Assembly: GCA_022482785.1 (NCBI GenBank)
Contig: JAKVON010000008.1
Span: 1 to 64,000 of the forward strand
DNA length: 64,000 nucleotides
Direction of reading: 5' to 3'
Source of the DNA: Atopobiaceae bacterium
Lineage (GTDB): Bacteria > Actinomycetota > Coriobacteriia > Coriobacteriales > Atopobiaceae
The position numbers were made by a program, and so were the translations under genes. Of the stretch, positions 1 to 64,000 are shown piece by piece. The first letter of the stretch is position 1. Each line of letters starts with the position of its first letter. A model generated the notes under the pieces. That model was not told the origin of the DNA and did no database searches. It saw only the letters and a list, made by a program, of their open reading frames with translations.

Positions 1-774
1 AGGCGGGAGCTCGTCTCCATCTATGCCGACGTCGACCTCGAGCTCCACGACGCGGTGGACGCGCTCGTGGAGGGGGACGCCAAGAAGGCCAAGAAGGTCA
101 AGAGGGCCACGCGGGCCCTCGACGAGCGCTGCGCCGACCTCGAGGACGCGGCCTACAGCCTCATCGTGCTGCAGCAGCCCGTGGCGAGCGACCTCAGGCT
201 CCTGGAGTTCATCATCTACGTCGACTTCAACCTCGCCCGCATGTCCAACCACGTGCGCAACATCGCCAAGACGGCGAAGCGCTCCTCGGGCATGAAGGTG
301 CCCGGGCGCCTGATCGACCTGCTCGCCAGCCAGGCGCACCTGGTCTATCGCGTGCTCGGCGCCACCGTGGAGTCGATCGTCGAGAACGACCTCGCCCTCG
401 CCAGCTCGCTGCCCGAGCTCGACCAGCCGGTCGACGAGCTCTACAAGCAGTTCTTCAAGGCCTTTGCGAGCCTCGGGCCCAAGGACGACCTCAACATCGC
501 GACGCACATCGTGATGGCCTCGCGCATGCTCGAGCGCATCTCGGACAACTCGGTGGAGGCGGGCCAGAGGCTGGTCTTCCTGCTCACGGGCAGGAGAAGC
601 ACCCTCTACGACCTCGCGGACCTCGACGACGACGAGCTCTCGGAGCTCTACGCCGCGCGCGGCGCCGGGCTCACCTACCGCACCGACGAGGACGTCGCCG
701 AGGCGGGACGCATCCCCGAGTTCGGCATCTACCGGCAGCAGGGGACTCCGGGGAAGGACGGCGACAGGTCTTGA
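1..774 (+). CDS. phoU: PhoU-family phosphate regulatory protein (5' end outside window)
   Basis: The frame is open from base 1, so the true start lies upstream; a GTG at 55 is only an internal candidate. The visible part shows the two three-helix repeats of PhoU. The first has the QQPVASDLR stretch followed by an acidic/His helix, and the second has the ASRMLERISDN helix typical of PhoU metal-binding motifs. PhoU proteins link the Pst phosphate transporter to the PhoR kinase and repress phosphate uptake when phosphate is plentiful. No pst genes are visible, so pairing with a transporter upstream is inferred. Its stop overlaps the TTG start of the next gene (TTGA), which suggests translational coupling. 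Confidence 0.85.
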   Translation, partial: RRELVSIYADVDLELHDAVDALVEGDAKKAKKVKRATRALDERCADLEDAAYSLIVLQQPVASDLRLLEFIIYVDFNLARMSNHVRNIAKTAKRSSGMKVPGRLIDLLASQAHLVYRVLGATVESIVENDLALASSLPELDQPVDELYKQFFKAFASLGPKDDLNIATHIVMASRMLERISDNSVEAGQRLVFLLTGRRSTLYDLADLDDDELSELYAARGAGLTYRTDEDVAEAGRIPEFGIYRQQGTPGKDGDRS

Positions 775-1550
775 CCGAGCGCATGGGGGCCGACGGGCCC
801 CGGGGGGCCGCAAGCTGCGAGCCGACCGAGTCCTACCAACGCTTCATGGCCGAGCGGCGCGCCTGGATACTCGGGCGCGTCGGGGAGGCATGCGCCCGCG
901 TCGGGCGCGACCCCTCGCAGGTCACGCTCGTGGCCGTGTCGAAGACGGTCGACGTCGACGCGGCGGTCGCGGCATGGCGGGCCGGCTACCGGGCCTTCGC
1001 CGAGAACCGTCCCCAGGAGCTCGTGAGGAAGCTCGCGGCGATCGAGGGGGTTCCCGAGATGGCGACGGCGCGCTTCGACATGATCGGCAACCTCCAGAAG
1101 AACAAGATCAACGCCGTGCTCGGCCGAGCCGAGCTCGTCCATTCCATCTCCTCGGCGCGCCTCGCCGAGGCCGTCTCCTCGCGTGCCGCCGCCCGCGGCA
1201 TGGTCCAGCCGGTCCTCCTCGAGGTCAACGTCTCCGGCGAGCCGTCGAAGGGGGGCTTCGCCCCGTCCGAGGCGAGGCAGGGCCTCGAGGGCCTTCTGGG
1301 CCTCGAGGGCATCGAGGTGCGCGGACTCATGACGATGGCCCCTGCGCGCGACCCGGAGGCGGCCCGGCGCACGTTTTCTGGGCTGCGGGAGCTCCGCGAC
1401 GGGCTCGAGGCGTCGTGCGGGGCCCGAATGCCCATCCTTTCCTGCGGAATGAGTGATGATTTCGAAATTGCGCTCGAGGAGGGCTCCACGCTCATTAGGC
1501 TTGGAAGGGTGGTCTTCGACCCTGGTCATGGGCCGGCGGGCCATCGATAA
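771..1550 (+). CDS. yggS: YggS-family pyridoxal-phosphate homeostasis protein
   Basis: This is a 259-residue PLP-binding barrel protein of the YggS/PROSC family, which buffers free PLP and affects amino-acid and keto-acid pools. The Schiff-base lysine is Lys58 in the AVSKT motif. The family signatures FAENRPQE, HMIGNLQKNK-like (here DMIGNLQKNK), LLEVNVSGE and GLMTMAP follow in order, and a Gly/Ser-rich phosphate loop (CGMSDDFE) lies near the C-terminus. The TTG start overlaps the phoU stop, and an ATG at 783 is an alternative that loses four residues. In many Gram-positives yggS precedes sepF and yggT, as it does here. The function is well supported by homology, the start less so. Confidence 0.9.
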   Translation: MTERMGADGPRGAASCEPTESYQRFMAERRAWILGRVGEACARVGRDPSQVTLVAVSKTVDVDAAVAAWRAGYRAFAENRPQELVRKLAAIEGVPEMATARFDMIGNLQKNKINAVLGRAELVHSISSARLAEAVSSRAAARGMVQPVLLEVNVSGEPSKGGFAPSEARQGLEGLLGLEGIEVRGLMTMAPARDPEAARRTFSGLRELRDGLEASCGARMPILSCGMSDDFEIALEEGSTLIRLGRVVFDPGHGPAGHR

Positions 1551-1632
1551 CGCTATGATTGTCACGGAGGGGCGCACCGGGCCTTCCCTCGACGGTTCGC
1601 CTTTCGGTGAGAATGAGATTGAGAGGGTTCAC

Positions 1633-2382
1633 ATGAGCTTCAGAGACACGCTCGACTCCATCAAGGACAAGCTCCGCGCAAATCCCGACGACGACTACTA
1701 CGACGACGGCGCCGACGACCAGGACGGCTGGTACGACGACGGCGCGGGCGAGCCCCAGGGCCGCTCGACCGGGCTCCTCGGCAACACGCCGCGCCCCGAG
1801 CCCGACAGCGTCTCCGTCTACACCCGCTCCGGCCAGCCCATCGAGAGCACCCAGGGCCTCGACCGCGTGAGCGTCGACCAGGGCCAGGCGGCGGGCTTCG
1901 TCCCCGCGACCCGCGCCCGCTCGTACGAATCCACGACCTCCCGTGCCGGCGCACGGGGCCGCGCGCGGAGGAGCGACGAGGGCATGGCCCCCTCCATGGC
2001 CTACGAGCAGGCCCCGGACAGCGCCGCCCCCGGCGCCCGCTCGGGCTATGACCCCTACTCCGCCACGGGAAGCCGCGTCTCCGCGGGCTCCCGCGTGGCC
2101 GGCACGTCGCTTCCTCCCTACGTGCTGAAGCCCACCTCCTACAACGACGTCCAGGCGGTCCTCTCGCGCGTCCGCACGGGTCAGCCCGTGGTGCTCGCCC
2201 TCGAGAACACGGACTTCGACACCGCCAAGCGCATCCTCGACTTCTGCTTCGGGCTCGCCTGCGGCATCGACGGAAGCGTCGACGAGCTGGCCGACCGCCT
2301 CTTCGCGGTCCAGCCCTCCGGCGTCGAGGTCACCCAGGCAGACGTCGACAAGCTCGTCTCCTCGGGCATCGTCTCGAGGTAG
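1633..2382 (+). CDS. sepF: Cell division protein SepF
   Basis: SepF anchors FtsZ to the membrane and shapes Z-ring assembly, and it is essential for division in actinobacteria that lack FtsA. The 249-residue product starts MSFRDTLDSIKDKL, a probable amphipathic membrane-binding helix. A long acidic, Arg/Ser/Ala-rich linker (about residues 18-160) follows, then the conserved C-terminal SepF domain with LKPTSYNDVQ and a KRILDF helix. I chose the ATG at 1633 because it gives the canonical N-terminus; the frame is open further upstream to 1453 but that part overlaps yggS. The linker is longer than in Firmicutes, as is common in actinobacteria. Confidence 0.92.
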   Translation: MSFRDTLDSIKDKLRANPDDDYYDDGADDQDGWYDDGAGEPQGRSTGLLGNTPRPEPDSVSVYTRSGQPIESTQGLDRVSVDQGQAAGFVPATRARSYESTTSRAGARGRARRSDEGMAPSMAYEQAPDSAAPGARSGYDPYSATGSRVSAGSRVAGTSLPPYVLKPTSYNDVQAVLSRVRTGQPVVLALENTDFDTAKRILDFCFGLACGIDGSVDELADRLFAVQPSGVEVTQADVDKLVSSGIVSR

Positions 2383-2385
2383 CGC

Positions 2386-3204
2386 ATGCCAAACGTCGAC
2401 GCAAAGGTCGCCGTCATCGGCGCGGGCTCCATGGGCGGCGCGATCGCCTCGGGGCTCGTCTCGTCGGGGACGTGCGATCCCAAGGCCGTACTCCTCTGCG
2501 ACCCCTCCGAGCAGCGTCTCGAGGGGTTCTCCACGCGCTTCGGCATGAGCACCTTCCGCTCGAACGCCGAGGCCCTCGCCCAGGGCCCCGACGTCACGGT
2601 CCTCGCCGTCAAGCCCCAGGTCCTGCCCGGCGTGCTCGAGTCCCTCGCAGACTCCGTCGCCGGGTCCCTCGTCATCTCGATCGCGGCGGGCGTCACGCTC
2701 TCCACGCTCGAGGCGGCCCTGCCCGGGGCGCGCGTCATCCGCACGATGCCCAACCTGCCCGTCTCCGTGAGGTCCGGGGCAATCGCCATCGCACCCGGTA
2801 CGGCGGCCACCGCAGACGACGTCGCCCTCGCGCAGACGCTCTTCTCCGCCCTGGGCTCCGTTGCCGTCATGCGCGAGGACCAGCTCGACGTCGAGTGCGC
2901 GGTCGCGAGCTGCGCCCCGGCGTACTTCGCCCTCATGGTCGACGCCCTCACCCGCGCCGGCATCCTCGAGGGCCTGGGCGCGAGCGAGGGCAGGAGCCTC
3001 GTCGAGTCGACGATGCTCGGCACCGCCAGGATGCTCCTCGAGTCGGGCGAGCACCCCCGCGCCTACATGGAGCGCGTCACGTCCCCGGGCGGGACGACGG
3101 CCGCGGCGCTCGCCGAGCTCGAGCCCGCGCTGGTCGAGGGCGCGTATGCCGCCGTCTCCGCGGCGCTCCGCCGTGGGGACGAGCTGGCCGAAGCGGCGAA
3201 GTAG
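2386..3204 (+). CDS. proC: Pyrroline-5-carboxylate reductase
   Basis: This 272-residue enzyme reduces 1-pyrroline-5-carboxylate to L-proline with NAD(P)H, the last step of proline synthesis. The N-terminal Rossmann motif GAGSMGGA lies at residues 12-19. The family motifs AVKPQ, ISIAAG, RTMPNLP and the C-terminal VTSPGGTTAAAL signature are all present. The gene starts 3 bp after the sepF stop. This order (yggS-sepF-proC-yggT-divIVA) recurs in Gram-positive division clusters and is probably one transcript. No missing key residue was seen. Confidence 0.95.
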   Translation: MPNVDAKVAVIGAGSMGGAIASGLVSSGTCDPKAVLLCDPSEQRLEGFSTRFGMSTFRSNAEALAQGPDVTVLAVKPQVLPGVLESLADSVAGSLVISIAAGVTLSTLEAALPGARVIRTMPNLPVSVRSGAIAIAPGTAATADDVALAQTLFSALGSVAVMREDQLDVECAVASCAPAYFALMVDALTRAGILEGLGASEGRSLVESTMLGTARMLLESGEHPRAYMERVTSPGGTTAAALAELEPALVEGAYAAVSAALRRGDELAEAAK

Positions 3205-3215
3205 GGGGGGCGGCC

Positions 3216-3473
3216 ATGAACCTCGTGATCGTCCTCATCCGCCTCATCGAGTTCTACCAGCTCCTCATCGTCGTCTGGTGCATCCTCACCTGGGTGCCCA
3301 TGGGCCAGCTCGACATCGTCGACGACATCAAGGAGGCCCTCGGCCGCGTGGTCAGGCCCTACCTCGACCTCTTCTCGCGCATCATCCCGACATTCGGCGG
3401 AATAGACTTCTCCCCGATTTTGGCGATTATTGTGCTTAGCCTGCTTGAACGTCTGATTGTGGCTATAATCTGA
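3216..3473 (+). CDS. yggT: YggT-family small membrane protein
   Basis: An 85-residue protein with two hydrophobic segments (about residues 3-25 and 65-85) separated by an amphipathic stretch containing VRPYLDLFSRIIP, the YggT-family signature. The family is widespread next to division genes and is linked to osmotic/ion tolerance and chloroplast/cell division, but its molecular role is not settled. It starts 11 bp after proC. The stop is TGA at 3471-3473. Assignment rests on length, topology, signature and the conserved neighbourhood. Confidence 0.88.
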   Translation: MNLVIVLIRLIEFYQLLIVVWCILTWVPMGQLDIVDDIKEALGRVVRPYLDLFSRIIPTFGGIDFSPILAIIVLSLLERLIVAII

Positions 3474-3531
3474 GGTCAGCACGACAATCGCTCCAGCGCC
3501 GTCACGCATCGTATTGATGAAAGGGATTCAG

Positions 3532-4200
3532 ATGGCAATCACACCAGCAGACATCGAACAACTCACCTTCTCGCCCTCCAAGCGCGGCTACGACACCGAG
3601 GAGGTCGACGCCTTCCTCGAGCAGCTCTCCGGCGAGGTCGACGCGATGCTCCAGAAGATTGCAGACCTCAAGGGGCGCCTCAATACATCCGAGCAGCAGC
3701 TTGTCGCCTCCGAGGCCCAGGTCGAGCAGCTCCAGGCCCAGCTCTCCGCCGCCCCCCAGGTCTCGCAGGCCACGGTCGCGGACATCTCCGCCCAGCCGGG
3801 CACGACGGCCTCCGAGAAGCAGATCTCCCAGGTGCTCATCGTCGCCCAGCAGAGCGCCGACAAGATCGTCGCCGAGGCGCGCGAGAACGCCGACAAGATC
3901 CGCACCGAGGCGGACACCAAGGCCCGCGAGGTCATCCGCCAGGCCCTCGCCGAGAAGCAGAACGAGCTCGACGAGATCGACCGCCTCAAGCAGTCCCGCG
4001 AGCAGTTCCGCACCGATTACAAGAACCTCATCCAGCGCTTCATGGACGACGCCGACGCCGCCTTCCCCAACCAGGTCCTCTCGACCCCGACGGGTTCCAC
4101 GGGCGTCTCGCAGGCCGCGCCCGCGACGCCGATTCCCGCCGCGCCGGCAGCCCCTGCCCCGGTGGCCAACGCCATCGGCGAGATCGACGACCTCGACTAG
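3532..4200 (+). CDS. divIVA: DivIVA-domain cell-pole/division protein
   Basis: A 222-residue coiled-coil protein. The N-terminal DivIVA membrane-binding motif is clear (ADIEQLTFSPSKRGYDTEEV, then DAFLEQL). Heptad-rich helices cover about residues 25-160, followed by a Pro/Ala-rich tail. DivIVA/Wag31 proteins recognise curved membrane at poles and septa and recruit growth and division partners. I chose the ATG at 3532 (MAITPADIEQ) because it sits about 7 bases after AAAGGG; an ATG at 3517 would add five residues. Its TAG stop overlaps the stop of the convergent gene by two bases. Confidence 0.92.
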   Translation: MAITPADIEQLTFSPSKRGYDTEEVDAFLEQLSGEVDAMLQKIADLKGRLNTSEQQLVASEAQVEQLQAQLSAAPQVSQATVADISAQPGTTASEKQISQVLIVAQQSADKIVAEARENADKIRTEADTKAREVIRQALAEKQNELDEIDRLKQSREQFRTDYKNLIQRFMDDADAAFPNQVLSTPTGSTGVSQAAPATPIPAAPAAPAPVANAIGEIDDLD

Positions 4201-5153
4201 CCCCCTTCCTCCTGCACCGACCTCAAGGACGGGACCGCATCCCCTCGGGATGCGGTCCCGTCCTTCGTCTCCGCGGCCTCGTCGGCCCCTCCCGCATAGC
4301 GCCGCGGAGCCGGTCCGCCCGCGTCGTCGCTCCTGGGATCGAGCTCGACCAGGCCGCCCCAGAAGCGCTTGGGCATCAGCTGGGACCTGAGGTCGTAGCC
4401 GCGCCCCTCGGCCCCCCGCCCGGCGAGCTCGAGCCCGTCGTAGAAGCGCTTCCACATGGCGCGCACGTAGCGCTCGTCGTCTGCGAGGGCGTGCTCGGAC
4501 GCCAGGGCCTCGGCCATGGCGGCGTCGAGGCGGACGGCCTGGGTCTGGTCCCCCTGGTGGAAGACGGCCGTCCCGTGCCGCGGGTCGACCAGGCAGAAGC
4601 GGTCCCGTCCCATGCGCATCGCGAAATGCGCCCCCACGAAGGGCAGGACGTCGGCCTTGGGAGAGAAGACGGACAGGTAGGAGCCGTCTGCGAGGCGCGA
4701 GAAGCGCACGAACTGGCGCATCCTCTCGCACTCGTTCGAGGCGGCGCGAGCGAGGGCGAGGAAGGGGGCCACGTCGGGCTCGGCGCCGAGCGAGCGGACG
4801 CGCGCCCCCTCGCGGAAGGCGACGCGCAGGTAGCGATGGATGGCCTCGGGCGCCTCCCGCGCGTCGCACGCGGCGGCGAGCAGGACCTTCGTGCCGCATG
4901 ACTCCGCGCAGCCGCCCGGGCACGCGCCGCCCCTCGACCTGGGACAGCCTCTCGCGACCTTCCGCTCGTAGCCGGCAAGCACCCTGCGGGCGAGGTCGAC
5001 GTCGGCGGGCGTGGCGAGGGCCGTCTCGTCGAGGCACGGCTGGGCGACCGGGGCCCGGCCGAGCCTCACGCGCGCGGGCGCGACATGGGCGAGGTAGCCG
5101 ATTCCCACGGCGCTGAGGATTCCCTCGGCGTCCCCCTCGCACGCGAGCAGCAC
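4197..5153 (-). CDS. DUF4130/TIGR03915-family putative DNA metabolism protein
   Basis: The product resembles the family that always accompanies the radical SAM protein encoded just upstream, and is thought to act in nucleic-acid modification or repair. Support comes from the N-terminal CEGDAEGILSAVGIGY block (matching the family's YDGSFEGLLTAVFEAY-like start), the central FVRFSRLADGSYLSVFSP block, the HFAMRMG segment, and the C-terminal QLMPKRFWGGLVEL block. I take GTG at 5153 as start (318 aa) because homology begins there. The frame is open to an ATG at 5291, which would overlap the upstream gene by 80 bp and add unmatched sequence. The C-terminal tail is low-complexity and is encoded through the hairpin at 4225-4265. 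The biochemical activity is unproven. Confidence 0.75.
   Translation of the reverse strand: MLLACEGDAEGILSAVGIGYLAHVAPARVRLGRAPVAQPCLDETALATPADVDLARRVLAGYERKVARGCPRSRGGACPGGCAESCGTKVLLAAACDAREAPEAIHRYLRVAFREGARVRSLGAEPDVAPFLALARAASNECERMRQFVRFSRLADGSYLSVFSPKADVLPFVGAHFAMRMGRDRFCLVDPRHGTAVFHQGDQTQAVRLDAAMAEALASEHALADDERYVRAMWKRFYDGLELAGRGAEGRGYDLRSQLMPKRFWGGLVELDPRSDDAGGPAPRRYAGGADEAAETKDGTASRGDAVPSLRSVQEEGG
4225..4265 (+). terminator. Strong hairpin after divIVA, bidirectional in form
   Basis: A perfect 19-bp inverted repeat (4225-4243 and 4247-4265) with a 3-nt loop, 25 bp after the divIVA stop. It looks like an intrinsic terminator, but no T-tract follows on the plus strand. It lies inside the 3' coding part of the convergent gene at 4197-5153. 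Confidence 0.7.
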
Positions 5154-5211
5154 CCTGTCCCCGGTCGCCGCCGCCCTCGCGACCTCGCTCGCGCATGACG
5201 TGACGGCAGCG

Positions 5212-6561
5212 CTAGAAGAACGAGCCCTGGACGTAGTCTGCGGCGCCCTCGCGCTGGCGCCGCGTCTCGTTATAGGCAGAGGCCTTGGCATGCTCCACCA
5301 CCCTCTGCCTGATGAGCTCCCCGTCGAGAGGGGCGTCCGCCTCGCTGCGGCCCGAGCAGGTGACGAAGTGGCGCGCCCTCGCGAGCGTGACCCGCAGCCT
5401 CTTGAGGTCGTCGAAGTCGAGGCCGTGGGCGCGACGTGCCCTCAGGATCCGGCGCGCGCCCACGGGGCCGATCCCCGGCACGCGGAGCAGCTCGCGCTCG
5501 CTGGCCTCGTTCACCTCGAGGGGGAAGAGGTCGATGTGGCGGAGCGCCCAGGCCAGCTTGGGGTCGACGTCGAGGTCGAGCCAGGGCTCCTCGGGGCTCA
5601 CGAGCTCCTCCGGGGCGAAGTCGTAGAAGCGCATGAGCCAGTCGGCCTGGTAGAGCCGATGCTCGCGGCGGAGGGGGACGGGCGTGTCGCGCTCGGGGAG
5701 GCGCCCGTCGTCCATCACGGGGACGTAGGCGGAGAAGAACACGCGCTTGAGCTCGAAGCGCCGGTAGAGGGCATCGGAAAGCCTGAGGACCTGCCGGTCG
5801 TCCTCGGGGCTCGCGCCGACGATGATCTGGGTGGCCTGCCCGGCGGGGGAGAAGGCGCGGGACAGCCCCTCCGCCCCGCCTCTCCTGGCCAGCGTCGACC
5901 CGGGGCCCGGCCGAAGCGCGCCCCCGCCGCGCCTTCGGGACCCCTCCAGGTAGCGCGTGGCGCCCGTCGCGATCGACGATGCGATCTGACCCATCGGGCG
6001 GGTGACGCCGGCGGCGTCCTTGTCGGGGCAGAGCGCGGCCAGCGAGGCGGCGCTGGGAAGCTCGAGGTTGACGCTCAGACGGTCTGCGAGGCGCCCGAGC
6101 GCGTCGACGAGCTCGGGGGAGGTGCCCGGGATGACCTTCGCATGGACGTATCCGTCGAAGAGCAGCTCGTGCCTGAGGACGCGCAGGCACTCGACCATGC
6201 GCTCCGTCGTGGCGTCCGGGGTCCCGATGACGCCCGAGGAGAGGAAGAGGCCCTCGACGTAGTTGCGCCTGTAGAAGTCGAGCGTGAGCTCGGCCAGCTC
6301 TCGCGGGGCGAACGTCGCGCGGGGGCAGGAGTTCCCCCGGCGGTTCACGCAGTAGGCGCAGTCGTAGCTGCAGGCGTTGGACATGAGCACCTTGAGCAGC
6401 GTGACGCACCGGCCGTCGGCCGTGAAGGCATGGCAGCACCCCGCGCCGGTGGCCATGCCGACCCTGCCCGCGACGGGCGCCCTGTTGACCCCAGACGACG
6501 TGCATGCGGCATCGTACTTGGCCGCCTCGGCCAGTATCCCAAGCTTGGATAGGGTATCCAC
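5212..6561 (-). CDS. Putative DNA modification/repair radical SAM protein (TIGR03916-type)
   Basis: This 449-residue radical SAM enzyme has the cluster motif C-X3-C-X2-C at Cys64, Cys68 and Cys71 (CSYDCAYC), an extra CC pair near residue 42, and ELPSAASLAALCPDK. A C-terminal helix-hairpin-helix (about LLRVPGIGPVGARRIL) suits DNA binding. The family is paired across bacteria with TIGR03915-type proteins or uracil-DNA-glycosylase-like domains, as it is here; the reaction is unknown. The GTG start at 6561 is preceded by GGAG. An SOS-box-like sequence 17 bp upstream supports a damage-induced role. It is probably co-transcribed with the gene at 4197-5153. Confidence 0.88.
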   Translation of the reverse strand: MDTLSKLGILAEAAKYDAACTSSGVNRAPVAGRVGMATGAGCCHAFTADGRCVTLLKVLMSNACSYDCAYCVNRRGNSCPRATFAPRELAELTLDFYRRNYVEGLFLSSGVIGTPDATTERMVECLRVLRHELLFDGYVHAKVIPGTSPELVDALGRLADRLSVNLELPSAASLAALCPDKDAAGVTRPMGQIASSIATGATRYLEGSRRRGGGALRPGPGSTLARRGGAEGLSRAFSPAGQATQIIVGASPEDDRQVLRLSDALYRRFELKRVFFSAYVPVMDDGRLPERDTPVPLRREHRLYQADWLMRFYDFAPEELVSPEEPWLDLDVDPKLAWALRHIDLFPLEVNEASERELLRVPGIGPVGARRILRARRAHGLDFDDLKRLRVTLARARHFVTCSGRSEADAPLDGELIRQRVVEHAKASAYNETRRQREGAADYVQGSFF

Positions 6562-6578
6562 CGGCGCTCCTCAGAAAG

Positions 6579-6592
6579 CGAACGAATGTTCT
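6579..6592. promoter_or_regulatory. SOS-box (LexA)-like operator
   Basis: The sequence CGAACGAATGTTCT matches the Gram-positive LexA consensus CGAACRNRYGTTYC at every position but the last. It lies between the divergent starts at 6561 (minus) and 6709 (plus), just upstream of the radical SAM repair gene. A TATACT hexamer on the minus strand (6602-6607 region) could be its -10 box, so LexA would sit in the early transcribed region. Binding is inferred. Confidence 0.6.
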
Positions 6593-6708
6593 ATATCGAG
6601 TATAGCGACGGGAGGGGGCGAAGGGAAGCGGCGTCGCGATTCGTCTCGACGGCCCCTTGCTGGTACAGTGCTCTCGACGAGGACCGATGGGACGAAGAGG
6701 GGGCAGGC

Positions 6709-7104
6709 ATGGACAGGGAGCTTGTGATCGAGCACGTGGCCGATACCTATGGCATCGAGCCCGACTGGCCCTGGGGCGGCACGTACGCCGATTCGTGCGT
6801 CCTTCGCCACCCCGAGAGCCGCACGTGGTTCGGGCTGCTCATGAGCGTGAGGCGCGACAGGCTCGGGCTGAGGGGGGAGGGCCAGGCGGAGATTCTCAAC
6901 GTGAAGTGCGACCCCGACATGGCCTCCGTCGCCCGCGGCGTGGAGGGCGTCATGCCGGCCTATCACATGAACAAGGACAGATGGATATCGATCGTGCTCG
7001 ACGGGAGCGTCCCCGACGAGATGGTGTTCGACCTGCTCGAGCGGAGCTTCGAGCTCACGCGCCCGGCATCCCGCAGGGCAAGAAGGTGCGAAGTGGGCCG
7101 GTAA
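6709..7104 (+). CDS. MmcQ/YjbR-family protein
   Basis: A 131-residue protein of the YjbR/MmcQ (double-wing, CyaY-like fold) family. Typical features are an early GIEPDWPWGG segment, the LMSVRRDRLGL strand, the ILNVKCDPDMA block and the YHMNKDRWISIVLDGSVPDE block. Family members are called DNA-binding-like but their role is unclear. I chose the ATG at 6709 because it gives the family N-terminus and follows GGGGGCAGG; the upstream open frame lacks homology. The last five or six codons overlap the 3' end of the convergent rnpB RNA gene. Confidence 0.82.
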   Translation: MDRELVIEHVADTYGIEPDWPWGGTYADSCVLRHPESRTWFGLLMSVRRDRLGLRGEGQAEILNVKCDPDMASVARGVEGVMPAYHMNKDRWISIVLDGSVPDEMVFDLLERSFELTRPASRRARRCEVGR

Positions 7105-7441
7105 GCCGGGTTCTGTCGTGGACGGCCATTTATCTAGGACCGACGTCGCCGTCGGCCTCGAGCGGGCAACCCGAGCGCGTGCCGGGCCAGCACATGGCGC
7201 TCCTATTTGCCCTTGCTCCGGATGGGGCTTGCCAAGCCGTCGCGTTGCCGCGGCGCTGGTGGTCTCTTACACCACCGTTTCAGCTTTTCCCTTGGCCCCG
7301 AGGGGCCGGTGGGAGTCTTCTTTTCTGCGGCGCTGATCCGTCGGATCTCTCCGCCCGGCCGTTGGCCGGCATCCTGCCCTATGGAGCCCGGACTTTCCTC
7401 ATGGCGCTCTCGCGCCCCGCGGTCGTCTGGCCCACTTCGCA
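7088..7441 (-). ncRNA. rnpB: RNase P RNA (bacterial type A)
   Basis: On the minus strand the sequence has the universal RNase P core, GAGGAAAGTCCGGGCTCC, close to the 5' end (around 7390-7407), and an ATAGGGCAG stretch after it. The terminal P1 helix is formed by 7429-7440 pairing with 7088-7099 (GGCCCACTTCGC with its complement on the plus strand). The length, about 354 nt, is normal. The RNA processes the 5' ends of pre-tRNAs. The 3' end runs into the coding sequence of the convergent YjbR-like gene. Confidence 0.96.
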
Positions 7442-7446
7442 GGCCG

Positions 7447-7452
7447 ATTGTA
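7447..7452 (-). promoter_or_regulatory. -10 box of rnpB
   Basis: Minus-strand TACAAT, placed six bases before the predicted 5' end of RNase P RNA at 7441. A clear -35 is not seen at the standard distance; TTGCGT occurs about 20 bp upstream. The match of -10 position to the mature 5' end is the main support. Confidence 0.6.
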
Positions 7453-7534
7453 ACACGCGCACCTGCGGGAAAACGCAAGGGGGATATCATCGAACGGAGA
7501 ACGACCGCATGACACGTCTGCTTGGGGGATCCGC

Positions 7535-8725
7535 ATGATCGGGAGAATGCTCAGGATATGGGCCGTCGGCGAGGGGGACACGACGAGCCCCGCCGAACGC
7601 GTGAGGAGGCATCGTCGCCTCCACCTCGACGACGTCGACGACCTCGCCCCCTGGAAGAGGCGGATGCTGCGCCACTGGCTCCTCGGGACGGCCCTCGTTG
7701 GCGCCGCGCTCATCGTCTTCGCCTGCCTCTGCCTGCGCGATGCCGTGGGGGACGAGCGCGCCGAGTGGTTCGACCAGTCCTCGCCCCAGGTCCAGTCCTG
7801 GCTCTCGACCGCCGACAGGCAGGCGGGGGAGGGCAACGCCACGAGGGTGACGTGCGGGACGTACCTCTCCAACATCTCGTCGATCGACATCGCCGGCACC
7901 GACTTCAACGTCACCATGCAGGTCTGGTTCCGCTGGCAGGGGGACGAGGCCCTCGACATGGCCGACCACTTCACGATCTACAAGGGCATCATCAACTCGC
8001 AGGAGGTGGTCCGGCAGGAGTCCGTCGGCGACACCCACTACCAGCTCGTCCGGCTGAACGTCGACATAAGCAAGGACTTCGACACGAGACGGTTCCCCCT
8101 CGACTCGCACCAGCTCTGCATCTACGTGAAGTCGGCCTATCCCGCGAGCCAGGTCATCTTCGTGCCCGACGTGGAAAACTCCCAAGTCAACGGCGGACTC
8201 TCCACATCCGGCTATGACATCGGCGACGAGACCTGGGGAGAGTCTGCCTACGTGCGCGAATCCAGCGATGGCGCGCCTGGCATCGAGGAGCATCAGGCCA
8301 TGAGCGAGTTCGTCACCGCCGTCACGATTACGAGCAAGGGCTTCGGCACGTTCTTCAAGTGCTTCGTGGCCATGTACGCTACGAGCCTCTGGGTGCTCAT
8401 CATGCTCTACATCTGCGGGAAGGATCGCGTCGATCCCCTCGACATGCTCCCGGACGCCCTGTTCGGCACCGTCGCCAACGTGATGATCGGAGCCGCCCTT
8501 CTGCCCGACGCGCTCTCCTTGGGGCTGCTCGAGTTCGTGAACATGTGGGGCGTCGCGACCGTCCTCATGGCGACCCTTGCCGTCATCCAGATCAACAACA
8601 TCAGGAGCGACTACGGTCAGGCCGACGAGGCGTTCGCCGAGTTCTTCGGCCGTGGGCTGTTCTATGTCATCGCTGCCCTGACGGTCGTGGGCAACGTCGC
8701 CCTTCCCCTCTGCGCGCTCTTGTGA
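7535..8725 (+). CDS. Pentameric ligand-gated-ion-channel-like membrane protein, copy 1
   Basis: A 396-residue protein. It has a basic cytoplasmic N-terminus, one membrane helix (about 48-67), a mostly beta extracytoplasmic domain (about 70-262) and four C-terminal helices (about 274-294, 305-325, 332-354, 373-396). The outer domain carries RRFPLDSHQLCIYV, closely like the FPFD/YPFD motif of prokaryotic Cys-loop channels such as GLIC, then a GYDI strand. The order of beta domain, M1, M2 ending in LLPDA, M3 and M4 matches that superfamily. The N-terminal helix is unusual and may be an uncleaved anchor. There is no Cys loop. The ligand and ion are unknown. The ATG follows GGGGGA. Identification is by pattern recall, not by search. 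Confidence 0.6.
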   Translation: MIGRMLRIWAVGEGDTTSPAERVRRHRRLHLDDVDDLAPWKRRMLRHWLLGTALVGAALIVFACLCLRDAVGDERAEWFDQSSPQVQSWLSTADRQAGEGNATRVTCGTYLSNISSIDIAGTDFNVTMQVWFRWQGDEALDMADHFTIYKGIINSQEVVRQESVGDTHYQLVRLNVDISKDFDTRRFPLDSHQLCIYVKSAYPASQVIFVPDVENSQVNGGLSTSGYDIGDETWGESAYVRESSDGAPGIEEHQAMSEFVTAVTITSKGFGTFFKCFVAMYATSLWVLIMLYICGKDRVDPLDMLPDALFGTVANVMIGAALLPDALSLGLLEFVNMWGVATVLMATLAVIQINNIRSDYGQADEAFAEFFGRGLFYVIAALTVVGNVALPLCALL

Positions 8726-8826
8726 GCGGACAGGCCCGGGCCGTTCGTCGGAGAAAACGGGATGTACCTCGTCCTCTCCTCGGACTCGGCTAGTATCGAA
8801 ACCGGTTCGCGGAAGAAGGGGGACAG

Positions 8827-10119
8827 ATGGCCGACAAGGACGCACCCAAGAAAGCTCAGGACGACGACGCCGTGAAGAAGGAGACGACGACGTTGGGCGT
8901 CAAGGAGCTCCCGGACGATCCCAAGGACTCCAAGGATGCCAAGGGCACCGCCCCCGCGAACGACGGCCTTGCGGCATCGGGCGCCCAGACCCCCCATAAG
9001 CGCCGTCGGCTGAGCGTCCTCGACTTCAAGGACCTTCCGCCCTGGAAGCGCGCCGTCACCATCAAGTGGGCCGTCGCTCTCATCGTGGTGGGGGTCGTCT
9101 TCCTGACGATGGCCTGCGTCACCATGCGCAACTCCGCCCTCACGAACCGCTCCAAGTGGTGGGATCCCAACGAGGAGTGGGTCCAAACGTACAACAAGCG
9201 CGCCGAGTCCCTTGCCGACCAATACGGTGCGACCCACGTCAAGACGGGCACCTACGTCGAGAACATCCGCTCCGTCGACATCAAGAACTGGAAGACCAAC
9301 GTCACCCTGCTCGTCTGGTTCCGCTGGGACGGCGCCGACGACCTCGACATGGTCGACAACTTCAACATCTACCGAGGCATCATCCAGACGAAGGACATCC
9401 TCTCCGAGACGCATGAGAACGGCGTCAACTACCAGCTCGTCAGGGTGAACGTCGACGTGAACAACCAGCTGGGCACGGCGCTCTTCCCGGTCGACACCCA
9501 GCAGGTGCGCATCTTCGTCGAGAGCGAGTACAAGGCCGAGAGGGTGATTCTCGACCCGGACGTCGAGAACTCCACGGTGAACTCCTCGCTCTCCATAGCC
9601 GGCTACGAGATCACCAACACCGAGTGGGGGGAGGCGGCGCATGTCTATAACAGCTCCCAGGGCGACCCCACCGTCACCTCGGCACCCGTCACGAGCGAGT
9701 TCGTGACGGCCCTCACGTTCCGCCGAAACGGACTCGGCCTCTACTTCAAGTGCTTCATCGCCATGTACGGCACCACCCTCTGGGTGCTCATCATGCTCTA
9801 CATCTGCGGTCACCACCGCGTCGACCCCCTGGGCATGATTCCCGGCGCCCTGTTCGGCACCGTCTCGAACATCATGGTGGGCGCCGCCCTGCTCCCGGAT
9901 GCCCTCGACATGGGCCTGCTCGAGTTCGTCAACGTCTGGGGCATCCTCACCATCCTGGCCACCGCTGTCGTCATCATCCAGGTGAACAACATCAGGAGCC
10001 AGTACGGCCGCAAGGACGAGCCCTTCGCGGGCTTCATCGGCCGCGTCATGTTCTACATCATCGCCGTCATAGCCATCGCCGGGAACATCCTGCTCCCTGC
10101 CTTCGCAATGTCCGTCTAG
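8827..10119 (+). CDS. Pentameric ligand-gated-ion-channel-like membrane protein, copy 2
   Basis: A 430-residue paralogue of the preceding gene. A charged Lys/Asp-rich cytoplasmic tail (about 1-75, unlike copy 1) leads to a membrane helix (about 81-102), then the beta domain with VWFRWDG, the FPVDTQQVRIFVESEY motif and TSEFVTA. The pore part is nearly the same as copy 1, including FKCF, LWVLIMLYICG, HRVDPL, ALFGTV, GAALLPDA and LLEFVN, plus a fourth helix at the C-terminus. The conserved pore and variable tail fit a heteromeric or separately regulated channel pair. The start is preceded by AGAAGGGGGACAG. The next gene begins 8 bp after the stop, so co-transcription is likely. Confidence 0.6.
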   Translation: MADKDAPKKAQDDDAVKKETTTLGVKELPDDPKDSKDAKGTAPANDGLAASGAQTPHKRRRLSVLDFKDLPPWKRAVTIKWAVALIVVGVVFLTMACVTMRNSALTNRSKWWDPNEEWVQTYNKRAESLADQYGATHVKTGTYVENIRSVDIKNWKTNVTLLVWFRWDGADDLDMVDNFNIYRGIIQTKDILSETHENGVNYQLVRVNVDVNNQLGTALFPVDTQQVRIFVESEYKAERVILDPDVENSTVNSSLSIAGYEITNTEWGEAAHVYNSSQGDPTVTSAPVTSEFVTALTFRRNGLGLYFKCFIAMYGTTLWVLIMLYICGHHRVDPLGMIPGALFGTVSNIMVGAALLPDALDMGLLEFVNVWGILTILATAVVIIQVNNIRSQYGRKDEPFAGFIGRVMFYIIAVIAIAGNILLPAFAMSV

Positions 10120-10127
10120 GAGACCAT

Positions 10128-11558
10128 ATGCCCACGCTTGACGCCATCAAGAACAAGGCCATCGAGGCCGCCCTCATGAAGTCGACCGACATGCTCATCG
10201 ACGACTTCGACAAGAACATGCCGCGCGTCCTCACCACGGTGAGCAGGTTCGCCGGCATGGGGGACACCGTGAACGACCACCAGCTCCAGCTGTTCAACAA
10301 GGTGGCCACGATGCTCGAGGACAAGGACAACAACTGGCGCCAGCTCGTCGACAAGGTGCGCGGATGCGACCGCGACATGGTGCGGCTGTTCGTGCGGAAC
10401 TTCTTCATGAACTCGGTCGTCGCCGGCGGCAACCGCCAGCGTCAGATCAACGCCGAGTACGACTGCAACTGCCCGTGGGCCATCCTCATGGATCCCACCA
10501 CGGCCTGCAACCTCCACTGCACCGGCTGCTGGGCCTCCCACTACGAGGACGCCAAGCACAAGAGCCTCACCTACGAGGAGCTCGACTCCATCATCTGCCA
10601 GGGCAAGGAGCTCGGCACCTACGTCTACCTCTACACGGGCGGCGAGCCCATGGTGCGCAAGGCCGACCTCATCCGCCTGTGCGAGAAGCACCAGGACTGC
10701 ATCTTCTCTGCCTTCACCAACGGCACGCTCGTGGACGACAAGTTCGCCGACGAGCTCGTGCGCGTGAAGAACTTCATCCCCGCCTTCTCGATCGAGGGCT
10801 TCCGCGAGGCGACGGACTCCCGTCGCGGCGAGGGCACGTTCGACAAGGTGGTCGCCGCGATGGATCGCCTGCGCGAGCGCAACCTGCCGTTCGGGGCTTC
10901 GATCTGCTACACGAGCCAGAACTACGACTCGATCACCTCCGACGAGTTCATCGACTTCCTCGAGGAGAAGGGCGTGCTCTTCGCCTGGATCTTCACGTAC
11001 ATGCCGGTGGGCCAGGGTGCCCCCGTGGAGCTGCTCGCCACCGACGAGCAGCGCGCAGGGATGTACCACAAGGTGCGCGACGACTGGCGCAACAACCGCC
11101 CCATCTTCTTCGCCGACTTCTGGAACGACGGCGAGTACACGGGCGGCTGCATCGCGGGTGGCAGGCGCTACATGCACATCAACGCCGGCGGCGACATCGA
11201 GCCCTGCGCCTTCATCCACTACTCCGACTGCAACATCCGCGAGAAGACCCTGCTCGAGTGCTACCAGTCGCCGCTGTTCAAGAGCTACCGCGCGCATCAG
11301 CCCTTCAACAAGAACATGCTGCGTCCCTGCCCGCTCCTCGACAATCCTGGCATGCTGGCCACGATGGTCGACGAGACGGGCGCCCATTCCACCGACTACA
11401 CCCACCCGGAGGACGTCCACGAGCTGTGCGGCAAGACCGTGAAGGTGGCCGAGAAGTGGGCCGAGACCTCGCAGCCCATCTGGGAGAACTCCCCCAAGGG
11501 CAAGTGGGTGGCCAACCTCGAGAACGAGGGCAAGGATCCCGTCGGCTGGGTGGACTAG
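10128..11558 (+). CDS. Radical SAM protein with SPASM-like C-terminus
   Basis: A 476-residue radical SAM enzyme. The cluster motif C-X3-C-X2-C is Cys127, Cys131 and Cys134 (CNLHCTGC), followed by the GGEP motif (YTGGEPMV) and a standard SAM barrel. The C-terminal part has further cysteines in GGDIEPCAFIHYSDCNI and MLRPCPLLDNP, as in SPASM/twitch auxiliary-cluster domains. The substrate cannot be told from sequence, and no precursor peptide is seen next to it. The ATG follows TAGGAGA and lies 8 bp after the second channel-like gene, so the three genes look like one operon. Confidence 0.82.
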   Translation: MPTLDAIKNKAIEAALMKSTDMLIDDFDKNMPRVLTTVSRFAGMGDTVNDHQLQLFNKVATMLEDKDNNWRQLVDKVRGCDRDMVRLFVRNFFMNSVVAGGNRQRQINAEYDCNCPWAILMDPTTACNLHCTGCWASHYEDAKHKSLTYEELDSIICQGKELGTYVYLYTGGEPMVRKADLIRLCEKHQDCIFSAFTNGTLVDDKFADELVRVKNFIPAFSIEGFREATDSRRGEGTFDKVVAAMDRLRERNLPFGASICYTSQNYDSITSDEFIDFLEEKGVLFAWIFTYMPVGQGAPVELLATDEQRAGMYHKVRDDWRNNRPIFFADFWNDGEYTGGCIAGGRRYMHINAGGDIEPCAFIHYSDCNIREKTLLECYQSPLFKSYRAHQPFNKNMLRPCPLLDNPGMLATMVDETGAHSTDYTHPEDVHELCGKTVKVAEKWAETSQPIWENSPKGKWVANLENEGKDPVGWVD

Positions 11559-11575
11559 CGCCGTCGTTCGAGCGG

Positions 11576-11698
11576 GCGACCCCCACGAATGCCGTCTGCG
11601 ACCACCAGCCAGCAGCAATCGCATGCCATGCCGCACCCCTCCATATCTAACGCGATAGGTATGATAGAATCGGCGTTAGATATGGGAGGTGGAGAATG
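11576..11698 (+). repeat. Dispersed 120-bp regulatory repeat, copy 1
   Basis: This segment and 23133-23254 align along their whole length of about 122 bp, ending at an ATG in both. The first 55 bp are most similar (for example CAATCGCATGCCATG). The second half, around GCGATAGGTA, is more diverged. Copy 1 sits directly upstream of the ATP-binding regulator gene at 11696. Confidence 0.7.
11641..11685. promoter_or_regulatory. Perfect inverted repeat, probable operator of the adjacent regulator
   Basis: Arms of 13 bp (CCATATCTAACGC at 11641-11653 and its exact complement at 11673-11685) flank a 19-bp spacer that contains the -10-like TATGAT/TAGAAT. It ends 10 bp before the ATG at 11696. The layout suits autoregulation by the encoded protein, which has a C-terminal winged-helix-like region. 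This is inference. Confidence 0.5.
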
Positions 11699-13174
11699 GA
11701 CCTGACGGAGAGCGAGACATGCGAGCTCAAGCGCGAGTACTCCTCGGGCGTGCCCAAGGAGGTCGTCGCCCTTCTGAACACCCACGGCGGAACGATCTAT
11801 CTCGGCGTGGAAGACGATGGCGACCTCGTCGGGGTCGACTCGCCCGATGAAGCCATGCTTCGCGTGGACAATGCGGTGCGTGATGCCATAAACCCCGATG
11901 CGACTCTCTTCGTCTCGACCTCGGTCGAGGTTCAGGGTGGGGTGCCTCTGGTCGTCGTCGCCGTGGGAGAGGGGGCCAAGAAGCCATACTACCTCTCTGC
12001 CAAGGGGCTCCGCCCCGAAGGCGTGTACGTCCGTCACGGGGCCTCCTCGGTTCCCGCGAGCGATTCCGCGATTCGGAGGATGGTCGGAGAGACGGACGGG
12101 GATTCCTTCGAGTCCATGCGCTCGCTTGTGCAGGAGCTTACCTTTGCGAAGGCCGGGGAGGTCTTCGAGGCGCGCGGCCTCGTTCTCGGCCCCGCCCAGA
12201 TGCGCACGCTCGGGCTCGTCACTCCCGACGGCCTCTACACGAACCTCGCCCTCCTCCTCTCCGACCAATGCCCTCACGCCATCAAGGCAGCGTGGTTCGA
12301 GGGAACATCCGAGCACTTCTCGTTTCGCGACCGCGCGGAGTTCACCGGCTCGCTGCTCGCCCAGCTCGAGGATGCCTACAGGTACCTCGACCAGCTCAAT
12401 CGTCTCGAATCGACCGTGAGGGGGCTCGAGCGCGTTGACGCTCGCGACTACCCAGACGAAGCGCTGCGCGAGGCTCTCGTCAACTCGATCGTCCATCGCG
12501 ACTATTCGACGGGCGCGCCGGTCCTCCTCAAGCTCTTCGACGACGAGCTGCAGGTCGTGAACGTCGGAGGGCTGATGAAGGGCATCGAGGTCGAAGACAT
12601 CATGCAGGGGATCTCGTGCGCCAGGAATCCCAGGCTTGCCAACGTCCTCTATCGGCTTTCGCTCGTTGAGGCCTATGGCACGGGAATGGCGAGGATATTC
12701 GGCTCCTACCGTTTCGATGACCTCCGGCCATCCCTCGGATGTGCGCATAACTCGTTCGTCGTGAGGCTGCCGAACAGGAACGCGCCGGTCCGCGGAGGGT
12801 CGCATGGTGCGGAGGCGTCGGCAAATGCCTTTCGCATGGTGAGTGGTCGCGTCGATGATGCCCCCACCGCCACGTCCGAGAGCACGGGCCGTCCCTATCT
12901 GAGGAGCAGGACGGAGCTCGGAGAGCCGTCCCCCCTCAATGCCGTCAATGGCGCTGCCAGCGTCCGCGATGCCGTTGCGACGTTTGACCCCTCGGACATC
13001 GAGCGAACGGTGAGATTCGTCGAATCGAAAGGCTCCGTCTCCCGCAGGCAGGTCGAGGACCTTCTCGGCGTCAAGCAGACGACTGCGGGAAAACTCCTGC
13101 GCGAACTCGTCGACTCGGATGTCCTCGTGCGGAACGGCCGTGGCCCGCAGACGCGCTACCGACTCATGGGGTAG
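11696..13174 (+). CDS. AlbA_2/Schlafen-domain ATP-binding transcriptional regulator-like protein
   Basis: A 492-residue protein. Residues about 1-125 form an AlbA_2 (divergent AAA-4/Schlafen-like) domain: ESETCELKREY, then NTHGGTIYLGVEDDG. A HATPase_c_4-type region follows (ALREALVNSIVHRDYS, VNVGGLMKGIE, NPRLANVL and EAYGTGMARI). The C-terminus (about 430-492) reads as a winged helix (VSRRQVEDLLGVKQTTAGKLLREL). Such proteins are often annotated as transcriptional regulators or ATP-dependent helicase-like proteins, and some act with toxin-antitoxin or stress systems. The ATG follows GGAGGTGGAGA. The inverted repeat just upstream suggests self-control. The target is unknown. Confidence 0.78.
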   Translation: MDLTESETCELKREYSSGVPKEVVALLNTHGGTIYLGVEDDGDLVGVDSPDEAMLRVDNAVRDAINPDATLFVSTSVEVQGGVPLVVVAVGEGAKKPYYLSAKGLRPEGVYVRHGASSVPASDSAIRRMVGETDGDSFESMRSLVQELTFAKAGEVFEARGLVLGPAQMRTLGLVTPDGLYTNLALLLSDQCPHAIKAAWFEGTSEHFSFRDRAEFTGSLLAQLEDAYRYLDQLNRLESTVRGLERVDARDYPDEALREALVNSIVHRDYSTGAPVLLKLFDDELQVVNVGGLMKGIEVEDIMQGISCARNPRLANVLYRLSLVEAYGTGMARIFGSYRFDDLRPSLGCAHNSFVVRLPNRNAPVRGGSHGAEASANAFRMVSGRVDDAPTATSESTGRPYLRSRTELGEPSPLNAVNGAASVRDAVATFDPSDIERTVRFVESKGSVSRRQVEDLLGVKQTTAGKLLRELVDSDVLVRNGRGPQTRYRLMG

Positions 13175-13342
13175 CGCGGGTGCGAACCTCCACGGGGAGG
13201 CGGGAGGCTCATAAGATGACGCCCGTCGTGTCTTCGAGAGAAAGACGATGCGCATTTATCGCAAGTATTCTCTACGACGGTACGATTTTGCACCGCCAGC
13301 GTAATCACTCAAGAATCTCGGTGCTCATTATTCTAAAAAGCG
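13175..13342. other. Intergenic region without recognised gene
   Basis: This stretch is more AT-rich than its surroundings. I see no gene or RNA in it. Together with the promoter and leader that follow, it makes up the 384-bp gap before the PTS gene at 13559. Confidence 0.5.
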
Positions 13343-13372
13343 TTGACCGAAGGTCTCCGGGCATCGTATAGT
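13343..13372 (+). promoter_or_regulatory. Sigma70 promoter of first bgl-type operon
   Basis: The -35 is TTGACC (13343-13348) and the -10 is TATAGT (13367-13372) with an 18-bp spacer. It lies 40 bp before the RAT-like element. The start of transcription should be near 13379. Confidence 0.65.
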
Positions 13373-13411
13373 CGCAGCATCGAACAAGCCACGCCGGAGA
13401 AAAGGCGCAGG

Positions 13412-13447
13412 CGGGATTGTAATCCCTCTCGCGAGGGAGCATGACCG
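13412..13447 (+). promoter_or_regulatory. RAT-like antiterminator site, leader 1
   Basis: GGGATTGTAATCCC followed by a stem-loop and GGGAGCATGACC resembles the ribonucleic antiterminator bound by LicT/BglG proteins (consensus GGATTGTTACTG...GGCA..AACC). It is more diverged than leaders 2 and 3. The terminator follows immediately. Confidence 0.5.
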
Positions 13448-13453
13448 AGCACC

Positions 13454-13490
13454 AGACCGAGCAGCGGCCTGGCGCCCGGTCTTTTCTTTA
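13454..13490 (+). terminator. Attenuator terminator, leader 1
   Basis: AGACCG (13454-13459) can pair with CGGTCT (13477-13482), followed by a T-rich run (TCTTTTCTTT). The stem is short, but the position between the RAT-like site and the PTS start fits the antitermination scheme. Confidence 0.45.
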
Positions 13491-13558
13491 GTGGCGTGGT
13501 CGATTGCCTACGGGGGTGCACACCCTGCGGCGTTGGACTTTCAGAGAAAGGTGTCAGC

Positions 13559-15265
13559 GTGTCCATCACAGAGGATCAGAAGCGGGAGATCGAGGCCCTG
13601 GCGGGTGGGAGAAGCAACGTGAGCTCGCTCCGCACGAGCGGTCCCATCGTGAACGTTACCGTCAAGGACCAGGGCCTCGTCGACCAGACCGCCGCCAGGT
13701 CCCTCGAGGGCGCAAGAGAGGTCTCCCTTGCGTCGGGCATGCTGAGAATCGCCTTCGCAGACGACAGGAAAGGGAACGAGATGGGCAAATACCACGACTT
13801 CGCAGCCGATGTCCTCAAGAACGTCGGCGGCAAGGAGAACGTGAACTCCGTCACGCATTGCATCACGCGGCTTCGTTTCAAGCTCAAGGACGAGCAGAAG
13901 GCCGACGAAGAGGCTCTGAAGGATCTGGACGGCGTGATCCAGATCATTCGGTCCGGCGGTCAGTACCAGGTCGTCGTCGGCGACAAGGTCGATGACGTCT
14001 ACGACGAGCTCGTCAAGGACTTCGGTCTGGCCGGTGCCGGCGAGGTCCCCGTGGACGACGAGCCTGCCGAGAAGGACGGCAATCTCTTCAACCGCCTCAT
14101 GGACGTCATCTCGGGCTCGATGGGCCCGCTGCTCATGGGCCTGGCCGCGGCCGGCATGATCAAGGGCCTCGTCGCCCTGTGCGCCTCGCTCGGATGGATG
14201 GCCACGACCGATGGTGCCTACCAGGTACTCTATGCCATCGGCGACGGCTACTTCTACTTCCTGCCCATCATCCTGGGCTACACGGCCTCCAAGAAGTTCG
14301 GCCTCAACGAGTTCACCGGCATCGCCATCGGCGCGGCGCTCGTCTATCCCACGATGGTCAACATCGCCAACCCCGCGGTCGTGAGCGGTGCCATCGTCAC
14401 GCCTGCCGCCCTCGGCACCGTGTTCGCGAACACCCCGTTCGCGATGAGCTACTACAGCACCTTCTTCGGGCTGCCGATCATCATGCCTGCCGCCGGCTAC
14501 ACGTCGAGCGTCATCCCCATCATCCTGGCGGTGTGGGTCGCCTCGAAGCTCGAGAAGTGGCTCAAGACGGTCATTCCCTCGATCCTGCGCAACTTCCTCG
14601 TGCCGGTCATCTGCTTCGCCGTCATGGCCCCTCTTACCTACCTGGTCATCGGCCCCATCGCCGGCATCATCTCGAGCCTCCTCACGCTCTGCTTCGAGTC
14701 GCTCTACAACATCCCCATGATCGGCGCCCCGCTCACCGGTCTGGTCGTCGGCGGGCTCTGGTCCACCCTCGTCATGTTCGGGCTGCACTGGGCTGCCGTC
14801 CCCGTCATCCTCAACAACATGTCCACGCTTGGCTTCGACTACGTCAGCACGGTGATCTGCATCGGCGGCTTCGTCGGCGTGGGCCAGGGCATCGCGGTCC
14901 TTCTGCGCACCAAGAGCAACAAGCTCCGCGGCGTGACGGTTCCCGCTCTGATCTCGCAGCTCTGCGGCATCGGCGAGCCGTTCCTCTACGGCGTCCAGAT
15001 CCCGAGCAAGTTCCTCTTCTACCAGAACATCGTCTTCTCCGCCATCGGCGGCCTGGCCTGCGGACTTCTGGGCATCAAGATCTACATGATGGGCGGCATG
15101 GGCTTCTTCGTGTTCCCCAGCTACATCAACCCTGCGACCGGCGACATGACCGACATGATCAAGATCGCCGCCGTCGTCGCCGTGCTGATGGTCGCCGCCT
15201 TCGCCTTCACGTTCGCGACCTACCGCGACAAGAACAACCCGGCGGTGAAGGACGTCGACGAGTAG
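13559..15265 (+). CDS. PTS beta-glucoside-type EIIBC component with extra degenerate EIIB-like N-terminus
   Basis: This membrane permease phosphorylates a beta-glucoside-type sugar during uptake. The active EIIB has its phospho-cysteine in VTHCITRLRF; the EIIC follows with about ten hydrophobic segments and a GEPFLYG motif where TEPxIYG is usual. No EIIA domain is fused. The GTG at 13559 follows GAGAAAGG and gives 568 residues. Residues about 1-74 look like a second, decayed EIIB (GGRSNVSSLRTSG, NVTVKDQGLVD) with no cysteine. An ATG at 13781 behind AAAGGGA would give a normal 494-residue EIIBC. The rhamnosidase downstream suggests a rhamnosyl-glucoside substrate. Confidence 0.87.
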   Translation: MSITEDQKREIEALAGGRSNVSSLRTSGPIVNVTVKDQGLVDQTAARSLEGAREVSLASGMLRIAFADDRKGNEMGKYHDFAADVLKNVGGKENVNSVTHCITRLRFKLKDEQKADEEALKDLDGVIQIIRSGGQYQVVVGDKVDDVYDELVKDFGLAGAGEVPVDDEPAEKDGNLFNRLMDVISGSMGPLLMGLAAAGMIKGLVALCASLGWMATTDGAYQVLYAIGDGYFYFLPIILGYTASKKFGLNEFTGIAIGAALVYPTMVNIANPAVVSGAIVTPAALGTVFANTPFAMSYYSTFFGLPIIMPAAGYTSSVIPIILAVWVASKLEKWLKTVIPSILRNFLVPVICFAVMAPLTYLVIGPIAGIISSLLTLCFESLYNIPMIGAPLTGLVVGGLWSTLVMFGLHWAAVPVILNNMSTLGFDYVSTVICIGGFVGVGQGIAVLLRTKSNKLRGVTVPALISQLCGIGEPFLYGVQIPSKFLFYQNIVFSAIGGLACGLLGIKIYMMGGMGFFVFPSYINPATGDMTDMIKIAAVVAVLMVAAFAFTFATYRDKNNPAVKDVDE

Positions 15266-15278
15266 TCCTCCCTCTCCG

Positions 15279-15314
15279 GGGACGGGATGTGGCAGGCATG
15301 CCACATCCCGTCCC
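15279..15314 (+). terminator. Hairpin between PTS and antiterminator genes
   Basis: Perfect 16-bp arms (15279-15294 and 15299-15314) with a GGCA loop and only a weak T-run after it. It may lower read-through from the PTS gene into the antiterminator gene, or protect mRNA. Confidence 0.6.
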
Positions 15315-15367
15315 ATCCCGTTTGATGCAGAATGAGCCCGTGCACCTTCCGAACGCGAGGAAACGCC

Positions 15368-16207
15368 ATGTGGATCACGATGAAGATCAACAACAACTGC
15401 GCCATGGCCCGGGACTCCTCGGGCCAGGACATCGTCGTCTTCGGCAAGGGAATCGGGTTCAGGCGTCCGCCGTACGAGCTGACCGACCTCTCCTCCATCA
15501 GCCACACCTTCTACGGCGTCAAGCGGTCCTCGCTCGCCGTCCTCACCGACGTGTCCGACGACCTGGTCCTTCTCGCCTCCGACATCTGCGACATGGCGCG
15601 CGACTCGCTTGACGTCGAGCTCAACCCGAACGCCCCCTTCACCCTCGCCGACCACATCAACTTCGCCCTCAAGAGGATCAGGGACGGCATCGTCATTGAG
15701 ACGCCGCTCGCCTACGACGTCCGCCACCTCTATCCGCGCGAGGTCGCCATCGCCAAGAGGGCGGTCGCGGCCGTGGAGAGGCGCATGGGGGTCGAGCTCC
15801 CCGACGCAGAGGTCACCAACTTCGCCCTCCACCTCATCGACGCCGAGGCCGAGCAGGGAGACCTCTCGACGACCGTCATGGTCACCCAGGTCGTGGCCGA
15901 CGTCACGAAGATCGTGGAGGAGGGGCTCGGCATCAAGGTCGATACGGAGAGCTTCAGCTACGCACGCTTCGCCATGCATCTGCGCTACCTCGTCACGCGC
16001 ATCCTGAACGGGACGCCGTCGGATGCGAGGATGGCCGAGATGCTCGGCGTCATCAAGGGCGAGTACCCGGACTCCTGGGCCGTGGTGGGGCGCATCGTCT
16101 CCTACCTCTCCGAGCGCTGGCAATGGAGCTGTGACGAGAGCGAATGCCTCTACCTGCTGATACACGTTCAGAAACTAAAGGACGGCGTCGCTTCCGACGT
16201 CCGGTAG
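15368..16207 (+). CDS. licT: LicT/BglG-family transcriptional antiterminator
   Basis: A 279-residue antiterminator. The N-terminal CAT RNA-binding domain (MWITMKINNN to about residue 55, with VVFGKGIGF) binds RAT RNA. Two PTS regulation domains follow. PRD1 has His in LADHINFAL and in FALHLID, and PRD2 has His in FAMHLRYL and in LLIHVQKL. EI/HPr/EII phosphorylation of these histidines controls dimerisation. I chose the ATG at 15368 because it aligns with family starts and follows GAGGAAA. It lies between its PTS partner and the rhamnosidase gene, unlike the other two systems, where the antiterminator comes first. Confidence 0.9.
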   Translation: MWITMKINNNCAMARDSSGQDIVVFGKGIGFRRPPYELTDLSSISHTFYGVKRSSLAVLTDVSDDLVLLASDICDMARDSLDVELNPNAPFTLADHINFALKRIRDGIVIETPLAYDVRHLYPREVAIAKRAVAAVERRMGVELPDAEVTNFALHLIDAEAEQGDLSTTVMVTQVVADVTKIVEEGLGIKVDTESFSYARFAMHLRYLVTRILNGTPSDARMAEMLGVIKGEYPDSWAVVGRIVSYLSERWQWSCDESECLYLLIHVQKLKDGVASDVR

Positions 16208-16228
16208 ACCAAAAAGGATGGAACAGAG

Positions 16229-18500
16229 ATGACGTGCGCCCTGGCTGCCGCCGACTGGATAAGCGGCGACTCTTTCGAATACGGCCCCGATGGTGCCGGC
16301 TACTACGCAGACCACCACAATCAGGTGGTGAGCGGCTCCTTCGTGCTCGCGGGCACGGAGGGCGCCCGCCTCGACATCGCCGCGCTCGGCTGCTACTCGG
16401 TGCGCGTCAACGGCCGGCGCCTCGACGGCGTCGAGCTCTCCGGCGACTGGACCAACTACTCGAAGGCGGTCTACTACGACTCGTTCGACATCTCCGGGAT
16501 GGTGCGGCCAGGCGAGAACGAGATCTCCATCGAGCTGGGAAACGGCATGTACAACCCGGCACCTCTCACGATGTTCGGAAAGTACAACCTGCGCGAGCGC
16601 CTGTCGGAGGTGGGGACGCCGAAGGTCGCCTGCGTCGTGACGCAGGGTGGCGAGACGGCGCTTGCGAGCGGCCCCTCGTGGACGTGGACGGAGGGTCAGC
16701 TGCTCTTCAACAACCTCTACCTGGGCGAGCGGCGCGACATGGCCTTCGTCGACCGGAATCCGAAGCCGGTGAGGTCCGTTCCGAACGGACGTCGCCTCGA
16801 GCGGGGCGTCGTTCCGAAGTGCGTCCGCGCCCACGCGATCGCCCCCGTCGGGTCCGTCGCGTGCGGCGGGGGGACCCTCTTCGACTTCGGCGAGATGGTC
16901 GCGGGGTTCATTCATCTGTCCTTTCGCGCGGCGGCGGGCGCGCTCGTCGAGGCGAGCTACGCGGAGACGCTCGACGACGACGGAGCCCCGAGCTACGAGT
17001 CGAACGCCGCCGGCCTCGTGGGCGTCATGACCCCTCGCGGCAGGGTCCCGGGTGGCCCCGGCGCCCCCGAGCTGGCCGTCGAGCGGGACCTCATCGCTCT
17101 GCCGCGACGGGCGAGAACGACTTCGTGAACGAGTTCACCCTGCATTCGTTTCGATACGCCCTGGTCAAGGGCCTCGACGCGAGCGCGATCACGCGCGTCG
17201 AGGCCATTCCCGTCCACACCGACCTCGCGCGCGCGGGCCGCGTCGAGACCGGCAACGCCGGGTCTCGGCCGAGCTGCTCGGCGCCGCCGTCCGCACCAAG
17301 CTCAACAACGTCCACGGCGTGCTCGAGGACTGCTCGCGCGAGCGCTTCGGCTACGGCGGCGACATGGTCGCCCTCGCCACCTCGAACCTCCTCTCCTTCG
17401 ACGTCTCGGGCATGATCGACAAGACCCTGGCCGACTTCCGTCGCGACCAGACCGCACGCGGGGGCCTTCCCGAGACGGCGCCCTTCGTGGGCATCGGCTC
17501 GAATGGGCCTGCCCATGGCGAGGGACCGCTCCTCTGGCAGCTTGCCTATCCCTACCTCGCCCTTCGGGCCGACCAGTACTACGGCAGGCGCGACCTGCTC
17601 GAGCGCGAGTGGCCGGGCCTGGCCTCCTTCGGCGACTACCTGCTCTCCTTCGACCCCGCCGAGCTCGCGCCGCACTGCCTGGGCGACCATGGGGCCCTCT
17701 CGACCGCCGAGGACTTCAAGAACGGCACTCCCCGACAAGGACCTCGTCGGATGGTGTGCGATCCTTGCTGGCGTGAGGTGCGTGCGCAAGGTGGGGGAGC
17801 GCTCTGAGAAGGACGTCGAGCGCTTCAAGAATGCCGAGGACGAGCTGATCGCCCAGATCAGGTCGCGTTTCGGGCATGCGGACGGCACCTTCGGCGAGGG
17901 GTCGCAGACCTCGCTTGCCTTCGCCTGCGCGCTTGGGCTCGGCGATGCCGAGGCGCTTGCCTCCCGTCTCGCGTCTTCGATCATGGAGAACGATGGCATC
18001 CTTTCGGCGGGCATCTTCGGCTCGAGCCTGGCCTACGAGATCCTCGACCGCTATGGCCACGATGACGCCATCGAACGCTGGCTCCTGCGCGAGGACGACC
18101 CCAGCCTGCTCCACATGCTCTCGAATGGCAACAAGGCCCTGGCCGAGCAGTACCACACGTTCCTCTCGTCGTTTGACCACGCCATGTTCTCGAGCTACGT
18201 GCAGTGGTTCTACCAGGGACTCGCCGGCATTCACGTGGACGGGGACGCCGTGGGCTGCGACCGCGTGACCATCCGTCCGTATCTCAGCGACGAGACGGAT
18301 CATGTCGACGCTTCGTTCAAGACGGTGAGAGGGACGATTCGCGTGCGCTGGGAGGCGCGACGTCGGGGGAGAGGTGCGCCTCGAGGTCGTGGTCCCCGAC
18401 GGGGATCGAGGCGAGGTGCGACGTGCCTCGCGGCTACGACGGTCCCTTCGCGCCGACGAGGGCACCCGAGGCGGCGCGACCTCTCGTCGCCTCCTCCTGA
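16229..18500 (+). pseudogene. GH78 alpha-L-rhamnosidase, frameshifted
   Basis: The reading passes through several frames: 16229-17128, then about 17120-17260, 17270-17745, 17745-18360 and a last piece ending at 18500. Combined, it gives a GH78 enzyme. It has an N-terminal beta domain (DWTNYSKAVYYD, GNGMYN), then HSFRYALVKGL, then the catalytic block DCSRERFGYGGD that matches the family DCPxRERxGWxGD motif, then the (alpha/alpha)6 part and the C-terminal beta domain (WFYQGLAGI). It would release L-rhamnose from plant glycosides, and with no signal peptide it should act in the cytoplasm. The start follows AAAAAGGATGG, 21 bp after licT. The breaks are single-base indels and could be sequencing errors. 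Confidence 0.8.
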
Positions 18501-18516
18501 GGCCATTTGCCTCTTC

Positions 18517-19395
18517 CTAGTCCCTGCCCTCGATCGTGAGCGGGCTCGCGAGCCGGTACTCGCGCGGGCTCTGTCCGACCATGGCCGAGAACCGATAGGA
18601 GAAGTTCGACTCGCTCGAGAACCCGACGGCGCGCGAGATGTCCGAGACGGACATCACCGTCTCCGAGAGCAGCTCCTTCGACTTGGTGATCCGCCTTTGC
18701 AACAGGTAGTTGTACGGGGTCGTCCCCACGTGGCGCATTGAACAGCCTGAGCAGGTAGGACGGGCTGACGGATGCCGCCGTGGCCATGTCGGCGAGCGAG
18801 AGGTTGTCGGCATAGCGTTCGTCGACGAGCGCGCAGATCCTCTTGACCAGGTCGGCCGTCGTCGTGCCGGTCTCGTCGGCGACGCTCGCCGCCACCATCG
18901 CCGCGAGCAGCTCGTGCACGGCCAGCCCTGTCAGCGCGCGCGAGCCGATGTCGGGCCTCTCGAGGCTCTCGGGCAAGCGTCGAGAAGGGATGCCGCGCTG
19001 TCGGCTCGGCCAGCCTGACGGGCAAGATGAGCAGCGGAAGCCCGCCGTGCTCCACCATGGCCCGCACGCCGTCCCCGTCGACGTGCGTCCAGAGATGGTG
19101 CCAGCGCCGGTGTCCGGGCGCGGTCCGGTAGAGCTGTGGCATCCTGCAGTCCATCAGCAGGGCAATGGCCTTGCTCCAGCTCGACCTCGCGGCCCCCCTG
19201 CATGACGAGGCCGGTTCCGCCCAACGAGTAGAAGACGAGGTAGCTGTCCTTGCGCGAGCGGGTGGTCGCGAATCCCTCCCGTGCGTAGAACTCTCCCGCC
19301 TCCGTGCAGAAGAACGGCTGGGCGAGCTCCGAGGCTCCCGGCGTCGTCCTGAGCCAGGTGCTCCGCTCCTCGACGTCCATCACGTAGGCAAGCAT
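18517..19395 (-). pseudogene. AraC-family regulator (RhaS/RhaR-like), frameshifted
   Basis: The gene starts at ATG 19395 (GGGAGGAAG just upstream) and ends at 18517. Four pieces in different frames join to an AraC-type protein of about 290 residues. It has an N-terminal sugar-binding cupin-like part (MLAYVMDVEERSTWLRTTPG), a middle part with LVKRICALVDERYADN, and two C-terminal helix-turn-helix motifs (LSLADMATAASVSPSYLLRL, then SDISRAVGFSSESNFSYRF). It is divergent from rhaB and converges on the rhamnosidase, so it is the likely rhamnose-responsive activator. At least three indels interrupt it. Confidence 0.78.
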
Positions 19396-19539
19396 GGACT
19401 TCCTCCCAACGAGTACGATATTTCGAAAATACAGGCGCGCCCTTACATATGGAATGCTCAATTGTGCGCAGTTAATATCCATAACAACAAGAGCGAATTC
19501 CTTATATCTCATTGCTACTTTATCAAAAGGAGGACAGAA
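19396..19539. promoter_or_regulatory. Divergent AT-rich promoter region between araC-type gene and rhaB
   Basis: This 144-bp spacer is strikingly AT-rich in a GC-rich context. It contains a near-palindrome TATTTCGAAAATA (about 19418-19430) and several TATA-like hexamers (ACATAT, TTATATC). AraC-type activators usually bind in such spacers. No exact sites can be named. AAAAGGAGG precedes the rhaB start. Confidence 0.45.
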
Positions 19540-20965
19540 ATGAAGGAGTGCCGCCTGGCCGTCGACATCGGGGCGTCGAGCGGTCGCGTCATCGCCGGGA
19601 CCTTCGACGGGGAATGCTACGAGCTCTCGGAGGTCTATCGATTCAGAGAATGGCATCCATGCCGAGCACGGCCATCTCTGCTGGGACATCGAGGGGCTGG
19701 TCCGGAAGCGTGACGTCCGGGCTCCGCGCGGCACGCGAGGCAGGATGGAATCCCACGAGCATCGCCATCGACACCTGGGGCTGCGACTTCGTCCTGGTCG
19801 ACGAGGGCGGCAGGCGCCTCGGCGACTGCGTCTCCTATCGCGACGCGCGCACGAAGGGCATGCCCGAGCTCCTCGACCGTGCGATCGGGTCGGACGGCCT
19901 CTATGCGAGATGCGGCATCCAGCTCCAGCCCTTCAATACCGTCTACCAGCTCATGGCCCTCGCCCCGCGAGCATCCCGAGCAGCTCCGCCGCGCGAGCCG
20001 GTTCCTCATGGTCCCCGACTACCTCAACTACCGCCTCACCGGGATCATGTCCAACGAGTACACGAACGCCACCACGACCTCCCTGGTCAATTGCCGAGAC
20101 CGGCGACTGGGACCTCGAGGTCATCGATGCCGCCGACCCTTCCCCGTGGCATCTTCCGTCCCCTGGCCATGCCCGGGGACAAACTCGCCTCCCTCTCTCC
20201 CGGCGGTCGCGAGGGAGGTGGGCTTCGACTGCGAGGTGATCATCCCCGCCACGCACGACACGGGGTCCGCCTTCCTCGCCGCGCCCGTCGCCGACGATCA
20301 CGCCGCCATTCTCTCGTCGGGCACCTGGAGCCTGCTCGGCCGCGAGCTTGCCGAGCCAGTCACGGACGGAGGCGTCGCGGGTCGCAAACCTCACCAACGA
20401 AGGCGGCTACCAGCGCAGGTACCGCTACCTCAAGAACATCATGGGCCTCTGGATGACCCAGTCCATTCGTCGCGAGCTCGCTGCGGAGAGGGGGGAGGCG
20501 CCCTCGTTCGGCGATCTCGCGAGCGAGGCTGCCGCCGTCGAGGGCTTCGCCTCGCTCGTCGACGCGGAGGACCGGCGTTTCCTCGCGCCGACGTCCATGT
20601 CCGAGGAGATCCGCCATGCCTGCGCCGAGTCCGGCCAGCGGGTTCCCGCGACGACGGGCGAGCTGCTGCGCTGCGTCGACCTCTCGCTTGCTGCGGACTA
20701 CGCGCACAGCCTGGACGAGCTCGGAGGGCTCACGGGGGATGCCGTCACCTCCCTCAACATCGTGGGAGGCGGCAGCCAGGACCAGCTCCTGAACCAGCTC
20801 ACGGCAGACGCCTGCGGCATTCCCGTCTCCGTCGGCCCCGTCGAGGGCACCGCCCTCGGCAACCTCATCGTGCAGTTCATCGCAGCGGGCGAGATTCCCG
20901 ACCTCGTCGCGGCGCGCAAGGCGATTCGCAACAGCTTCGACATCAAGGAGGTTCGACCCCGATGA
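19540..20965 (+). pseudogene. rhaB: Rhamnulokinase, frameshifted
   Basis: RhaB phosphorylates L-rhamnulose to L-rhamnulose-1-phosphate. The product is a FGGY-type kinase. It begins [13 protein letters not shown] (phosphate 1 motif), has [16 protein letters not shown] and HDTGSAFLA, and ends with NIVGGGSQDQLLNQLTADA (adenosine motif). The pieces lie in changing frames across 19540-20400; the final part from about 20378 to 20965 is continuous. About eight breaks are each fixed by removing one base, which is unusual for natural decay. The stop overlaps the rhaA start (ATGA). The ATG follows a strong AAAAGGAGG. Confidence 0.85.
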
Positions 20966-22227
20966 GCTACAACGAGGCAATGGCGGCCTATGCCGCGATG
21001 GGCATCGATGCGGAGGCCGCCATCGCGGCGGCCGCGGCAAAGCCCGTCTCCATCCACTGCTGGCAGGGCGACGACGTCGTCGGCTTCGACAACCCGGACG
21101 GTGGCGCCGGCAACGGCATCCAGACCACCGGCGACTATCCCGGCCGCGCGCGCACGTTCGAGGAGCTCAAGGCAGACTTCCTCGAGGCGACGAGTTTCAT
21201 ACCGGGTGCCAAGCGCATCAACCTGCACGCCTGCTACGCGATCTTCGACGACGAGCACCCCTGGGTCGACCGTGACCAGCTTGAGTATGCGCACTTCGCC
21301 CCCTGGGTCGCCTTCGCGCGCGAGAACGGCCTGGGCGTCGACTTCAACCCCACGATCTTCTCGCATCCGATGATGAAGGACGGGCTTTCGCTCTCGAGCC
21401 CCGACGAGGGGGTCCGCCGCTTCTGGATCGACCACTGCGTCGTCTGCCGCCGCATCGCCGAACGCATCGGAGAAGAGCTTGGCGACCAGGTGCTCTGCAA
21501 CGTGTGGATCCCCGACGGCTTCAAGGACGTCCCGGCCGACCGCCTTGGGCCCCGCGCCCGCCTCAAGGATTCCCTCGACCAGATCTTCTCCGAGCCCCTC
21601 CCCAATGTGATCGACTGCGTCGAGTCAAAGTTCTTCGCCATCGGCGTCGAGTCGTACACCACCGGCTCCAACGAGTTCTATACCGCCTACGCCGCGAGCC
21701 ATCTGGGCGCCGACGGCCGTCCCAACGTCTACAACCTCATGGATGCCGGCCACTACCACCCCAGCGAGTACGTCTCCGACAAGATCGGCGCCATGCTGCT
21801 CTTCTTCGACTACGTTCCCCTGCATGTGACGCGGCCCGTGAACTGGGACTCCGACCACGTGGTGAACTTCGACGACGAGACGCGCGAGATCTGCAAGGAG
21901 ATCGTTCGCACGGGAGCCATGGACCGCGTGCTCGTGGGCCTCGACTTCTTCGACGCCTCCATCAACCGCATCGCCGCCTGGGCCATCGGTGGCCGCGCGT
22001 TCGAGAAGGCGCTCCTGTTCGCCCTGCTCCAGCCCAACGAGGAGCTTCGCGAGCTGCAGGATGCGGGCGACTTCACCAAGAGGATGGCCCTCATGGAGGA
22101 GGCCAAGACCATGCCATTCTCAGAGGTGTGGGACGAGTACTGCCGCCGTGCCGGCGTGCCTTGTGGCATGGCCTGGTACGACGAGGTCAAGGCATACGAG
22201 ACAGACGTGCTCTCGAAGCGCGCCTAG
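20962..22227 (+). CDS. rhaA: L-rhamnose isomerase
   Basis: An intact 421-residue enzyme that converts L-rhamnose to L-rhamnulose, a TIM-barrel metalloenzyme. Signatures include KPVSIHCWQGDDV, NLHACYAIFDDE, VDFNPTIFSHPM, NVWIPDGFKD and VGLDFFDASINRIAAW, with metal-binding Glu/Asp/His residues present in the barrel core. The length fits the family (about 420). The start overlaps the rhaB stop, implying coupled translation. It is flanked by rhaB and rhaD, so the order is rhaBAD as in enterobacteria. It is unbroken, in contrast to its upstream neighbours. Confidence 0.96.
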   Translation: MSYNEAMAAYAAMGIDAEAAIAAAAAKPVSIHCWQGDDVVGFDNPDGGAGNGIQTTGDYPGRARTFEELKADFLEATSFIPGAKRINLHACYAIFDDEHPWVDRDQLEYAHFAPWVAFARENGLGVDFNPTIFSHPMMKDGLSLSSPDEGVRRFWIDHCVVCRRIAERIGEELGDQVLCNVWIPDGFKDVPADRLGPRARLKDSLDQIFSEPLPNVIDCVESKFFAIGVESYTTGSNEFYTAYAASHLGADGRPNVYNLMDAGHYHPSEYVSDKIGAMLLFFDYVPLHVTRPVNWDSDHVVNFDDETREICKEIVRTGAMDRVLVGLDFFDASINRIAAWAIGGRAFEKALLFALLQPNEELRELQDAGDFTKRMALMEEAKTMPFSEVWDEYCRRAGVPCGMAWYDEVKAYETDVLSKRA

Positions 22228-22241
22228 GGAAGGGGAGAGAC

Positions 22242-23069
22242 ATGACCGACATCCTGGACACCGAGGCGATTCGCGGCTTTCGCCGCATGTGCGAGGACGG
22301 ATGGCTCGAGGGCTGGCACGAGCGCAATGGCGGCAACCTCACCTATCGCATGAGCGACGCAGACGTGGCGGCTGCCCGTCCGGGCTTCTCCGCCACCCCT
22401 CGCGAGTGGGTGGAGATGGGCATCACGGCGGAAAACCTGGCCGGCGAGTTCTTCGTCACCACGGGCTCCGGCAAGTTCCTGCGCAACGTCGCGCTCGACG
22501 CCGCCGCGAACATCGGCATCGTCGAGGTGAACGAGGCCGGCAGCGCCTATCGCGTGGTCTGGGGTCTCGAGGGCGGTGCCGTGCCCACGAGCGAGCTTCC
22601 CACGCACCTCATGAACCACAGCATCCGCAAGCAGGTCACGGATGGCGCCAACCGCGTGATCTACCACTGCCACGCCACTAACGTGATCGCCCTCACCTAC
22701 GTGCTGCCCCTTACCGCTCGCGACTTCACGCGTGCCCTGTGGCAGAGCGCGACGGAGTGCCCGGTGGTCTTTCCCGAGGGGGTAGGCGTGTGCCCCTGGA
22801 TGGTGCCGGGAGGCGCCGACATCGCGATGGCCACGAGCGAGCTCATGAGGACCTATCAGGCCGTCGTGTGGGCCCAGCACGGACTGTTCGCCTCCGGCCC
22901 CGACTTCGACGTCACCTTCGGTCTCGCCCACACCATCGAGAAGAGCGCCGAGATCTACTGGAAGGTGCTCGCGACCGGCAGGCCGGTCGCCCAGACCATC
23001 ACCGACGACGCCCTGCGCGCCATCGCCCGCGACTTCGGCGTGACGCTGAACGAGGACTTCCTGGACTAG
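22242..23069 (+). CDS. rhaD: Rhamnulose-1-phosphate aldolase
   Basis: A 275-residue class II aldolase that splits L-rhamnulose-1-phosphate into dihydroxyacetone phosphate and L-lactaldehyde. The family features are ERNGGNLTYRM, VTTGSGKFLRNV and HCHATNVIAL (zinc-binding HxH), and AVVWAQHGLFASG with the third zinc histidine. The ATG at 22242 lies 14 bp after rhaA and behind GAAGGGGAGA. It completes a rhaBAD set. The lactaldehyde-handling enzyme is not in the window. Confidence 0.95.
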   Translation: MTDILDTEAIRGFRRMCEDGWLEGWHERNGGNLTYRMSDADVAAARPGFSATPREWVEMGITAENLAGEFFVTTGSGKFLRNVALDAAANIGIVEVNEAGSAYRVVWGLEGGAVPTSELPTHLMNHSIRKQVTDGANRVIYHCHATNVIALTYVLPLTARDFTRALWQSATECPVVFPEGVGVCPWMVPGGADIAMATSELMRTYQAVVWAQHGLFASGPDFDVTFGLAHTIEKSAEIYWKVLATGRPVAQTITDDALRAIARDFGVTLNEDFLD

Positions 23070-23132
23070 TCCGGCCGTGGGAGCGGTCGCGTTGATGACG
23101 CCTGCGCCGCCGCTGCCGGGGCCTTCTCCTGC

Positions 23133-23254
23133 GCGACCCCCACGAATGCTGTTCGCAACCACCAGCCAGCAGCAATCGCATGCCATGTCGCATCTCGCCC
23201 ACCTGAAGCGATAGGTACGATGGGCTTCGCGTTGGATAGGTGAGGCAGGGAATG
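23133..23254 (+). repeat. Dispersed 120-bp regulatory repeat, copy 2
   Basis: Second copy of the element at 11576-11698. The left half is well conserved, the right half diverged (GCGATAGGTACGATGGG, then GCGTTGGATAGGTG). It also ends at an ATG (23252), but that frame stops after 14 codons, so here the repeat has no intact gene directly attached. Confidence 0.7.
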
Positions 23255-23301
23255 AAACTTCTCGTTTCGCGGATGCGCTGTAGACTCGTGAGGTAGGGAC
23301 G

Positions 23302-23826
23302 ATGCGGCCTTGGAGGCATGCGATGTTCGGCGATAAGAAATGGGTCAGGATCGCGTCGGGGTTTTCCGGGAAGGAGGGCACCGTGTCGGTCTTCACGCTT
23401 CCCGAAGGGGATGCCTGCCAGGATGCCGCCCTCGTACGCGCATACGGCTCCACGGCCGAGGACGTCCTCTCCATGAGGAGGCGTGACGTCGATGTCTACC
23501 TTGCGGGCCTCCTGAGAAGGCACCTCGACCCGACCATGCCGGCGAATAGGGCGGCCTCCGGCACGGCGAGGGTCGCGCTCTTCTACTCGGCCGTTTCCAT
23601 GAGGAGGATGGCCGAGGACATGGACGCCCTCGAACTCGACTTCGCCCAATGCTCCTCGAGAGGGGGCATGGCATTCCTCTCCAAGGAGAGCCGCGAGCTC
23701 GTTGCCATCAAGAAGGTCGACATCCCGCCCATCGCCGTCGACTTCTACCTGAGGCTGTCCCAGGCGCTCAAGAGGATGGCCGCGTCTGCGCCTGCCGACA
23801 GCGTCTTCGCCGTCCTCATCTGCTAG
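23302..23826 (+). CDS. Hypothetical protein, unrecognised
   Basis: An open frame of 174 residues (ATG at 23302 after GGTAGGGAC; an ATG at 23323 after TTGGAGG is equally good). I recognise no family. It looks soluble: mixed alpha/beta, no membrane helix, no signal. Blocks include KWVRIASGFSGKEGTVSVFTL, a GDACQDAALVRAYGS helix and KKVDIPPIAVDFYLRLSQAL near the C-terminus. Codon use is like neighbouring real genes. It sits downstream of repeat copy 2 and upstream of a decayed toxin-antitoxin module. Its role is unknown. Confidence 0.5.
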   Translation: MRPWRHAMFGDKKWVRIASGFSGKEGTVSVFTLPEGDACQDAALVRAYGSTAEDVLSMRRRDVDVYLAGLLRRHLDPTMPANRAASGTARVALFYSAVSMRRMAEDMDALELDFAQCSSRGGMAFLSKESRELVAIKKVDIPPIAVDFYLRLSQALKRMAASAPADSVFAVLIC

Positions 23827-23848
23827 CTAGCGTGTGTGGAAACGGACC

Positions 23849-23973
23849 CTACCAGTCGATCTCCTCGAACGCGAGCCCTCGGGTCTCCTCCATCCAGGCG
23901 AAGAAGCCCTCCGCGTCGAGTACGGGGATGGGACAGCGGGAGAAGTCTCTGCCACCAGGACGCGAACGCTCAT
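23849..23973 (-). pseudogene. PIN-domain (VapC-like) toxin remnant, internally deleted
   Basis: The start MSVRVLV (ATG at 23973, overlapping the antitoxin stop as ATGA) looks like the first strand of a PIN-domain RNase. After a few residues and a frame change, the sequence becomes RDFSRCPIPVLDAEGFFAW, the typical C-terminal PIN segment, and stops at 23849. Only about 40 of the usual 130-140 residues remain, and the acidic active-site residues are gone. The toxin cannot be active. Confidence 0.6.
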
Positions 23974-24278
23974 CGCTCGTCCCCTCCCATGAGGTTTTGC
24001 CTCTCGAGCCGTTCGCGACGGATGTCGTCGTCGCACATGGAGCCGAACCGCTGGTCGACATCTTGCCGCGAGAGCTCGTCAATCCACGAACGCGCCTCCG
24101 CGAGCCTCTCCGTGCGGTCAAAGGACGTCTCGGAAGGAAAGGGGAGCGTCTGGTTCGCAATGAGGTAATCGTAGAGCTGGTTGACGGCCTGCGAGGCGTT
24201 GGTTCCCATCCTTGCCAGGACGGCGTTGCCTGCAGCCTTCTTGCCTGATGGCATGCGTGCCGTGACCATGGCGTCCAT
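23970..24278 (-). CDS. RelB/DinJ-family antitoxin
   Basis: A 102-residue protein. The N-terminus (MVTARMPSGKKAAGNAVLARMG, read in part, then NASQAVNQLYDYLI) matches the ribbon-helix-helix DNA-binding region of RelB/DinJ antitoxins, and the C-terminal tail would wrap the toxin. Such proteins neutralise a toxin and repress their own operon. Here the partner gene that follows is a broken PIN toxin, so the antitoxin is an orphan. A near-palindrome TTGTACGTGCAA (24305-24316) with CATAAT beside it upstream is a candidate autoregulated promoter. Confidence 0.75.
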   Translation of the reverse strand: MDAMVTARMPSGKKAAGNAVLARMGTNASQAVNQLYDYLIANQTLPFPSETSFDRTERLAEARSWIDELSRQDVDQRFGSMCDDDIRRERLERQNLMGGDER

Positions 24279-24304
24279 CGCCTTCTCCGATCGCTCATGA
24301 ATTG

Positions 24305-24325
24305 TTGTACGTGCAACGCATTATG
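24305..24325 (-). promoter_or_regulatory. Antitoxin promoter/operator
   Basis: Minus-strand -10-like CATAAT (24320-24325) with the near-palindrome TTGTACGTGCAA (24305-24316) at the likely transcription start. The arrangement suits repression by the ribbon-helix-helix antitoxin. No good -35 was found. Confidence 0.4.
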
Positions 24326-24369
24326 CCCAGGCATCAAAAGCCTTCTTCCGAAAAAATGAAAAATGTCGG

Positions 24370-24397
24370 TTGCCTATTGCTGTTAGGATGTTATTAT
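24370..24397 (+). promoter_or_regulatory. Promoter of second bgl-type operon
   Basis: -35 TTGCCT (24370-24375), 16-bp spacer and -10 TATTAT (24392-24397), followed 13 bp later by the RAT element. Confidence 0.55.
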
Positions 24398-24410
24398 CCT
24401 TAGCAGCAGC

Positions 24411-24440
24411 AAGGTTGTTACTCCTTATGAGGCATCACTT
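24411..24440 (+). promoter_or_regulatory. RAT antiterminator site, leader 2
   Basis: AAGGTTGTTACTCC followed by TTATGAGGCATCACTT is a good match to the RAT RNA of bgl-type operons. Its right side overlaps the 5' arm of the terminator, so folding of one excludes the other, as in classical BglG/LicT control. Confidence 0.75.
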
Positions 24441-24504
24441 GTTCGCATAGCGAGCTTATGATTTTCGTTACCCGCATGCGACTGGTCCTCAAGGGAGTTT
24501 TTTT
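24420..24504 (+). terminator. Attenuator terminator, leader 2
   Basis: The 5' arm (ACTCCTTATGAGG, 24420-24432) pairs with CCTCAAGGGAGT (24487-24498), followed by seven T (24498-24504). The start codon of the antiterminator gene comes directly after the T-run, and the 3' arm contains its AGGGAG Shine-Dalgarno sequence. Confidence 0.75.
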
Positions 24505-25338
24505 ATGCGCATCGTCAAGAAGATCAACAACAACGTGGCCCTCGCCGTGGATGCCTGCGGCAAGGACGTCGTGGTCTTCGGCAAGGGCATCGGCTTTCCC
24601 CAGATGCCTTACTAGCTTGACGATTCCGCCGCCATCCAGCGCGTCTTCCACGATGTCGACAGTCGCATGCTCGAGGCCATCTCCGCGATTCCCGACGACG
24701 TCCTGCTCGTCTCCTCCGACATCGTCGAACTCGCGCGCATGGACCTCGATTGCAGGCTCAATCCCAACCTCACCTTCACGCTGGCAGACCACCTCTGCTT
24801 CGCCATCCAGCGCGTCCACGAGAACATCCCCCTGCAGAACCCGCTGGCTGCCGAGGTCGCCTACGTCTACCCCCGTGAGCACGCGCTCGGCAAGACGGGC
24901 GTCAAGATGGTCGCCAGCCGCACGGGGGTGACGCTTCCCGATGCGGAGGCCTGCTCCATCGCCCTCCACCTCGTGAATGCCGAGGCCGCACGCGAGGGTC
25001 TGGGCGACATCCACCTCGTCATGGAGAGCGCGAAGGTCATCGAGCGCGTCACCCAGATCGTCGAGAAGGACCTCGGCGTCGAGCTCGACCGCTCGTCCTA
25101 CGGCTACGTGCGCTTCGTCGCGCACCTCCGCTACCTCGTGGGCCGCCTCATGCAGGGCAAGTCGGTGAAGTCCGGGAACTCGAGCCTGTTCCGCCAGGCG
25201 GCCCTCGACTTCCCCGAGGCCTATGCCTGCGCCTACGAGGTCGACCAGTATCTCAAGTCCGAGCATGGCTGGAGCTGCACCGACGAGGAGCTGCTCTATC
25301 TCATGATGCACGTCAACAGGCTTGCCGCGGCCCAATAG
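24505..25338 (+). pseudogene. licT: LicT/BglG-family antiterminator with in-frame stop
   Basis: From ATG 24505 (MRIVKKINNNVALAVDACG) the frame is that of a 277-residue LicT-type antiterminator: CAT domain, PRD1 (LADHLCFAIQ, IALHLVN) and PRD2 (FVAHLRYL, LMMHVNRL). Codon 37 is TAG (24613-24615) where the aligned first antiterminator has GAG, in the PYEL motif of the RNA-binding domain. One G-to-T change is enough. Everything after it stays open to 25338. No restart with a good ribosome site is obvious after the stop, so the full-length protein should be absent unless the stop is suppressed or is an error. Confidence 0.88.
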
Positions 25339-25432
25339 CGGCTCATTTGGTTTGTGGCGACCCAAGGCGCCGGGTCGCAGCAGATAGCGCGAACGCACAA
25401 GAGTTCATACATCACCTACAGGGAGGTTTTCG

Positions 25433-26959
25433 ATGGCTGGAAAGTACGACGCACTCTGTCGGACCATCATTCAGAACGTCGGCGGCAAGGAGAACGTCAT
25501 CTCCGTCGCCCACTGCATCACCCGTCTTCGCTTCAAGCTCAAGGACGAGTCCAAGGCGAACGACGATATCCTCGAGGAGACCCCAGGCGTCATCAAGGTC
25601 ATGCACGCCCAAGGCCAGTACCAGGTCGTCGTCGGCCAGGCCGTCGACAACATCTACGACGCGCTGCTCGCCATCGGCCACTTCCAGGCCGGCGGCAACG
25701 TCGATCCCAACACCGGCGAGGCCATCGAGGACGACGGGGCCACGGGGGAGAAGAAGGGCGTCCTCGCGACTCTCATCGACATCATCTCCGGCATCATCGC
25801 CCCCACGCTCGGCTGTCTTTCCGCCGCAGGCATCCTGAAGGGCGTCTGCGCCCTGATCGCCTTCCTCGGCATGCCCAAGACCGACGGCGTGTACCAGCTT
25901 CTCTATGCCATCGGCGACGGCTTCTTCTACTTCCTGCCCATCGCCCTCGGCTACACGGCTGCAAAGAAGTTCAAGTGCAACGAGTTCGTCGGCATGCTCA
26001 TCGGCATGGCCCTCGTGTACCCCACCATGGTCAACATCGCCAGCCCCGCGATCGTCAGCGGTGCCATCGTTACCCCGACGGCGCTCGGCACCGTGTTCGC
26101 CGGCACGCCGTTTGCGATGAGCTGGTATTCGACCTTCCTCGGCCTTCCGGTCATCATGCCGGCCTCCGGCTACACCAGCTCGGTCATTCCCATCATCGTC
26201 GCCGTGTGGCTCGCAGCGAAGGTCGAGCACTGGTTCAAGCCCCATTGCCCTGACTCCGTCCGCCTGTTCCTGCTCCCGCTCGTCACGCTCGTCATCACCG
26301 TGCCTCTGACCTACCTCGTCATCGGCCCGATCTCTGGCATCATCTGCGGCGCGATCTCGCTCTTCTTCCAGGCCATCATCGGCATCCCCGTCATTGGCGG
26401 AGCGCTCCTCGGCCTGTTCGTCGGCGCTCTCTGGCAGGTGCTCGTCATCTTCGGCTTCCACTGGGCACTCATCCCCATCGCCATGATCAACTGGACCACG
26501 CTCGGCTTTGACAACATCATCGCCGCCTCCTGGGTCTGCTCGTTCGGTCAGATCGCTGCGGTCCTCGCCATCATGCTCAAGACCAAGGACCAGAAGCTCA
26601 AGGACATCTGCTACCCCGCGTTCATCACCGGCATCTTCGGCGTGACCGAGCCCTCCATCTATGGCGTCACGCTGCCCAAGAAGACCCCGTTCATCATGAC
26701 CTGCATCGGCGGCGCCGCCGGCGGTGCCTTCGCGGGCGCCATGGGTGCCGTCACCTACTCGATGGGCGGCATGAGCTTCTTCATGCTCCCCGTGTGCATC
26801 AACCCCAACGCCACGGGCTTCGCGGCCATCCAGAGCATCGTGTGGCTCCTCATCGGTGCTGCGATCGCCACCGTCGTCTCGTTCGTCCTCACCTGGATTA
26901 CCTACAAGGACGAGCCCGCCAAGAAGAAGGCACAGCTCTCCGAGGCCGACGCGGCCTAG
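25433..26959 (+). CDS. PTS beta-glucoside-type EIIBC component
   Basis: A 508-residue permease of the glucose-glucoside superfamily. EIIB (residues about 1-85) has the phospho-cysteine in AHCITRLRF. The EIIC part from about 105 has ten or so membrane segments with FYFLPIALGYTAAKKF, GYTSSVIPII, FGFHWALIPI and TEPSIYGVTLP. There is no fused EIIA, so phosphate should come from the stand-alone EIIA proteins at 28761 or 31180. The start follows ACAGGGAGG. It lies between the stop-interrupted antiterminator and a GH1 gene; a beta-glucoside such as cellobiose or an aryl-glucoside is the likely substrate. Confidence 0.93.
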   Translation: MAGKYDALCRTIIQNVGGKENVISVAHCITRLRFKLKDESKANDDILEETPGVIKVMHAQGQYQVVVGQAVDNIYDALLAIGHFQAGGNVDPNTGEAIEDDGATGEKKGVLATLIDIISGIIAPTLGCLSAAGILKGVCALIAFLGMPKTDGVYQLLYAIGDGFFYFLPIALGYTAAKKFKCNEFVGMLIGMALVYPTMVNIASPAIVSGAIVTPTALGTVFAGTPFAMSWYSTFLGLPVIMPASGYTSSVIPIIVAVWLAAKVEHWFKPHCPDSVRLFLLPLVTLVITVPLTYLVIGPISGIICGAISLFFQAIIGIPVIGGALLGLFVGALWQVLVIFGFHWALIPIAMINWTTLGFDNIIAASWVCSFGQIAAVLAIMLKTKDQKLKDICYPAFITGIFGVTEPSIYGVTLPKKTPFIMTCIGGAAGGAFAGAMGAVTYSMGGMSFFMLPVCINPNATGFAAIQSIVWLLIGAAIATVVSFVLTWITYKDEPAKKKAQLSEADAA

Positions 26960-28534
<1,575 letters not shown>

Positions 28535-28601
28535 AGGTGTCGGCAGGTTCGACGAAATGGTGAAGTTTTCGAAGTGTGAGTCGCAAGGTCGGGATGCGTC
28601 G

Positions 28602-28650
28602 TATAATTGCCTCACATAGCAAGGTTGTTACTCCTCCGAGGCATTACTTG
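28602..28650 (+). promoter_or_regulatory. -10 box and RAT antiterminator site, leader 3
   Basis: A perfect -10 TATAAT at 28602-28607 without a clear -35, then the RAT element AAGGTTGTTACTCC plus TCCGAGGCATTACTT (28621-28650). It controls the EIIA/HPr gene set that follows. It is nearly the same as leader 2. Confidence 0.72.
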
Positions 28651-28709
28651 TATGCGCACAATGACAACGTCTGGTTGCCGCGCTGCAGGTTTCCTCGGAG
28701 GAGTTTTTT
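28630..28709 (+). terminator. Attenuator terminator, leader 3
   Basis: Perfect 12-bp arms ACTCCTCCGAGG (28630-28641) and CCTCGGAGGAGT (28693-28704), then a six-T run. The 5' arm overlaps the RAT element. Confidence 0.82.
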
Positions 28710-28760
28710 GTTCGGTATCGTTATGACCAGCGAAGGGTCACCACACGGAAGGAGCACGTC

Positions 28761-29285
28761 ATGGGTCTGTTCGACAAGTTCAAGAAGGTATCCGCCCCCG
28801 CACCCGAGGCCGTGAGCGTGAGCCCCGAGCCGCTGGTCGTCTACTCGCCGGTGGCCGGTCGCTGCGTGCCCGTCTCCGAGGTCCCCGACCCGGTCTTCAA
28901 CGGCGGGCTGCTCGGCAAGGGCGTCGGCGTCTGGCCCGAGGGCGAGGTCGTCTACTCGCCGGCCTCCGGCACCATCACTGCCGTGACCCCCACCAAGCAT
29001 GCCATCGGCGTCACGTCCGCCGAGGGCATGGAGGTCCTCGTGCACGTGGGCATGGACACCGTCGACATGAACGGCAAGGGCTTCGCCTACCTCGTCGCGA
29101 GCGGTGACAAGGTCAAGGCCGGCCAGCCGCTGCTCACGTTCTCCCGCGCCGACATCAAGGCTGCCGGCCACGAGGACGTGGTGGTCTGCGTCGTCTCCAA
29201 CACCGCCGAGTATGCGGGCGTCGAGGTCGTCGCCACGGGCGAGGTCGCTGCCGGTGCCGCCGTCGCCAAGGCGACCGCGAAGTAG
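28761..29285 (+). CDS. PTS glucose/glucoside-type EIIA protein
   Basis: A 174-residue stand-alone EIIA(Glc)-type protein that carries phosphate from HPr to an EIIB. Conserved parts are SPVAGRCVPVSEVPD, a His in TPTKHAIGV, and the phosphorylated His in VLVHVGMDTV. The ATG follows GGAAGGAGC. None of the three EIIBC proteins in the window has its own EIIA domain, so this protein and its near-copy at 31180 probably serve them. It is the first gene behind leader 3. Confidence 0.93.
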   Translation: MGLFDKFKKVSAPAPEAVSVSPEPLVVYSPVAGRCVPVSEVPDPVFNGGLLGKGVGVWPEGEVVYSPASGTITAVTPTKHAIGVTSAEGMEVLVHVGMDTVDMNGKGFAYLVASGDKVKAGQPLLTFSRADIKAAGHEDVVVCVVSNTAEYAGVEVVATGEVAAGAAVAKATAK

Positions 29286-29310
29286 ACGTGCGCGTTCCCG
29301 GGAGGTTCCT

Positions 29311-29568
29311 GTGAAGACGATCGTGCACGCAATCTCCGACCCGGAAGGGCTCCATGCGAGGAACGCCACGGCGCTCGCCTCGGAGGCCATGAGGTGGGGA
29401 AGCGCGGTCACGGTCTCCTCCGGCCCGTCAACGTGCGCCGCCACCGACCTCATGGGCCTCATGGCACTCGACGTGCCAGCGGGGGACGAGGTTACGGTGC
29501 GCATCGACGGCCCCGACGAGGATGCTGCCGCAGAGGCGATCGGGGAGGTCCTCGATCGCCTCTGCTGA
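29311..29568 (+). CDS. HPr-like phosphocarrier protein, copy 1
   Basis: An 85-residue HPr-fold protein. The phosphorylated His15 is present in the motif EGLHARNA. Position 46, where Firmicutes HPr has the regulatory serine for HPr kinase, is Asp (ATDLMGLMALD), so HprK control is not possible by the usual route. The GTG start follows GGGAGG. It sits 25 bp after an EIIA gene, inside a glycoside operon rather than a ptsHI operon, which suggests a dedicated phosphate carrier. Confidence 0.87.
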   Translation: MKTIVHAISDPEGLHARNATALASEAMRWGSAVTVSSGPSTCAATDLMGLMALDVPAGDEVTVRIDGPDEDAAAEAIGEVLDRLC

Positions 29569-29635
29569 GGAGGCTCCCGGCCTGCCATCCGAGGCGCGTC
29601 ATGCAGTTCCCATGGAGGGGTCTTCCCATGGCTAG

Positions 29636-31166
<1,531 letters not shown>

Positions 31167-31179
31167 GGCAGCACGCGTC

Positions 31180-31704
31180 ATGGGATTGTTCGACAAGTTC
31201 AAGAAGGCATCCGCCCCGGTGCCGGAGGCGGTGAGCGTCACGCCGGAGCCCCTGGTCGTCTACTCGCCGGTCCCGGGAAGGTGCGTGCCCGTCGCAGAGG
31301 TGCCCGACCCCGTCTTTTCGGGCGGCATGCTCGGCATGGGGGTCGGCGTCTGGCCGACGGTCGAGGTCGTCTTCTCCCCGGCGTCTGGCACCGTCACCGT
31401 CACCACTCCGACAAGGCATGCTATCGGTATCGCGACGGATGAGGGCATGGAGGTCCTGGTCCACGTAGGCATGGACACGGTCGACATGAACGGCAAGGGC
31501 TTCTCCTATCTCGTGAGTGCTGGCGACAAGGTCAAGGCAGGCCAGCCGCTTCTCACGTTCAGTAGGGCTGCCATCAAGGAGGAAGGCCACGACGATGTGG
31601 TGGTCTGCGTTGTCACCAACACCGATGAGTATGGTGGCGTCGAGGTCCTGGTCACTGGCGATGTCGATGCTGGCCGCCCTGTCGTTAGGGCGGCGGAGAA
31701 GTAG
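31180..31704 (+). CDS. PTS glucose/glucoside-type EIIA protein, second copy
   Basis: A 174-residue EIIA close to the one at 28761 (same length, same MGLFDKFKKxSAP start). The active His is in VLVHVGMDTV and the second His in TPTRHAIGI. It lies 13 bp after the broken GH1 gene and before a second HPr-like gene, so the EIIA-HPr pair has been duplicated. It is probably functionally redundant, or matched to the third PTS. No internal break was seen. Confidence 0.92.
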   Translation: MGLFDKFKKASAPVPEAVSVTPEPLVVYSPVPGRCVPVAEVPDPVFSGGMLGMGVGVWPTVEVVFSPASGTVTVTTPTRHAIGIATDEGMEVLVHVGMDTVDMNGKGFSYLVSAGDKVKAGQPLLTFSRAAIKEEGHDDVVVCVVTNTDEYGGVEVLVTGDVDAGRPVVRAAEK

Positions 31705-31740
31705 CGCCAGATAGGCGATTCGTACGAGCGTTTCAGTACG

Positions 31741-31772
31741 ATGGCCGCGGTCGGGGTTTCGACCGCGGCCAT
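31741..31772 (+). terminator. Hairpin between EIIA and HPr-like genes
   Basis: Perfect 13-bp arms (31741-31753 and 31760-31772) with a 6-nt loop. No long T-run. Possibly an mRNA-stability element setting the EIIA:HPr ratio. Confidence 0.6.
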
Positions 31773-31802
31773 CCTTGAACCCAAACGGTTAATGGAGGCC
31801 AC

Positions 31803-32060
31803 GTGAGAGAGCTGACCCATATCATCCTAGATTCTGAGGGGCTTCACGCGCGCAACGCCGTCCTGCTGACTGCCGAGGCAAAGAAGTGGCGCAGCAAGAT
31901 TGAAATCGCCGTCGGCTTCGACCGTAGCGAGGCGTCTGACCTCCTGGGCCTCATGGCGCTCGATGCTTGTGCAGGAGACCAGATGATCGTGCGAATCGAG
32001 GGGCCCGACGAGGTCGAGGCGACCATTGCGATAGCGGAGCTGCTTGATGCGTCGATCTAA
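31803..32060 (+). CDS. HPr-like phosphocarrier protein, copy 2
   Basis: An 85-residue paralogue of the protein at 29311. His15 is in EGLHARNA and Asp again occupies position 46 (ASDLLGLMALD). The GTG start follows GGAGG. Identity to copy 1 is limited outside the motifs, so the duplication is not recent. The Asp is conserved despite that divergence, which suggests selection. Confidence 0.87.
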   Translation: MRELTHIILDSEGLHARNAVLLTAEAKKWRSKIEIAVGFDRSEASDLLGLMALDACAGDQMIVRIEGPDEVEATIAIAELLDASI

Positions 32061-32075
32061 GGCGTTTGTGGGGCG

Positions 32076-32213
32076 ATGATTGCCCAGGTCGTGCTCCTGC
32101 CGACCTGGGCCTCGCTCAAGCTGCCGTACTACCTCGAGCCCCAGAACTCGATGATCTTCTTCGTGATGCTGTTCGGCCTCTCGGGCGCCGAGAATGCGTC
32201 GACCAGGGGGTAA
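32076..32213 (+). pseudogene. Short membrane-protein-like fragment
   Basis: A 45-codon frame beginning MIAQVVLLPTWASLKLPYY and continuing hydrophobic to a TAA. There is no ribosome site. It reads like a piece from a larger permease, but I cannot name the family. It may be the trace of a gene lost between the EIIA/HPr set and the third bgl-type operon. Confidence 0.3.
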
Positions 32214-32314
32214 GGGGCTCGGACCCCATGGAGGCACGTGCGTCGCCGACAATGGCATCGCCAAAAATGACGGCTCAACTTCTTGATATTGTCGACCAGC
32301 AGGCTGTCTGACCG

Positions 32315-32413
32315 TGTTATAGTACGAGTGCTGAGACGTAACCATTCGGGCGTTCACCAGCGGTCTGCTCGCAATCGCATATCTCATTCGGGATGTAACT
32401 CTTCGAGGCATCA
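32315..32413 (+). promoter_or_regulatory. Extended -10 promoter and RAT-like site, leader 4
   Basis: TG-T-TATAGT (32315-32323) is an extended -10 promoter. A RAT-like element, GGGATGTAACTC then TTCGAGGCATCAACC (32390-32413), follows about 60 nt downstream of the expected start. It is more diverged than leaders 2 and 3. The rest of the 466-bp gap (32061-32526) shows nothing else apart from the small fragment at 32076. Confidence 0.6.
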
Positions 32414-32462
32414 ACCACTTGGGCGCGTAAAGCGCTTGCCGGTTGGCTTCGGGGAGTTTTTT
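32397..32462 (+). terminator. Attenuator terminator, leader 4
   Basis: AACTCTTCGA (32397-32406) pairs, with two G-U pairs, with TCGGGGAGTT (32449-32458); a six-T run ends at 32462. It overlaps the RAT-like site. Confidence 0.68.
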
Positions 32463-32526
32463 CTTACCTCAGACGTACGCTGAGACTTGATTGGGATGTG
32501 CACGGGGTTTACAGGAGGCGAGTCGC

Positions 32527-33366
32527 GTGAAGGTCGTTCGCAGCATCAACAACAACATCGCCGTCTGCGAGGACAGCGCGGGAAACGAGCTCATCGCCAT
32601 GGGCAAGGGAATCGGCTTTGGCAAGCATCCCCGCGAGGTGTCGTTGGATGAGATAACCTCCACGTTCTACAACGTTGACGTCCAAAGTCTGACTGGCATC
32701 AGCGGTGTCCCGATGGAGGTGCTCGCCTTCGCCGACGGCGTCGCGAACCGCGCGCGGAACGAACTCCCGTACCAGCTGAGCCCCAACCTCGTCTTCACCC
32801 TCGCAGACCACATCGCCTTCGCCCTCAAGAGGGCGAGGGAGAACATGTCCGTCAGCATGCCTCTCGCGTTTGATGTGGAGCAAAGCTATCCGGCCGAGTA
32901 CCGCATCGCGAGGCAGACGGTGCGCCGTCTGAGGAAGGAATTCCTCGTCGCCCTTCGTGACGACGAGGCGGCGGGAATCGCTCTCAACATCGTCAACTCC
33001 AAGATGACCGATGCGGAACCCGACGAGCGCGTTCGCGCCCAAGGTGACGAGGACATGCTGGAGGACGTCACGGAGATTATCGAGAACTCCTTCAACATGA
33101 CGATCGACCGGGCGACCTTCGCCTACTCGCGCTACGCGACGCACATGAACTACCTTTTCCGCCGGCTGCACGGCGGCGAGAGCCTGGGAGGGCAGACGTC
33201 GGATATCTATGGTGACCTTCGCAAGGGTCATCCAGACATCGAGGCGTGCGTCGAGAAAATCACCAAGCATTTGATCGATGCGTGGAGCTGCGAGCTGTCG
33301 GACGAGGAGAGGCTCTACGTCTTCGTCCATGTGAGCAGGCTACGCGCCAAGGAACAGAACAACTAA
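32527..33366 (+). CDS. licT: LicT/BglG-family transcriptional antiterminator
   Basis: A 279-residue antiterminator with an intact CAT domain (MKVVRSINNNIAV, MGKGIGFGK) and two PRDs. PRD1 keeps His in LADHIAFAL, but the second PRD1 histidine found in the other two copies (ALHL) is Asn here (ALNIVN). PRD2 has both histidines (YATHMNYL, VFVHVSRL). Loss of one phospho-site may change its response to EII-dependent negative control. The GTG at 32527 matches the family start; GGAGGCGAG lies upstream. It is the only clearly intact leader-linked antiterminator placed before its PTS gene. Confidence 0.9.
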   Translation: MKVVRSINNNIAVCEDSAGNELIAMGKGIGFGKHPREVSLDEITSTFYNVDVQSLTGISGVPMEVLAFADGVANRARNELPYQLSPNLVFTLADHIAFALKRARENMSVSMPLAFDVEQSYPAEYRIARQTVRRLRKEFLVALRDDEAAGIALNIVNSKMTDAEPDERVRAQGDEDMLEDVTEIIENSFNMTIDRATFAYSRYATHMNYLFRRLHGGESLGGQTSDIYGDLRKGHPDIEACVEKITKHLIDAWSCELSDEERLYVFVHVSRLRAKEQNN

Positions 33367-33440
33367 CAAGTCCGCGTGTACGATGCGGCGGCGAAAAGTG
33401 ACCGTCCGAATCCACGCGAGGCCATCGAGAGGAGAAACCC

Positions 33441-36479
<3,039 letters not shown>

Positions 36480-36513
36480 CCCGACGAGTCTTCTCTCGCT
36501 CCTCCCTCTCCTG

Positions 36514-36553
36514 GGACCCCGCCTGCGAACTCGGCCGGCGGGGTCCTGCTTTT
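36514..36553 (+). terminator. Intrinsic terminator ending the glycoside island
   Basis: Perfect 10-bp GC arms GGACCCCGCC (36514-36523) and GGCGGGGTCC (36537-36546), followed by TGCTTTT. Confidence 0.8.
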
Positions 36554-36555
36554 GG

Positions 36556-36586
36556 TTGAGGTGAAGTGGGGTTCGGGTTCTATGCT
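36556..36586 (+). promoter_or_regulatory. Promoter with 19-bp spacer before the decarboxylase-like gene
   Basis: -35 TTGAGG (36556-36561) and -10 TATGCT (36581-36586) are 19 bp apart. This long spacing is typical of promoters that need a MerR-family activator. No clear dyad was seen. Confidence 0.45.
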
Positions 36587-36628
36587 GGACACATTGGTTA
36601 GCTCGGCGTCGACTGCGGAGGTTGCATC

Positions 36629-37396
36629 ATGGCTATCAGCAAGAAGGCACAGGAGTATCGCGAGCGCATGATTCCCGGGACCGAGGCCCCGCTCGCCACG
36701 ACGGACCCCGAGTTCGTCGAACTCTTCGAGAACTTCGCGTTCGGAGAGGTGGTCGAGGCGACCGATCTCGACGACCGCACGCGGTTCCTCGGCATCCTTG
36801 CGACGCTCCTGGGCTGCCAGGGTCTCGACGAGTACAAGGTGATGCTGCCCGCCGCCCTCAACATGGGAGTCTCTCCCACGGAGGCCAAGGAGGTCGTCTA
36901 CCAGGCCACGGCCTACCTCGGCGTGGGTCGCACCTATCCCTTCCTGCAGGCCACCAACGAGATTCTCTCCGTGCGCGGGGTGAAGCTGCCGCTGGAGCCT
37001 CAGGGAACCACCACGCCCGATGATCGGGTCGAGAAGGGCGAGGCGTGCCAGGTGCAGATCTTCGGCGACCGCATGAGGGGGTTCGCCAAGAGTGGCCCTG
37101 CGGACGTCCGCCACATCAACCGCTTCCTCGCGGGCAACTGCTTCGGCGACTACTACACCCGCAGCGGCCTCACGCTGGCCGAGCGGGAGATGGTCACCTT
37201 CTGCTTCATCGCCGCCCAAGGTGGGTGCGAGCCGCAGCTCACGAGCCATGCCGTCGGCAACATGCGCATGGGCAACGACCGGGCCTTCCTCATCCGCCTT
37301 CTCTCGTCGAACCTGCCCTACATCGGCTATCCGAGGAGCCTGAACGCGCTTCGCTGCGTGAACGAGGCCGCCAAGGCCTTCGAGGAGGCGAAGTAG
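36629..37396 (+). CDS. Carboxymuconolactone decarboxylase (AhpD-like) family protein, two-domain
   Basis: A 255-residue protein with two CMD domains (about 35-115 and 165-245). The first has TRFLGILATLLGCQGLDEY, the second LTLAEREMVTFCFIAAQGGCEPQ and the NMRMGNDRAFLIRLL segment. Such proteins act as small decarboxylases or thiol peroxidase partners, and in fermentative anaerobes they often lie near cupins and aldo/keto reductases, as here. The catalytic Cys pair of AhpD (CxxC) is not present. The ATG follows GGAGG. The substrate is unknown. Confidence 0.85.
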   Translation: MAISKKAQEYRERMIPGTEAPLATTDPEFVELFENFAFGEVVEATDLDDRTRFLGILATLLGCQGLDEYKVMLPAALNMGVSPTEAKEVVYQATAYLGVGRTYPFLQATNEILSVRGVKLPLEPQGTTTPDDRVEKGEACQVQIFGDRMRGFAKSGPADVRHINRFLAGNCFGDYYTRSGLTLAEREMVTFCFIAAQGGCEPQLTSHAVGNMRMGNDRAFLIRLLSSNLPYIGYPRSLNALRCVNEAAKAFEEAK

Positions 37397-37416
37397 CCTT
37401 CCTCGGCTGCCGCCTG

Positions 37417-37509
37417 CTCAGGATTTTGCAGGCTGTGGACCACAGGCTGCTCTTTTCCGCGAAAATAGGCCTTCGGGAGAGCAAATCCGTGCCACAGCCT
37501 GCATTTTTA
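37417..37509 (+). repeat. Dispersed 95-bp palindromic repeat, copy 1
   Basis: Contains CTGTGGACCACAG (6+1+6 palindrome) and, further on, GTGCCACAGCCTG. The reverse complement of 45077-45173 aligns with it over its full length. Sits in the gap between the decarboxylase-like gene and yigZ. Confidence 0.68.
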
Positions 37510-37550
37510 TGCGAGGGTTGTGGCGGGACTTGCGCAAGAGGGGAGAGCGA

Positions 37551-38192
37551 GTGGGGCAGACAGGCTATATGACCATGCGTGCGGGCGAGGAGGCCACGGG
37601 GGAGGTCGTCGACCGCAAGAGCCGCTTCATCGCCCAGCTCGCGCACGTGGAGCGCGAGCGCGAGGCGGAGGAGTTCGTCGCGGCCGTCCGCGCGCGTCAC
37701 CATGACGCTCGCCACAACGTGCCCGCCTGGATTCTCGCAGACGGACGCGAGAGGGTCTCCGACGACGGGGAGCCCCAGCGCACGGCAGGCATGCCCACGC
37801 TCGGGGCGCTTCGCGGGGCGGGCCTGGCCGACGTATGCTGTGTGGTGACGCGCTACTTCGGGGGCACCCTCCTCGGCCCCGGCGGGCTCGCGCGCGCCTA
37901 CGAGTCTGCCGCCAAGGCGGCCGTCGCGAACGCCCGCGAGGCCGGGCAGCTCTGCGAGATGACGCTGGTCACCCAGGTGGTGGCCCAGATCCCCTATGCC
38001 CTTCACGACCGCGCGCGACGCCTGGCGGAAGACGCCGGCGGCAAGGTGCGGGACTCCCTCTTCGCCGAGGACGTCCAGATCACGCTGGCATTTCGTACGG
38101 GCGACGAGCAGGCCTTCGTCCGCGCGATGGACGAGCTCGCGGCGGGGGAGCGGCTCTGCCGCGTGGGCGAGCCGAGCTTCTCGGAGTTCTGA
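37551..38192 (+). CDS. yigZ: YigZ/IMPACT (UPF0029) family protein
   Basis: A 213-residue protein of the conserved YigZ family, whose eukaryotic relative IMPACT modulates translation control. Signatures are KSRFIAQLAHV, HNVPAWILADG, RVSDDGEPQRTAGMP and VTRYFGGTLLGPGGLARAY. The C-terminal ferredoxin-like DUF1949 part follows. The GTG at 37551 behind GGGGAGA is my choice; an ATG at 37570-37572 is out of consideration by frame, but in-frame ATG codons a few residues later are possible. It stands alone between the repeat and the convergent reductase gene. Confidence 0.9.
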   Translation: MGQTGYMTMRAGEEATGEVVDRKSRFIAQLAHVEREREAEEFVAAVRARHHDARHNVPAWILADGRERVSDDGEPQRTAGMPTLGALRGAGLADVCCVVTRYFGGTLLGPGGLARAYESAAKAAVANAREAGQLCEMTLVTQVVAQIPYALHDRARRLAEDAGGKVRDSLFAEDVQITLAFRTGDEQAFVRAMDELAAGERLCRVGEPSFSEF

Positions 38193-38197
38193 GGTGG

Positions 38198-39376
38198 CTA
38201 CACCTTGAACTTGAGGCCCTTGAAGCGCATCACTGCCGCATAGGGGACGCCCTCGAAGCCCCTTCGCACGCGGGCGAGCTCCTGGGGGATGGCTATGTGC
38301 TGAGGACAGCGCCTCGCGCACCGGCCGCAGCCTACGCACTTGCCGGCGTTCGCCGGCTGGGCCTTGAGCGAGGTGGTCATGACGTAGTCGCTGAAGCCCC
38401 GGACCCATCCGTCGGAGGCCGCGGCGTTCCAGGCGCGGAAGCACGAGGGGATGTCCACGCCGTGCGGGCAGGGCATGCAGTAGCCGCATCCCGTGCAGCC
38501 CACCCGCTCGACCGCGCGGATTGCCTCGATGGCGGCATCGTAGGCGGCGAGCTGCTCGGCCGAGAGCGATCCCGCGGCGACCCGGCTCGCCAGGTCGCAG
38601 TTCTCGTCGACCTGGGAGACCTCGTTCATCCCCGAGAGGACGCAGGTCACCTCGGGCTGGTCGAAGAGCCACTGCAGCCCCCATCCGGCGGGGGAGAGGT
38701 TGGGGTCGACGGCTGCGAACGCACGCCGTGCCCCCTCGGGGAGCCCCACGGCGAGCCTTCCGCCCCGGAGCGGCTCCATGATAATGACGGGAAGCCCGCG
38801 TCGCGCGGCATAGCGCAACCCCTCGAGACCTGCCTGGGCATGGGCATCGAGGTAGTTGAGCTGTATCTGGCAGAACTCCCAAGGGTAGGCATCGACCACC
38901 TGCTTGAAGTCGGCGATGCCGCCATGGAACGAGAAGCCCACGTGACGGATGCGCCCGCTCGCCCTCTGACGTGCGATCCAGTCCTCGACGCCCATCTCGC
39001 GCACCCGCTGCCAGCTCGTGAGCGAGGTGATCATGTGCATGAGATAGAAGTCCACGTGGTCGGTCTGGAGGCGAGCGAGCTCCTCGTCGAAGATCCGGTC
39101 GAAGTCGGCGGACGAGGCGCACTGGTAGTGGGGGAGCTTCGTGGCCACGAGCATGCGCCCGCGGTTCCCCTTCGCGAGGAACCTTCCCAGGCAGGCCTCG
39201 TTTCCGGGATAGGTGTAGGCCGTGTCGAAGTAGTTGATGCCCCGCTCGAGGGCGCGGGAGAGGACCGTCTCGGCCTTGGCCTGGTCGATGATGCCGGCAT
39301 GGCTCGTGAAGCGCATGCAGCCCAGCCCCTGGAGCGAGAGGCTCTCGCCGGTCGTCCCCGCGTCGCGGTAGAGCAT
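38198..39376 (-). CDS. Aldo/keto reductase with C-terminal 4Fe-4S clusters
   Basis: A 392-residue protein. The N-terminal TIM barrel has the AKR signature GINYFDTAYTYPGNE (catalytic Asp/Tyr), ATKLP with Lys, and VGFSFHGG with the family His. The C-terminal part has two ferredoxin-like cysteine groups: CTGCGYCMPCPHGVDIP, then CVGCGRCARRCPQ. Such fusions are frequent in anaerobes and probably move electrons between NAD(P)H/Fe-S carriers and carbonyl compounds. The gene starts 3 bp before the HAD gene ends upstream (39380), so the two form a minus-strand pair. Confidence 0.92.
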   Translation of the reverse strand: MLYRDAGTTGESLSLQGLGCMRFTSHAGIIDQAKAETVLSRALERGINYFDTAYTYPGNEACLGRFLAKGNRGRMLVATKLPHYQCASSADFDRIFDEELARLQTDHVDFYLMHMITSLTSWQRVREMGVEDWIARQRASGRIRHVGFSFHGGIADFKQVVDAYPWEFCQIQLNYLDAHAQAGLEGLRYAARRGLPVIIMEPLRGGRLAVGLPEGARRAFAAVDPNLSPAGWGLQWLFDQPEVTCVLSGMNEVSQVDENCDLASRVAAGSLSAEQLAAYDAAIEAIRAVERVGCTGCGYCMPCPHGVDIPSCFRAWNAAASDGWVRGFSDYVMTTSLKAQPANAGKCVGCGRCARRCPQHIAIPQELARVRRGFEGVPYAAVMRFKGLKFKV

Positions 39377-39379
39377 GGG

Positions 39380-39982
39380 CTATCCCAGGATGGCGCGCTC
39401 GAGCGCGCCGGCGTCACCCTCGTAGAGGAAGCCCCTCATGCCCGCGAGCCGTGCCCCCTCCACGTTGTTGGCGTTGTCGTCCACGAACAGGCACGTTGCC
39501 GGATCGAGCGCATAGCGCTCGCAGATGAGCTGATAGATGGCAGGGTCCGGCTTCATGACCCTCTCCCATGCCGACACGAGCCAGCCGTCCATGTACGGGA
39601 AGGCCGTCATGCGGCGGGACTGCTCGGTGAAGCGCTTGCCGGCGTTCGAGAGCAGGTAGATGCCATAGCCCTCCCTCTTGAGGCGCAGCGCGAGCTCGTT
39701 GGCCTCGGGGTAGGGGTCGGAATGCTCGTGCCAGTGAGCGAAGCACTCGTGAAGCGGGGCGTGGAGGCGCTCCGGCAGCGCGGCGGCCGCCACGCGTTCC
39801 ATGGTGTCCTCGTCGATGACGCCGGCATCGAGCAGAGGCCAGCTGCTGCTCTCGAACAGCGCCTCGCTGATGGCCCTGGCGTCCGCCTCGCTCGGCGCAT
39901 AGAAGCTCGCGAAGAAGCGGCCGTCGAAGCGCATGAGCACCCCGCCCATGTCGAAGATCACGTTCCGGATGCTCGAACCCAT
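39380..39982 (-). CDS. HAD-superfamily hydrolase (YihX-like)
   Basis: A 200-residue HAD phosphatase with the catalytic motif I VIFDMGGVL (DxGxV variant as in YihX and epoxide-hydrolase-like HADs), motif II YLLSNAG, motif III Lys in RVMKPDPAIY, and motif IV FVDDNANN. A helical cap lies between motifs I and II. It probably removes phosphate from a sugar phosphate such as glucose-1-phosphate. I chose the ATG at 39982 (MGSSIRNVIFD) with GAGAGG upstream. The frame stays open to 40132 without homology. Confidence 0.9.
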   Translation of the reverse strand: MGSSIRNVIFDMGGVLMRFDGRFFASFYAPSEADARAISEALFESSSWPLLDAGVIDEDTMERVAAAALPERLHAPLHECFAHWHEHSDPYPEANELALRLKREGYGIYLLSNAGKRFTEQSRRMTAFPYMDGWLVSAWERVMKPDPAIYQLICERYALDPATCLFVDDNANNVEGARLAGMRGFLYEGDAGALERAILG

Positions 39983-40104
39983 GTCGCCTCTCTCGTCCGT
40001 GACGGCCTGATGCTGCCAGTCTACACGTGGGATGCCTCCCGCGGGGACGGCATGGGCCACGTTCGCGGCCAAGGGGCGAGCGGGTCGGCATTTCGTGATG
40101 AACC

Positions 40105-40135
40105 TTGACTTAAAGCAAACTTCAGGTGTCATGAT
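40105..40135 (+). promoter_or_regulatory. MerR-type promoter before the cupin gene
   Basis: -35 TTGACT (40105-40110) and -10 CATGAT (40130-40135) with a 19-bp spacer. The spacer holds the dyad ACTTAAAG-CAAA-CTTCAGGT (40108-40127), matching at six of eight positions. Spacing and dyad are the hallmarks of MerR-family control. No merR gene is in the window. Confidence 0.6.
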
Positions 40136-40170
40136 CTACCTGCACGCCAACCACGACGAAAGGAACGGAC

Positions 40171-40588
40171 ATGGCAGGCAATCCCCAGGACGGCGGCCTC
40201 TTCGGCCTTGGCGAGCCGAACGACGCCTACGCGCGGTACTTCATCGGCCAGAGCTATCTCAACGGCCTCATCGACAACGACGTGCTCGGTGCCTCGAACG
40301 TGACGTTCGAGCCCGGGTGCCGCAACAACTGGCACGTCCACCACGGCACGGGCCAGATGCTGCTCGTGACCGACGGCCGCGGCTGGTACCAGGAGTGGGG
40401 CAAGCCGGCACGCGAGCTCGGGCCGGGCGACGTCGTCGACATCCCCGCCGAGGTCAAGCACTGGCATGGTGCGGCCAAGGACAGCTGGTTCTGCCACGTC
40501 GCGATGAGCGCGAAGGTGCCGGGCGCCTCGGCCGAGTGGCTCGAGCCCGTCGACGACGAGGCCTACGACGGGCTCGAGCAGGGACTAG
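40171..40588 (+). CDS. Cupin-domain protein
   Basis: A cupin of about 138 residues. Metal-binding motif 1 is NNWHVHHGTGQMLLVTDGRG and motif 2 is PGDVVDIPAEVKHWHGA. The C-terminus EWLEPVDDEAYDGLEQ is the usual family end. As sequenced, the frame does not stop there and runs on to 41202 antisense to pepC. A TAG at 40586-40588 is reached if one G is removed from CAGGGAC, giving a normal length and a stop that overlaps the convergent pepC stop. I therefore place the end at 40588. The ATG follows GAAAGGA. Often paired with CMD-type proteins. Confidence 0.82.
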
Positions 40589-41936
40589 GCCAGAGAGCCG
40601 AGCGGATCCCAGGGGGCGAGCACGGCTGGCTTCTCGGTCTCGAGGATCTCGCGCTCCGAGGCGGTGAGGTACTTCCTGTCGACGACGACCTGGAAGACGT
40701 AGCCGTCGAACCACTCGTCGGTGATGGAGTCGAACCCGTCCTTGCCGTGGTCCTTGCCCCAGCTGTTCTCGACCTTCCAGAGCGTGGGACGCTCCTCGGA
40801 GTCGAGGTTCACGCCCTCGAGGACCATCGCGTGCGTCATCGCCGACTCGCCGTAGTCGAGCCGCTCGGCCTTGTCGAGCGCGCCCTCCACGGGGAAGCCG
40901 AAGACCGAGTCCACGTCGAGCGAGGCCGTGTCCATGATGCCCTCCTCGCGCAGGTAGCTCTGGGCGACGTCGCATCCGAACCAGACGGGAAGGCCGTCCT
41001 TGAGCTGGGCGATCGCGAGCTGCTTCAGGCGCTCGGGCTTGAGGTTGAGGTAGAGGACGCCCCCCGCCTCGATGACGTTGCCCAGCCGGTCGACGGTATA
41101 GGTGTGCTCGAAGGGCTTGTCGGCCGTGGGGGCCGAGACGACCGAGACGAAGTCGTCGACGGGCATGTCCACGACCTCGAGAAGAAGCGCTGCGGCGTGT
41201 AGCCGCCCGAGAGCACGAGCTTGTCGTCCTTGTCCCGCAAGTGGACGTCGAACGTCTCGGGGGGCTCGCCCAGGCAGGTCGCGACGAGGCGGTACACCTC
41301 GCCCATCATCTCCCGCTTCATGGCCTCGAGGTCGTCGCCGCCGGCGCCGGCGGCATGGGTCTCGCGCAGGCGCTTGGCGGCGCCGCGCAGGTAGCGGGTG
41401 AGATAGCGGTCGAGGTCGGTGGTGTCCTTGCAGCAGGCGGTGTCGGGCATGGCCTCGCTGGGCACGACGCCGTACTTCTTCACGAGCGCGCGGAACATGT
41501 CCCACTGCCCGCCGTCGCCCACGGGGTCGGACAGGAGGAAGCTCACGAGCCTGCCCGAGAGGGGCTCGTCGGCGGTGTCGATGATGTTCTCGAGGAACCA
41601 GTTGCTCTTCTCGATCTTGTCCCAGAACAGGGGATAGGCCTGCGAGAGCTCGAAGGTCTTGAGGTCGTAGCGCCTGATGACGCGGAAGCGCATGGTGTTC
41701 AGGCTCGCGAACATCCAGCAGCGGCCGGAGTGGCGCTGGTTGGTGCGGTCGCCCTGCTTGACCTCCACGTCGAAGGTGGTGGTGTTCCTCGCGGCAGCCT
41801 CGGGGACGCGGGCCACGGCGCGCAGGCCTTGGCTCGTGACGGCGTTCTTGGCAACGACGTTGGCGCGGTCTGCGCCGAACCCGGCGCGGGCGGCGGCGAT
41901 GTCGTCGAAGCCTACCTGCTTCATCTCGGTATCCAT
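40585..41936 (-). pseudogene. pepC: Aminopeptidase C (bleomycin-hydrolase type), one frameshift
   Basis: PepC is a cytoplasmic cysteine aminopeptidase (C1B). The N-terminal part from ATG 41936 (MDTEMKQVGFDD; GAGAGGAA upstream) contains the active Cys in SGRCWMFASLN. The C-terminal part has the active His in THAMVLEG and Asn in WKVENSWG, and ends at 40585. Between them, at about 41180 (TPQRFF then EVVDMPVDDFVSVVSAP), the frame changes by one missing base. All catalytic residues and the full length are otherwise present, so a sequencing error is as likely as a real pseudogene. Confidence 0.88.
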
Positions 41937-42090
41937 GGGCGGTTCCTCTCGAATGGTCGCCGGCGTGCGCCGGCCTGTGCTCATACGCAGGATAGCGTAG
42001 CACTCGCGGCGGGCGTCTCCGGCGCGGTATACTCGCGCTGGGCGCGCAGCCGGCAGGGGCCGGCGACGTCGCGACGAGGATGCGGGGAAG

Positions 42091-43484
42091 ATGTCCGAGC
42101 GACCCACATACGAGCTTCCCGCGCCTGCGGCGCGCTGCCTCGCCGTCCTCGAGTCCGCCGGCTTCGAGGCCTGGGCCGTGGGCGGCTGGGTCCGCGACGC
42201 GATGCTCGGCTCCGGCGCGCACGACGTCGACCTCACCTGTTCGGCCCGCTGGGAGCGCGGCGCGGCGGCCCTGCGCGCGGCGGGCATCGAGGTGCATGAG
42301 ACGGGGACGGCCCATGGCACCATCACGGCCGTCGTCTCCGGCGAGCCCGTCGAGATAACCACCTACCGCGTCGAGGGGGCCTATTCCGACCTCCGCCATC
42401 CCGACTCCGTCAGGTTCGTGTCCGAGCGTCCGCGAGGACCTCGCGCGCCGCGACTTCACGATCAACGCCATGGCCTGGCATCCCGTGCGCGGCCTGCTCG
42501 ACCCCTTCGGCGGTGCGGACGACCTCGCCGCCGGCGTCATCCGCGCGGTGGGCGACCCCCCTGGCGCGCTTCGGCGAGGACGCTCTGCGCGTGCTCAGGG
42601 CCGTGCGCTTCGCCTGCCGGCTGGGCTTCCTCATCGAGCCCGCCACGCAGGACGCCCTCGTGGCAAGCGCCTCCGGGCTTGCCTCCATCGCGCGCGAGCG
42701 CATCGGCTCGGAGCTGGCCGGCATCCTCGCCACGCATCGGGGGGGCTGGGCGCTCGCGCACGAGACGGAGGTCATGACCGCCGCGATTCCCGAGCTGGGC
42801 AGGCTGCGCGGCTTCGACCAGATGAGCCCCTACCACGTCTACGACGTGCTCGAGCACACGGCCCACGTCATGAATGCCACCGAGGCGTTCACGGGGTGCG
42901 TCACGCCTCCCGAGCTGGCCTGGGCGGCGCTGCTCCACGACGTCGCGAAGCCCGACTGCTTCACGCTCGACGGCACGGGTCGCGGGCACTTCTTCGGGCA
43001 TCCGCGAGCGGGCTCCGAGAAGGCCGAGCAGATCATGCGCCGCCTCGCGCTGCCCCTCGACGTGGTCAGGCCGGCGCGCGCCCTCATCCGCCTGCACGAC
43101 CATATGGTGAGGCCCGACTCCCGCTCCATCAGGAGGACGCTCGCCAAGCTCGACCGCGCCGTCCCGGGAAGGGCCGAGGCCCTCGCCTTCGAGCTCCTGG
43201 TCCTCAAGCGCGCCGATGCCCTCTCGAAGGCCCCTGGCTGCGACTCCTACGTCTCGGAGCTCGGCGAGGTGGAGGAGGCCCTGCGCTCGGAGCTCTCGGC
43301 AGGTCCCGCCTACCGCATGGCCGACCTCGCCATCTCCGGCGCCGACGTGCTCGCGGCGGCGGACATCGCCCCCGGCCCAGCCGTGGGCCGCGTGCTCGCC
43401 GATGCCCTCGACGCGGTGCTCGACGGCCGGCTTCCCAACGATCGGGACGTCCTCCTGCGCGAGGTCGAGGCGGGAAGGCTGTAG
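42091..43484 (+). pseudogene. cca: CCA tRNA nucleotidyltransferase, two frameshifts
   Basis: The enzyme adds or repairs the tRNA 3' CCA. The head domain has AVGGWVRDAMLG and the catalytic HDVDLT. After codon 110 or so, one extra C (about 42423) shifts the frame to REDLARRDFTINAMAWHP. A second extra C in a six-C run (about 42551-42562) shifts back to ARFGEDALRVLRAVRFACRL. From there it is open to 43484, including an HD domain (LLHDVAKPD). Both breaks are single-base insertions. Since this enzyme is normally important, sequence error is suspected. The ATG follows GGGGAAG. Confidence 0.9.
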
Positions 43485-43584
43485 GGCCAGCCGCGCGAGG
43501 GGGGGATGCCGGCCGTCGGCCCCTTCGTCCCCGAGGGGCGCCATCGCTAGGGGTATCCTCGCGTCTGAGGGATGGGGGAAGCCA

Positions 43585-44868
43585 ATGGAGGAACTCTGGT
43601 CGTCGCAGGCGCTCTTCTACTCCCTGAGCGAGAGCAACCCGCTTCTCATGCAGGTCAAGTTCGAGTTCGACGACGTGCTCGACCGCGACTGCATGCAGAG
43701 GGCGCTCGACGTTGCGATCGGCCGCTATCCCTACTTCAGGACGCGGCTCGTGCGGGCGGGGGAGCGCCTGTGCCTTGCGCCCAACGACGCGCCGATGCTG
43801 GTCTACGACGACCCGGACGCGCCGACCCTCAGGGCATCGGAGAACAACGGCTACCTGCTGCGGGTCGCGGCGAAAGACAACCTGCTGAGCATCTGCGGCT
43901 GCCACGCCATCTCGGACGGCAGGGGCCTCTTCCCCTTCTTCAAGACGCTCCTCCACTACTACTGGCTCTCCGCGACGGGCGAGGATCCCGGCCTGGCGGG
44001 CGTCCGGCTGGCGGGCACCCCCGTGACGAGGGAGGAGTCCGAAGACCCCCTCCGCGCGTTCGTGCCGCCCAGCTCGGGCGAGGCGTTCTCCTACGCGGCG
44101 CCTGCCGTGAGGCCGTTCGTCCTGCCCTGCGAGCCCGATGCCCGGTCGCGGGTCTTCACCTATCGCTTCTCGTGCGATGCCGAGAGCTACATGAGCCACT
44201 CTCGTGCCTTCGACGGCAGCCCCAACGCCCTCACGGCCATCTTCGCCTCGCAGGCCATCGACGCGATTCATCCCGACCACCTCGACACCATCGTCGGCAG
44301 GGTCACCGCCGACCTCAGGCCGGCCGTCGGCGTGAGCGAGTCCCACCACTGCACCATCTGCCTCAAGGGCCTGCCCTACTCCCGGAAGGTCTCCTCCATG
44401 ACGCTCGAGGAGCGTGCGACCTGCTATCGGGGGATGATCATTCTCAGGTGCGACCCCGACGCGCTCAGGGGGACGGTGGCGGAGGTGAACGCCGCGGCCG
44501 CTCGCATCCAGGCCCTGCCGACGTTTGCGCAGAAGAGGGCCTTGGGCAGGAGGATCGTGTCCGAGGCATATGCCACGGACACGTTCGGCGTGAGCTACAC
44601 GGGAAGGCAGGACCTGGGACGAATCTCCGCGCACGTCGTGTTCGGCGAGGTCCTGACGAGCATCCCCGGGCCGCCCCTGTGCATCGAGATACTCTGCTTC
44701 GGGCCGCGCTTCTACTTCACGCTCATCCAGAGCTTCGAGAGCGAGGCCTACGTCCGCGAGCTCATGCGCCAGATGGGGGAGGCGGGCATCGCCTGCGACG
44801 GCTACTCGCGCAAGGTGCAGCCCCGGGTCCCGTTCGACGGCATCGAGGGCGTCCCCGTCGTCTCGTAG
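43585..44868 (+). CDS. Condensation/CAT-superfamily acyltransferase-like protein, stand-alone
   Basis: A 427-residue protein of the CoA-dependent acyltransferase (condensation domain) fold. The active motif HxxxDG is HAISDG (His107, Asp111). The N-terminus (SSQALFYSLSESNP) and the C-terminal SYTGRQDLG block resemble alcohol-acetyltransferase and PapA-type proteins, including the DFGW-like position. There is no carrier protein, adenylation domain or PKS nearby. Substrates are unknown; it could acylate an alcohol or a sugar lipid. The ATG follows GATGGGGGAAG. Codon use is like other genes here. Confidence 0.72.
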   Translation: MEELWSSQALFYSLSESNPLLMQVKFEFDDVLDRDCMQRALDVAIGRYPYFRTRLVRAGERLCLAPNDAPMLVYDDPDAPTLRASENNGYLLRVAAKDNLLSICGCHAISDGRGLFPFFKTLLHYYWLSATGEDPGLAGVRLAGTPVTREESEDPLRAFVPPSSGEAFSYAAPAVRPFVLPCEPDARSRVFTYRFSCDAESYMSHSRAFDGSPNALTAIFASQAIDAIHPDHLDTIVGRVTADLRPAVGVSESHHCTICLKGLPYSRKVSSMTLEERATCYRGMIILRCDPDALRGTVAEVNAAAARIQALPTFAQKRALGRRIVSEAYATDTFGVSYTGRQDLGRISAHVVFGEVLTSIPGPPLCIEILCFGPRFYFTLIQSFESEAYVRELMRQMGEAGIACDGYSRKVQPRVPFDGIEGVPVVS

Positions 44869-45076
44869 GAGGTCGCCGCCGGGTCTCGACCTCGCCCCCG
44901 CGTGACGCCGTATGATCGCGGCCAACTGCGTGATTCCCATCCTGGTGCCGGTCTTCTTCGTGTGGCTGATGAACGTTATCTTGGGCGTGGCCATCAAGAC
45001 CCCTAGATGGGCAGGACGGTCCAAGCTCCTTCCGCACGTGGCTGCAAAGAAGTGGGTGGGCGGGGGCGTGTCCCCA
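44869..45076. other. Intergenic region with small possible membrane frame
   Basis: After the acyltransferase there is a frame from ATG 44912 with a hydrophobic segment (ANCVIPILVPVFFVWLMNVI). It has no ribosome site and runs into repeat copy 2, so I do not call it a gene. The remainder of the 480-bp gap is repeat copy 2 (45077-45173) and a stretch to 45348 with no recognisable feature. Confidence 0.4.
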
Positions 45077-45173
45077 CAGGAAAAATCAGGCTGTGGCACG
45101 GTTTTTTTTTGCTCTGTGGGGCAATCTTGGGAAAAACGACAGGCTGTGGTCCACAGGCTGCAATATCCTGCAG
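45077..45173 (-). repeat. Dispersed 95-bp palindromic repeat, copy 2
   Basis: In reverse complement it aligns with 37417-37509: CTGCAGGAT.TTGCAG.CTGTGG, then CCACAG, a variable middle, GAGCAAA, CCGTGCCACAGCCTG and ATTTTT. On the plus strand CCACAG...CTGTGG is followed by nine T (45102-45110), so it could end transcription coming from the acyltransferase gene. Confidence 0.68.
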
Positions 45174-45348
45174 AAGGCCTCGACGAGCCGCGCGAGCGCG
45201 TGAGCGTCGCGCGCCGGTGCCGTCCCTGGCTGCGAATGGGCGCCCAGTCGCCGTTGCCCCACCTCCCGTGCCGGGAGGTGGCGGTAGAATGTGCGCGTCA
45301 TCCGGGAGTCCCCGCCATGGGTCGGGCGCTTTCTGCGAGGGGGCGGCC

Positions 45349-48171
45349 ATGGGCAAGGTCAGGGGCTTGATGCGGGTCTTTGTCGCCTTCGCGCTGGCAT
45401 GCCTCCTGTTTCCCTGCCCCGCGATCGCCTCCGCCCCGGCCCGTCGGACCGTTCGCGTGGGAATCACCGAGAGCGAGGACGTCGCATCGGGAACGCCGGA
45501 GAACGCTCTGGCGTCCTTCGAGCGCGACTACCTCCAGGCGGTGGCCGAATACGCCAACTGGGATCTCGTCTACGTCAACGATACGTGGGCGGACAGCCTC
45601 GAGAAGCTCAAGACCGGCGAGATCGACGTTCTCGCCGACGTCTCGAAGACCGACGAGCGCCTCGCGTGTTACAACTTCTCGTCCGAGCCCATGGGCACGG
45701 AGATGTGCTGCCTCTATGCCCCCTCCGACACCGACCTCGAGTACAACGACTTCGCCTCGTTCGACGGGATGACCGTCGGCTACGAGGAGGGCAGCATCGC
45801 CGTCGACTGGCTTACCGACTATGGGGCCGAGAAGGGGTTCTCGGTGAGGACCAAGCCCTATGCGACCGCCTCCGAGCTGTACCAGGCACTCGACTCCGGC
45901 GAGGTCGACGGCGCGGTCAACGCCAGCTTCCTCGGTGCGCCCGAGCATGGCGTCACCATCGCGAAGTTCTCGCCCTCGCCGATCTATCTCGCCACCAGCA
46001 AGGCGGACCCCGCTCTCGCGACCGAGCTCAACGATGCCATGTCCAAGCTCTTCGGCGCCAACCTGAACTTCAACACCGACCTCTACGACTACCACTACGG
46101 CGACGCGAATGCCCTGAGCGTGGGCTACACGAAGGAGGAGCGGGCCTATCTCGCCACGAAGCCGGTGGTCGACGTCTATGTCGAGGATAACTGGGAGCCT
46201 TTCGAGTATGTGGAGGACGGCGAGGTCAAGGGCATCACCCCAGATGTCATCCGCGCGATCGGGGCCGACACGGGCATCACGTTCAACTTCGTGCGTTCGT
46301 CGTCGACGCAGGCTGTCTACTCGGATGCGAGCGGGGTCACGAGCGACACGGTGATGGCCGTGAGCTATGACTACACCTGGGCGAACCAGCACGACCTCCT
46401 GGTCACGCAGCCGTACGTCTCCGGCTCGGTCATGCGCGTCACCCGCGATTCCGAGACCGAGCCCAAGACGGTCGCGGTCGTGTCGGGGGGATACCTCGGG
46501 AACCAGGTGGAGAAGAACTATCCCTACCTCGAGCCCGTGGAGTACGACACGTTCTCCGAGTGCATGGACGCGGTGGGGAGCGGGGCCGCCGACTGCACGT
46601 TCCTCAACTACTACCAGGCGAGCGACTTCCGCTCGACGAGCGCCTACGGGGGCTTCTCCTATCAGCCCGAGCAGAAGATCACCCAGGGCATCGCCCTCGG
46701 GGTGACCAAGGAGTCGAACCCCGTGCTCTTCGGGATTCTCACCAAGTCGCTCCAGAGGCTCTCGGGGAGCACCATCCCGGGCATCCTGAGCCAGGACTCG
46801 GTTCGCCAGGAGGCGCTCACGCCGCAGGTTCTCATGAGGCGCTATCCCCTCGAGATGTCGGCCCTCATCGTGGCGGCATGCGCCGTGGTGGGCATCATGG
46901 TCGCCCTCGCGGTCACATCGGCCGCGAGGCGGCGCAAGAACGAGCAGCTCGTGATCGCCAAGCGGGAGGCCGAGGACGCCAACCGCGCGAAGTCGGACTT
47001 CCTCTCGCGCATGAGCCATGACATCCGCACGCCGCTGAACGGCATCATCGGCATGACCTACCTCACGCAGGAGATGCGGCTGCCTGCCGAGGCGCACGAG
47101 AACCTGGCAAAGATCGACACCTCCTCCAAGTTCCTGCTCTCGCTCATCAACGACGTGCTCGACATGTCGAAGGCCGAGAGCGGCAAGCTCGAGCTGCATC
47201 CCGAGCCCTACCCCATCGAGGAATTCACGGCCTACCTCGACGCCGTCATCCGTCCCCTCTGCGCCGAGAAGGGCCAGCGCTTCGAGCTGGTCATGGGCCC
47301 TCGCGATGGCGGGGTCGTGCCCCTCATCGACAAGCTCCGGGCCAGCCAGGTCTCGTTCAACATCCTCTCGAACGCGGTCAAGTACACGCCCGAGGGCGGC
47401 ACGATCGTCTACCGGATCGAGGAGAGGCCCCTCCCCGGCGACAGGATCTCGATCACGCACGTGATATCCGACACCGGCATCGGGATGAGCGAGGAGTTCC
47501 AGCGGCACCTCTTCGAGCCGTTCACGCAGGAGAACCGCGACGACATCTCGGCCAGGCGCGGGACGGGGCTGGGGCTCGCCATCGTGAGGCGGCTCGTGGA
47601 CGCCATGGGCGGCACCATCAGCGTCGAGAGCGAGATCGGGAAGGGCACCACCTTCACCCTGCGCTACGAGTTCGACACCGTTCCCGCCGAAGAGGTCGAG
47701 GCAGCCGGCGACGTCGTGGGGGATGGCGGCGCGAAGGACGAGGCGGGGCTTGCGGGGAAGCACGTCCTGCTCTGCGAGGACCATCCCCTGAACCAGGAGA
47801 TCGCCAAGTCTCTCCTGGAGGAGAGGGGCATGGCCGTCGACGTGGCCGAGGACGGCAGGGAGGGCGTCGAGGCGTTCGGGACGTCGCCCGTCGGGGGCTA
47901 CGACGCCATTCTCATGGACATCCGCATGCCCGTCATGGACGGATACGAGGCGACGCGCGCGATACGCGCCCTCGACCGGCCGGACGCGAAGACGGTGCCC
48001 GTCATCGCGATGACGGCCGACGCGTTTGCCGACGACGTTCAGAAGGCACATGACGCCGGCATGGACGCCCATGTCGCCAAGCCGGTCGAGCCCGAGGTGC
48101 TGTACTCGGCGCTCGCGAAGTGCATGGGCGAGCGGCACGGACAGGGACCTGCCCAAGGGGGCGACAGATGA
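45349..48171 (+). CDS. Hybrid sensor histidine kinase with two periplasmic solute-binding domains
   Basis: A 940-residue protein. A signal/anchor (about 1-27) is followed by two SBP_bac_3-type domains (about 35-260 and 265-500, the second starting VDVYVEDNWEPFEYVEDGEV), a membrane helix (about 501-523) and a short coiled linker. Then come HisKA with His557 (MSHDIRTPLNG), HATPase_c (NILSNAVKYTPEGG, DTGIGM, GTGLGLAI) and a receiver domain with Asp857 (ILMDIRMPVMDG). The architecture is BvgS/EvgS-like. It should sense amino acids or similar small solutes outside the cell. There is no Hpt or output regulator nearby. The ATG at 45349 is preceded by GCGAGGGGG. Confidence 0.92.
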   Translation: MGKVRGLMRVFVAFALACLLFPCPAIASAPARRTVRVGITESEDVASGTPENALASFERDYLQAVAEYANWDLVYVNDTWADSLEKLKTGEIDVLADVSKTDERLACYNFSSEPMGTEMCCLYAPSDTDLEYNDFASFDGMTVGYEEGSIAVDWLTDYGAEKGFSVRTKPYATASELYQALDSGEVDGAVNASFLGAPEHGVTIAKFSPSPIYLATSKADPALATELNDAMSKLFGANLNFNTDLYDYHYGDANALSVGYTKEERAYLATKPVVDVYVEDNWEPFEYVEDGEVKGITPDVIRAIGADTGITFNFVRSSSTQAVYSDASGVTSDTVMAVSYDYTWANQHDLLVTQPYVSGSVMRVTRDSETEPKTVAVVSGGYLGNQVEKNYPYLEPVEYDTFSECMDAVGSGAADCTFLNYYQASDFRSTSAYGGFSYQPEQKITQGIALGVTKESNPVLFGILTKSLQRLSGSTIPGILSQDSVRQEALTPQVLMRRYPLEMSALIVAACAVVGIMVALAVTSAARRRKNEQLVIAKREAEDANRAKSDFLSRMSHDIRTPLNGIIGMTYLTQEMRLPAEAHENLAKIDTSSKFLLSLINDVLDMSKAESGKLELHPEPYPIEEFTAYLDAVIRPLCAEKGQRFELVMGPRDGGVVPLIDKLRASQVSFNILSNAVKYTPEGGTIVYRIEERPLPGDRISITHVISDTGIGMSEEFQRHLFEPFTQENRDDISARRGTGLGLAIVRRLVDAMGGTISVESEIGKGTTFTLRYEFDTVPAEEVEAAGDVVGDGGAKDEAGLAGKHVLLCEDHPLNQEIAKSLLEERGMAVDVAEDGREGVEAFGTSPVGGYDAILMDIRMPVMDGYEATRAIRALDRPDAKTVPVIAMTADAFADDVQKAHDAGMDAHVAKPVEPEVLYSALAKCMGERHGQGPAQGGDR

Positions 48172-48971
48172 GGCTGACCATGCTGGGGACGGGAAACGCC
48201 CTCGTCACCAAGTGCTACAACACCTGCTTCGTCATCGACGGCGAGGGCGGCCCCGTGATGGTCGACGGCGGTGGCGGCAATGCCGTCCTCCGCCAGCTCG
48301 AGCTCGCCGGCCTCGACTGGAGGGACATGCGCGACGTCTTCGTCACGCACAAGCATATCGACCACCTCCTCGGCGTGGTCTGGATGGTTCGGATGATCTG
48401 CCAGCACATGGAGCAGGGCGACTATGACGGGGAGGCTCGCATCTACGCCAACGGCGAGGTCTGCGACCTGCTGCGCTCGGCCGCGAATGACCTCCTGCCC
48501 GCGAAGCACGCGCGCCACCTCGGCGAGCGCCTGGCGCTGACCGAGGTACACGACGGCGATGCCGCCGACATCTGCGGACGACGCATGGAGTTCTTCGACA
48601 TCGGCTCCACCAAGGCGGCCCAGATGGGCTTCCGCATGGGGCTGCCGGAGGGCGGGACGCTCGTCTGCTGCGGGGACGAGCCATGCTCGGAGAGGGGAGA
48701 GCGCTATGCCCGCGGCGCCTCCTGGATGCTCCACGAGGCCTTCTGCCTGAGGTCGCAGGCAGACGTCTTCCACCCCTATGAGAAGCACCACTCCACGGTG
48801 GCGGACGCCTGCGAGCTCGCCGAGCGCCTTGGCGTGGGGAATCTGGTGCTCTACCACACCGAGGACGCGAACCTCGCGCGGCGAGGGGAGCTCTACCTCG
48901 CCGAGGGCGCGCCCCTGTTCGGCGGCGGCCTCTACGTCCCGGACGACCTGGAGACGATCGAGCTCCTGTGA
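48168..48971 (+). CDS. Metallo-beta-lactamase-fold hydrolase (RNase Z/AtsA-like)
   Basis: A 267-residue MBL-fold protein with the metal motif THKHIDHLLG (HxHxDH), the first strand MLGTGNALVTKCYNTCFVI, the GDEPC strand and HEAFC, and a late His in LVLYHTED. The start resembles RNase Z/arylsulfatase-type MBLs. The ATG overlaps the stop of the histidine kinase gene by four bases, so translation is coupled. Why a hydrolase follows a sensor kinase is not clear. Substrate unknown. Confidence 0.88.
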   Translation: MRLTMLGTGNALVTKCYNTCFVIDGEGGPVMVDGGGGNAVLRQLELAGLDWRDMRDVFVTHKHIDHLLGVVWMVRMICQHMEQGDYDGEARIYANGEVCDLLRSAANDLLPAKHARHLGERLALTEVHDGDAADICGRRMEFFDIGSTKAAQMGFRMGLPEGGTLVCCGDEPCSERGERYARGASWMLHEAFCLRSQADVFHPYEKHHSTVADACELAERLGVGNLVLYHTEDANLARRGELYLAEGAPLFGGGLYVPDDLETIELL

Positions 48972-49039
48972 GGCGGGCGCCCATCGCATCGAGCCACACG
49001 CAAAGCGGGCCGGGAATCGCTTCCCGGCCCGCGCATGTG

Positions 49040-49116
49040 TGGTAGCCCGTACCAGATTCGAACTGGTGATCTCCGCCTTGAGAGGGCGGCGTCCTAAACC
49101 GCTAGACGAACGGGCC
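49040..49116 (-). tRNA. tRNA-Glu (CUC)
   Basis: Cloverleaf on the minus strand. Acceptor stem GGCCCGT with ACGGGCT, anticodon stem CCGCC/GGCGG with loop CTCTCAA (anticodon CUC), T-arm with GTTCGAATC, and an encoded CCA end. Confidence 0.95.
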
Positions 49117-49132
49117 ATATGTGAGCAGGACT

Positions 49133-49206
49133 TGGCTGGGATGGAGGGAGTCGAACCCCCATTGACGGAACCAGAATCCGCTGTCCTGCCATTAGACGAC
49201 ATCCCA
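49133..49206 (-). tRNA. tRNA-Gln (CUG)
   Basis: Cloverleaf on the minus strand. Acceptor TGGGATG/CATCCCA, anticodon loop TTCTGGT (anticodon CUG), T-loop GGTTCGACTCC, and encoded GCCA end. It lies 16 bp upstream of tRNA-Glu, and the two are probably one transcript. Confidence 0.95.
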
Positions 49207-49250
49207 ATCGTGCGGGACAAAGTCCTGTGCGCCTCTCAGCGCGAGGAAAC

Positions 49251-49279
49251 ACTTTACGTGAATCTCCCTGCCCGCGCAA
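49251..49279 (-). promoter_or_regulatory. Promoter of the tRNA pair
   Basis: Minus-strand -35 TTGCGC (49274-49279) and -10 TAAAGT (49251-49256) with exactly 17 bp between them, about 40 bp before tRNA-Gln. I see no other clear element in the 233-bp gap to the ABC transporter gene. Confidence 0.6.
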
Positions 49280-49439
49280 CACCTAGCGCCAAAGAAAGTG
49301 CCGTCGTCCCGAACGTTTCACGAAGGCTCCAAAGGCCGCGCGTGTTTCCCGGCGGTATCCATCGGTCGTCAACCCTAGCCAGGCGTGTCGGGGATACGGT
49401 AGGCTACGTACCAACGACACGAGGGAGGGACGCGCGTCC

Positions 49440-50168
49440 ATGGCGAACATGATCGAGATCAAGCACCTCAACAAGTACTTCGGAGACCTGCATGTCCTGA
49501 AGGACGTCAGCCTGGAGGTCGCCGCCGGCGAGAAGCTGGTCATCATCGGGCCCTCGGGCTCGGGCAAGTCCACGCTCATCCGCTGCATCAACTACCTCGA
49601 GCGGCCCACCTCCGGCCAGGTCCTCATCGACGGGCAGGAGATGACGGAGAAGAACCACCTCGCCATGGTGCGCACGTACTCCTCCATGGTCTTCCAGCAG
49701 TTCAACCTCTACCCCAACATGACGGTGCTCGAAAACCTCACGCTCGCGCCCGTGAAGCTCCAGGGCAAGGACAAGGACGAGGCGGCCGAGACCGCGATGG
49801 CCAACCTCAAGCGCGTCGGCCTCGCCCACAAGGCCGACGAGTACCCGCAGAACCTCTCCGGCGGCCAGCAGCAGCGCGTCGCCATCGCGCGAGCCCTCTG
49901 CACCAAGCAGCCCATCATCCTGTTCGACGAGCCCACGAGCGCGCTCGACCCCGAGATGGTGCAGGAGGTCCTGAACGTCATGGTCGAGCTCGCGCAGGAG
50001 AACATCACGATGCTCTGCGTGACGCACGAGATGGGCTTCGCCCGCGAGGTGGCCGACCGCGTCATCTTCATGGATGACGGCCAGATCCTCGAGTCGGGCA
50101 CGCCCGAGCACTTCTTCGAGCACCCCGACAACGAGCGCTGCAGGCAGTTCCTGAGCAAGATCCTGTAG
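49440..50168 (+). CDS. glnQ: Polar amino-acid ABC transporter ATP-binding protein
   Basis: A 242-residue ATPase of the GlnQ/HisP type. Walker A is [10 protein letters not shown]-loop [17 protein letters not shown], signature [15 protein letters not shown], Walker [13 protein letters not shown], and the switch His is in CVTHEMGF. It powers uptake with the binding protein and two permeases that follow. The gene order is ATPase, binding protein, permease, permease. Substrate is probably glutamine, glutamate or aspartate, not proven. The ATG is preceded by GAGGGAGGGA. Confidence 0.94.
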
Positions 50169-50191
50169 CGGCGCGAGGGGAGGGCGCGGAA

Positions 50192-51055
50192 ATGATCACA
50201 AGAAGGGGATTCGTGGGGCTTGCGGGCTGGTCGTGCCTGGCCGCCCTTGGCGTCGCGGCGCTTCCCGGCTGCTCCTCGGGCCAGGCGGGCGACTCCGGCG
50301 CGCGGATCACGAGCGACCCGGGCGTCGCGTCCGTCAGGGGCCGCGGCATCCTCAAGGCCGGCGTGAAGACCGACCTTCCCGGCTACGGCTACCAGAACCC
50401 GGCCACGGGCGAGTTCGAGGGGCTCGAGGTCGACCTCTGCTACCACATCGCCGGCAGCGTCTTCGGCTGCTCGGCAGACGACGCCAAGTCGCGCGGGCTC
50501 GTCGACTTCGAAGGCGTCACCGCCAAGACGCGCGGGCCCTTCCTCGACAACGGCCAGGTGGATGTCGTGTGCGCCACCTTCACCATCACCGAGGAGCGCA
50601 AGAAGTCGTGGAACTTCTCCGAGCCCTATCGCATCGACTCGATCGGCATCCTCGTGGAGCGGGACTCCGGCATGGAGCGCATGGCGGACCTCGACGGCAG
50701 GATCATCGGCGTCGCCCAGGGTGCCAACACCAAGGCCCAGCTCGAGAAGATGCTCGCCCAGCAGGCGCCTGACGCCCACGTGACCTACCAGAAGTTCCCC
50801 GACTATCCCACCATCGCGGCGTCCCTCTCGTCGGGCACCATCGACGCGTTCTCGGTCGATCGCTCCATCCTCGGCGCCTACACGGACGACTCCACCTGCC
50901 TGCTCGACCCCTCGGTGGTCTTCGGCGAGCAGAAGTACGGCATCACCACCAACAAGTACGCGACCGAGCTCGCGGGGCTGTGCAACCAGCTCGTCCTCGA
51001 CCTCAGGGCCGCAGGCGAGCTCGACCGCATGATCGCCTCGCACAACCTGCTCTAG
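50192..51055 (+). CDS. Amino-acid ABC transporter substrate-binding lipoprotein
   Basis: A 287-residue SBP_bac_3 protein. The N-terminus TRRGFVGLAG has twin arginines and ends in a lipobox LPGCSS, so it is a lipoprotein, possibly Tat-exported. The mature part has LKAGVKTDLPGYGYQNPATG, the conserved ITEERKKSWNFSEPY block and GTIDAFSVDRSIL. The ITEER(KxxxxFSxPY) block is typical of glutamate/glutamine-type binding proteins. It lies 23 bp after the ATPase gene. Confidence 0.93.
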   Translation: MITRRGFVGLAGWSCLAALGVAALPGCSSGQAGDSGARITSDPGVASVRGRGILKAGVKTDLPGYGYQNPATGEFEGLEVDLCYHIAGSVFGCSADDAKSRGLVDFEGVTAKTRGPFLDNGQVDVVCATFTITEERKKSWNFSEPYRIDSIGILVERDSGMERMADLDGRIIGVAQGANTKAQLEKMLAQQAPDAHVTYQKFPDYPTIAASLSSGTIDAFSVDRSILGAYTDDSTCLLDPSVVFGEQKYGITTNKYATELAGLCNQLVLDLRAAGELDRMIASHNLL

Positions 51056-51071
51056 GAGGGGAGGGAACCGA

Positions 51072-51806
51072 ATGGACCTGTTTGACGCATCGCGCTGGGC
51101 AACCACCCTTGCCGGGATGGGCGACCTCTGGGGAGGCTTCCTCTTCACCATCGAGGTGTCTCTCGCGGGGCTTGCCGTGGCGCTCGTGACGGGCACGCTC
51201 CTTGGCGTCATGTCGAGCACCGAGAACCGCGCCCTGCGCGTCATCAGTCGCGTCTACGTGGAGTTCTTCCAGAATACCCCGCTCGTGGTGCAGGTCTTCC
51301 TGTTCTACAGCGGCGTGCCCCAGATCTTCCGCGCCCTGGGCCACACCGGAACGCCGGTGCGCGTGGCGCCGTTCGTCCTGGGGGTCGTGGGCGTGGGGCT
51401 CTACCATGCGGCCTACGTCTCCGAGGTCATCCGCACCGGCATCGAGGCGGTGCCCAAGGGGCAGATGGAGGGGGCCCAGTCGCAGGGCTTCTCTCGCGTG
51501 CAGGCCTACCGCTACATCATCCTTCCCCAGACCTTCAAGATCATCCTCCCGCCCCTGGCGAATCAGGCGCTGAACCTCATCAAGAACACCTCGGTGCTGG
51601 CGCTCGTCGCCGGCGGGGACCTCATGTACAACGCCGACAACCTCGTCTCCGACTCCGGCTTCCTGCAGGGCTACGTCCTGTGCTGCGTGATGTACTTCGT
51701 CATCTGCTTCCCGCTCGCGCTGCTCATCAAGTGGCTCGAGAGGCGCTCGAAGCAGACCCCCAAGGCCAAGCCCACGCCCGCCGCCGGCGTCGCGAAGGAG
51801 GCGTAG
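51072..51806 (+). CDS. Amino-acid ABC transporter permease 1
   Basis: A 244-residue HisM/GlnP-type permease with about five membrane segments. The EAA loop is AAYVSEVIRTGIEAVPKGQMEGAQSQG (in part), and an early VEFFQNTPLVVQVFLFY block is the family signature. It ends in a Lys/Pro-rich tail. Starts 16 bp after the binding protein and is followed after 3 bp by the second permease. Confidence 0.94.
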   Translation: MDLFDASRWATTLAGMGDLWGGFLFTIEVSLAGLAVALVTGTLLGVMSSTENRALRVISRVYVEFFQNTPLVVQVFLFYSGVPQIFRALGHTGTPVRVAPFVLGVVGVGLYHAAYVSEVIRTGIEAVPKGQMEGAQSQGFSRVQAYRYIILPQTFKIILPPLANQALNLIKNTSVLALVAGGDLMYNADNLVSDSGFLQGYVLCCVMYFVICFPLALLIKWLERRSKQTPKAKPTPAAGVAKEA

Positions 51807-51809
51807 GCC

Positions 51810-52457
51810 ATGGACATCCTCAGCCCCACGAACCTCGCCTTCATGATGCAGGGATTCTGGACCACCATCCTCATCTCCGCGGCCTCCATCGTGCTCTCCG
51901 TGATCCTCGGGACCGTCCTGGCGATGGTCAAGAGCTATTGCACGGGGCGGCTCAAGTGGCTCTCCGCGCTGGCGACCGCCTATATCGAGCTCTTCCGCTG
52001 CACGCCCAACCTGCTGTGGATCCTCATCATCCGCTTCACGGTCCAGGGCGACGCCACGCTCATCTCGATCCTCGCCTTCACGGTGTTCACCTCCGCGGTC
52101 ATGGCCGAGATCGTGCGAGGCGGCCTCAACGCCGTCCCCAAGGGGCAGTTCGAGGCGGCGCACTCGCAAGGCTTCGGCTTCTTCGCCACGATGCGTCTCG
52201 TCGTGCTCCCGCAGGCCTTCAAGATGATCGTCCCGGCGCTCTTCAGCCAGTGCACCACGGTCATCAAGGACACCTCGTTCCTCAAGGCGATCGACGTCCA
52301 CGAGTTCATGCGCAACTCCAGCGTGGTCATGGGCTCGGCCCGCGGCATCGAGCAGATCCTCGTGCTCTACGGGTTCATCCTGCTCACCTACTTCATCCTG
52401 AACTTCGCCATCTCGCTGGCCGTGCGTTCCTACCAGAAGCGCGCGGTGGCGGTGTAG
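51810..52457 (+). CDS. Amino-acid ABC transporter permease 2
   Basis: A 215-residue HisQ-type permease that pairs with the previous one. The IELFRCTPNLLWILIIRF block and the EAA loop MAEIVRGGLNAVPKGQFEAA (in part) are conserved. Five hydrophobic segments. The likely operon continues with the kinase-like gene 24 bp downstream. Confidence 0.94.
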   Translation: MDILSPTNLAFMMQGFWTTILISAASIVLSVILGTVLAMVKSYCTGRLKWLSALATAYIELFRCTPNLLWILIIRFTVQGDATLISILAFTVFTSAVMAEIVRGGLNAVPKGQFEAAHSQGFGFFATMRLVVLPQAFKMIVPALFSQCTTVIKDTSFLKAIDVHEFMRNSSVVMGSARGIEQILVLYGFILLTYFILNFAISLAVRSYQKRAVAV

Positions 52458-52481
52458 CGACGAGAGATCCGAGGAGGTCCC

Positions 52482-53141
52482 ATGCCAAAGAGCAAGGCGG
52501 ACGCGTCCGCGAGGGTCGCCCTTCCCGACGAGCAGCCGGTCGTCATATCGATAGCGCGCGACTACGGCGCGGAGGGCCACGAGATAGGCAAGCTCCTCTC
52601 CGTCGAGCTGGGTATCCCCCTCTACGACAACGAGCTGCTCGTGCGCTCGGCCCTGAAAAGCGGCCTCGAGGTCGACCAGGCCGCCGCCTACGACGAGCGT
52701 GCCGCCGCGGAGATGTACGCCTTCCTGCCCGACCGCATCGACGCGCTCACCGTCTCGGACAAGCTCTACAAGGCGATGCGCCAGGTCATCCTCGACCTCG
52801 GGACGAGTCCCTGCATCATCGAGGGGCGCCTGTCCGACTACATCCTGCGCAGGAATCCCAATCTGGTGAGCGTGCTGGTCACCGCCTCCTTCGACGAGCG
52901 CGTCGAGATCGTGCGCGCCAAGCGGGGCCTCTCCAAGAGGGACGGGCGCAAGCTCGTCAAGAAGATGCAGCGGGGCCGCGAGGACTTCTATCGGCGCTAC
53001 TCCGCCGGCAAATGGGACCTGCATGCCAACAAGGACCTCGTCGTCGACCGTGCCGCCTTCGGCCGCGAGGGATGCTGCGCCATCATCGCATCCGCCTATC
53101 GGGCGAAGGTCCGGCTCGCGCAGGAGCCCGATGGCTCATAG
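52482..53141 (+). CDS. Cytidylate-kinase-like family protein
   Basis: A 219-residue protein of the PF13189-type cytidylate kinase-like family. It has VISIARDYGAEGHEIGKLL in place of a standard P-loop, then LYDNELL, IIEGRLSDYIL and an Arg-rich lid (RAKRGLSKRDGRKLVKKM). These proteins are common in gut anaerobes and their substrate is unknown. It directly follows the amino-acid transporter genes, with GAGGAGG before its ATG, and could be their co-regulated partner. Confidence 0.83.
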   Translation: MPKSKADASARVALPDEQPVVISIARDYGAEGHEIGKLLSVELGIPLYDNELLVRSALKSGLEVDQAAAYDERAAAEMYAFLPDRIDALTVSDKLYKAMRQVILDLGTSPCIIEGRLSDYILRRNPNLVSVLVTASFDERVEIVRAKRGLSKRDGRKLVKKMQRGREDFYRRYSAGKWDLHANKDLVVDRAAFGREGCCAIIASAYRAKVRLAQEPDGS

Positions 53142-53309
53142 GCCCCTTGCGTCGGTCTTGAAAAACGTTGCCATTTGATTAACGGAGGGGGCCTGGTGAC
53201 GGCTCCTGGCGTGATATATGAGGAAAACACGGTATTCTTGTCACGTGCGCTTGGGGGAGTCCCGGCGGACGGAATCGCTCCTCATACGGAAACGAAAGGG
53301 AGACCAGGG

Positions 53310-54911
53310 ATGGATTCGTTGAAGCCAGTTGTTTCGCGCAGGAAGTTCGTCGAGATCTTTGGCGCCGTGAGCGCCATGGGCGCGACGAGCATGTTCGTCA
53401 GCGGGTGCGGCAGCACGAGCTCGGGGTCTGCCACCGACACCATCACGTTCGGCCAGGGCGCCGACCCTCGCGGCCTCGACCCCGCCTACGTCGACGACGG
53501 CGAGTCGGCGAAGATCATGTGCAACATCTACGAGACGCTCCTGTGCTATGACAAGTCCAGCTGTGACATCAAGCCATGCCTGGCCAAGGAGTACAAGATC
53601 TCGGATGACGGCCTCACCTACACGCTGACCCTCGAGCAGGGCGTCAAGTTCCACGACGGCACCGACTTCAACGCCGCGGCCGTCAAGAAGTCCATCGAGC
53701 GCCAGCTCGAGCCCAACCGCAACGACGACATGCCCTACGCGTCGTTCGTGTTCGGCACCGCCTCCAAGGGCGACGGGGTCAAGACCGTCGAGGCGACCGA
53801 CGACCACACCGTCACCATCACCCTGGCCGCGGCCTCCACGCCGTTCCTCAAGAACCTCGCGATGGTGCTCGCGAGCCCCATCGTGAGCCCCACGGCGCTC
53901 GACAAGAACAACGGCAACCTCAACGAGGCCCCCTGCGGCACCGGCCCCTACTCCTTCGTGAGCTGGTCCAAGGGCCAGAACGTCGTTCTCAAGGCCAACG
54001 ACTCCTACTGGAACAGCGACAAGAAGGCCAAGACCAAGAACGTCATCTTCAAGTTCATCTCCGAGAACGCCAGCCGCGTGACCGCCCTCAACAACGGCGA
54101 GTGCGACATCATCGACGGCATCGACGACACCGTGGTCGACACCATCAAGAATGCCGGCAACTCGCTGTTCGACGAGGACGGCATGAACATCAACTACATG
54201 GCCTACAACACCACGAGCTCGATCTTCAGCGATGTCAACGCCCGCCGCGCCTTCTCCAAGGCCGTCGACGTCGCCACGCTGGTCAAGAGCCTCTACGGCG
54301 ACTATGCCAGCGCCGCCACCTCGGTCATGCCCCTCTGGATGGCTCCCTACGACAAGGACGTCGCCCAGGTTGCCTATGACGCCGACGCCGCCAAGAAGGA
54401 GCTCGCTGCCCTCAACATCACCCAGGTCAAGTGCATCACCTACTCCAACCCGCGCCCCTACAACACCAAGGGCGGCCAGGTCCTCGCAGAGGCCATCCAG
54501 GGCATGCTCGACAAGGTGGGCGTCAAGGTGAACATCGACACCTACGACTGGACGACCTACAAGACGAAGGTCCAGACCGAGGCCTACGACATCTGCTTCT
54601 ACGGCTGGACGGGCGACAACGGCGACCCCGACAACTTCATGAACCTGCTCGCCGACTCCAACGTCTCGATGAACGTCGCCCGCTACGACAACTCGGCCTA
54701 CAAGGCGCTCATCGCGGAGGGCCTCGCCACGCCCGAGGGGGATGCCCGCAACGACATCTACCTCCAGTGCGAGAAGATGGTCGCCGACCAGGCCGTGTGG
54801 CTGCCCATCTCCCATTCCAAGGACCTCGCGGGCTACAACCCCAAGGTGAAGGACTTCGTCATTCACCCCACGGGCGTCGTGTGGCTCTGGGGCGCCACCA
54901 AGAGCGCCTAG
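53310..54911 (+). CDS. Dipeptide/oligopeptide ABC transporter substrate-binding lipoprotein
   Basis: A 533-residue SBP_bac_5 protein. The ATG at 53310 after AAAGGGAG gives a basic N-terminus (SRRKFVE) and a lipobox VSGCGS. The mature part has GADPRGLDPAYVDDGES, VKFHDGTDFNAAAVKKSIER, APCGTGPYSFVSW and YGWTGDNGDPDNF, the usual landmarks of DppA/OppA proteins. It collects di- or oligopeptides for the permease and ATPases that follow. The frame is open upstream to 53175 without homology. Confidence 0.94.
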   Translation: MDSLKPVVSRRKFVEIFGAVSAMGATSMFVSGCGSTSSGSATDTITFGQGADPRGLDPAYVDDGESAKIMCNIYETLLCYDKSSCDIKPCLAKEYKISDDGLTYTLTLEQGVKFHDGTDFNAAAVKKSIERQLEPNRNDDMPYASFVFGTASKGDGVKTVEATDDHTVTITLAAASTPFLKNLAMVLASPIVSPTALDKNNGNLNEAPCGTGPYSFVSWSKGQNVVLKANDSYWNSDKKAKTKNVIFKFISENASRVTALNNGECDIIDGIDDTVVDTIKNAGNSLFDEDGMNINYMAYNTTSSIFSDVNARRAFSKAVDVATLVKSLYGDYASAATSVMPLWMAPYDKDVAQVAYDADAAKKELAALNITQVKCITYSNPRPYNTKGGQVLAEAIQGMLDKVGVKVNIDTYDWTTYKTKVQTEAYDICFYGWTGDNGDPDNFMNLLADSNVSMNVARYDNSAYKALIAEGLATPEGDARNDIYLQCEKMVADQAVWLPISHSKDLAGYNPKVKDFVIHPTGVVWLWGATKSA

Positions 54912-54948
54912 CCGCCGCCCCTCGCAGGAACGTTCATACGGTTCGTTA

Positions 54949-54978
54949 GGTAGACCGGGCCAGCGCGCCCGGTCTACC
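54949..54978 (+). terminator. Hairpin between binding protein and permease genes
   Basis: Perfect 12-bp arms GGTAGACCGGGC (54949-54960) and GCCCGGTCTACC (54967-54978), 6-nt loop, no T-run. This kind of hairpin typically lets the binding protein be made in excess. Confidence 0.7.
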
Positions 54979-55030
54979 GACATAGGGGCGCTGGCGCGTC
55001 CGAGACAAGCGAGAAAGGAGGTTCGGCTCA

Positions 55031-56047
55031 GTGTCGAAATACATCGTAAAGCGCATTGCCCAGTCGCTGCTCGTGCTGTTGGGCGTGTCGATCATCGTCT
55101 TCCTGATCATGCGCGTGTTCTCGCCCGACCCGGCCCCCGTCGTGCTCGGCGAGCACGCGACCGAGGACTCCATGAAGGCCTGGAGGGACGCGAACGGGCT
55201 GAACGACCCCATCCCCGTCCAGTACTGGACCTTCCTCACCGGCGCGCTCCGCGGCGACCTTGGGACCTCGTACTACACCCATTCGACCGTCGCGAGCGAG
55301 ATAGCGAGCCGGTTCCCGGCCACCATCGAGCTCGCCCTCGTCGCCATCATCATCGCGAGCGCCGCAGGCATCGCGCTCGGCGTCGTCTCCGCCGTGCACA
55401 AGGGCACCGCGATCGACGCCACGAGCATGGTCCTGGCGCTCGTGGGGGTCTCGATGCCGATCTTCTGGCTCGGCATCCTGCTCATCATCCTGTTCGCGGG
55501 CATGTGGCACATCCTGCCCTCGGGCGGGCGCGTCGACCCCCTGCTGCAACCTACGGGCGGCTCCGGCCTCTACATCATCGACACGCTCTTCTCCGGCAAC
55601 TTCGCCGCCCTGGGCAACGTCCTCCAGCACCTCATCCTGCCCGCCCTCGCGCTCTCGATGTACTCCATGGCCATCATCACCCGCATGACGCGCTCGAGCA
55701 TGCTCGACACCCTCAACGAGGACTACGTGCGCACGGCGCGTGCCAAGGGCCTTCGCGAGAAGAAGGTCACCAAGCATCACGCCCTGAGGAACGCCATGCT
55801 GCCCGTGACCACCGTCATCGGCCTCCAGCTGGGCAGCCTCCTCGGCGGGGCCGTGCTCACCGAGACGGTCTTCGCCTGGCCCGGCATCGGCAAGTTCACG
55901 GTCGAGTGCATCCTCAAGAGCGACTTCCCCGTCGTCCAGGGCGTCGTGCTGCTCATCGGCGTCATCTTCGTGGTCATCAACCTCGTCGTGGACATCATCT
56001 ACGCCTACCTCGACCCGCGCATCAAGTACTCGAAGGAGGAGGCGTAG
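55031..56047 (+). CDS. dppB: Dipeptide ABC transporter permease DppB-type
   Basis: A 338-residue permease with an N-terminal membrane helix, the GDLGTSYYTHSTV block and about five further helices. The EAA loop is EDYVRTARAKGLREKKVTKHHALRNAMLP (in part), typical of DppB/OppB. GTG start with AAAGGAGG upstream. Next gene begins 2 bp after its stop. Confidence 0.95.
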   Translation: MSKYIVKRIAQSLLVLLGVSIIVFLIMRVFSPDPAPVVLGEHATEDSMKAWRDANGLNDPIPVQYWTFLTGALRGDLGTSYYTHSTVASEIASRFPATIELALVAIIIASAAGIALGVVSAVHKGTAIDATSMVLALVGVSMPIFWLGILLIILFAGMWHILPSGGRVDPLLQPTGGSGLYIIDTLFSGNFAALGNVLQHLILPALALSMYSMAIITRMTRSSMLDTLNEDYVRTARAKGLREKKVTKHHALRNAMLPVTTVIGLQLGSLLGGAVLTETVFAWPGIGKFTVECILKSDFPVVQGVVLLIGVIFVVINLVVDIIYAYLDPRIKYSKEEA

Positions 56048-56049
56048 CC

Positions 56050-57000
56050 ATGGCATCAGCAGACATCGCACAGAAGCGTCCGGCCGTCCCCTCGAGCCCC
56101 GAGCCCTCGACGCCCCCCGAGTCCGGCCCGAAGGCCGCGGAGAAGCCCGAGTCGCTCTTCCTCGAGTTCTGGTACTCGCTCAAGGGCAACAAGGCCGCCA
56201 TGGTGAGCCTCGTGGTCATCGGCATCCTGGTCCTCATCGCGATCCTGACGGCGATCGTCCCCGGCATCCTGCCCTACGACCCCTATGCGCAGGACCTCTC
56301 GGCCTCCTTCCAGCCGCCCAGCGCCGCGCACTGGTTCGGCACCGACCAGCAGGGCCGCGACATCTTCAGCCGCATCCTCATCGGCACCCAGGTCTCGCTC
56401 TCCGTGGGCCTGCTCGCCGTGGCCATCTCGCTGGCCGTGGGCGTCACGCTCGGCGCCATCGCCGGCTACAAGGGCGGCGCCATCGACACGGTGATCATGC
56501 GCATCATGGACATGATGCTCGCCATCCCATCGATCCTCCTGGCCATCGCCTTCATGGCGGCTTTGGGCAAGGGCGTCGACAAGGCCGTCATCGCCATCGG
56601 CCTCGTCTCGATTCCCGAGTACGCGCGCATCGTCCGCAGCCAAATCCTCTCCGTCAAGGAGAACGACTACGTGGCCGCGGCGCGCGTCATCGGCGACTCC
56701 GATGCCAAGATCATCTTCCGGCACGTGCTCCCCAACGTGCTCCCCTCGATCATCGTGCGCGCGACGCTCGGCATATCCGGCGCCATCCTCGACGCGGCGG
56801 CCCTCGGCTTCCTGGGCCTCGGCGTGCAGCCGCCTCAGGCGGAATGGGGCGACATGCTCGGCCGCGGACGCAACTACATCTTCTCGGCCCCGTATACGAT
56901 GATCTTCCCGGGCCTCGCCATCACCATCACCGTCCTGGCGTTCAACCTGCTCGGTGACGGCATCCGCGACGCCGTCGATCCCAAGTCGCGCAGGAGGTGA
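56050..57000 (+). CDS. dppC: Dipeptide ABC transporter permease DppC-type
   Basis: A 316-residue permease. A Pro/Ser-rich cytoplasmic N-terminus (about 1-35) precedes the first helix. [19 protein letters not shown] and the EAA loop [15 protein letters not shown] and the C-terminal [14 protein letters not shown] block are the family hallmarks. Start at ATG 56050. The next gene's ribosome site lies in the end of this one. Confidence 0.95.
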
Positions 57001-57005
57001 CGCGC

Positions 57006-59073
<2,068 letters not shown>

Positions 59074-59096
59074 GCCCGCCCGCATGGACGAAGCGA

Positions 59097-59134
59097 AGGG
59101 ACCCCTCGCCGGCATGCCGCCGCGAGGGGTCCCT
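59097..59134. terminator. Bidirectional terminator between dppF and the ligase-like gene
   Basis: Perfect 13-bp arms AGGGACCCCTCGC (59097-59109) and GCGAGGGGTCCCT (59122-59134) with a 12-nt loop. It separates convergent genes. T-runs are weak on both sides. Confidence 0.75.
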
Positions 59135-59140
59135 CATTCG

Positions 59141-60502
59141 TCAGTCGAGGTCGCGGGGCACCCTTCGCTCGCCCCACAGCGAGGCGATGCCCTCGAGGAG
59201 CCCCGTCTCGCCGGGAAGTCCCGCCGGGCCTTCCAGCCCGCCGCGCGCGATGGAGACCAGCTCGTCAGCGAGCTCGCCCATGGGACGCCCGTAGACGGCC
59301 GCGTCCCAGCCGTCTTCCTGGAGCGCCTTCCAGGCGCGGGCGACCGTGGCCTCGTCCGCCCCGGCGAGGAGGCCACGCGTCGCGGCGAACGCCCCGTCGT
59401 CGTAGAAGATGCCCTTGATCAGGGCCGTGTAGCCGGCCGCCAGGCGCGGCGGGAGGGAGTCCGCAACGCGTATCTCGGAGAACCCCTTCCAGCGCGTGTC
59501 GGGGAAGACCATCGAGAGCATGTGCGTGACCTCCGCGGGGGCAAGGTCGCGGCCGCACATGATGTCTCCCTCCGTGGCGTCCGGCGTGGGGATGGTGGTG
59601 CCGCGCGCGTCGGTGAACAGGATGGGGCAGACGTTCTCGAGCCAGGCGGCATAGGCCTCGAAGCCGAACCCCTCGTCGAAGGTGTGGGGGACGGTGCCGC
59701 AGCGGGCCGGGTCGACCTGCTCCCATATCCTCGACCGCACCATGCGCGGCGCCTCGTCCGCGCCGCATCCGCGCCAGACGGGGGCGTTGTCGCAGAGGAA
59801 CGAGAGAAGCGGGCCGAGGGCGATCGCGAGCCGGTACATGGCCAGGGCGTCGGCCTCGTCGCCGTGGTCGACGGAGACCTGCGTCGAGGCCGAGGCGCGC
59901 ATCATGTCGCGTGCGTAGCGGCCCGTGCGGGAGAGGTAGGCATCCATGAGCGCATAGCGCTCCTTGGGGATGAGGGGCAGGTCCTCGGGCGAGGAGATCC
60001 AGGGGTTGTAGCCCCTCGGCACGAGGGAGAAGTCGCAGCCCATATCCTGGGCAGCGGCGCTCACCTGCTCGTCGAAGGCCTCGACGGCACCGAGGAGCGC
60101 CGCGACCGAGGCGCTTGGCCCCACCGAGCACTCGAGCTGGGCCGCCGGCTCGAGCGAGACGGTGATGCCCACGGCCTCGTCCCCGACCGTGACCTCGCCC
60201 GCGAAGCCCGCGAGGAACCCATCGATCATGACGAGCTGGTCGGGCCCGTAGAAGCGGCGCATGCCCTCGAGCAGCCTGCCCACGCCGCGTGGGCCATCGT
60301 AGCCGACGGGCCCCGCGGCGGAGTTGTCGTAGACGAAGCGCTCCAGCTCGAGGCCGAGCCTGCGCGTGCCGTCCTGGTGGGTGGATGCGTGGGCGCCGGA
60401 GGCGAGGCGTTCGACGAGCCTCTCGTGGTTGCGCTCGAGCCTCTCGAGGCGCCGCTCGTGACATGTTGGTGACGCTGGCTCTGACGGCATGCTGCCTCCC
60501 AT
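59141..60502 (-). CDS. Glutamate-cysteine ligase-like protein (GCS2 type)
   Basis: A 453-residue protein of the GCS2/carboxylate-amine ligase family. LGLELERFVYD is the ATP-Mg binding start (GxExE type), then EPAAQLECSVGPS, LVPRGYNPW, RASASTQVSVDHGDE and WKGFSEIRVADSLPP. The TSTQVSVD/SEIRxxDS blocks resemble plant/actinobacterial gamma-glutamylcysteine synthetases more than YbdK. It would begin glutathione or a related thiol synthesis; no partner such as gshB or mshC is visible. ATG at 60502, or ATG at 60490. Function by similarity only. Confidence 0.82.
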   Translation of the reverse strand: MGGSMPSEPASPTCHERRLERLERNHERLVERLASGAHASTHQDGTRRLGLELERFVYDNSAAGPVGYDGPRGVGRLLEGMRRFYGPDQLVMIDGFLAGFAGEVTVGDEAVGITVSLEPAAQLECSVGPSASVAALLGAVEAFDEQVSAAAQDMGCDFSLVPRGYNPWISSPEDLPLIPKERYALMDAYLSRTGRYARDMMRASASTQVSVDHGDEADALAMYRLAIALGPLLSFLCDNAPVWRGCGADEAPRMVRSRIWEQVDPARCGTVPHTFDEGFGFEAYAAWLENVCPILFTDARGTTIPTPDATEGDIMCGRDLAPAEVTHMLSMVFPDTRWKGFSEIRVADSLPPRLAAGYTALIKGIFYDDGAFAATRGLLAGADEATVARAWKALQEDGWDAAVYGRPMGELADELVSIARGGLEGPAGLPGETGLLEGIASLWGERRVPRDLD

Positions 60503-60653
60503 GAAGCGTGTGCGCCTGAGGGCGCGCCTTTCAGTCTATACCCGTCTGGTGGGATTATGGACCAGCCCCCACGCTGACGGACGCCTCTGGTTGCCCGCGC
60601 AGCGTACGGGTATCATGAGATAGCTCGGGGCCATTCGCGAGTCGGGGAGGGAC

Positions 60654-62102
60654 ATGGCCAAAGGCACGGACACAGCTCAGACGAAGCCCCCTGCGGCCGC
60701 CGCGCCGTCTGCTGCGGCCACCTCTGCGCCCGCGGGCCGGAATCCCAATCGCGTGCCCTACGAGCCGAGCAAGCACAAGCATGGGGTCGCCTCCCGCCTG
60801 AGCATCGGCGTGGGGGCCAAGAATCCGGCCAAGAAGCCCGTCGCGCCCAAGCCCAAGGTGGGCGACCAGTCCGACGAGGACAAGGACAAGGCCAGGAAGG
60901 GCATGAAGTTCATCGGCCTGGTCGTCGTCATCTACGTCGTGTACCTCGTGGTGACGGGGCAGATGGGCCAGTTCGTCGAGGCCCTCTCGACGGTTGACAC
61001 GGGCTGGATCGTGGGCGCCTGCATCTGCTTCCTGTTCTACTTCGTCTTCGGCGTCGGCGCCTACGTGGTGGCCGTCTGGCTCGATCCCGACAGCCCCGTG
61101 GGCATCCGCGACCTCATGAGCGTCGAGGCCTCGGGCATCTTCTTCGGCAACCTCACCCCCATGATGGCCGGCTCCGTGCCCGCCCAGATATTCCGGCTCA
61201 CGCGCACGGGGCTCGACGCCGGCGAAGCCATGGCCACCCAGTTCACCCGCTTCATCATGTTCCAGTGCGGCGTGGTCTTCTTCGCCGCGCTCATGCTGCT
61301 CGCCAAGTACGGCTTCTTCCTCGAGACGTACGGCAACATCGTCATGCTCAACCTCATCGTCTTCGCGGCGGAGGGCCTGAAGCTCCTGGGCCTGTTCATC
61401 ATCTGCCTGTGCCCGCACTTCGTCATGCGGGTGGGCAACGCGACCATCAAGTTCCTCTCCAAGCGCGGTTGGCTCAAGGACTACGCCAAGTGGTATGACA
61501 TCGTGAACAACCAGGTCAACGAGTTCTCCGACGCCTTCAAGCGCGCGGCACGCCATGTGCCCTCGATGCTGGTCACCCTCGCCGTGACCATGGCCCAGCT
61601 CGCCTGCTTCTACATGATCCCCTGGTTCGTGCTCCATGCGTTCGGGCGCGACGCGGACTTCCTGAACTGCCTGGCCGCAGGCTCGATGGTGCAGATCGTG
61701 GCCACGGCGGTGCCCCTCCCGGGCGGGACGGGCGGCGTCGAGAGCGCGTTCGCGCTGTTCTACGGTCCCGTCTTCGGCACGGCGGCGAGTGCCGGCTACC
61801 TGGTCTGGCGCGTGATCACCTTCTTCGCGCCCACCTTCATCGCCGTCCCCATGCTGTCCCTTCGCTCCAACCATCCCGAGAGCCTCTACCAGCGCTGGAA
61901 CAACCTGGTCCACGGCACCTACCGCCGCCAGGCCGCCCTCAACATGAGGCACGCGCAGCGCAGCGCCACCCGCGCGGCGAAGTCGGCCACGAGGGTCGCC
62001 AAGAAGGCGGGCAAGGGGGCGAGCTCCATGGGGAAGGACTTCATGGAGGGGTACCGCACCGTCACGCAGAAGGACGACGCCGAGAAGCGCGACGTCTCGT
62101 AG
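60654..62102 (+). CDS. LPG-synthase-type flippase-like membrane protein (UPF0104)
   Basis: A 482-residue protein with a long Ala/Pro/Lys-rich N-terminal tail (about 1-82), about eight membrane helices and a basic C-terminal tail. The signature PLPGGTGGVESAF and SGIFFGNLTPMMAGSVPAQ match the lysylphosphatidylglycerol synthase transmembrane family (AglD/MprF-TM-like). The MprF catalytic domain is absent. Such proteins are thought to move lipids or lipid-linked sugars across the membrane. The ATG follows GGGGAGGGAC. Confidence 0.85.
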   Translation: MAKGTDTAQTKPPAAAAPSAAATSAPAGRNPNRVPYEPSKHKHGVASRLSIGVGAKNPAKKPVAPKPKVGDQSDEDKDKARKGMKFIGLVVVIYVVYLVVTGQMGQFVEALSTVDTGWIVGACICFLFYFVFGVGAYVVAVWLDPDSPVGIRDLMSVEASGIFFGNLTPMMAGSVPAQIFRLTRTGLDAGEAMATQFTRFIMFQCGVVFFAALMLLAKYGFFLETYGNIVMLNLIVFAAEGLKLLGLFIICLCPHFVMRVGNATIKFLSKRGWLKDYAKWYDIVNNQVNEFSDAFKRAARHVPSMLVTLAVTMAQLACFYMIPWFVLHAFGRDADFLNCLAAGSMVQIVATAVPLPGGTGGVESAFALFYGPVFGTAASAGYLVWRVITFFAPTFIAVPMLSLRSNHPESLYQRWNNLVHGTYRRQAALNMRHAQRSATRAAKSATRVAKKAGKGASSMGKDFMEGYRTVTQKDDAEKRDVS

Positions 62103-62126
62103 GGCCGTCCATCCCACGGCGAGGCC

Positions 62127-62252
62127 GCGCGGATTTCGGCTTTTCCCACTGTTTCCGATTTTATCAATGTCCCTGCCTGCGGCGATGCGGAGCCACCCTG
62201 GGGCTGCCACGCATCCTCCCAGGAAACGATCGGGAAAAGTCGAAATCCGCGC
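62127..62252. repeat. 126-bp imperfect inverted-repeat element
   Basis: Outer arms of 21 bp (62127-62147 and 62232-62252) match with one G-U-type mismatch. Inside them GTTTCC (62150) pairs with GGAAAC (62222), and a GATGCG/CGCATC stem sits at the centre. It fills the gap between two convergent genes. It may act as a bidirectional terminator or be a MITE-like remnant. Confidence 0.65.
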
Positions 62253-62271
62253 AGGGACCCGTCGGGGGAGG

Positions 62272-63759
62272 CTATGCGGTGAGCGGCAGCGCCCTCTCGA
62301 TGCGGGCGAGCGTCGTCGCCTTGCCGAGCAGCTCGAGCGAGGCGCCCAGGGGAGGGGAGACCTGGCTTCCGCACTCGGCCACGCGAACGGCCTGGAACAC
62401 CTTGCGCTTGGAGAGGCCGATCCCCTCGGGGATGGGGTCGAGGGCGGCATCGATCGCCTCGGCCTTCCAGCCTGCCTCGTCGATGGTGCCGAGCGCCTCG
62501 CGTGCCGCAACGAGCGCCTCGCGGGCCCCCTCCTTGGCGAGGTTCTTCGCGACCGACCTCTCGTCGAACGTGACGTCGTCGCCCTCGTAGAGGAAGCGGC
62601 AGATGGGGGCGACGTCGGTCAGGAGCTTGGTCCGCGGCTTGGCGACGGCGGCTAGTGCGAGGTACCAGCCGGGATCGTGCACGAGCGAGCCGGCGACCTC
62701 GAGCCCGGACCTCACGAGCTCGGGAAGCATGACCTGGCTCGTGAAGTCCTCCTCGGTCATGGCGTCGAGGTAGTGGTTGTTGATCCAGTCGAGCTTCTTG
62801 GGGTCGAAGGTCGCCGGGTTCTTCGAGACGTGGTCGAGCGAGAACTCGCGCGCGAGCACGTCTCGCGGCACGATGGTGGTCTCCCCGTCGAGGGACCAGC
62901 CGAGGAGTGCCAGGTAGTTGACGAAGGCATCGGAGAGGTAGCCGGCGTCGCGGTATTCCTCCACGCTGGTGGCGCCGTGGCGCTTTGAGAGCTTCTTCCC
63001 GTCGGGGCCGAGGATCATGGAGATGTGCGCGAAGGTGGGGACGGGCGCGCCCAAGGCCTCGTAGACCATGACCTGGCGTGGCGTGTTGGAGAGGTGGTCG
63101 TCTCCGCGGATCACGTGGGTGATGCCCATGGCCGCGTCGTCCACGACGGTCGCGAAGTTGTAGGTGGGGGTTCCGTCGGTGCGGATGATGACGAAGTCGT
63201 CGAGCTCCTTGGCGTCGAAGACGACGTCGCCGTGGACCGCGTCACGCACGGTCACGTCGCCGCGGCCAAGCGGAACCTTGATGCGCCAGACGTGGGGCTC
63301 GCCTGCGGCGATGCGGCTGGCGGCCTCGGCCGGGTCGATGTCCCTGCAGGTGCGCTGGTAGCCCTGGAACGGGTCCTTGCGCGCCTGGGCGGCCGCCTTG
63401 TCCGCCGCGAGCCTCTCGGCCGAGCAGAAGCAGGGATAGGCCTTTCCCTGCTCCGCGAGGCGCCTCGCGGCGTCCGCGTAGAGCTGCATGCGGTCGGTCT
63501 GACGGTAGGGGCCGAACTCGCCGCCCACCTCGGGGCCCTCGTCCCAGTCGAGGCCGAGCCAACGCATGGCGCGGAGGATGACCTGCGTGTTCTCCTCAGT
63601 GGAGCGGGTCGGGTCGGTGTCGTCGATGCGGAGGATGAACGTGCCGCCATGGGCGCGGGCGAAGGCCCAGTTGTAGATGGCCGTCCGGGCGCCTCCGATG
63701 TGGAGCTTCCCCGTGGGGGAGGGGGCGAAGCGAACGCGAACGGGTGTGGTGGACGACAC
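62272..63759 (-). CDS. gltX: Glutamyl-tRNA synthetase
   Basis: A 495-residue class I synthetase that charges tRNA-Glu. The HIGH motif appears as KLHIGGARTAIYNW and the KMSKS motif as KLSKRHG. FAPSPTG, RIDDTDPTRS, and VIRGDDHLSNTPRQ are all in place, and the helical anticodon domain follows. The zinc-binding region has only one or two cysteines (CFCSAERLAADK). The start at 63759 follows GAAGGAG. In this window tRNA-Glu and tRNA-Gln are also present, but distant. Confidence 0.97.
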   Translation of the reverse strand: MSSTTPVRVRFAPSPTGKLHIGGARTAIYNWAFARAHGGTFILRIDDTDPTRSTEENTQVILRAMRWLGLDWDEGPEVGGEFGPYRQTDRMQLYADAARRLAEQGKAYPCFCSAERLAADKAAAQARKDPFQGYQRTCRDIDPAEAASRIAAGEPHVWRIKVPLGRGDVTVRDAVHGDVVFDAKELDDFVIIRTDGTPTYNFATVVDDAAMGITHVIRGDDHLSNTPRQVMVYEALGAPVPTFAHISMILGPDGKKLSKRHGATSVEEYRDAGYLSDAFVNYLALLGWSLDGETTIVPRDVLAREFSLDHVSKNPATFDPKKLDWINNHYLDAMTEEDFTSQVMLPELVRSGLEVAGSLVHDPGWYLALAAVAKPRTKLLTDVAPICRFLYEGDDVTFDERSVAKNLAKEGAREALVAAREALGTIDEAGWKAEAIDAALDPIPEGIGLSKRKVFQAVRVAECGSQVSPPLGASLELLGKATTLARIERALPLTA

Positions 63760-63845
63760 GAATGGCTCCTTCTGACGGGCGGCAGGGCGGAATTCAACGC
63801 GTTCCAGTATAGCCCGACGGGCCTCGGGCGGCCCTGCCAGGCGGG

Positions 63846-64000
63846 CTACATCAGCCGCGTGTCCTCGAGCTTCCTGGCCACCCAGGCGTTGAGCCGGACC
63901 ACGGGCTTCCGCAGCGCGAGCCCGAGCAGGAGCGACGGGACCACGAAGGCGAGCAGTGCGAGGAGCGCGAGCAGGCAGTCGTTCTCGTAGACCCCGGCGA
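63846..64000 (-). CDS. Unidentified membrane protein, C-terminal part (cut by window edge)
   Basis: A minus-strand frame open to the window end, with the stop at 63846-63848. It reads ENDCLLALLALLAFVVPSLL, then a glycine/leucine-rich end and RKPVVRLNAWVARKLEDTRLM. One membrane helix is followed by a basic amphipathic tail. I cannot name the family from 50 residues. Confidence 0.5.
   Translation of the reverse strand, partial: AGVYENDCLLALLALLAFVVPSLLLGLALRKPVVRLNAWVARKLEDTRLM

Follow-up and report, generated by a model that had tools for sequence, protein, structure and literature searches.

Tandem genes for putative, divergent pentameric ligand-gated channel subunits next to a radical SAM gene in an Atopobiaceae bacterium

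Organization of the locus

The window analysed here, i.e. the whole stretch of 64,000 nt from contig JAKVON010000008.1, belongs to a gut-type bacterium related to Olsenella/Atopobium. Three genes follow one another on its forward strand. The first, ch1 (positions 7535..8725, + strand), encodes a 396-aa protein, and the second, ch2 (8827..10119, + strand), a paralogous protein of 430 aa that is 47-49% identical to the first; both are interpreted below as divergent subunits of pentameric ligand-gated (pro-loop) channels (pLGICs), distantly related to the ion channels through which neurons detect neurotransmitters. The third (10128..11558, + strand) encodes a 476-aa radical SAM/SPASM protein (hereafter rSAM), with the CxxxCxxC motif in TACNLHCTGCW. 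ch1 and ch2 are 101 bp apart, and 8 bp separate ch2 from rSAM. A first-pass annotation of the sequence had described tandem proteins of 396 and 430 residues and a radical SAM gene 8 bp behind them, and both the coordinates and the gap were confirmed. Because the second gap is only 8 bp, co-transcription of ch2 and rSAM is possible; scans for promoters and terminators between ch1, ch2 and rSAM gave results at chance level. Just upstream of ch1, on the opposite strand, lies the class A RNase P RNA (7086..7438, - strand), and beyond it follow a YjbR-family gene and the genes for a radical SAM TIGR03916 protein, a TIGR03915 protein and DivIVA (3529..4200, + strand). The RNase P RNA and DivIVA are landmarks of a conserved DivIVA-RNase P-rSAM-YigZ region.

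ch1 and ch2 are real genes. Another contig of the same assembly (C24) carries counterparts of both at 91-92% protein identity, and dN/dS ratios between the window and C24 are ~0.1 for ch1, ~0.2 for ch2 and ~0.1 for rSAM. C24 is colinear with positions 7751-29473 of the window at ~92-93% DNA identity, with the exception of the segment of an SLFN_AlbA_2 gene (11690-13214) and a few smaller pieces. It therefore looks like DNA of a related strain that entered this assembly through binning, and not like a second locus.

Homology to pentameric ligand-gated channels

Taken singly, the two proteins matched the Pfam model Neur_chan_LBD below its curated cut-off (E = 7e-5 for ch2 and 0.23 for ch1), and a phmmer search of the PDB with the single ch2 sequence returned weak unrelated matches only, so that a family profile was needed. 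Within the ch1/ch2 family, 5 of the 10 members are matched by Neur_chan_LBD (best E = 8.3e-6). When a profile of ten family sequences was compared with all PDB sequences, the best match was GLIC, the proton-gated channel of Gloeobacter violaceus (E = 7e-6), and among the best 60 of the 90 matches, at E = 7e-6 to 2.5e-4, every entry was GLIC or a chimera of it, the alignment to GLIC covering the extracellular domain (ECD) and running through the pro-loop. Moreover, a tblastn search with ch2 identified a homolog in Azospirillum brasilense (E = 2e-24), which scores 32 bits against Neur_chan_LBD and thus passes the curated cut-off of 26 bits; the homology chain from ch2 to the pLGICs is thereby closed. 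A DUF4436-like family, suggested by the combination of FPxD with helices, was considered as another candidate and dropped, as no such Pfam match was present in any family member. A search of 149 genomes of the phylum with the canonical Neur_chan_LBD model gave no match even in the controls, and says nothing on absence.

Predicted structures and topology

AlphaFold models of ch1 and ch2 were built as single chains on 9 sequences (pLDDT 74.5 and pTM 0.58 for ch1; pLDDT 70.7 and pTM 0.56 for ch2). Both contain one helix, then about ten strands, then four helices. The top Foldseek match in the PDB was GLIC or a GLIC chimera (E = 2.3e-13 for ch1 and 1.3e-13 for ch2), in alignments of 310-330 columns that span both domains, and TM-scores to GLIC were 0.50-0.67 (0.65-0.67 on the target). 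GLIC is thus the best PDB match of the family by profile and by fold. Structure prediction compared with GLIC hence gives a GLIC-type fold of moderate confidence for both proteins, and since AlphaFold was trained on GLIC, the models are to be taken as supporting evidence rather than independent proof. The beta domain with FP(L/V)D followed by four helices, which the first-pass annotation had read from the sequence, is seen in both models, where an additional preceding helix that it had missed is also present. Its identification of pentameric channels, made on motifs alone, is now well supported by the profile, by Pfam via the homolog, by the fold and by most of the signature residues.

In ch1, a predicted cytosolic N-terminal tail is followed by the additional helix (TM0, ~aa 49-67), the ECD (~aa 84-267) and helices M1-M4 (~aa 271-395); in ch2, the tail is ~80 aa long and the corresponding regions are at ~aa 82-100, ~aa 117-300 and ~aa 304-429. 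All full-length Coriobacteriia members have the hydrophobic TM0 helix before the ECD, preceded by a poorly conserved tail of ~30-165 residues that is largely of low confidence in both modelled proteins. The likely topology places the tail inside and both the ECD and the C-terminus outside, which would give five membrane helices per subunit, with TM0 serving as an uncleaved N-terminal anchor helix carrying a disordered cytosolic tail. A Cys residue is conserved near the TM0 end. Lipidation at this residue, and thereby lipoprotein anchoring, is less likely given the long N-region and the poor lipobox.

ch1 and ch2 share with GLIC and other prokaryotic pLGICs the extracellular beta-sandwich with a F/YPxD pro-loop, four helices, the M2-M3 proline and a bulky 9' residue and, less clearly, a pre-M1 basic residue. 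They differ from GLIC in sequence (14-17% identity in the structural alignments) and in having TM0 and a cytosolic tail, whereas the GLIC kind has a cleaved signal peptide. Unlike these channels, they also lack the M1 proline and the basic 0' residue and occur as two tandem paralogs. DeCLIC, which is among the Foldseek matches of ch1 and ch2, is likewise a pLGIC of prokaryotes that has been extended at its N-terminus. The extra domains of DeCLIC, however, are described as periplasmic folded domains (PMC9897478, PMC12664993), whereas the addition in ch1 and ch2 consists of a disordered tail and a single membrane helix.

Signature residues and the predicted pore

In the pro-loop motif F/YPxD, Pro occurs in 100% and Asp in 93% of the superfamily (Jaiteh et al., PMC4795631, Table 1). 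The motif is found as FPLD in ch1 (F187-D190) and as FPVD in ch2 (F220-D223); FP is invariant in the ch1/ch2 family, and Asp is changed to S, A or E in some relatives. The pre-M1 arginine (94% of the superfamily; PMC4795631) may correspond to R300 of ch2 and, in most relatives, to a comparable Arg, at a one-residue offset from the canonical spacing as judged by eye, and ch1 has S-K where ch2 has Arg. The aromatic residue (W/F/Y) of the beta9 core, another superfamily signature (PMC4795631), is the Y of GYDI/GYEI, which the profile match places opposite the GW of GLIC. The proline of the M2-M3 loop (88% of the superfamily; PMC4795631) is present in both ch1 and ch2 (LLPDAL) and lost in four closely related Lapin MAG members. 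The M1 14' proline was found in no Coriobacteriia member; with 77% occurrence in the superfamily, it is non-universal (PMC4795631).

The basic residue at position 0' of M2 (79% of the superfamily; PMC4795631) is retained as R0' in the more distant homologs of genomes G701 and G635 and of A. brasilense. As its distance to F9' is exactly nine residues there, the M2 register can be fixed with no recourse to structure. In the Coriobacteriia clade, 0' is P, T or A. Phe at 9', allowed in the superfamily (13%), is invariant across this clade, -1' is D or N, and both 2' and 6' are small residues, ch1 excepted. That is, the M2 segment of ch2 (DPLGMIPGALF) has Gly at predicted positions 2' and 6', whereas that of ch1 (DPLDMLPDALF) has Asp at both, a pair that is kept in the C24 counterpart. 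From this difference between ch1 and its relatives, ch1 and ch2 are predicted to differ in permeation. Furthermore, cation selectivity is suggested because the -1' position is acidic and conserved. Against a channel reading stand the single-protein Pfam scores below cut-off, the absent M1 proline, the replacement of R0' in the Coriobacteriia clade and the modest scores of the models.

Each subunit would combine an extracellular beta-sandwich sensor with a four-helix pore domain, and subunits would assemble as pentamers around M2. By analogy with known members, the beta domain may bind a small extracellular ligand or respond to pH, and through the FPxD loop this signal would open the pore, with Phe 9' as its gate. 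With its acidic 2' and 6' positions, ch1 probably alters permeation, whether it forms a second homomer or is mixed with ch2. Bacterial channels of this kind are regarded as likely homopentamers, since most genomes hold one gene (PMC549065). For the present pair we would, only tentatively, propose a ch1+ch2 heteropentamer in which acidic rings contributed by ch1 at 2' and 6' reset permeation (e.g. towards divalents) and TM0 with its tail adds a fifth helix to each subunit.

An alternative is that the proteins have kept the pLGIC fold and lost conduction, acting as membrane sensors that signal through TM0 and the cytosolic tail around a degenerate pore. The loss of R0' and of the M1 proline would fit this idea, as would a predicted pore lined by small residues and the occurrence of a cytosolic tail before TM0 in every full-length Coriobacteriia member. 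However, both ch1 and ch2 conserve M2, the proline between M2 and M3 and Phe at the 9' gate, and the tails through which such sensors would signal are poorly conserved and of low confidence in the models. We therefore regard non-conducting sensors as unlikely.

The radical SAM gene and history of the locus

The rSAM protein contains a radical SAM domain (PF04055, E = 1.5e-18) and a SPASM domain (PF13186, E = 1.1e-4), and reached no equivalog cut-off in NCBIfam. Relatives are widespread, with some match in 357 of the 396 genomes of the class and strong matches in well over a hundred. Close orthologs (66-78% identity) were found in ~20 genomes, and a channel gene is also present in only two of these, the genome of the window and G020; ~18 genomes encode orthologs of 66-74% identity without the channel. 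Two such genomes (G050, G034) show the order SepF, DivIVA, RNase P RNA, rSAM, YigZ, and two others with shorter contigs (G052, G033) the order RNase P RNA, rSAM, YigZ. In G020, a single channel gene lies between the RNase P RNA and rSAM, followed by YigZ. Genome G019 has the channel at the same RNase P RNA spot, with no rSAM ortholog after it and none above ~51% identity in the genome. No rSAM ortholog adjoins the channel in G011, G012, G014, G016, G272, G402 and G701, some of whose contigs are short. Within the DNA examined around the channel, an adjacent rSAM gene is thus absent in at least eight of the ten other channel-bearing genomes, the count being a lower bound since the contig of G336 stops 0.9 kb past the channel.

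Relatives that lack the channel have close rSAM orthologs flanked by the RNase P RNA and YigZ, and rSAM thus appears to be the older gene, next to which the channel genes were inserted. Most simply, a channel gene would have entered between the RNase P RNA and a pre-existing rSAM gene and later been duplicated in the lineage of the window. In the tree, ch1 and ch2 are on separate long branches, and the duplication is not dated by it.

It had been proposed in the first-pass annotation that the enzyme could produce a ligand, or modify either the channel or a peptide. Such a dedicated partnership would be in line with the common strand and the 8-bp gap between ch2 and rSAM, with the trio being retained in the 92% identical C24 contig and with the channel and rSAM occurring together in G020. 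Yet outside this assembly (window and C24) the trio is not conserved, as G020, the one other channel-bearing genome of ten with an adjacent rSAM gene, has one channel and has it at the ancestral locus. The G019 locus, the close orthologs in genomes without the channel and the presence of the rSAM family in most genomes of the class also argue against it. The gene-neighbourhood comparison consequently did not bear out the functional pairing: the genes occur mostly separately across genomes, where a dedicated link between enzyme and substrate, as for a RiPP-like maturase, would have them together. On this comparison of gene order we rejected rSAM as the dedicated partner of the channel, a role that we consider very unlikely. 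The remark that no pairing of such channels with a radical SAM enzyme was known to have been described was echoed by a literature search, which found no pairing among the papers searched. Compared with its relatives, the tight trio looks like a coincidence of position, and the rSAM gene appears to be a positional neighbour and an older resident of the locus.

The joint reading, in which ch1 and ch2 are divergent pLGIC subunits of the GLIC/ELIC kind and rSAM was present at the locus before them and is no dedicated maturase, is in our judgement a probable one. It is scarcely credible that the two proteins are no channels at all and belong to some other membrane family with a beta domain and four helices, carrying FPxD by chance; neither exceeds the curated Pfam cut-off, but profile, transitive and fold evidence all lead to pLGICs alone.

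Distribution and relatives

The channel was matched in 12 of the 398 genomes searched in the class, two of them (G243, G408) by weak partial hits (E = 1e-4 to 1e-5), which leaves ten, the window's own genome included; a wider draw from the phylum added G701. The named records are MAGs of Atopobiaceae and Eggerthellaceae. The ch1/ch2 clade is unannotated and sporadic, occurring mainly in these two families, and a sporadic distribution is typical of prokaryotic pLGICs (PMC549065, PMC4795631). A scan of IMG/VR viral contigs detected no channel relative, so that a phage origin of the channel insertion is unsupported.

Prokaryotic pentameric channels have been inventoried in many taxa, and the biological role is known for none (PMC4795631). 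To the known pLGIC superfamily, the present clade adds a predicted five-helix architecture with TM0, a divergent pore and tandem paralogs. The clade represents a divergent branch missed by current family models, and as a tandem case of two subunits with different predicted pore linings, it allows a direct test of whether bacterial channels can be heteromeric.

Farther homologs are found in Azospirillum and Streptomyces plasmids; where annotated, they are named 'hypothetical protein', and it is these members that tie the ch1/ch2 clade to the superfamily. The homologs from Azospirillum, Streptomyces and other Actinomycetota have the same ECD and TM motifs and are matched directly by ch2 (E down to 7e-25). 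The Azospirillum homolog differs in having a short, signal-peptide-like start where ch1 and ch2 have TM0, and in retaining R0' in M2. Unlike ch1 and ch2, the Azospirillum B510 loci inspected have no tandem partner immediately adjoining. One of the B510 copies has CheW and MCP genes downstream of it, neighbours that agree with the chemoreceptor role proposed by Tasneem et al. (PMC549065).

Genomic context of the channel genes

Positions 7751-29473 of the window are colinear, at ~92-93% DNA identity, with another contig of the same assembly (C24, locus L022), which suggests that a related strain was mixed into the assembly or, alternatively, that a large duplication is present. Missing from this contig is the SLFN_AlbA_2 + HATPase_c_4 gene found in the window at 11696-13174, beside the radical SAM/SPASM gene, and this absence from an otherwise colinear contig points to a recent insertion or loss at that site. 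A TIGR03915/TIGR03916 pair (4197-6561, minus strand), a putative DNA modification/repair radical SAM system, lies beside the RNase P RNA gene; genome G020 (L017) carries the pair at this locus too.

Conserved motif and distant homologs

Most of the Coriobacteriia channel members share a conserved Ala-Cys close to where TM0, the extra N-terminal membrane helix, reaches its outer end (residues ~66-67 of ch1 and ~98-99 of ch2, the two channel subunits); it is possibly a lipidation or disulfide site. On plasmid pAB510b of Azospirillum sp. B510, CheW and MCP genes directly follow a divergent pLGIC homolog annotated as 'hypothetical protein' (the arrangement at L103:3785-6305), and a second homolog lies ~18 kb from it (L101:3857-4897).
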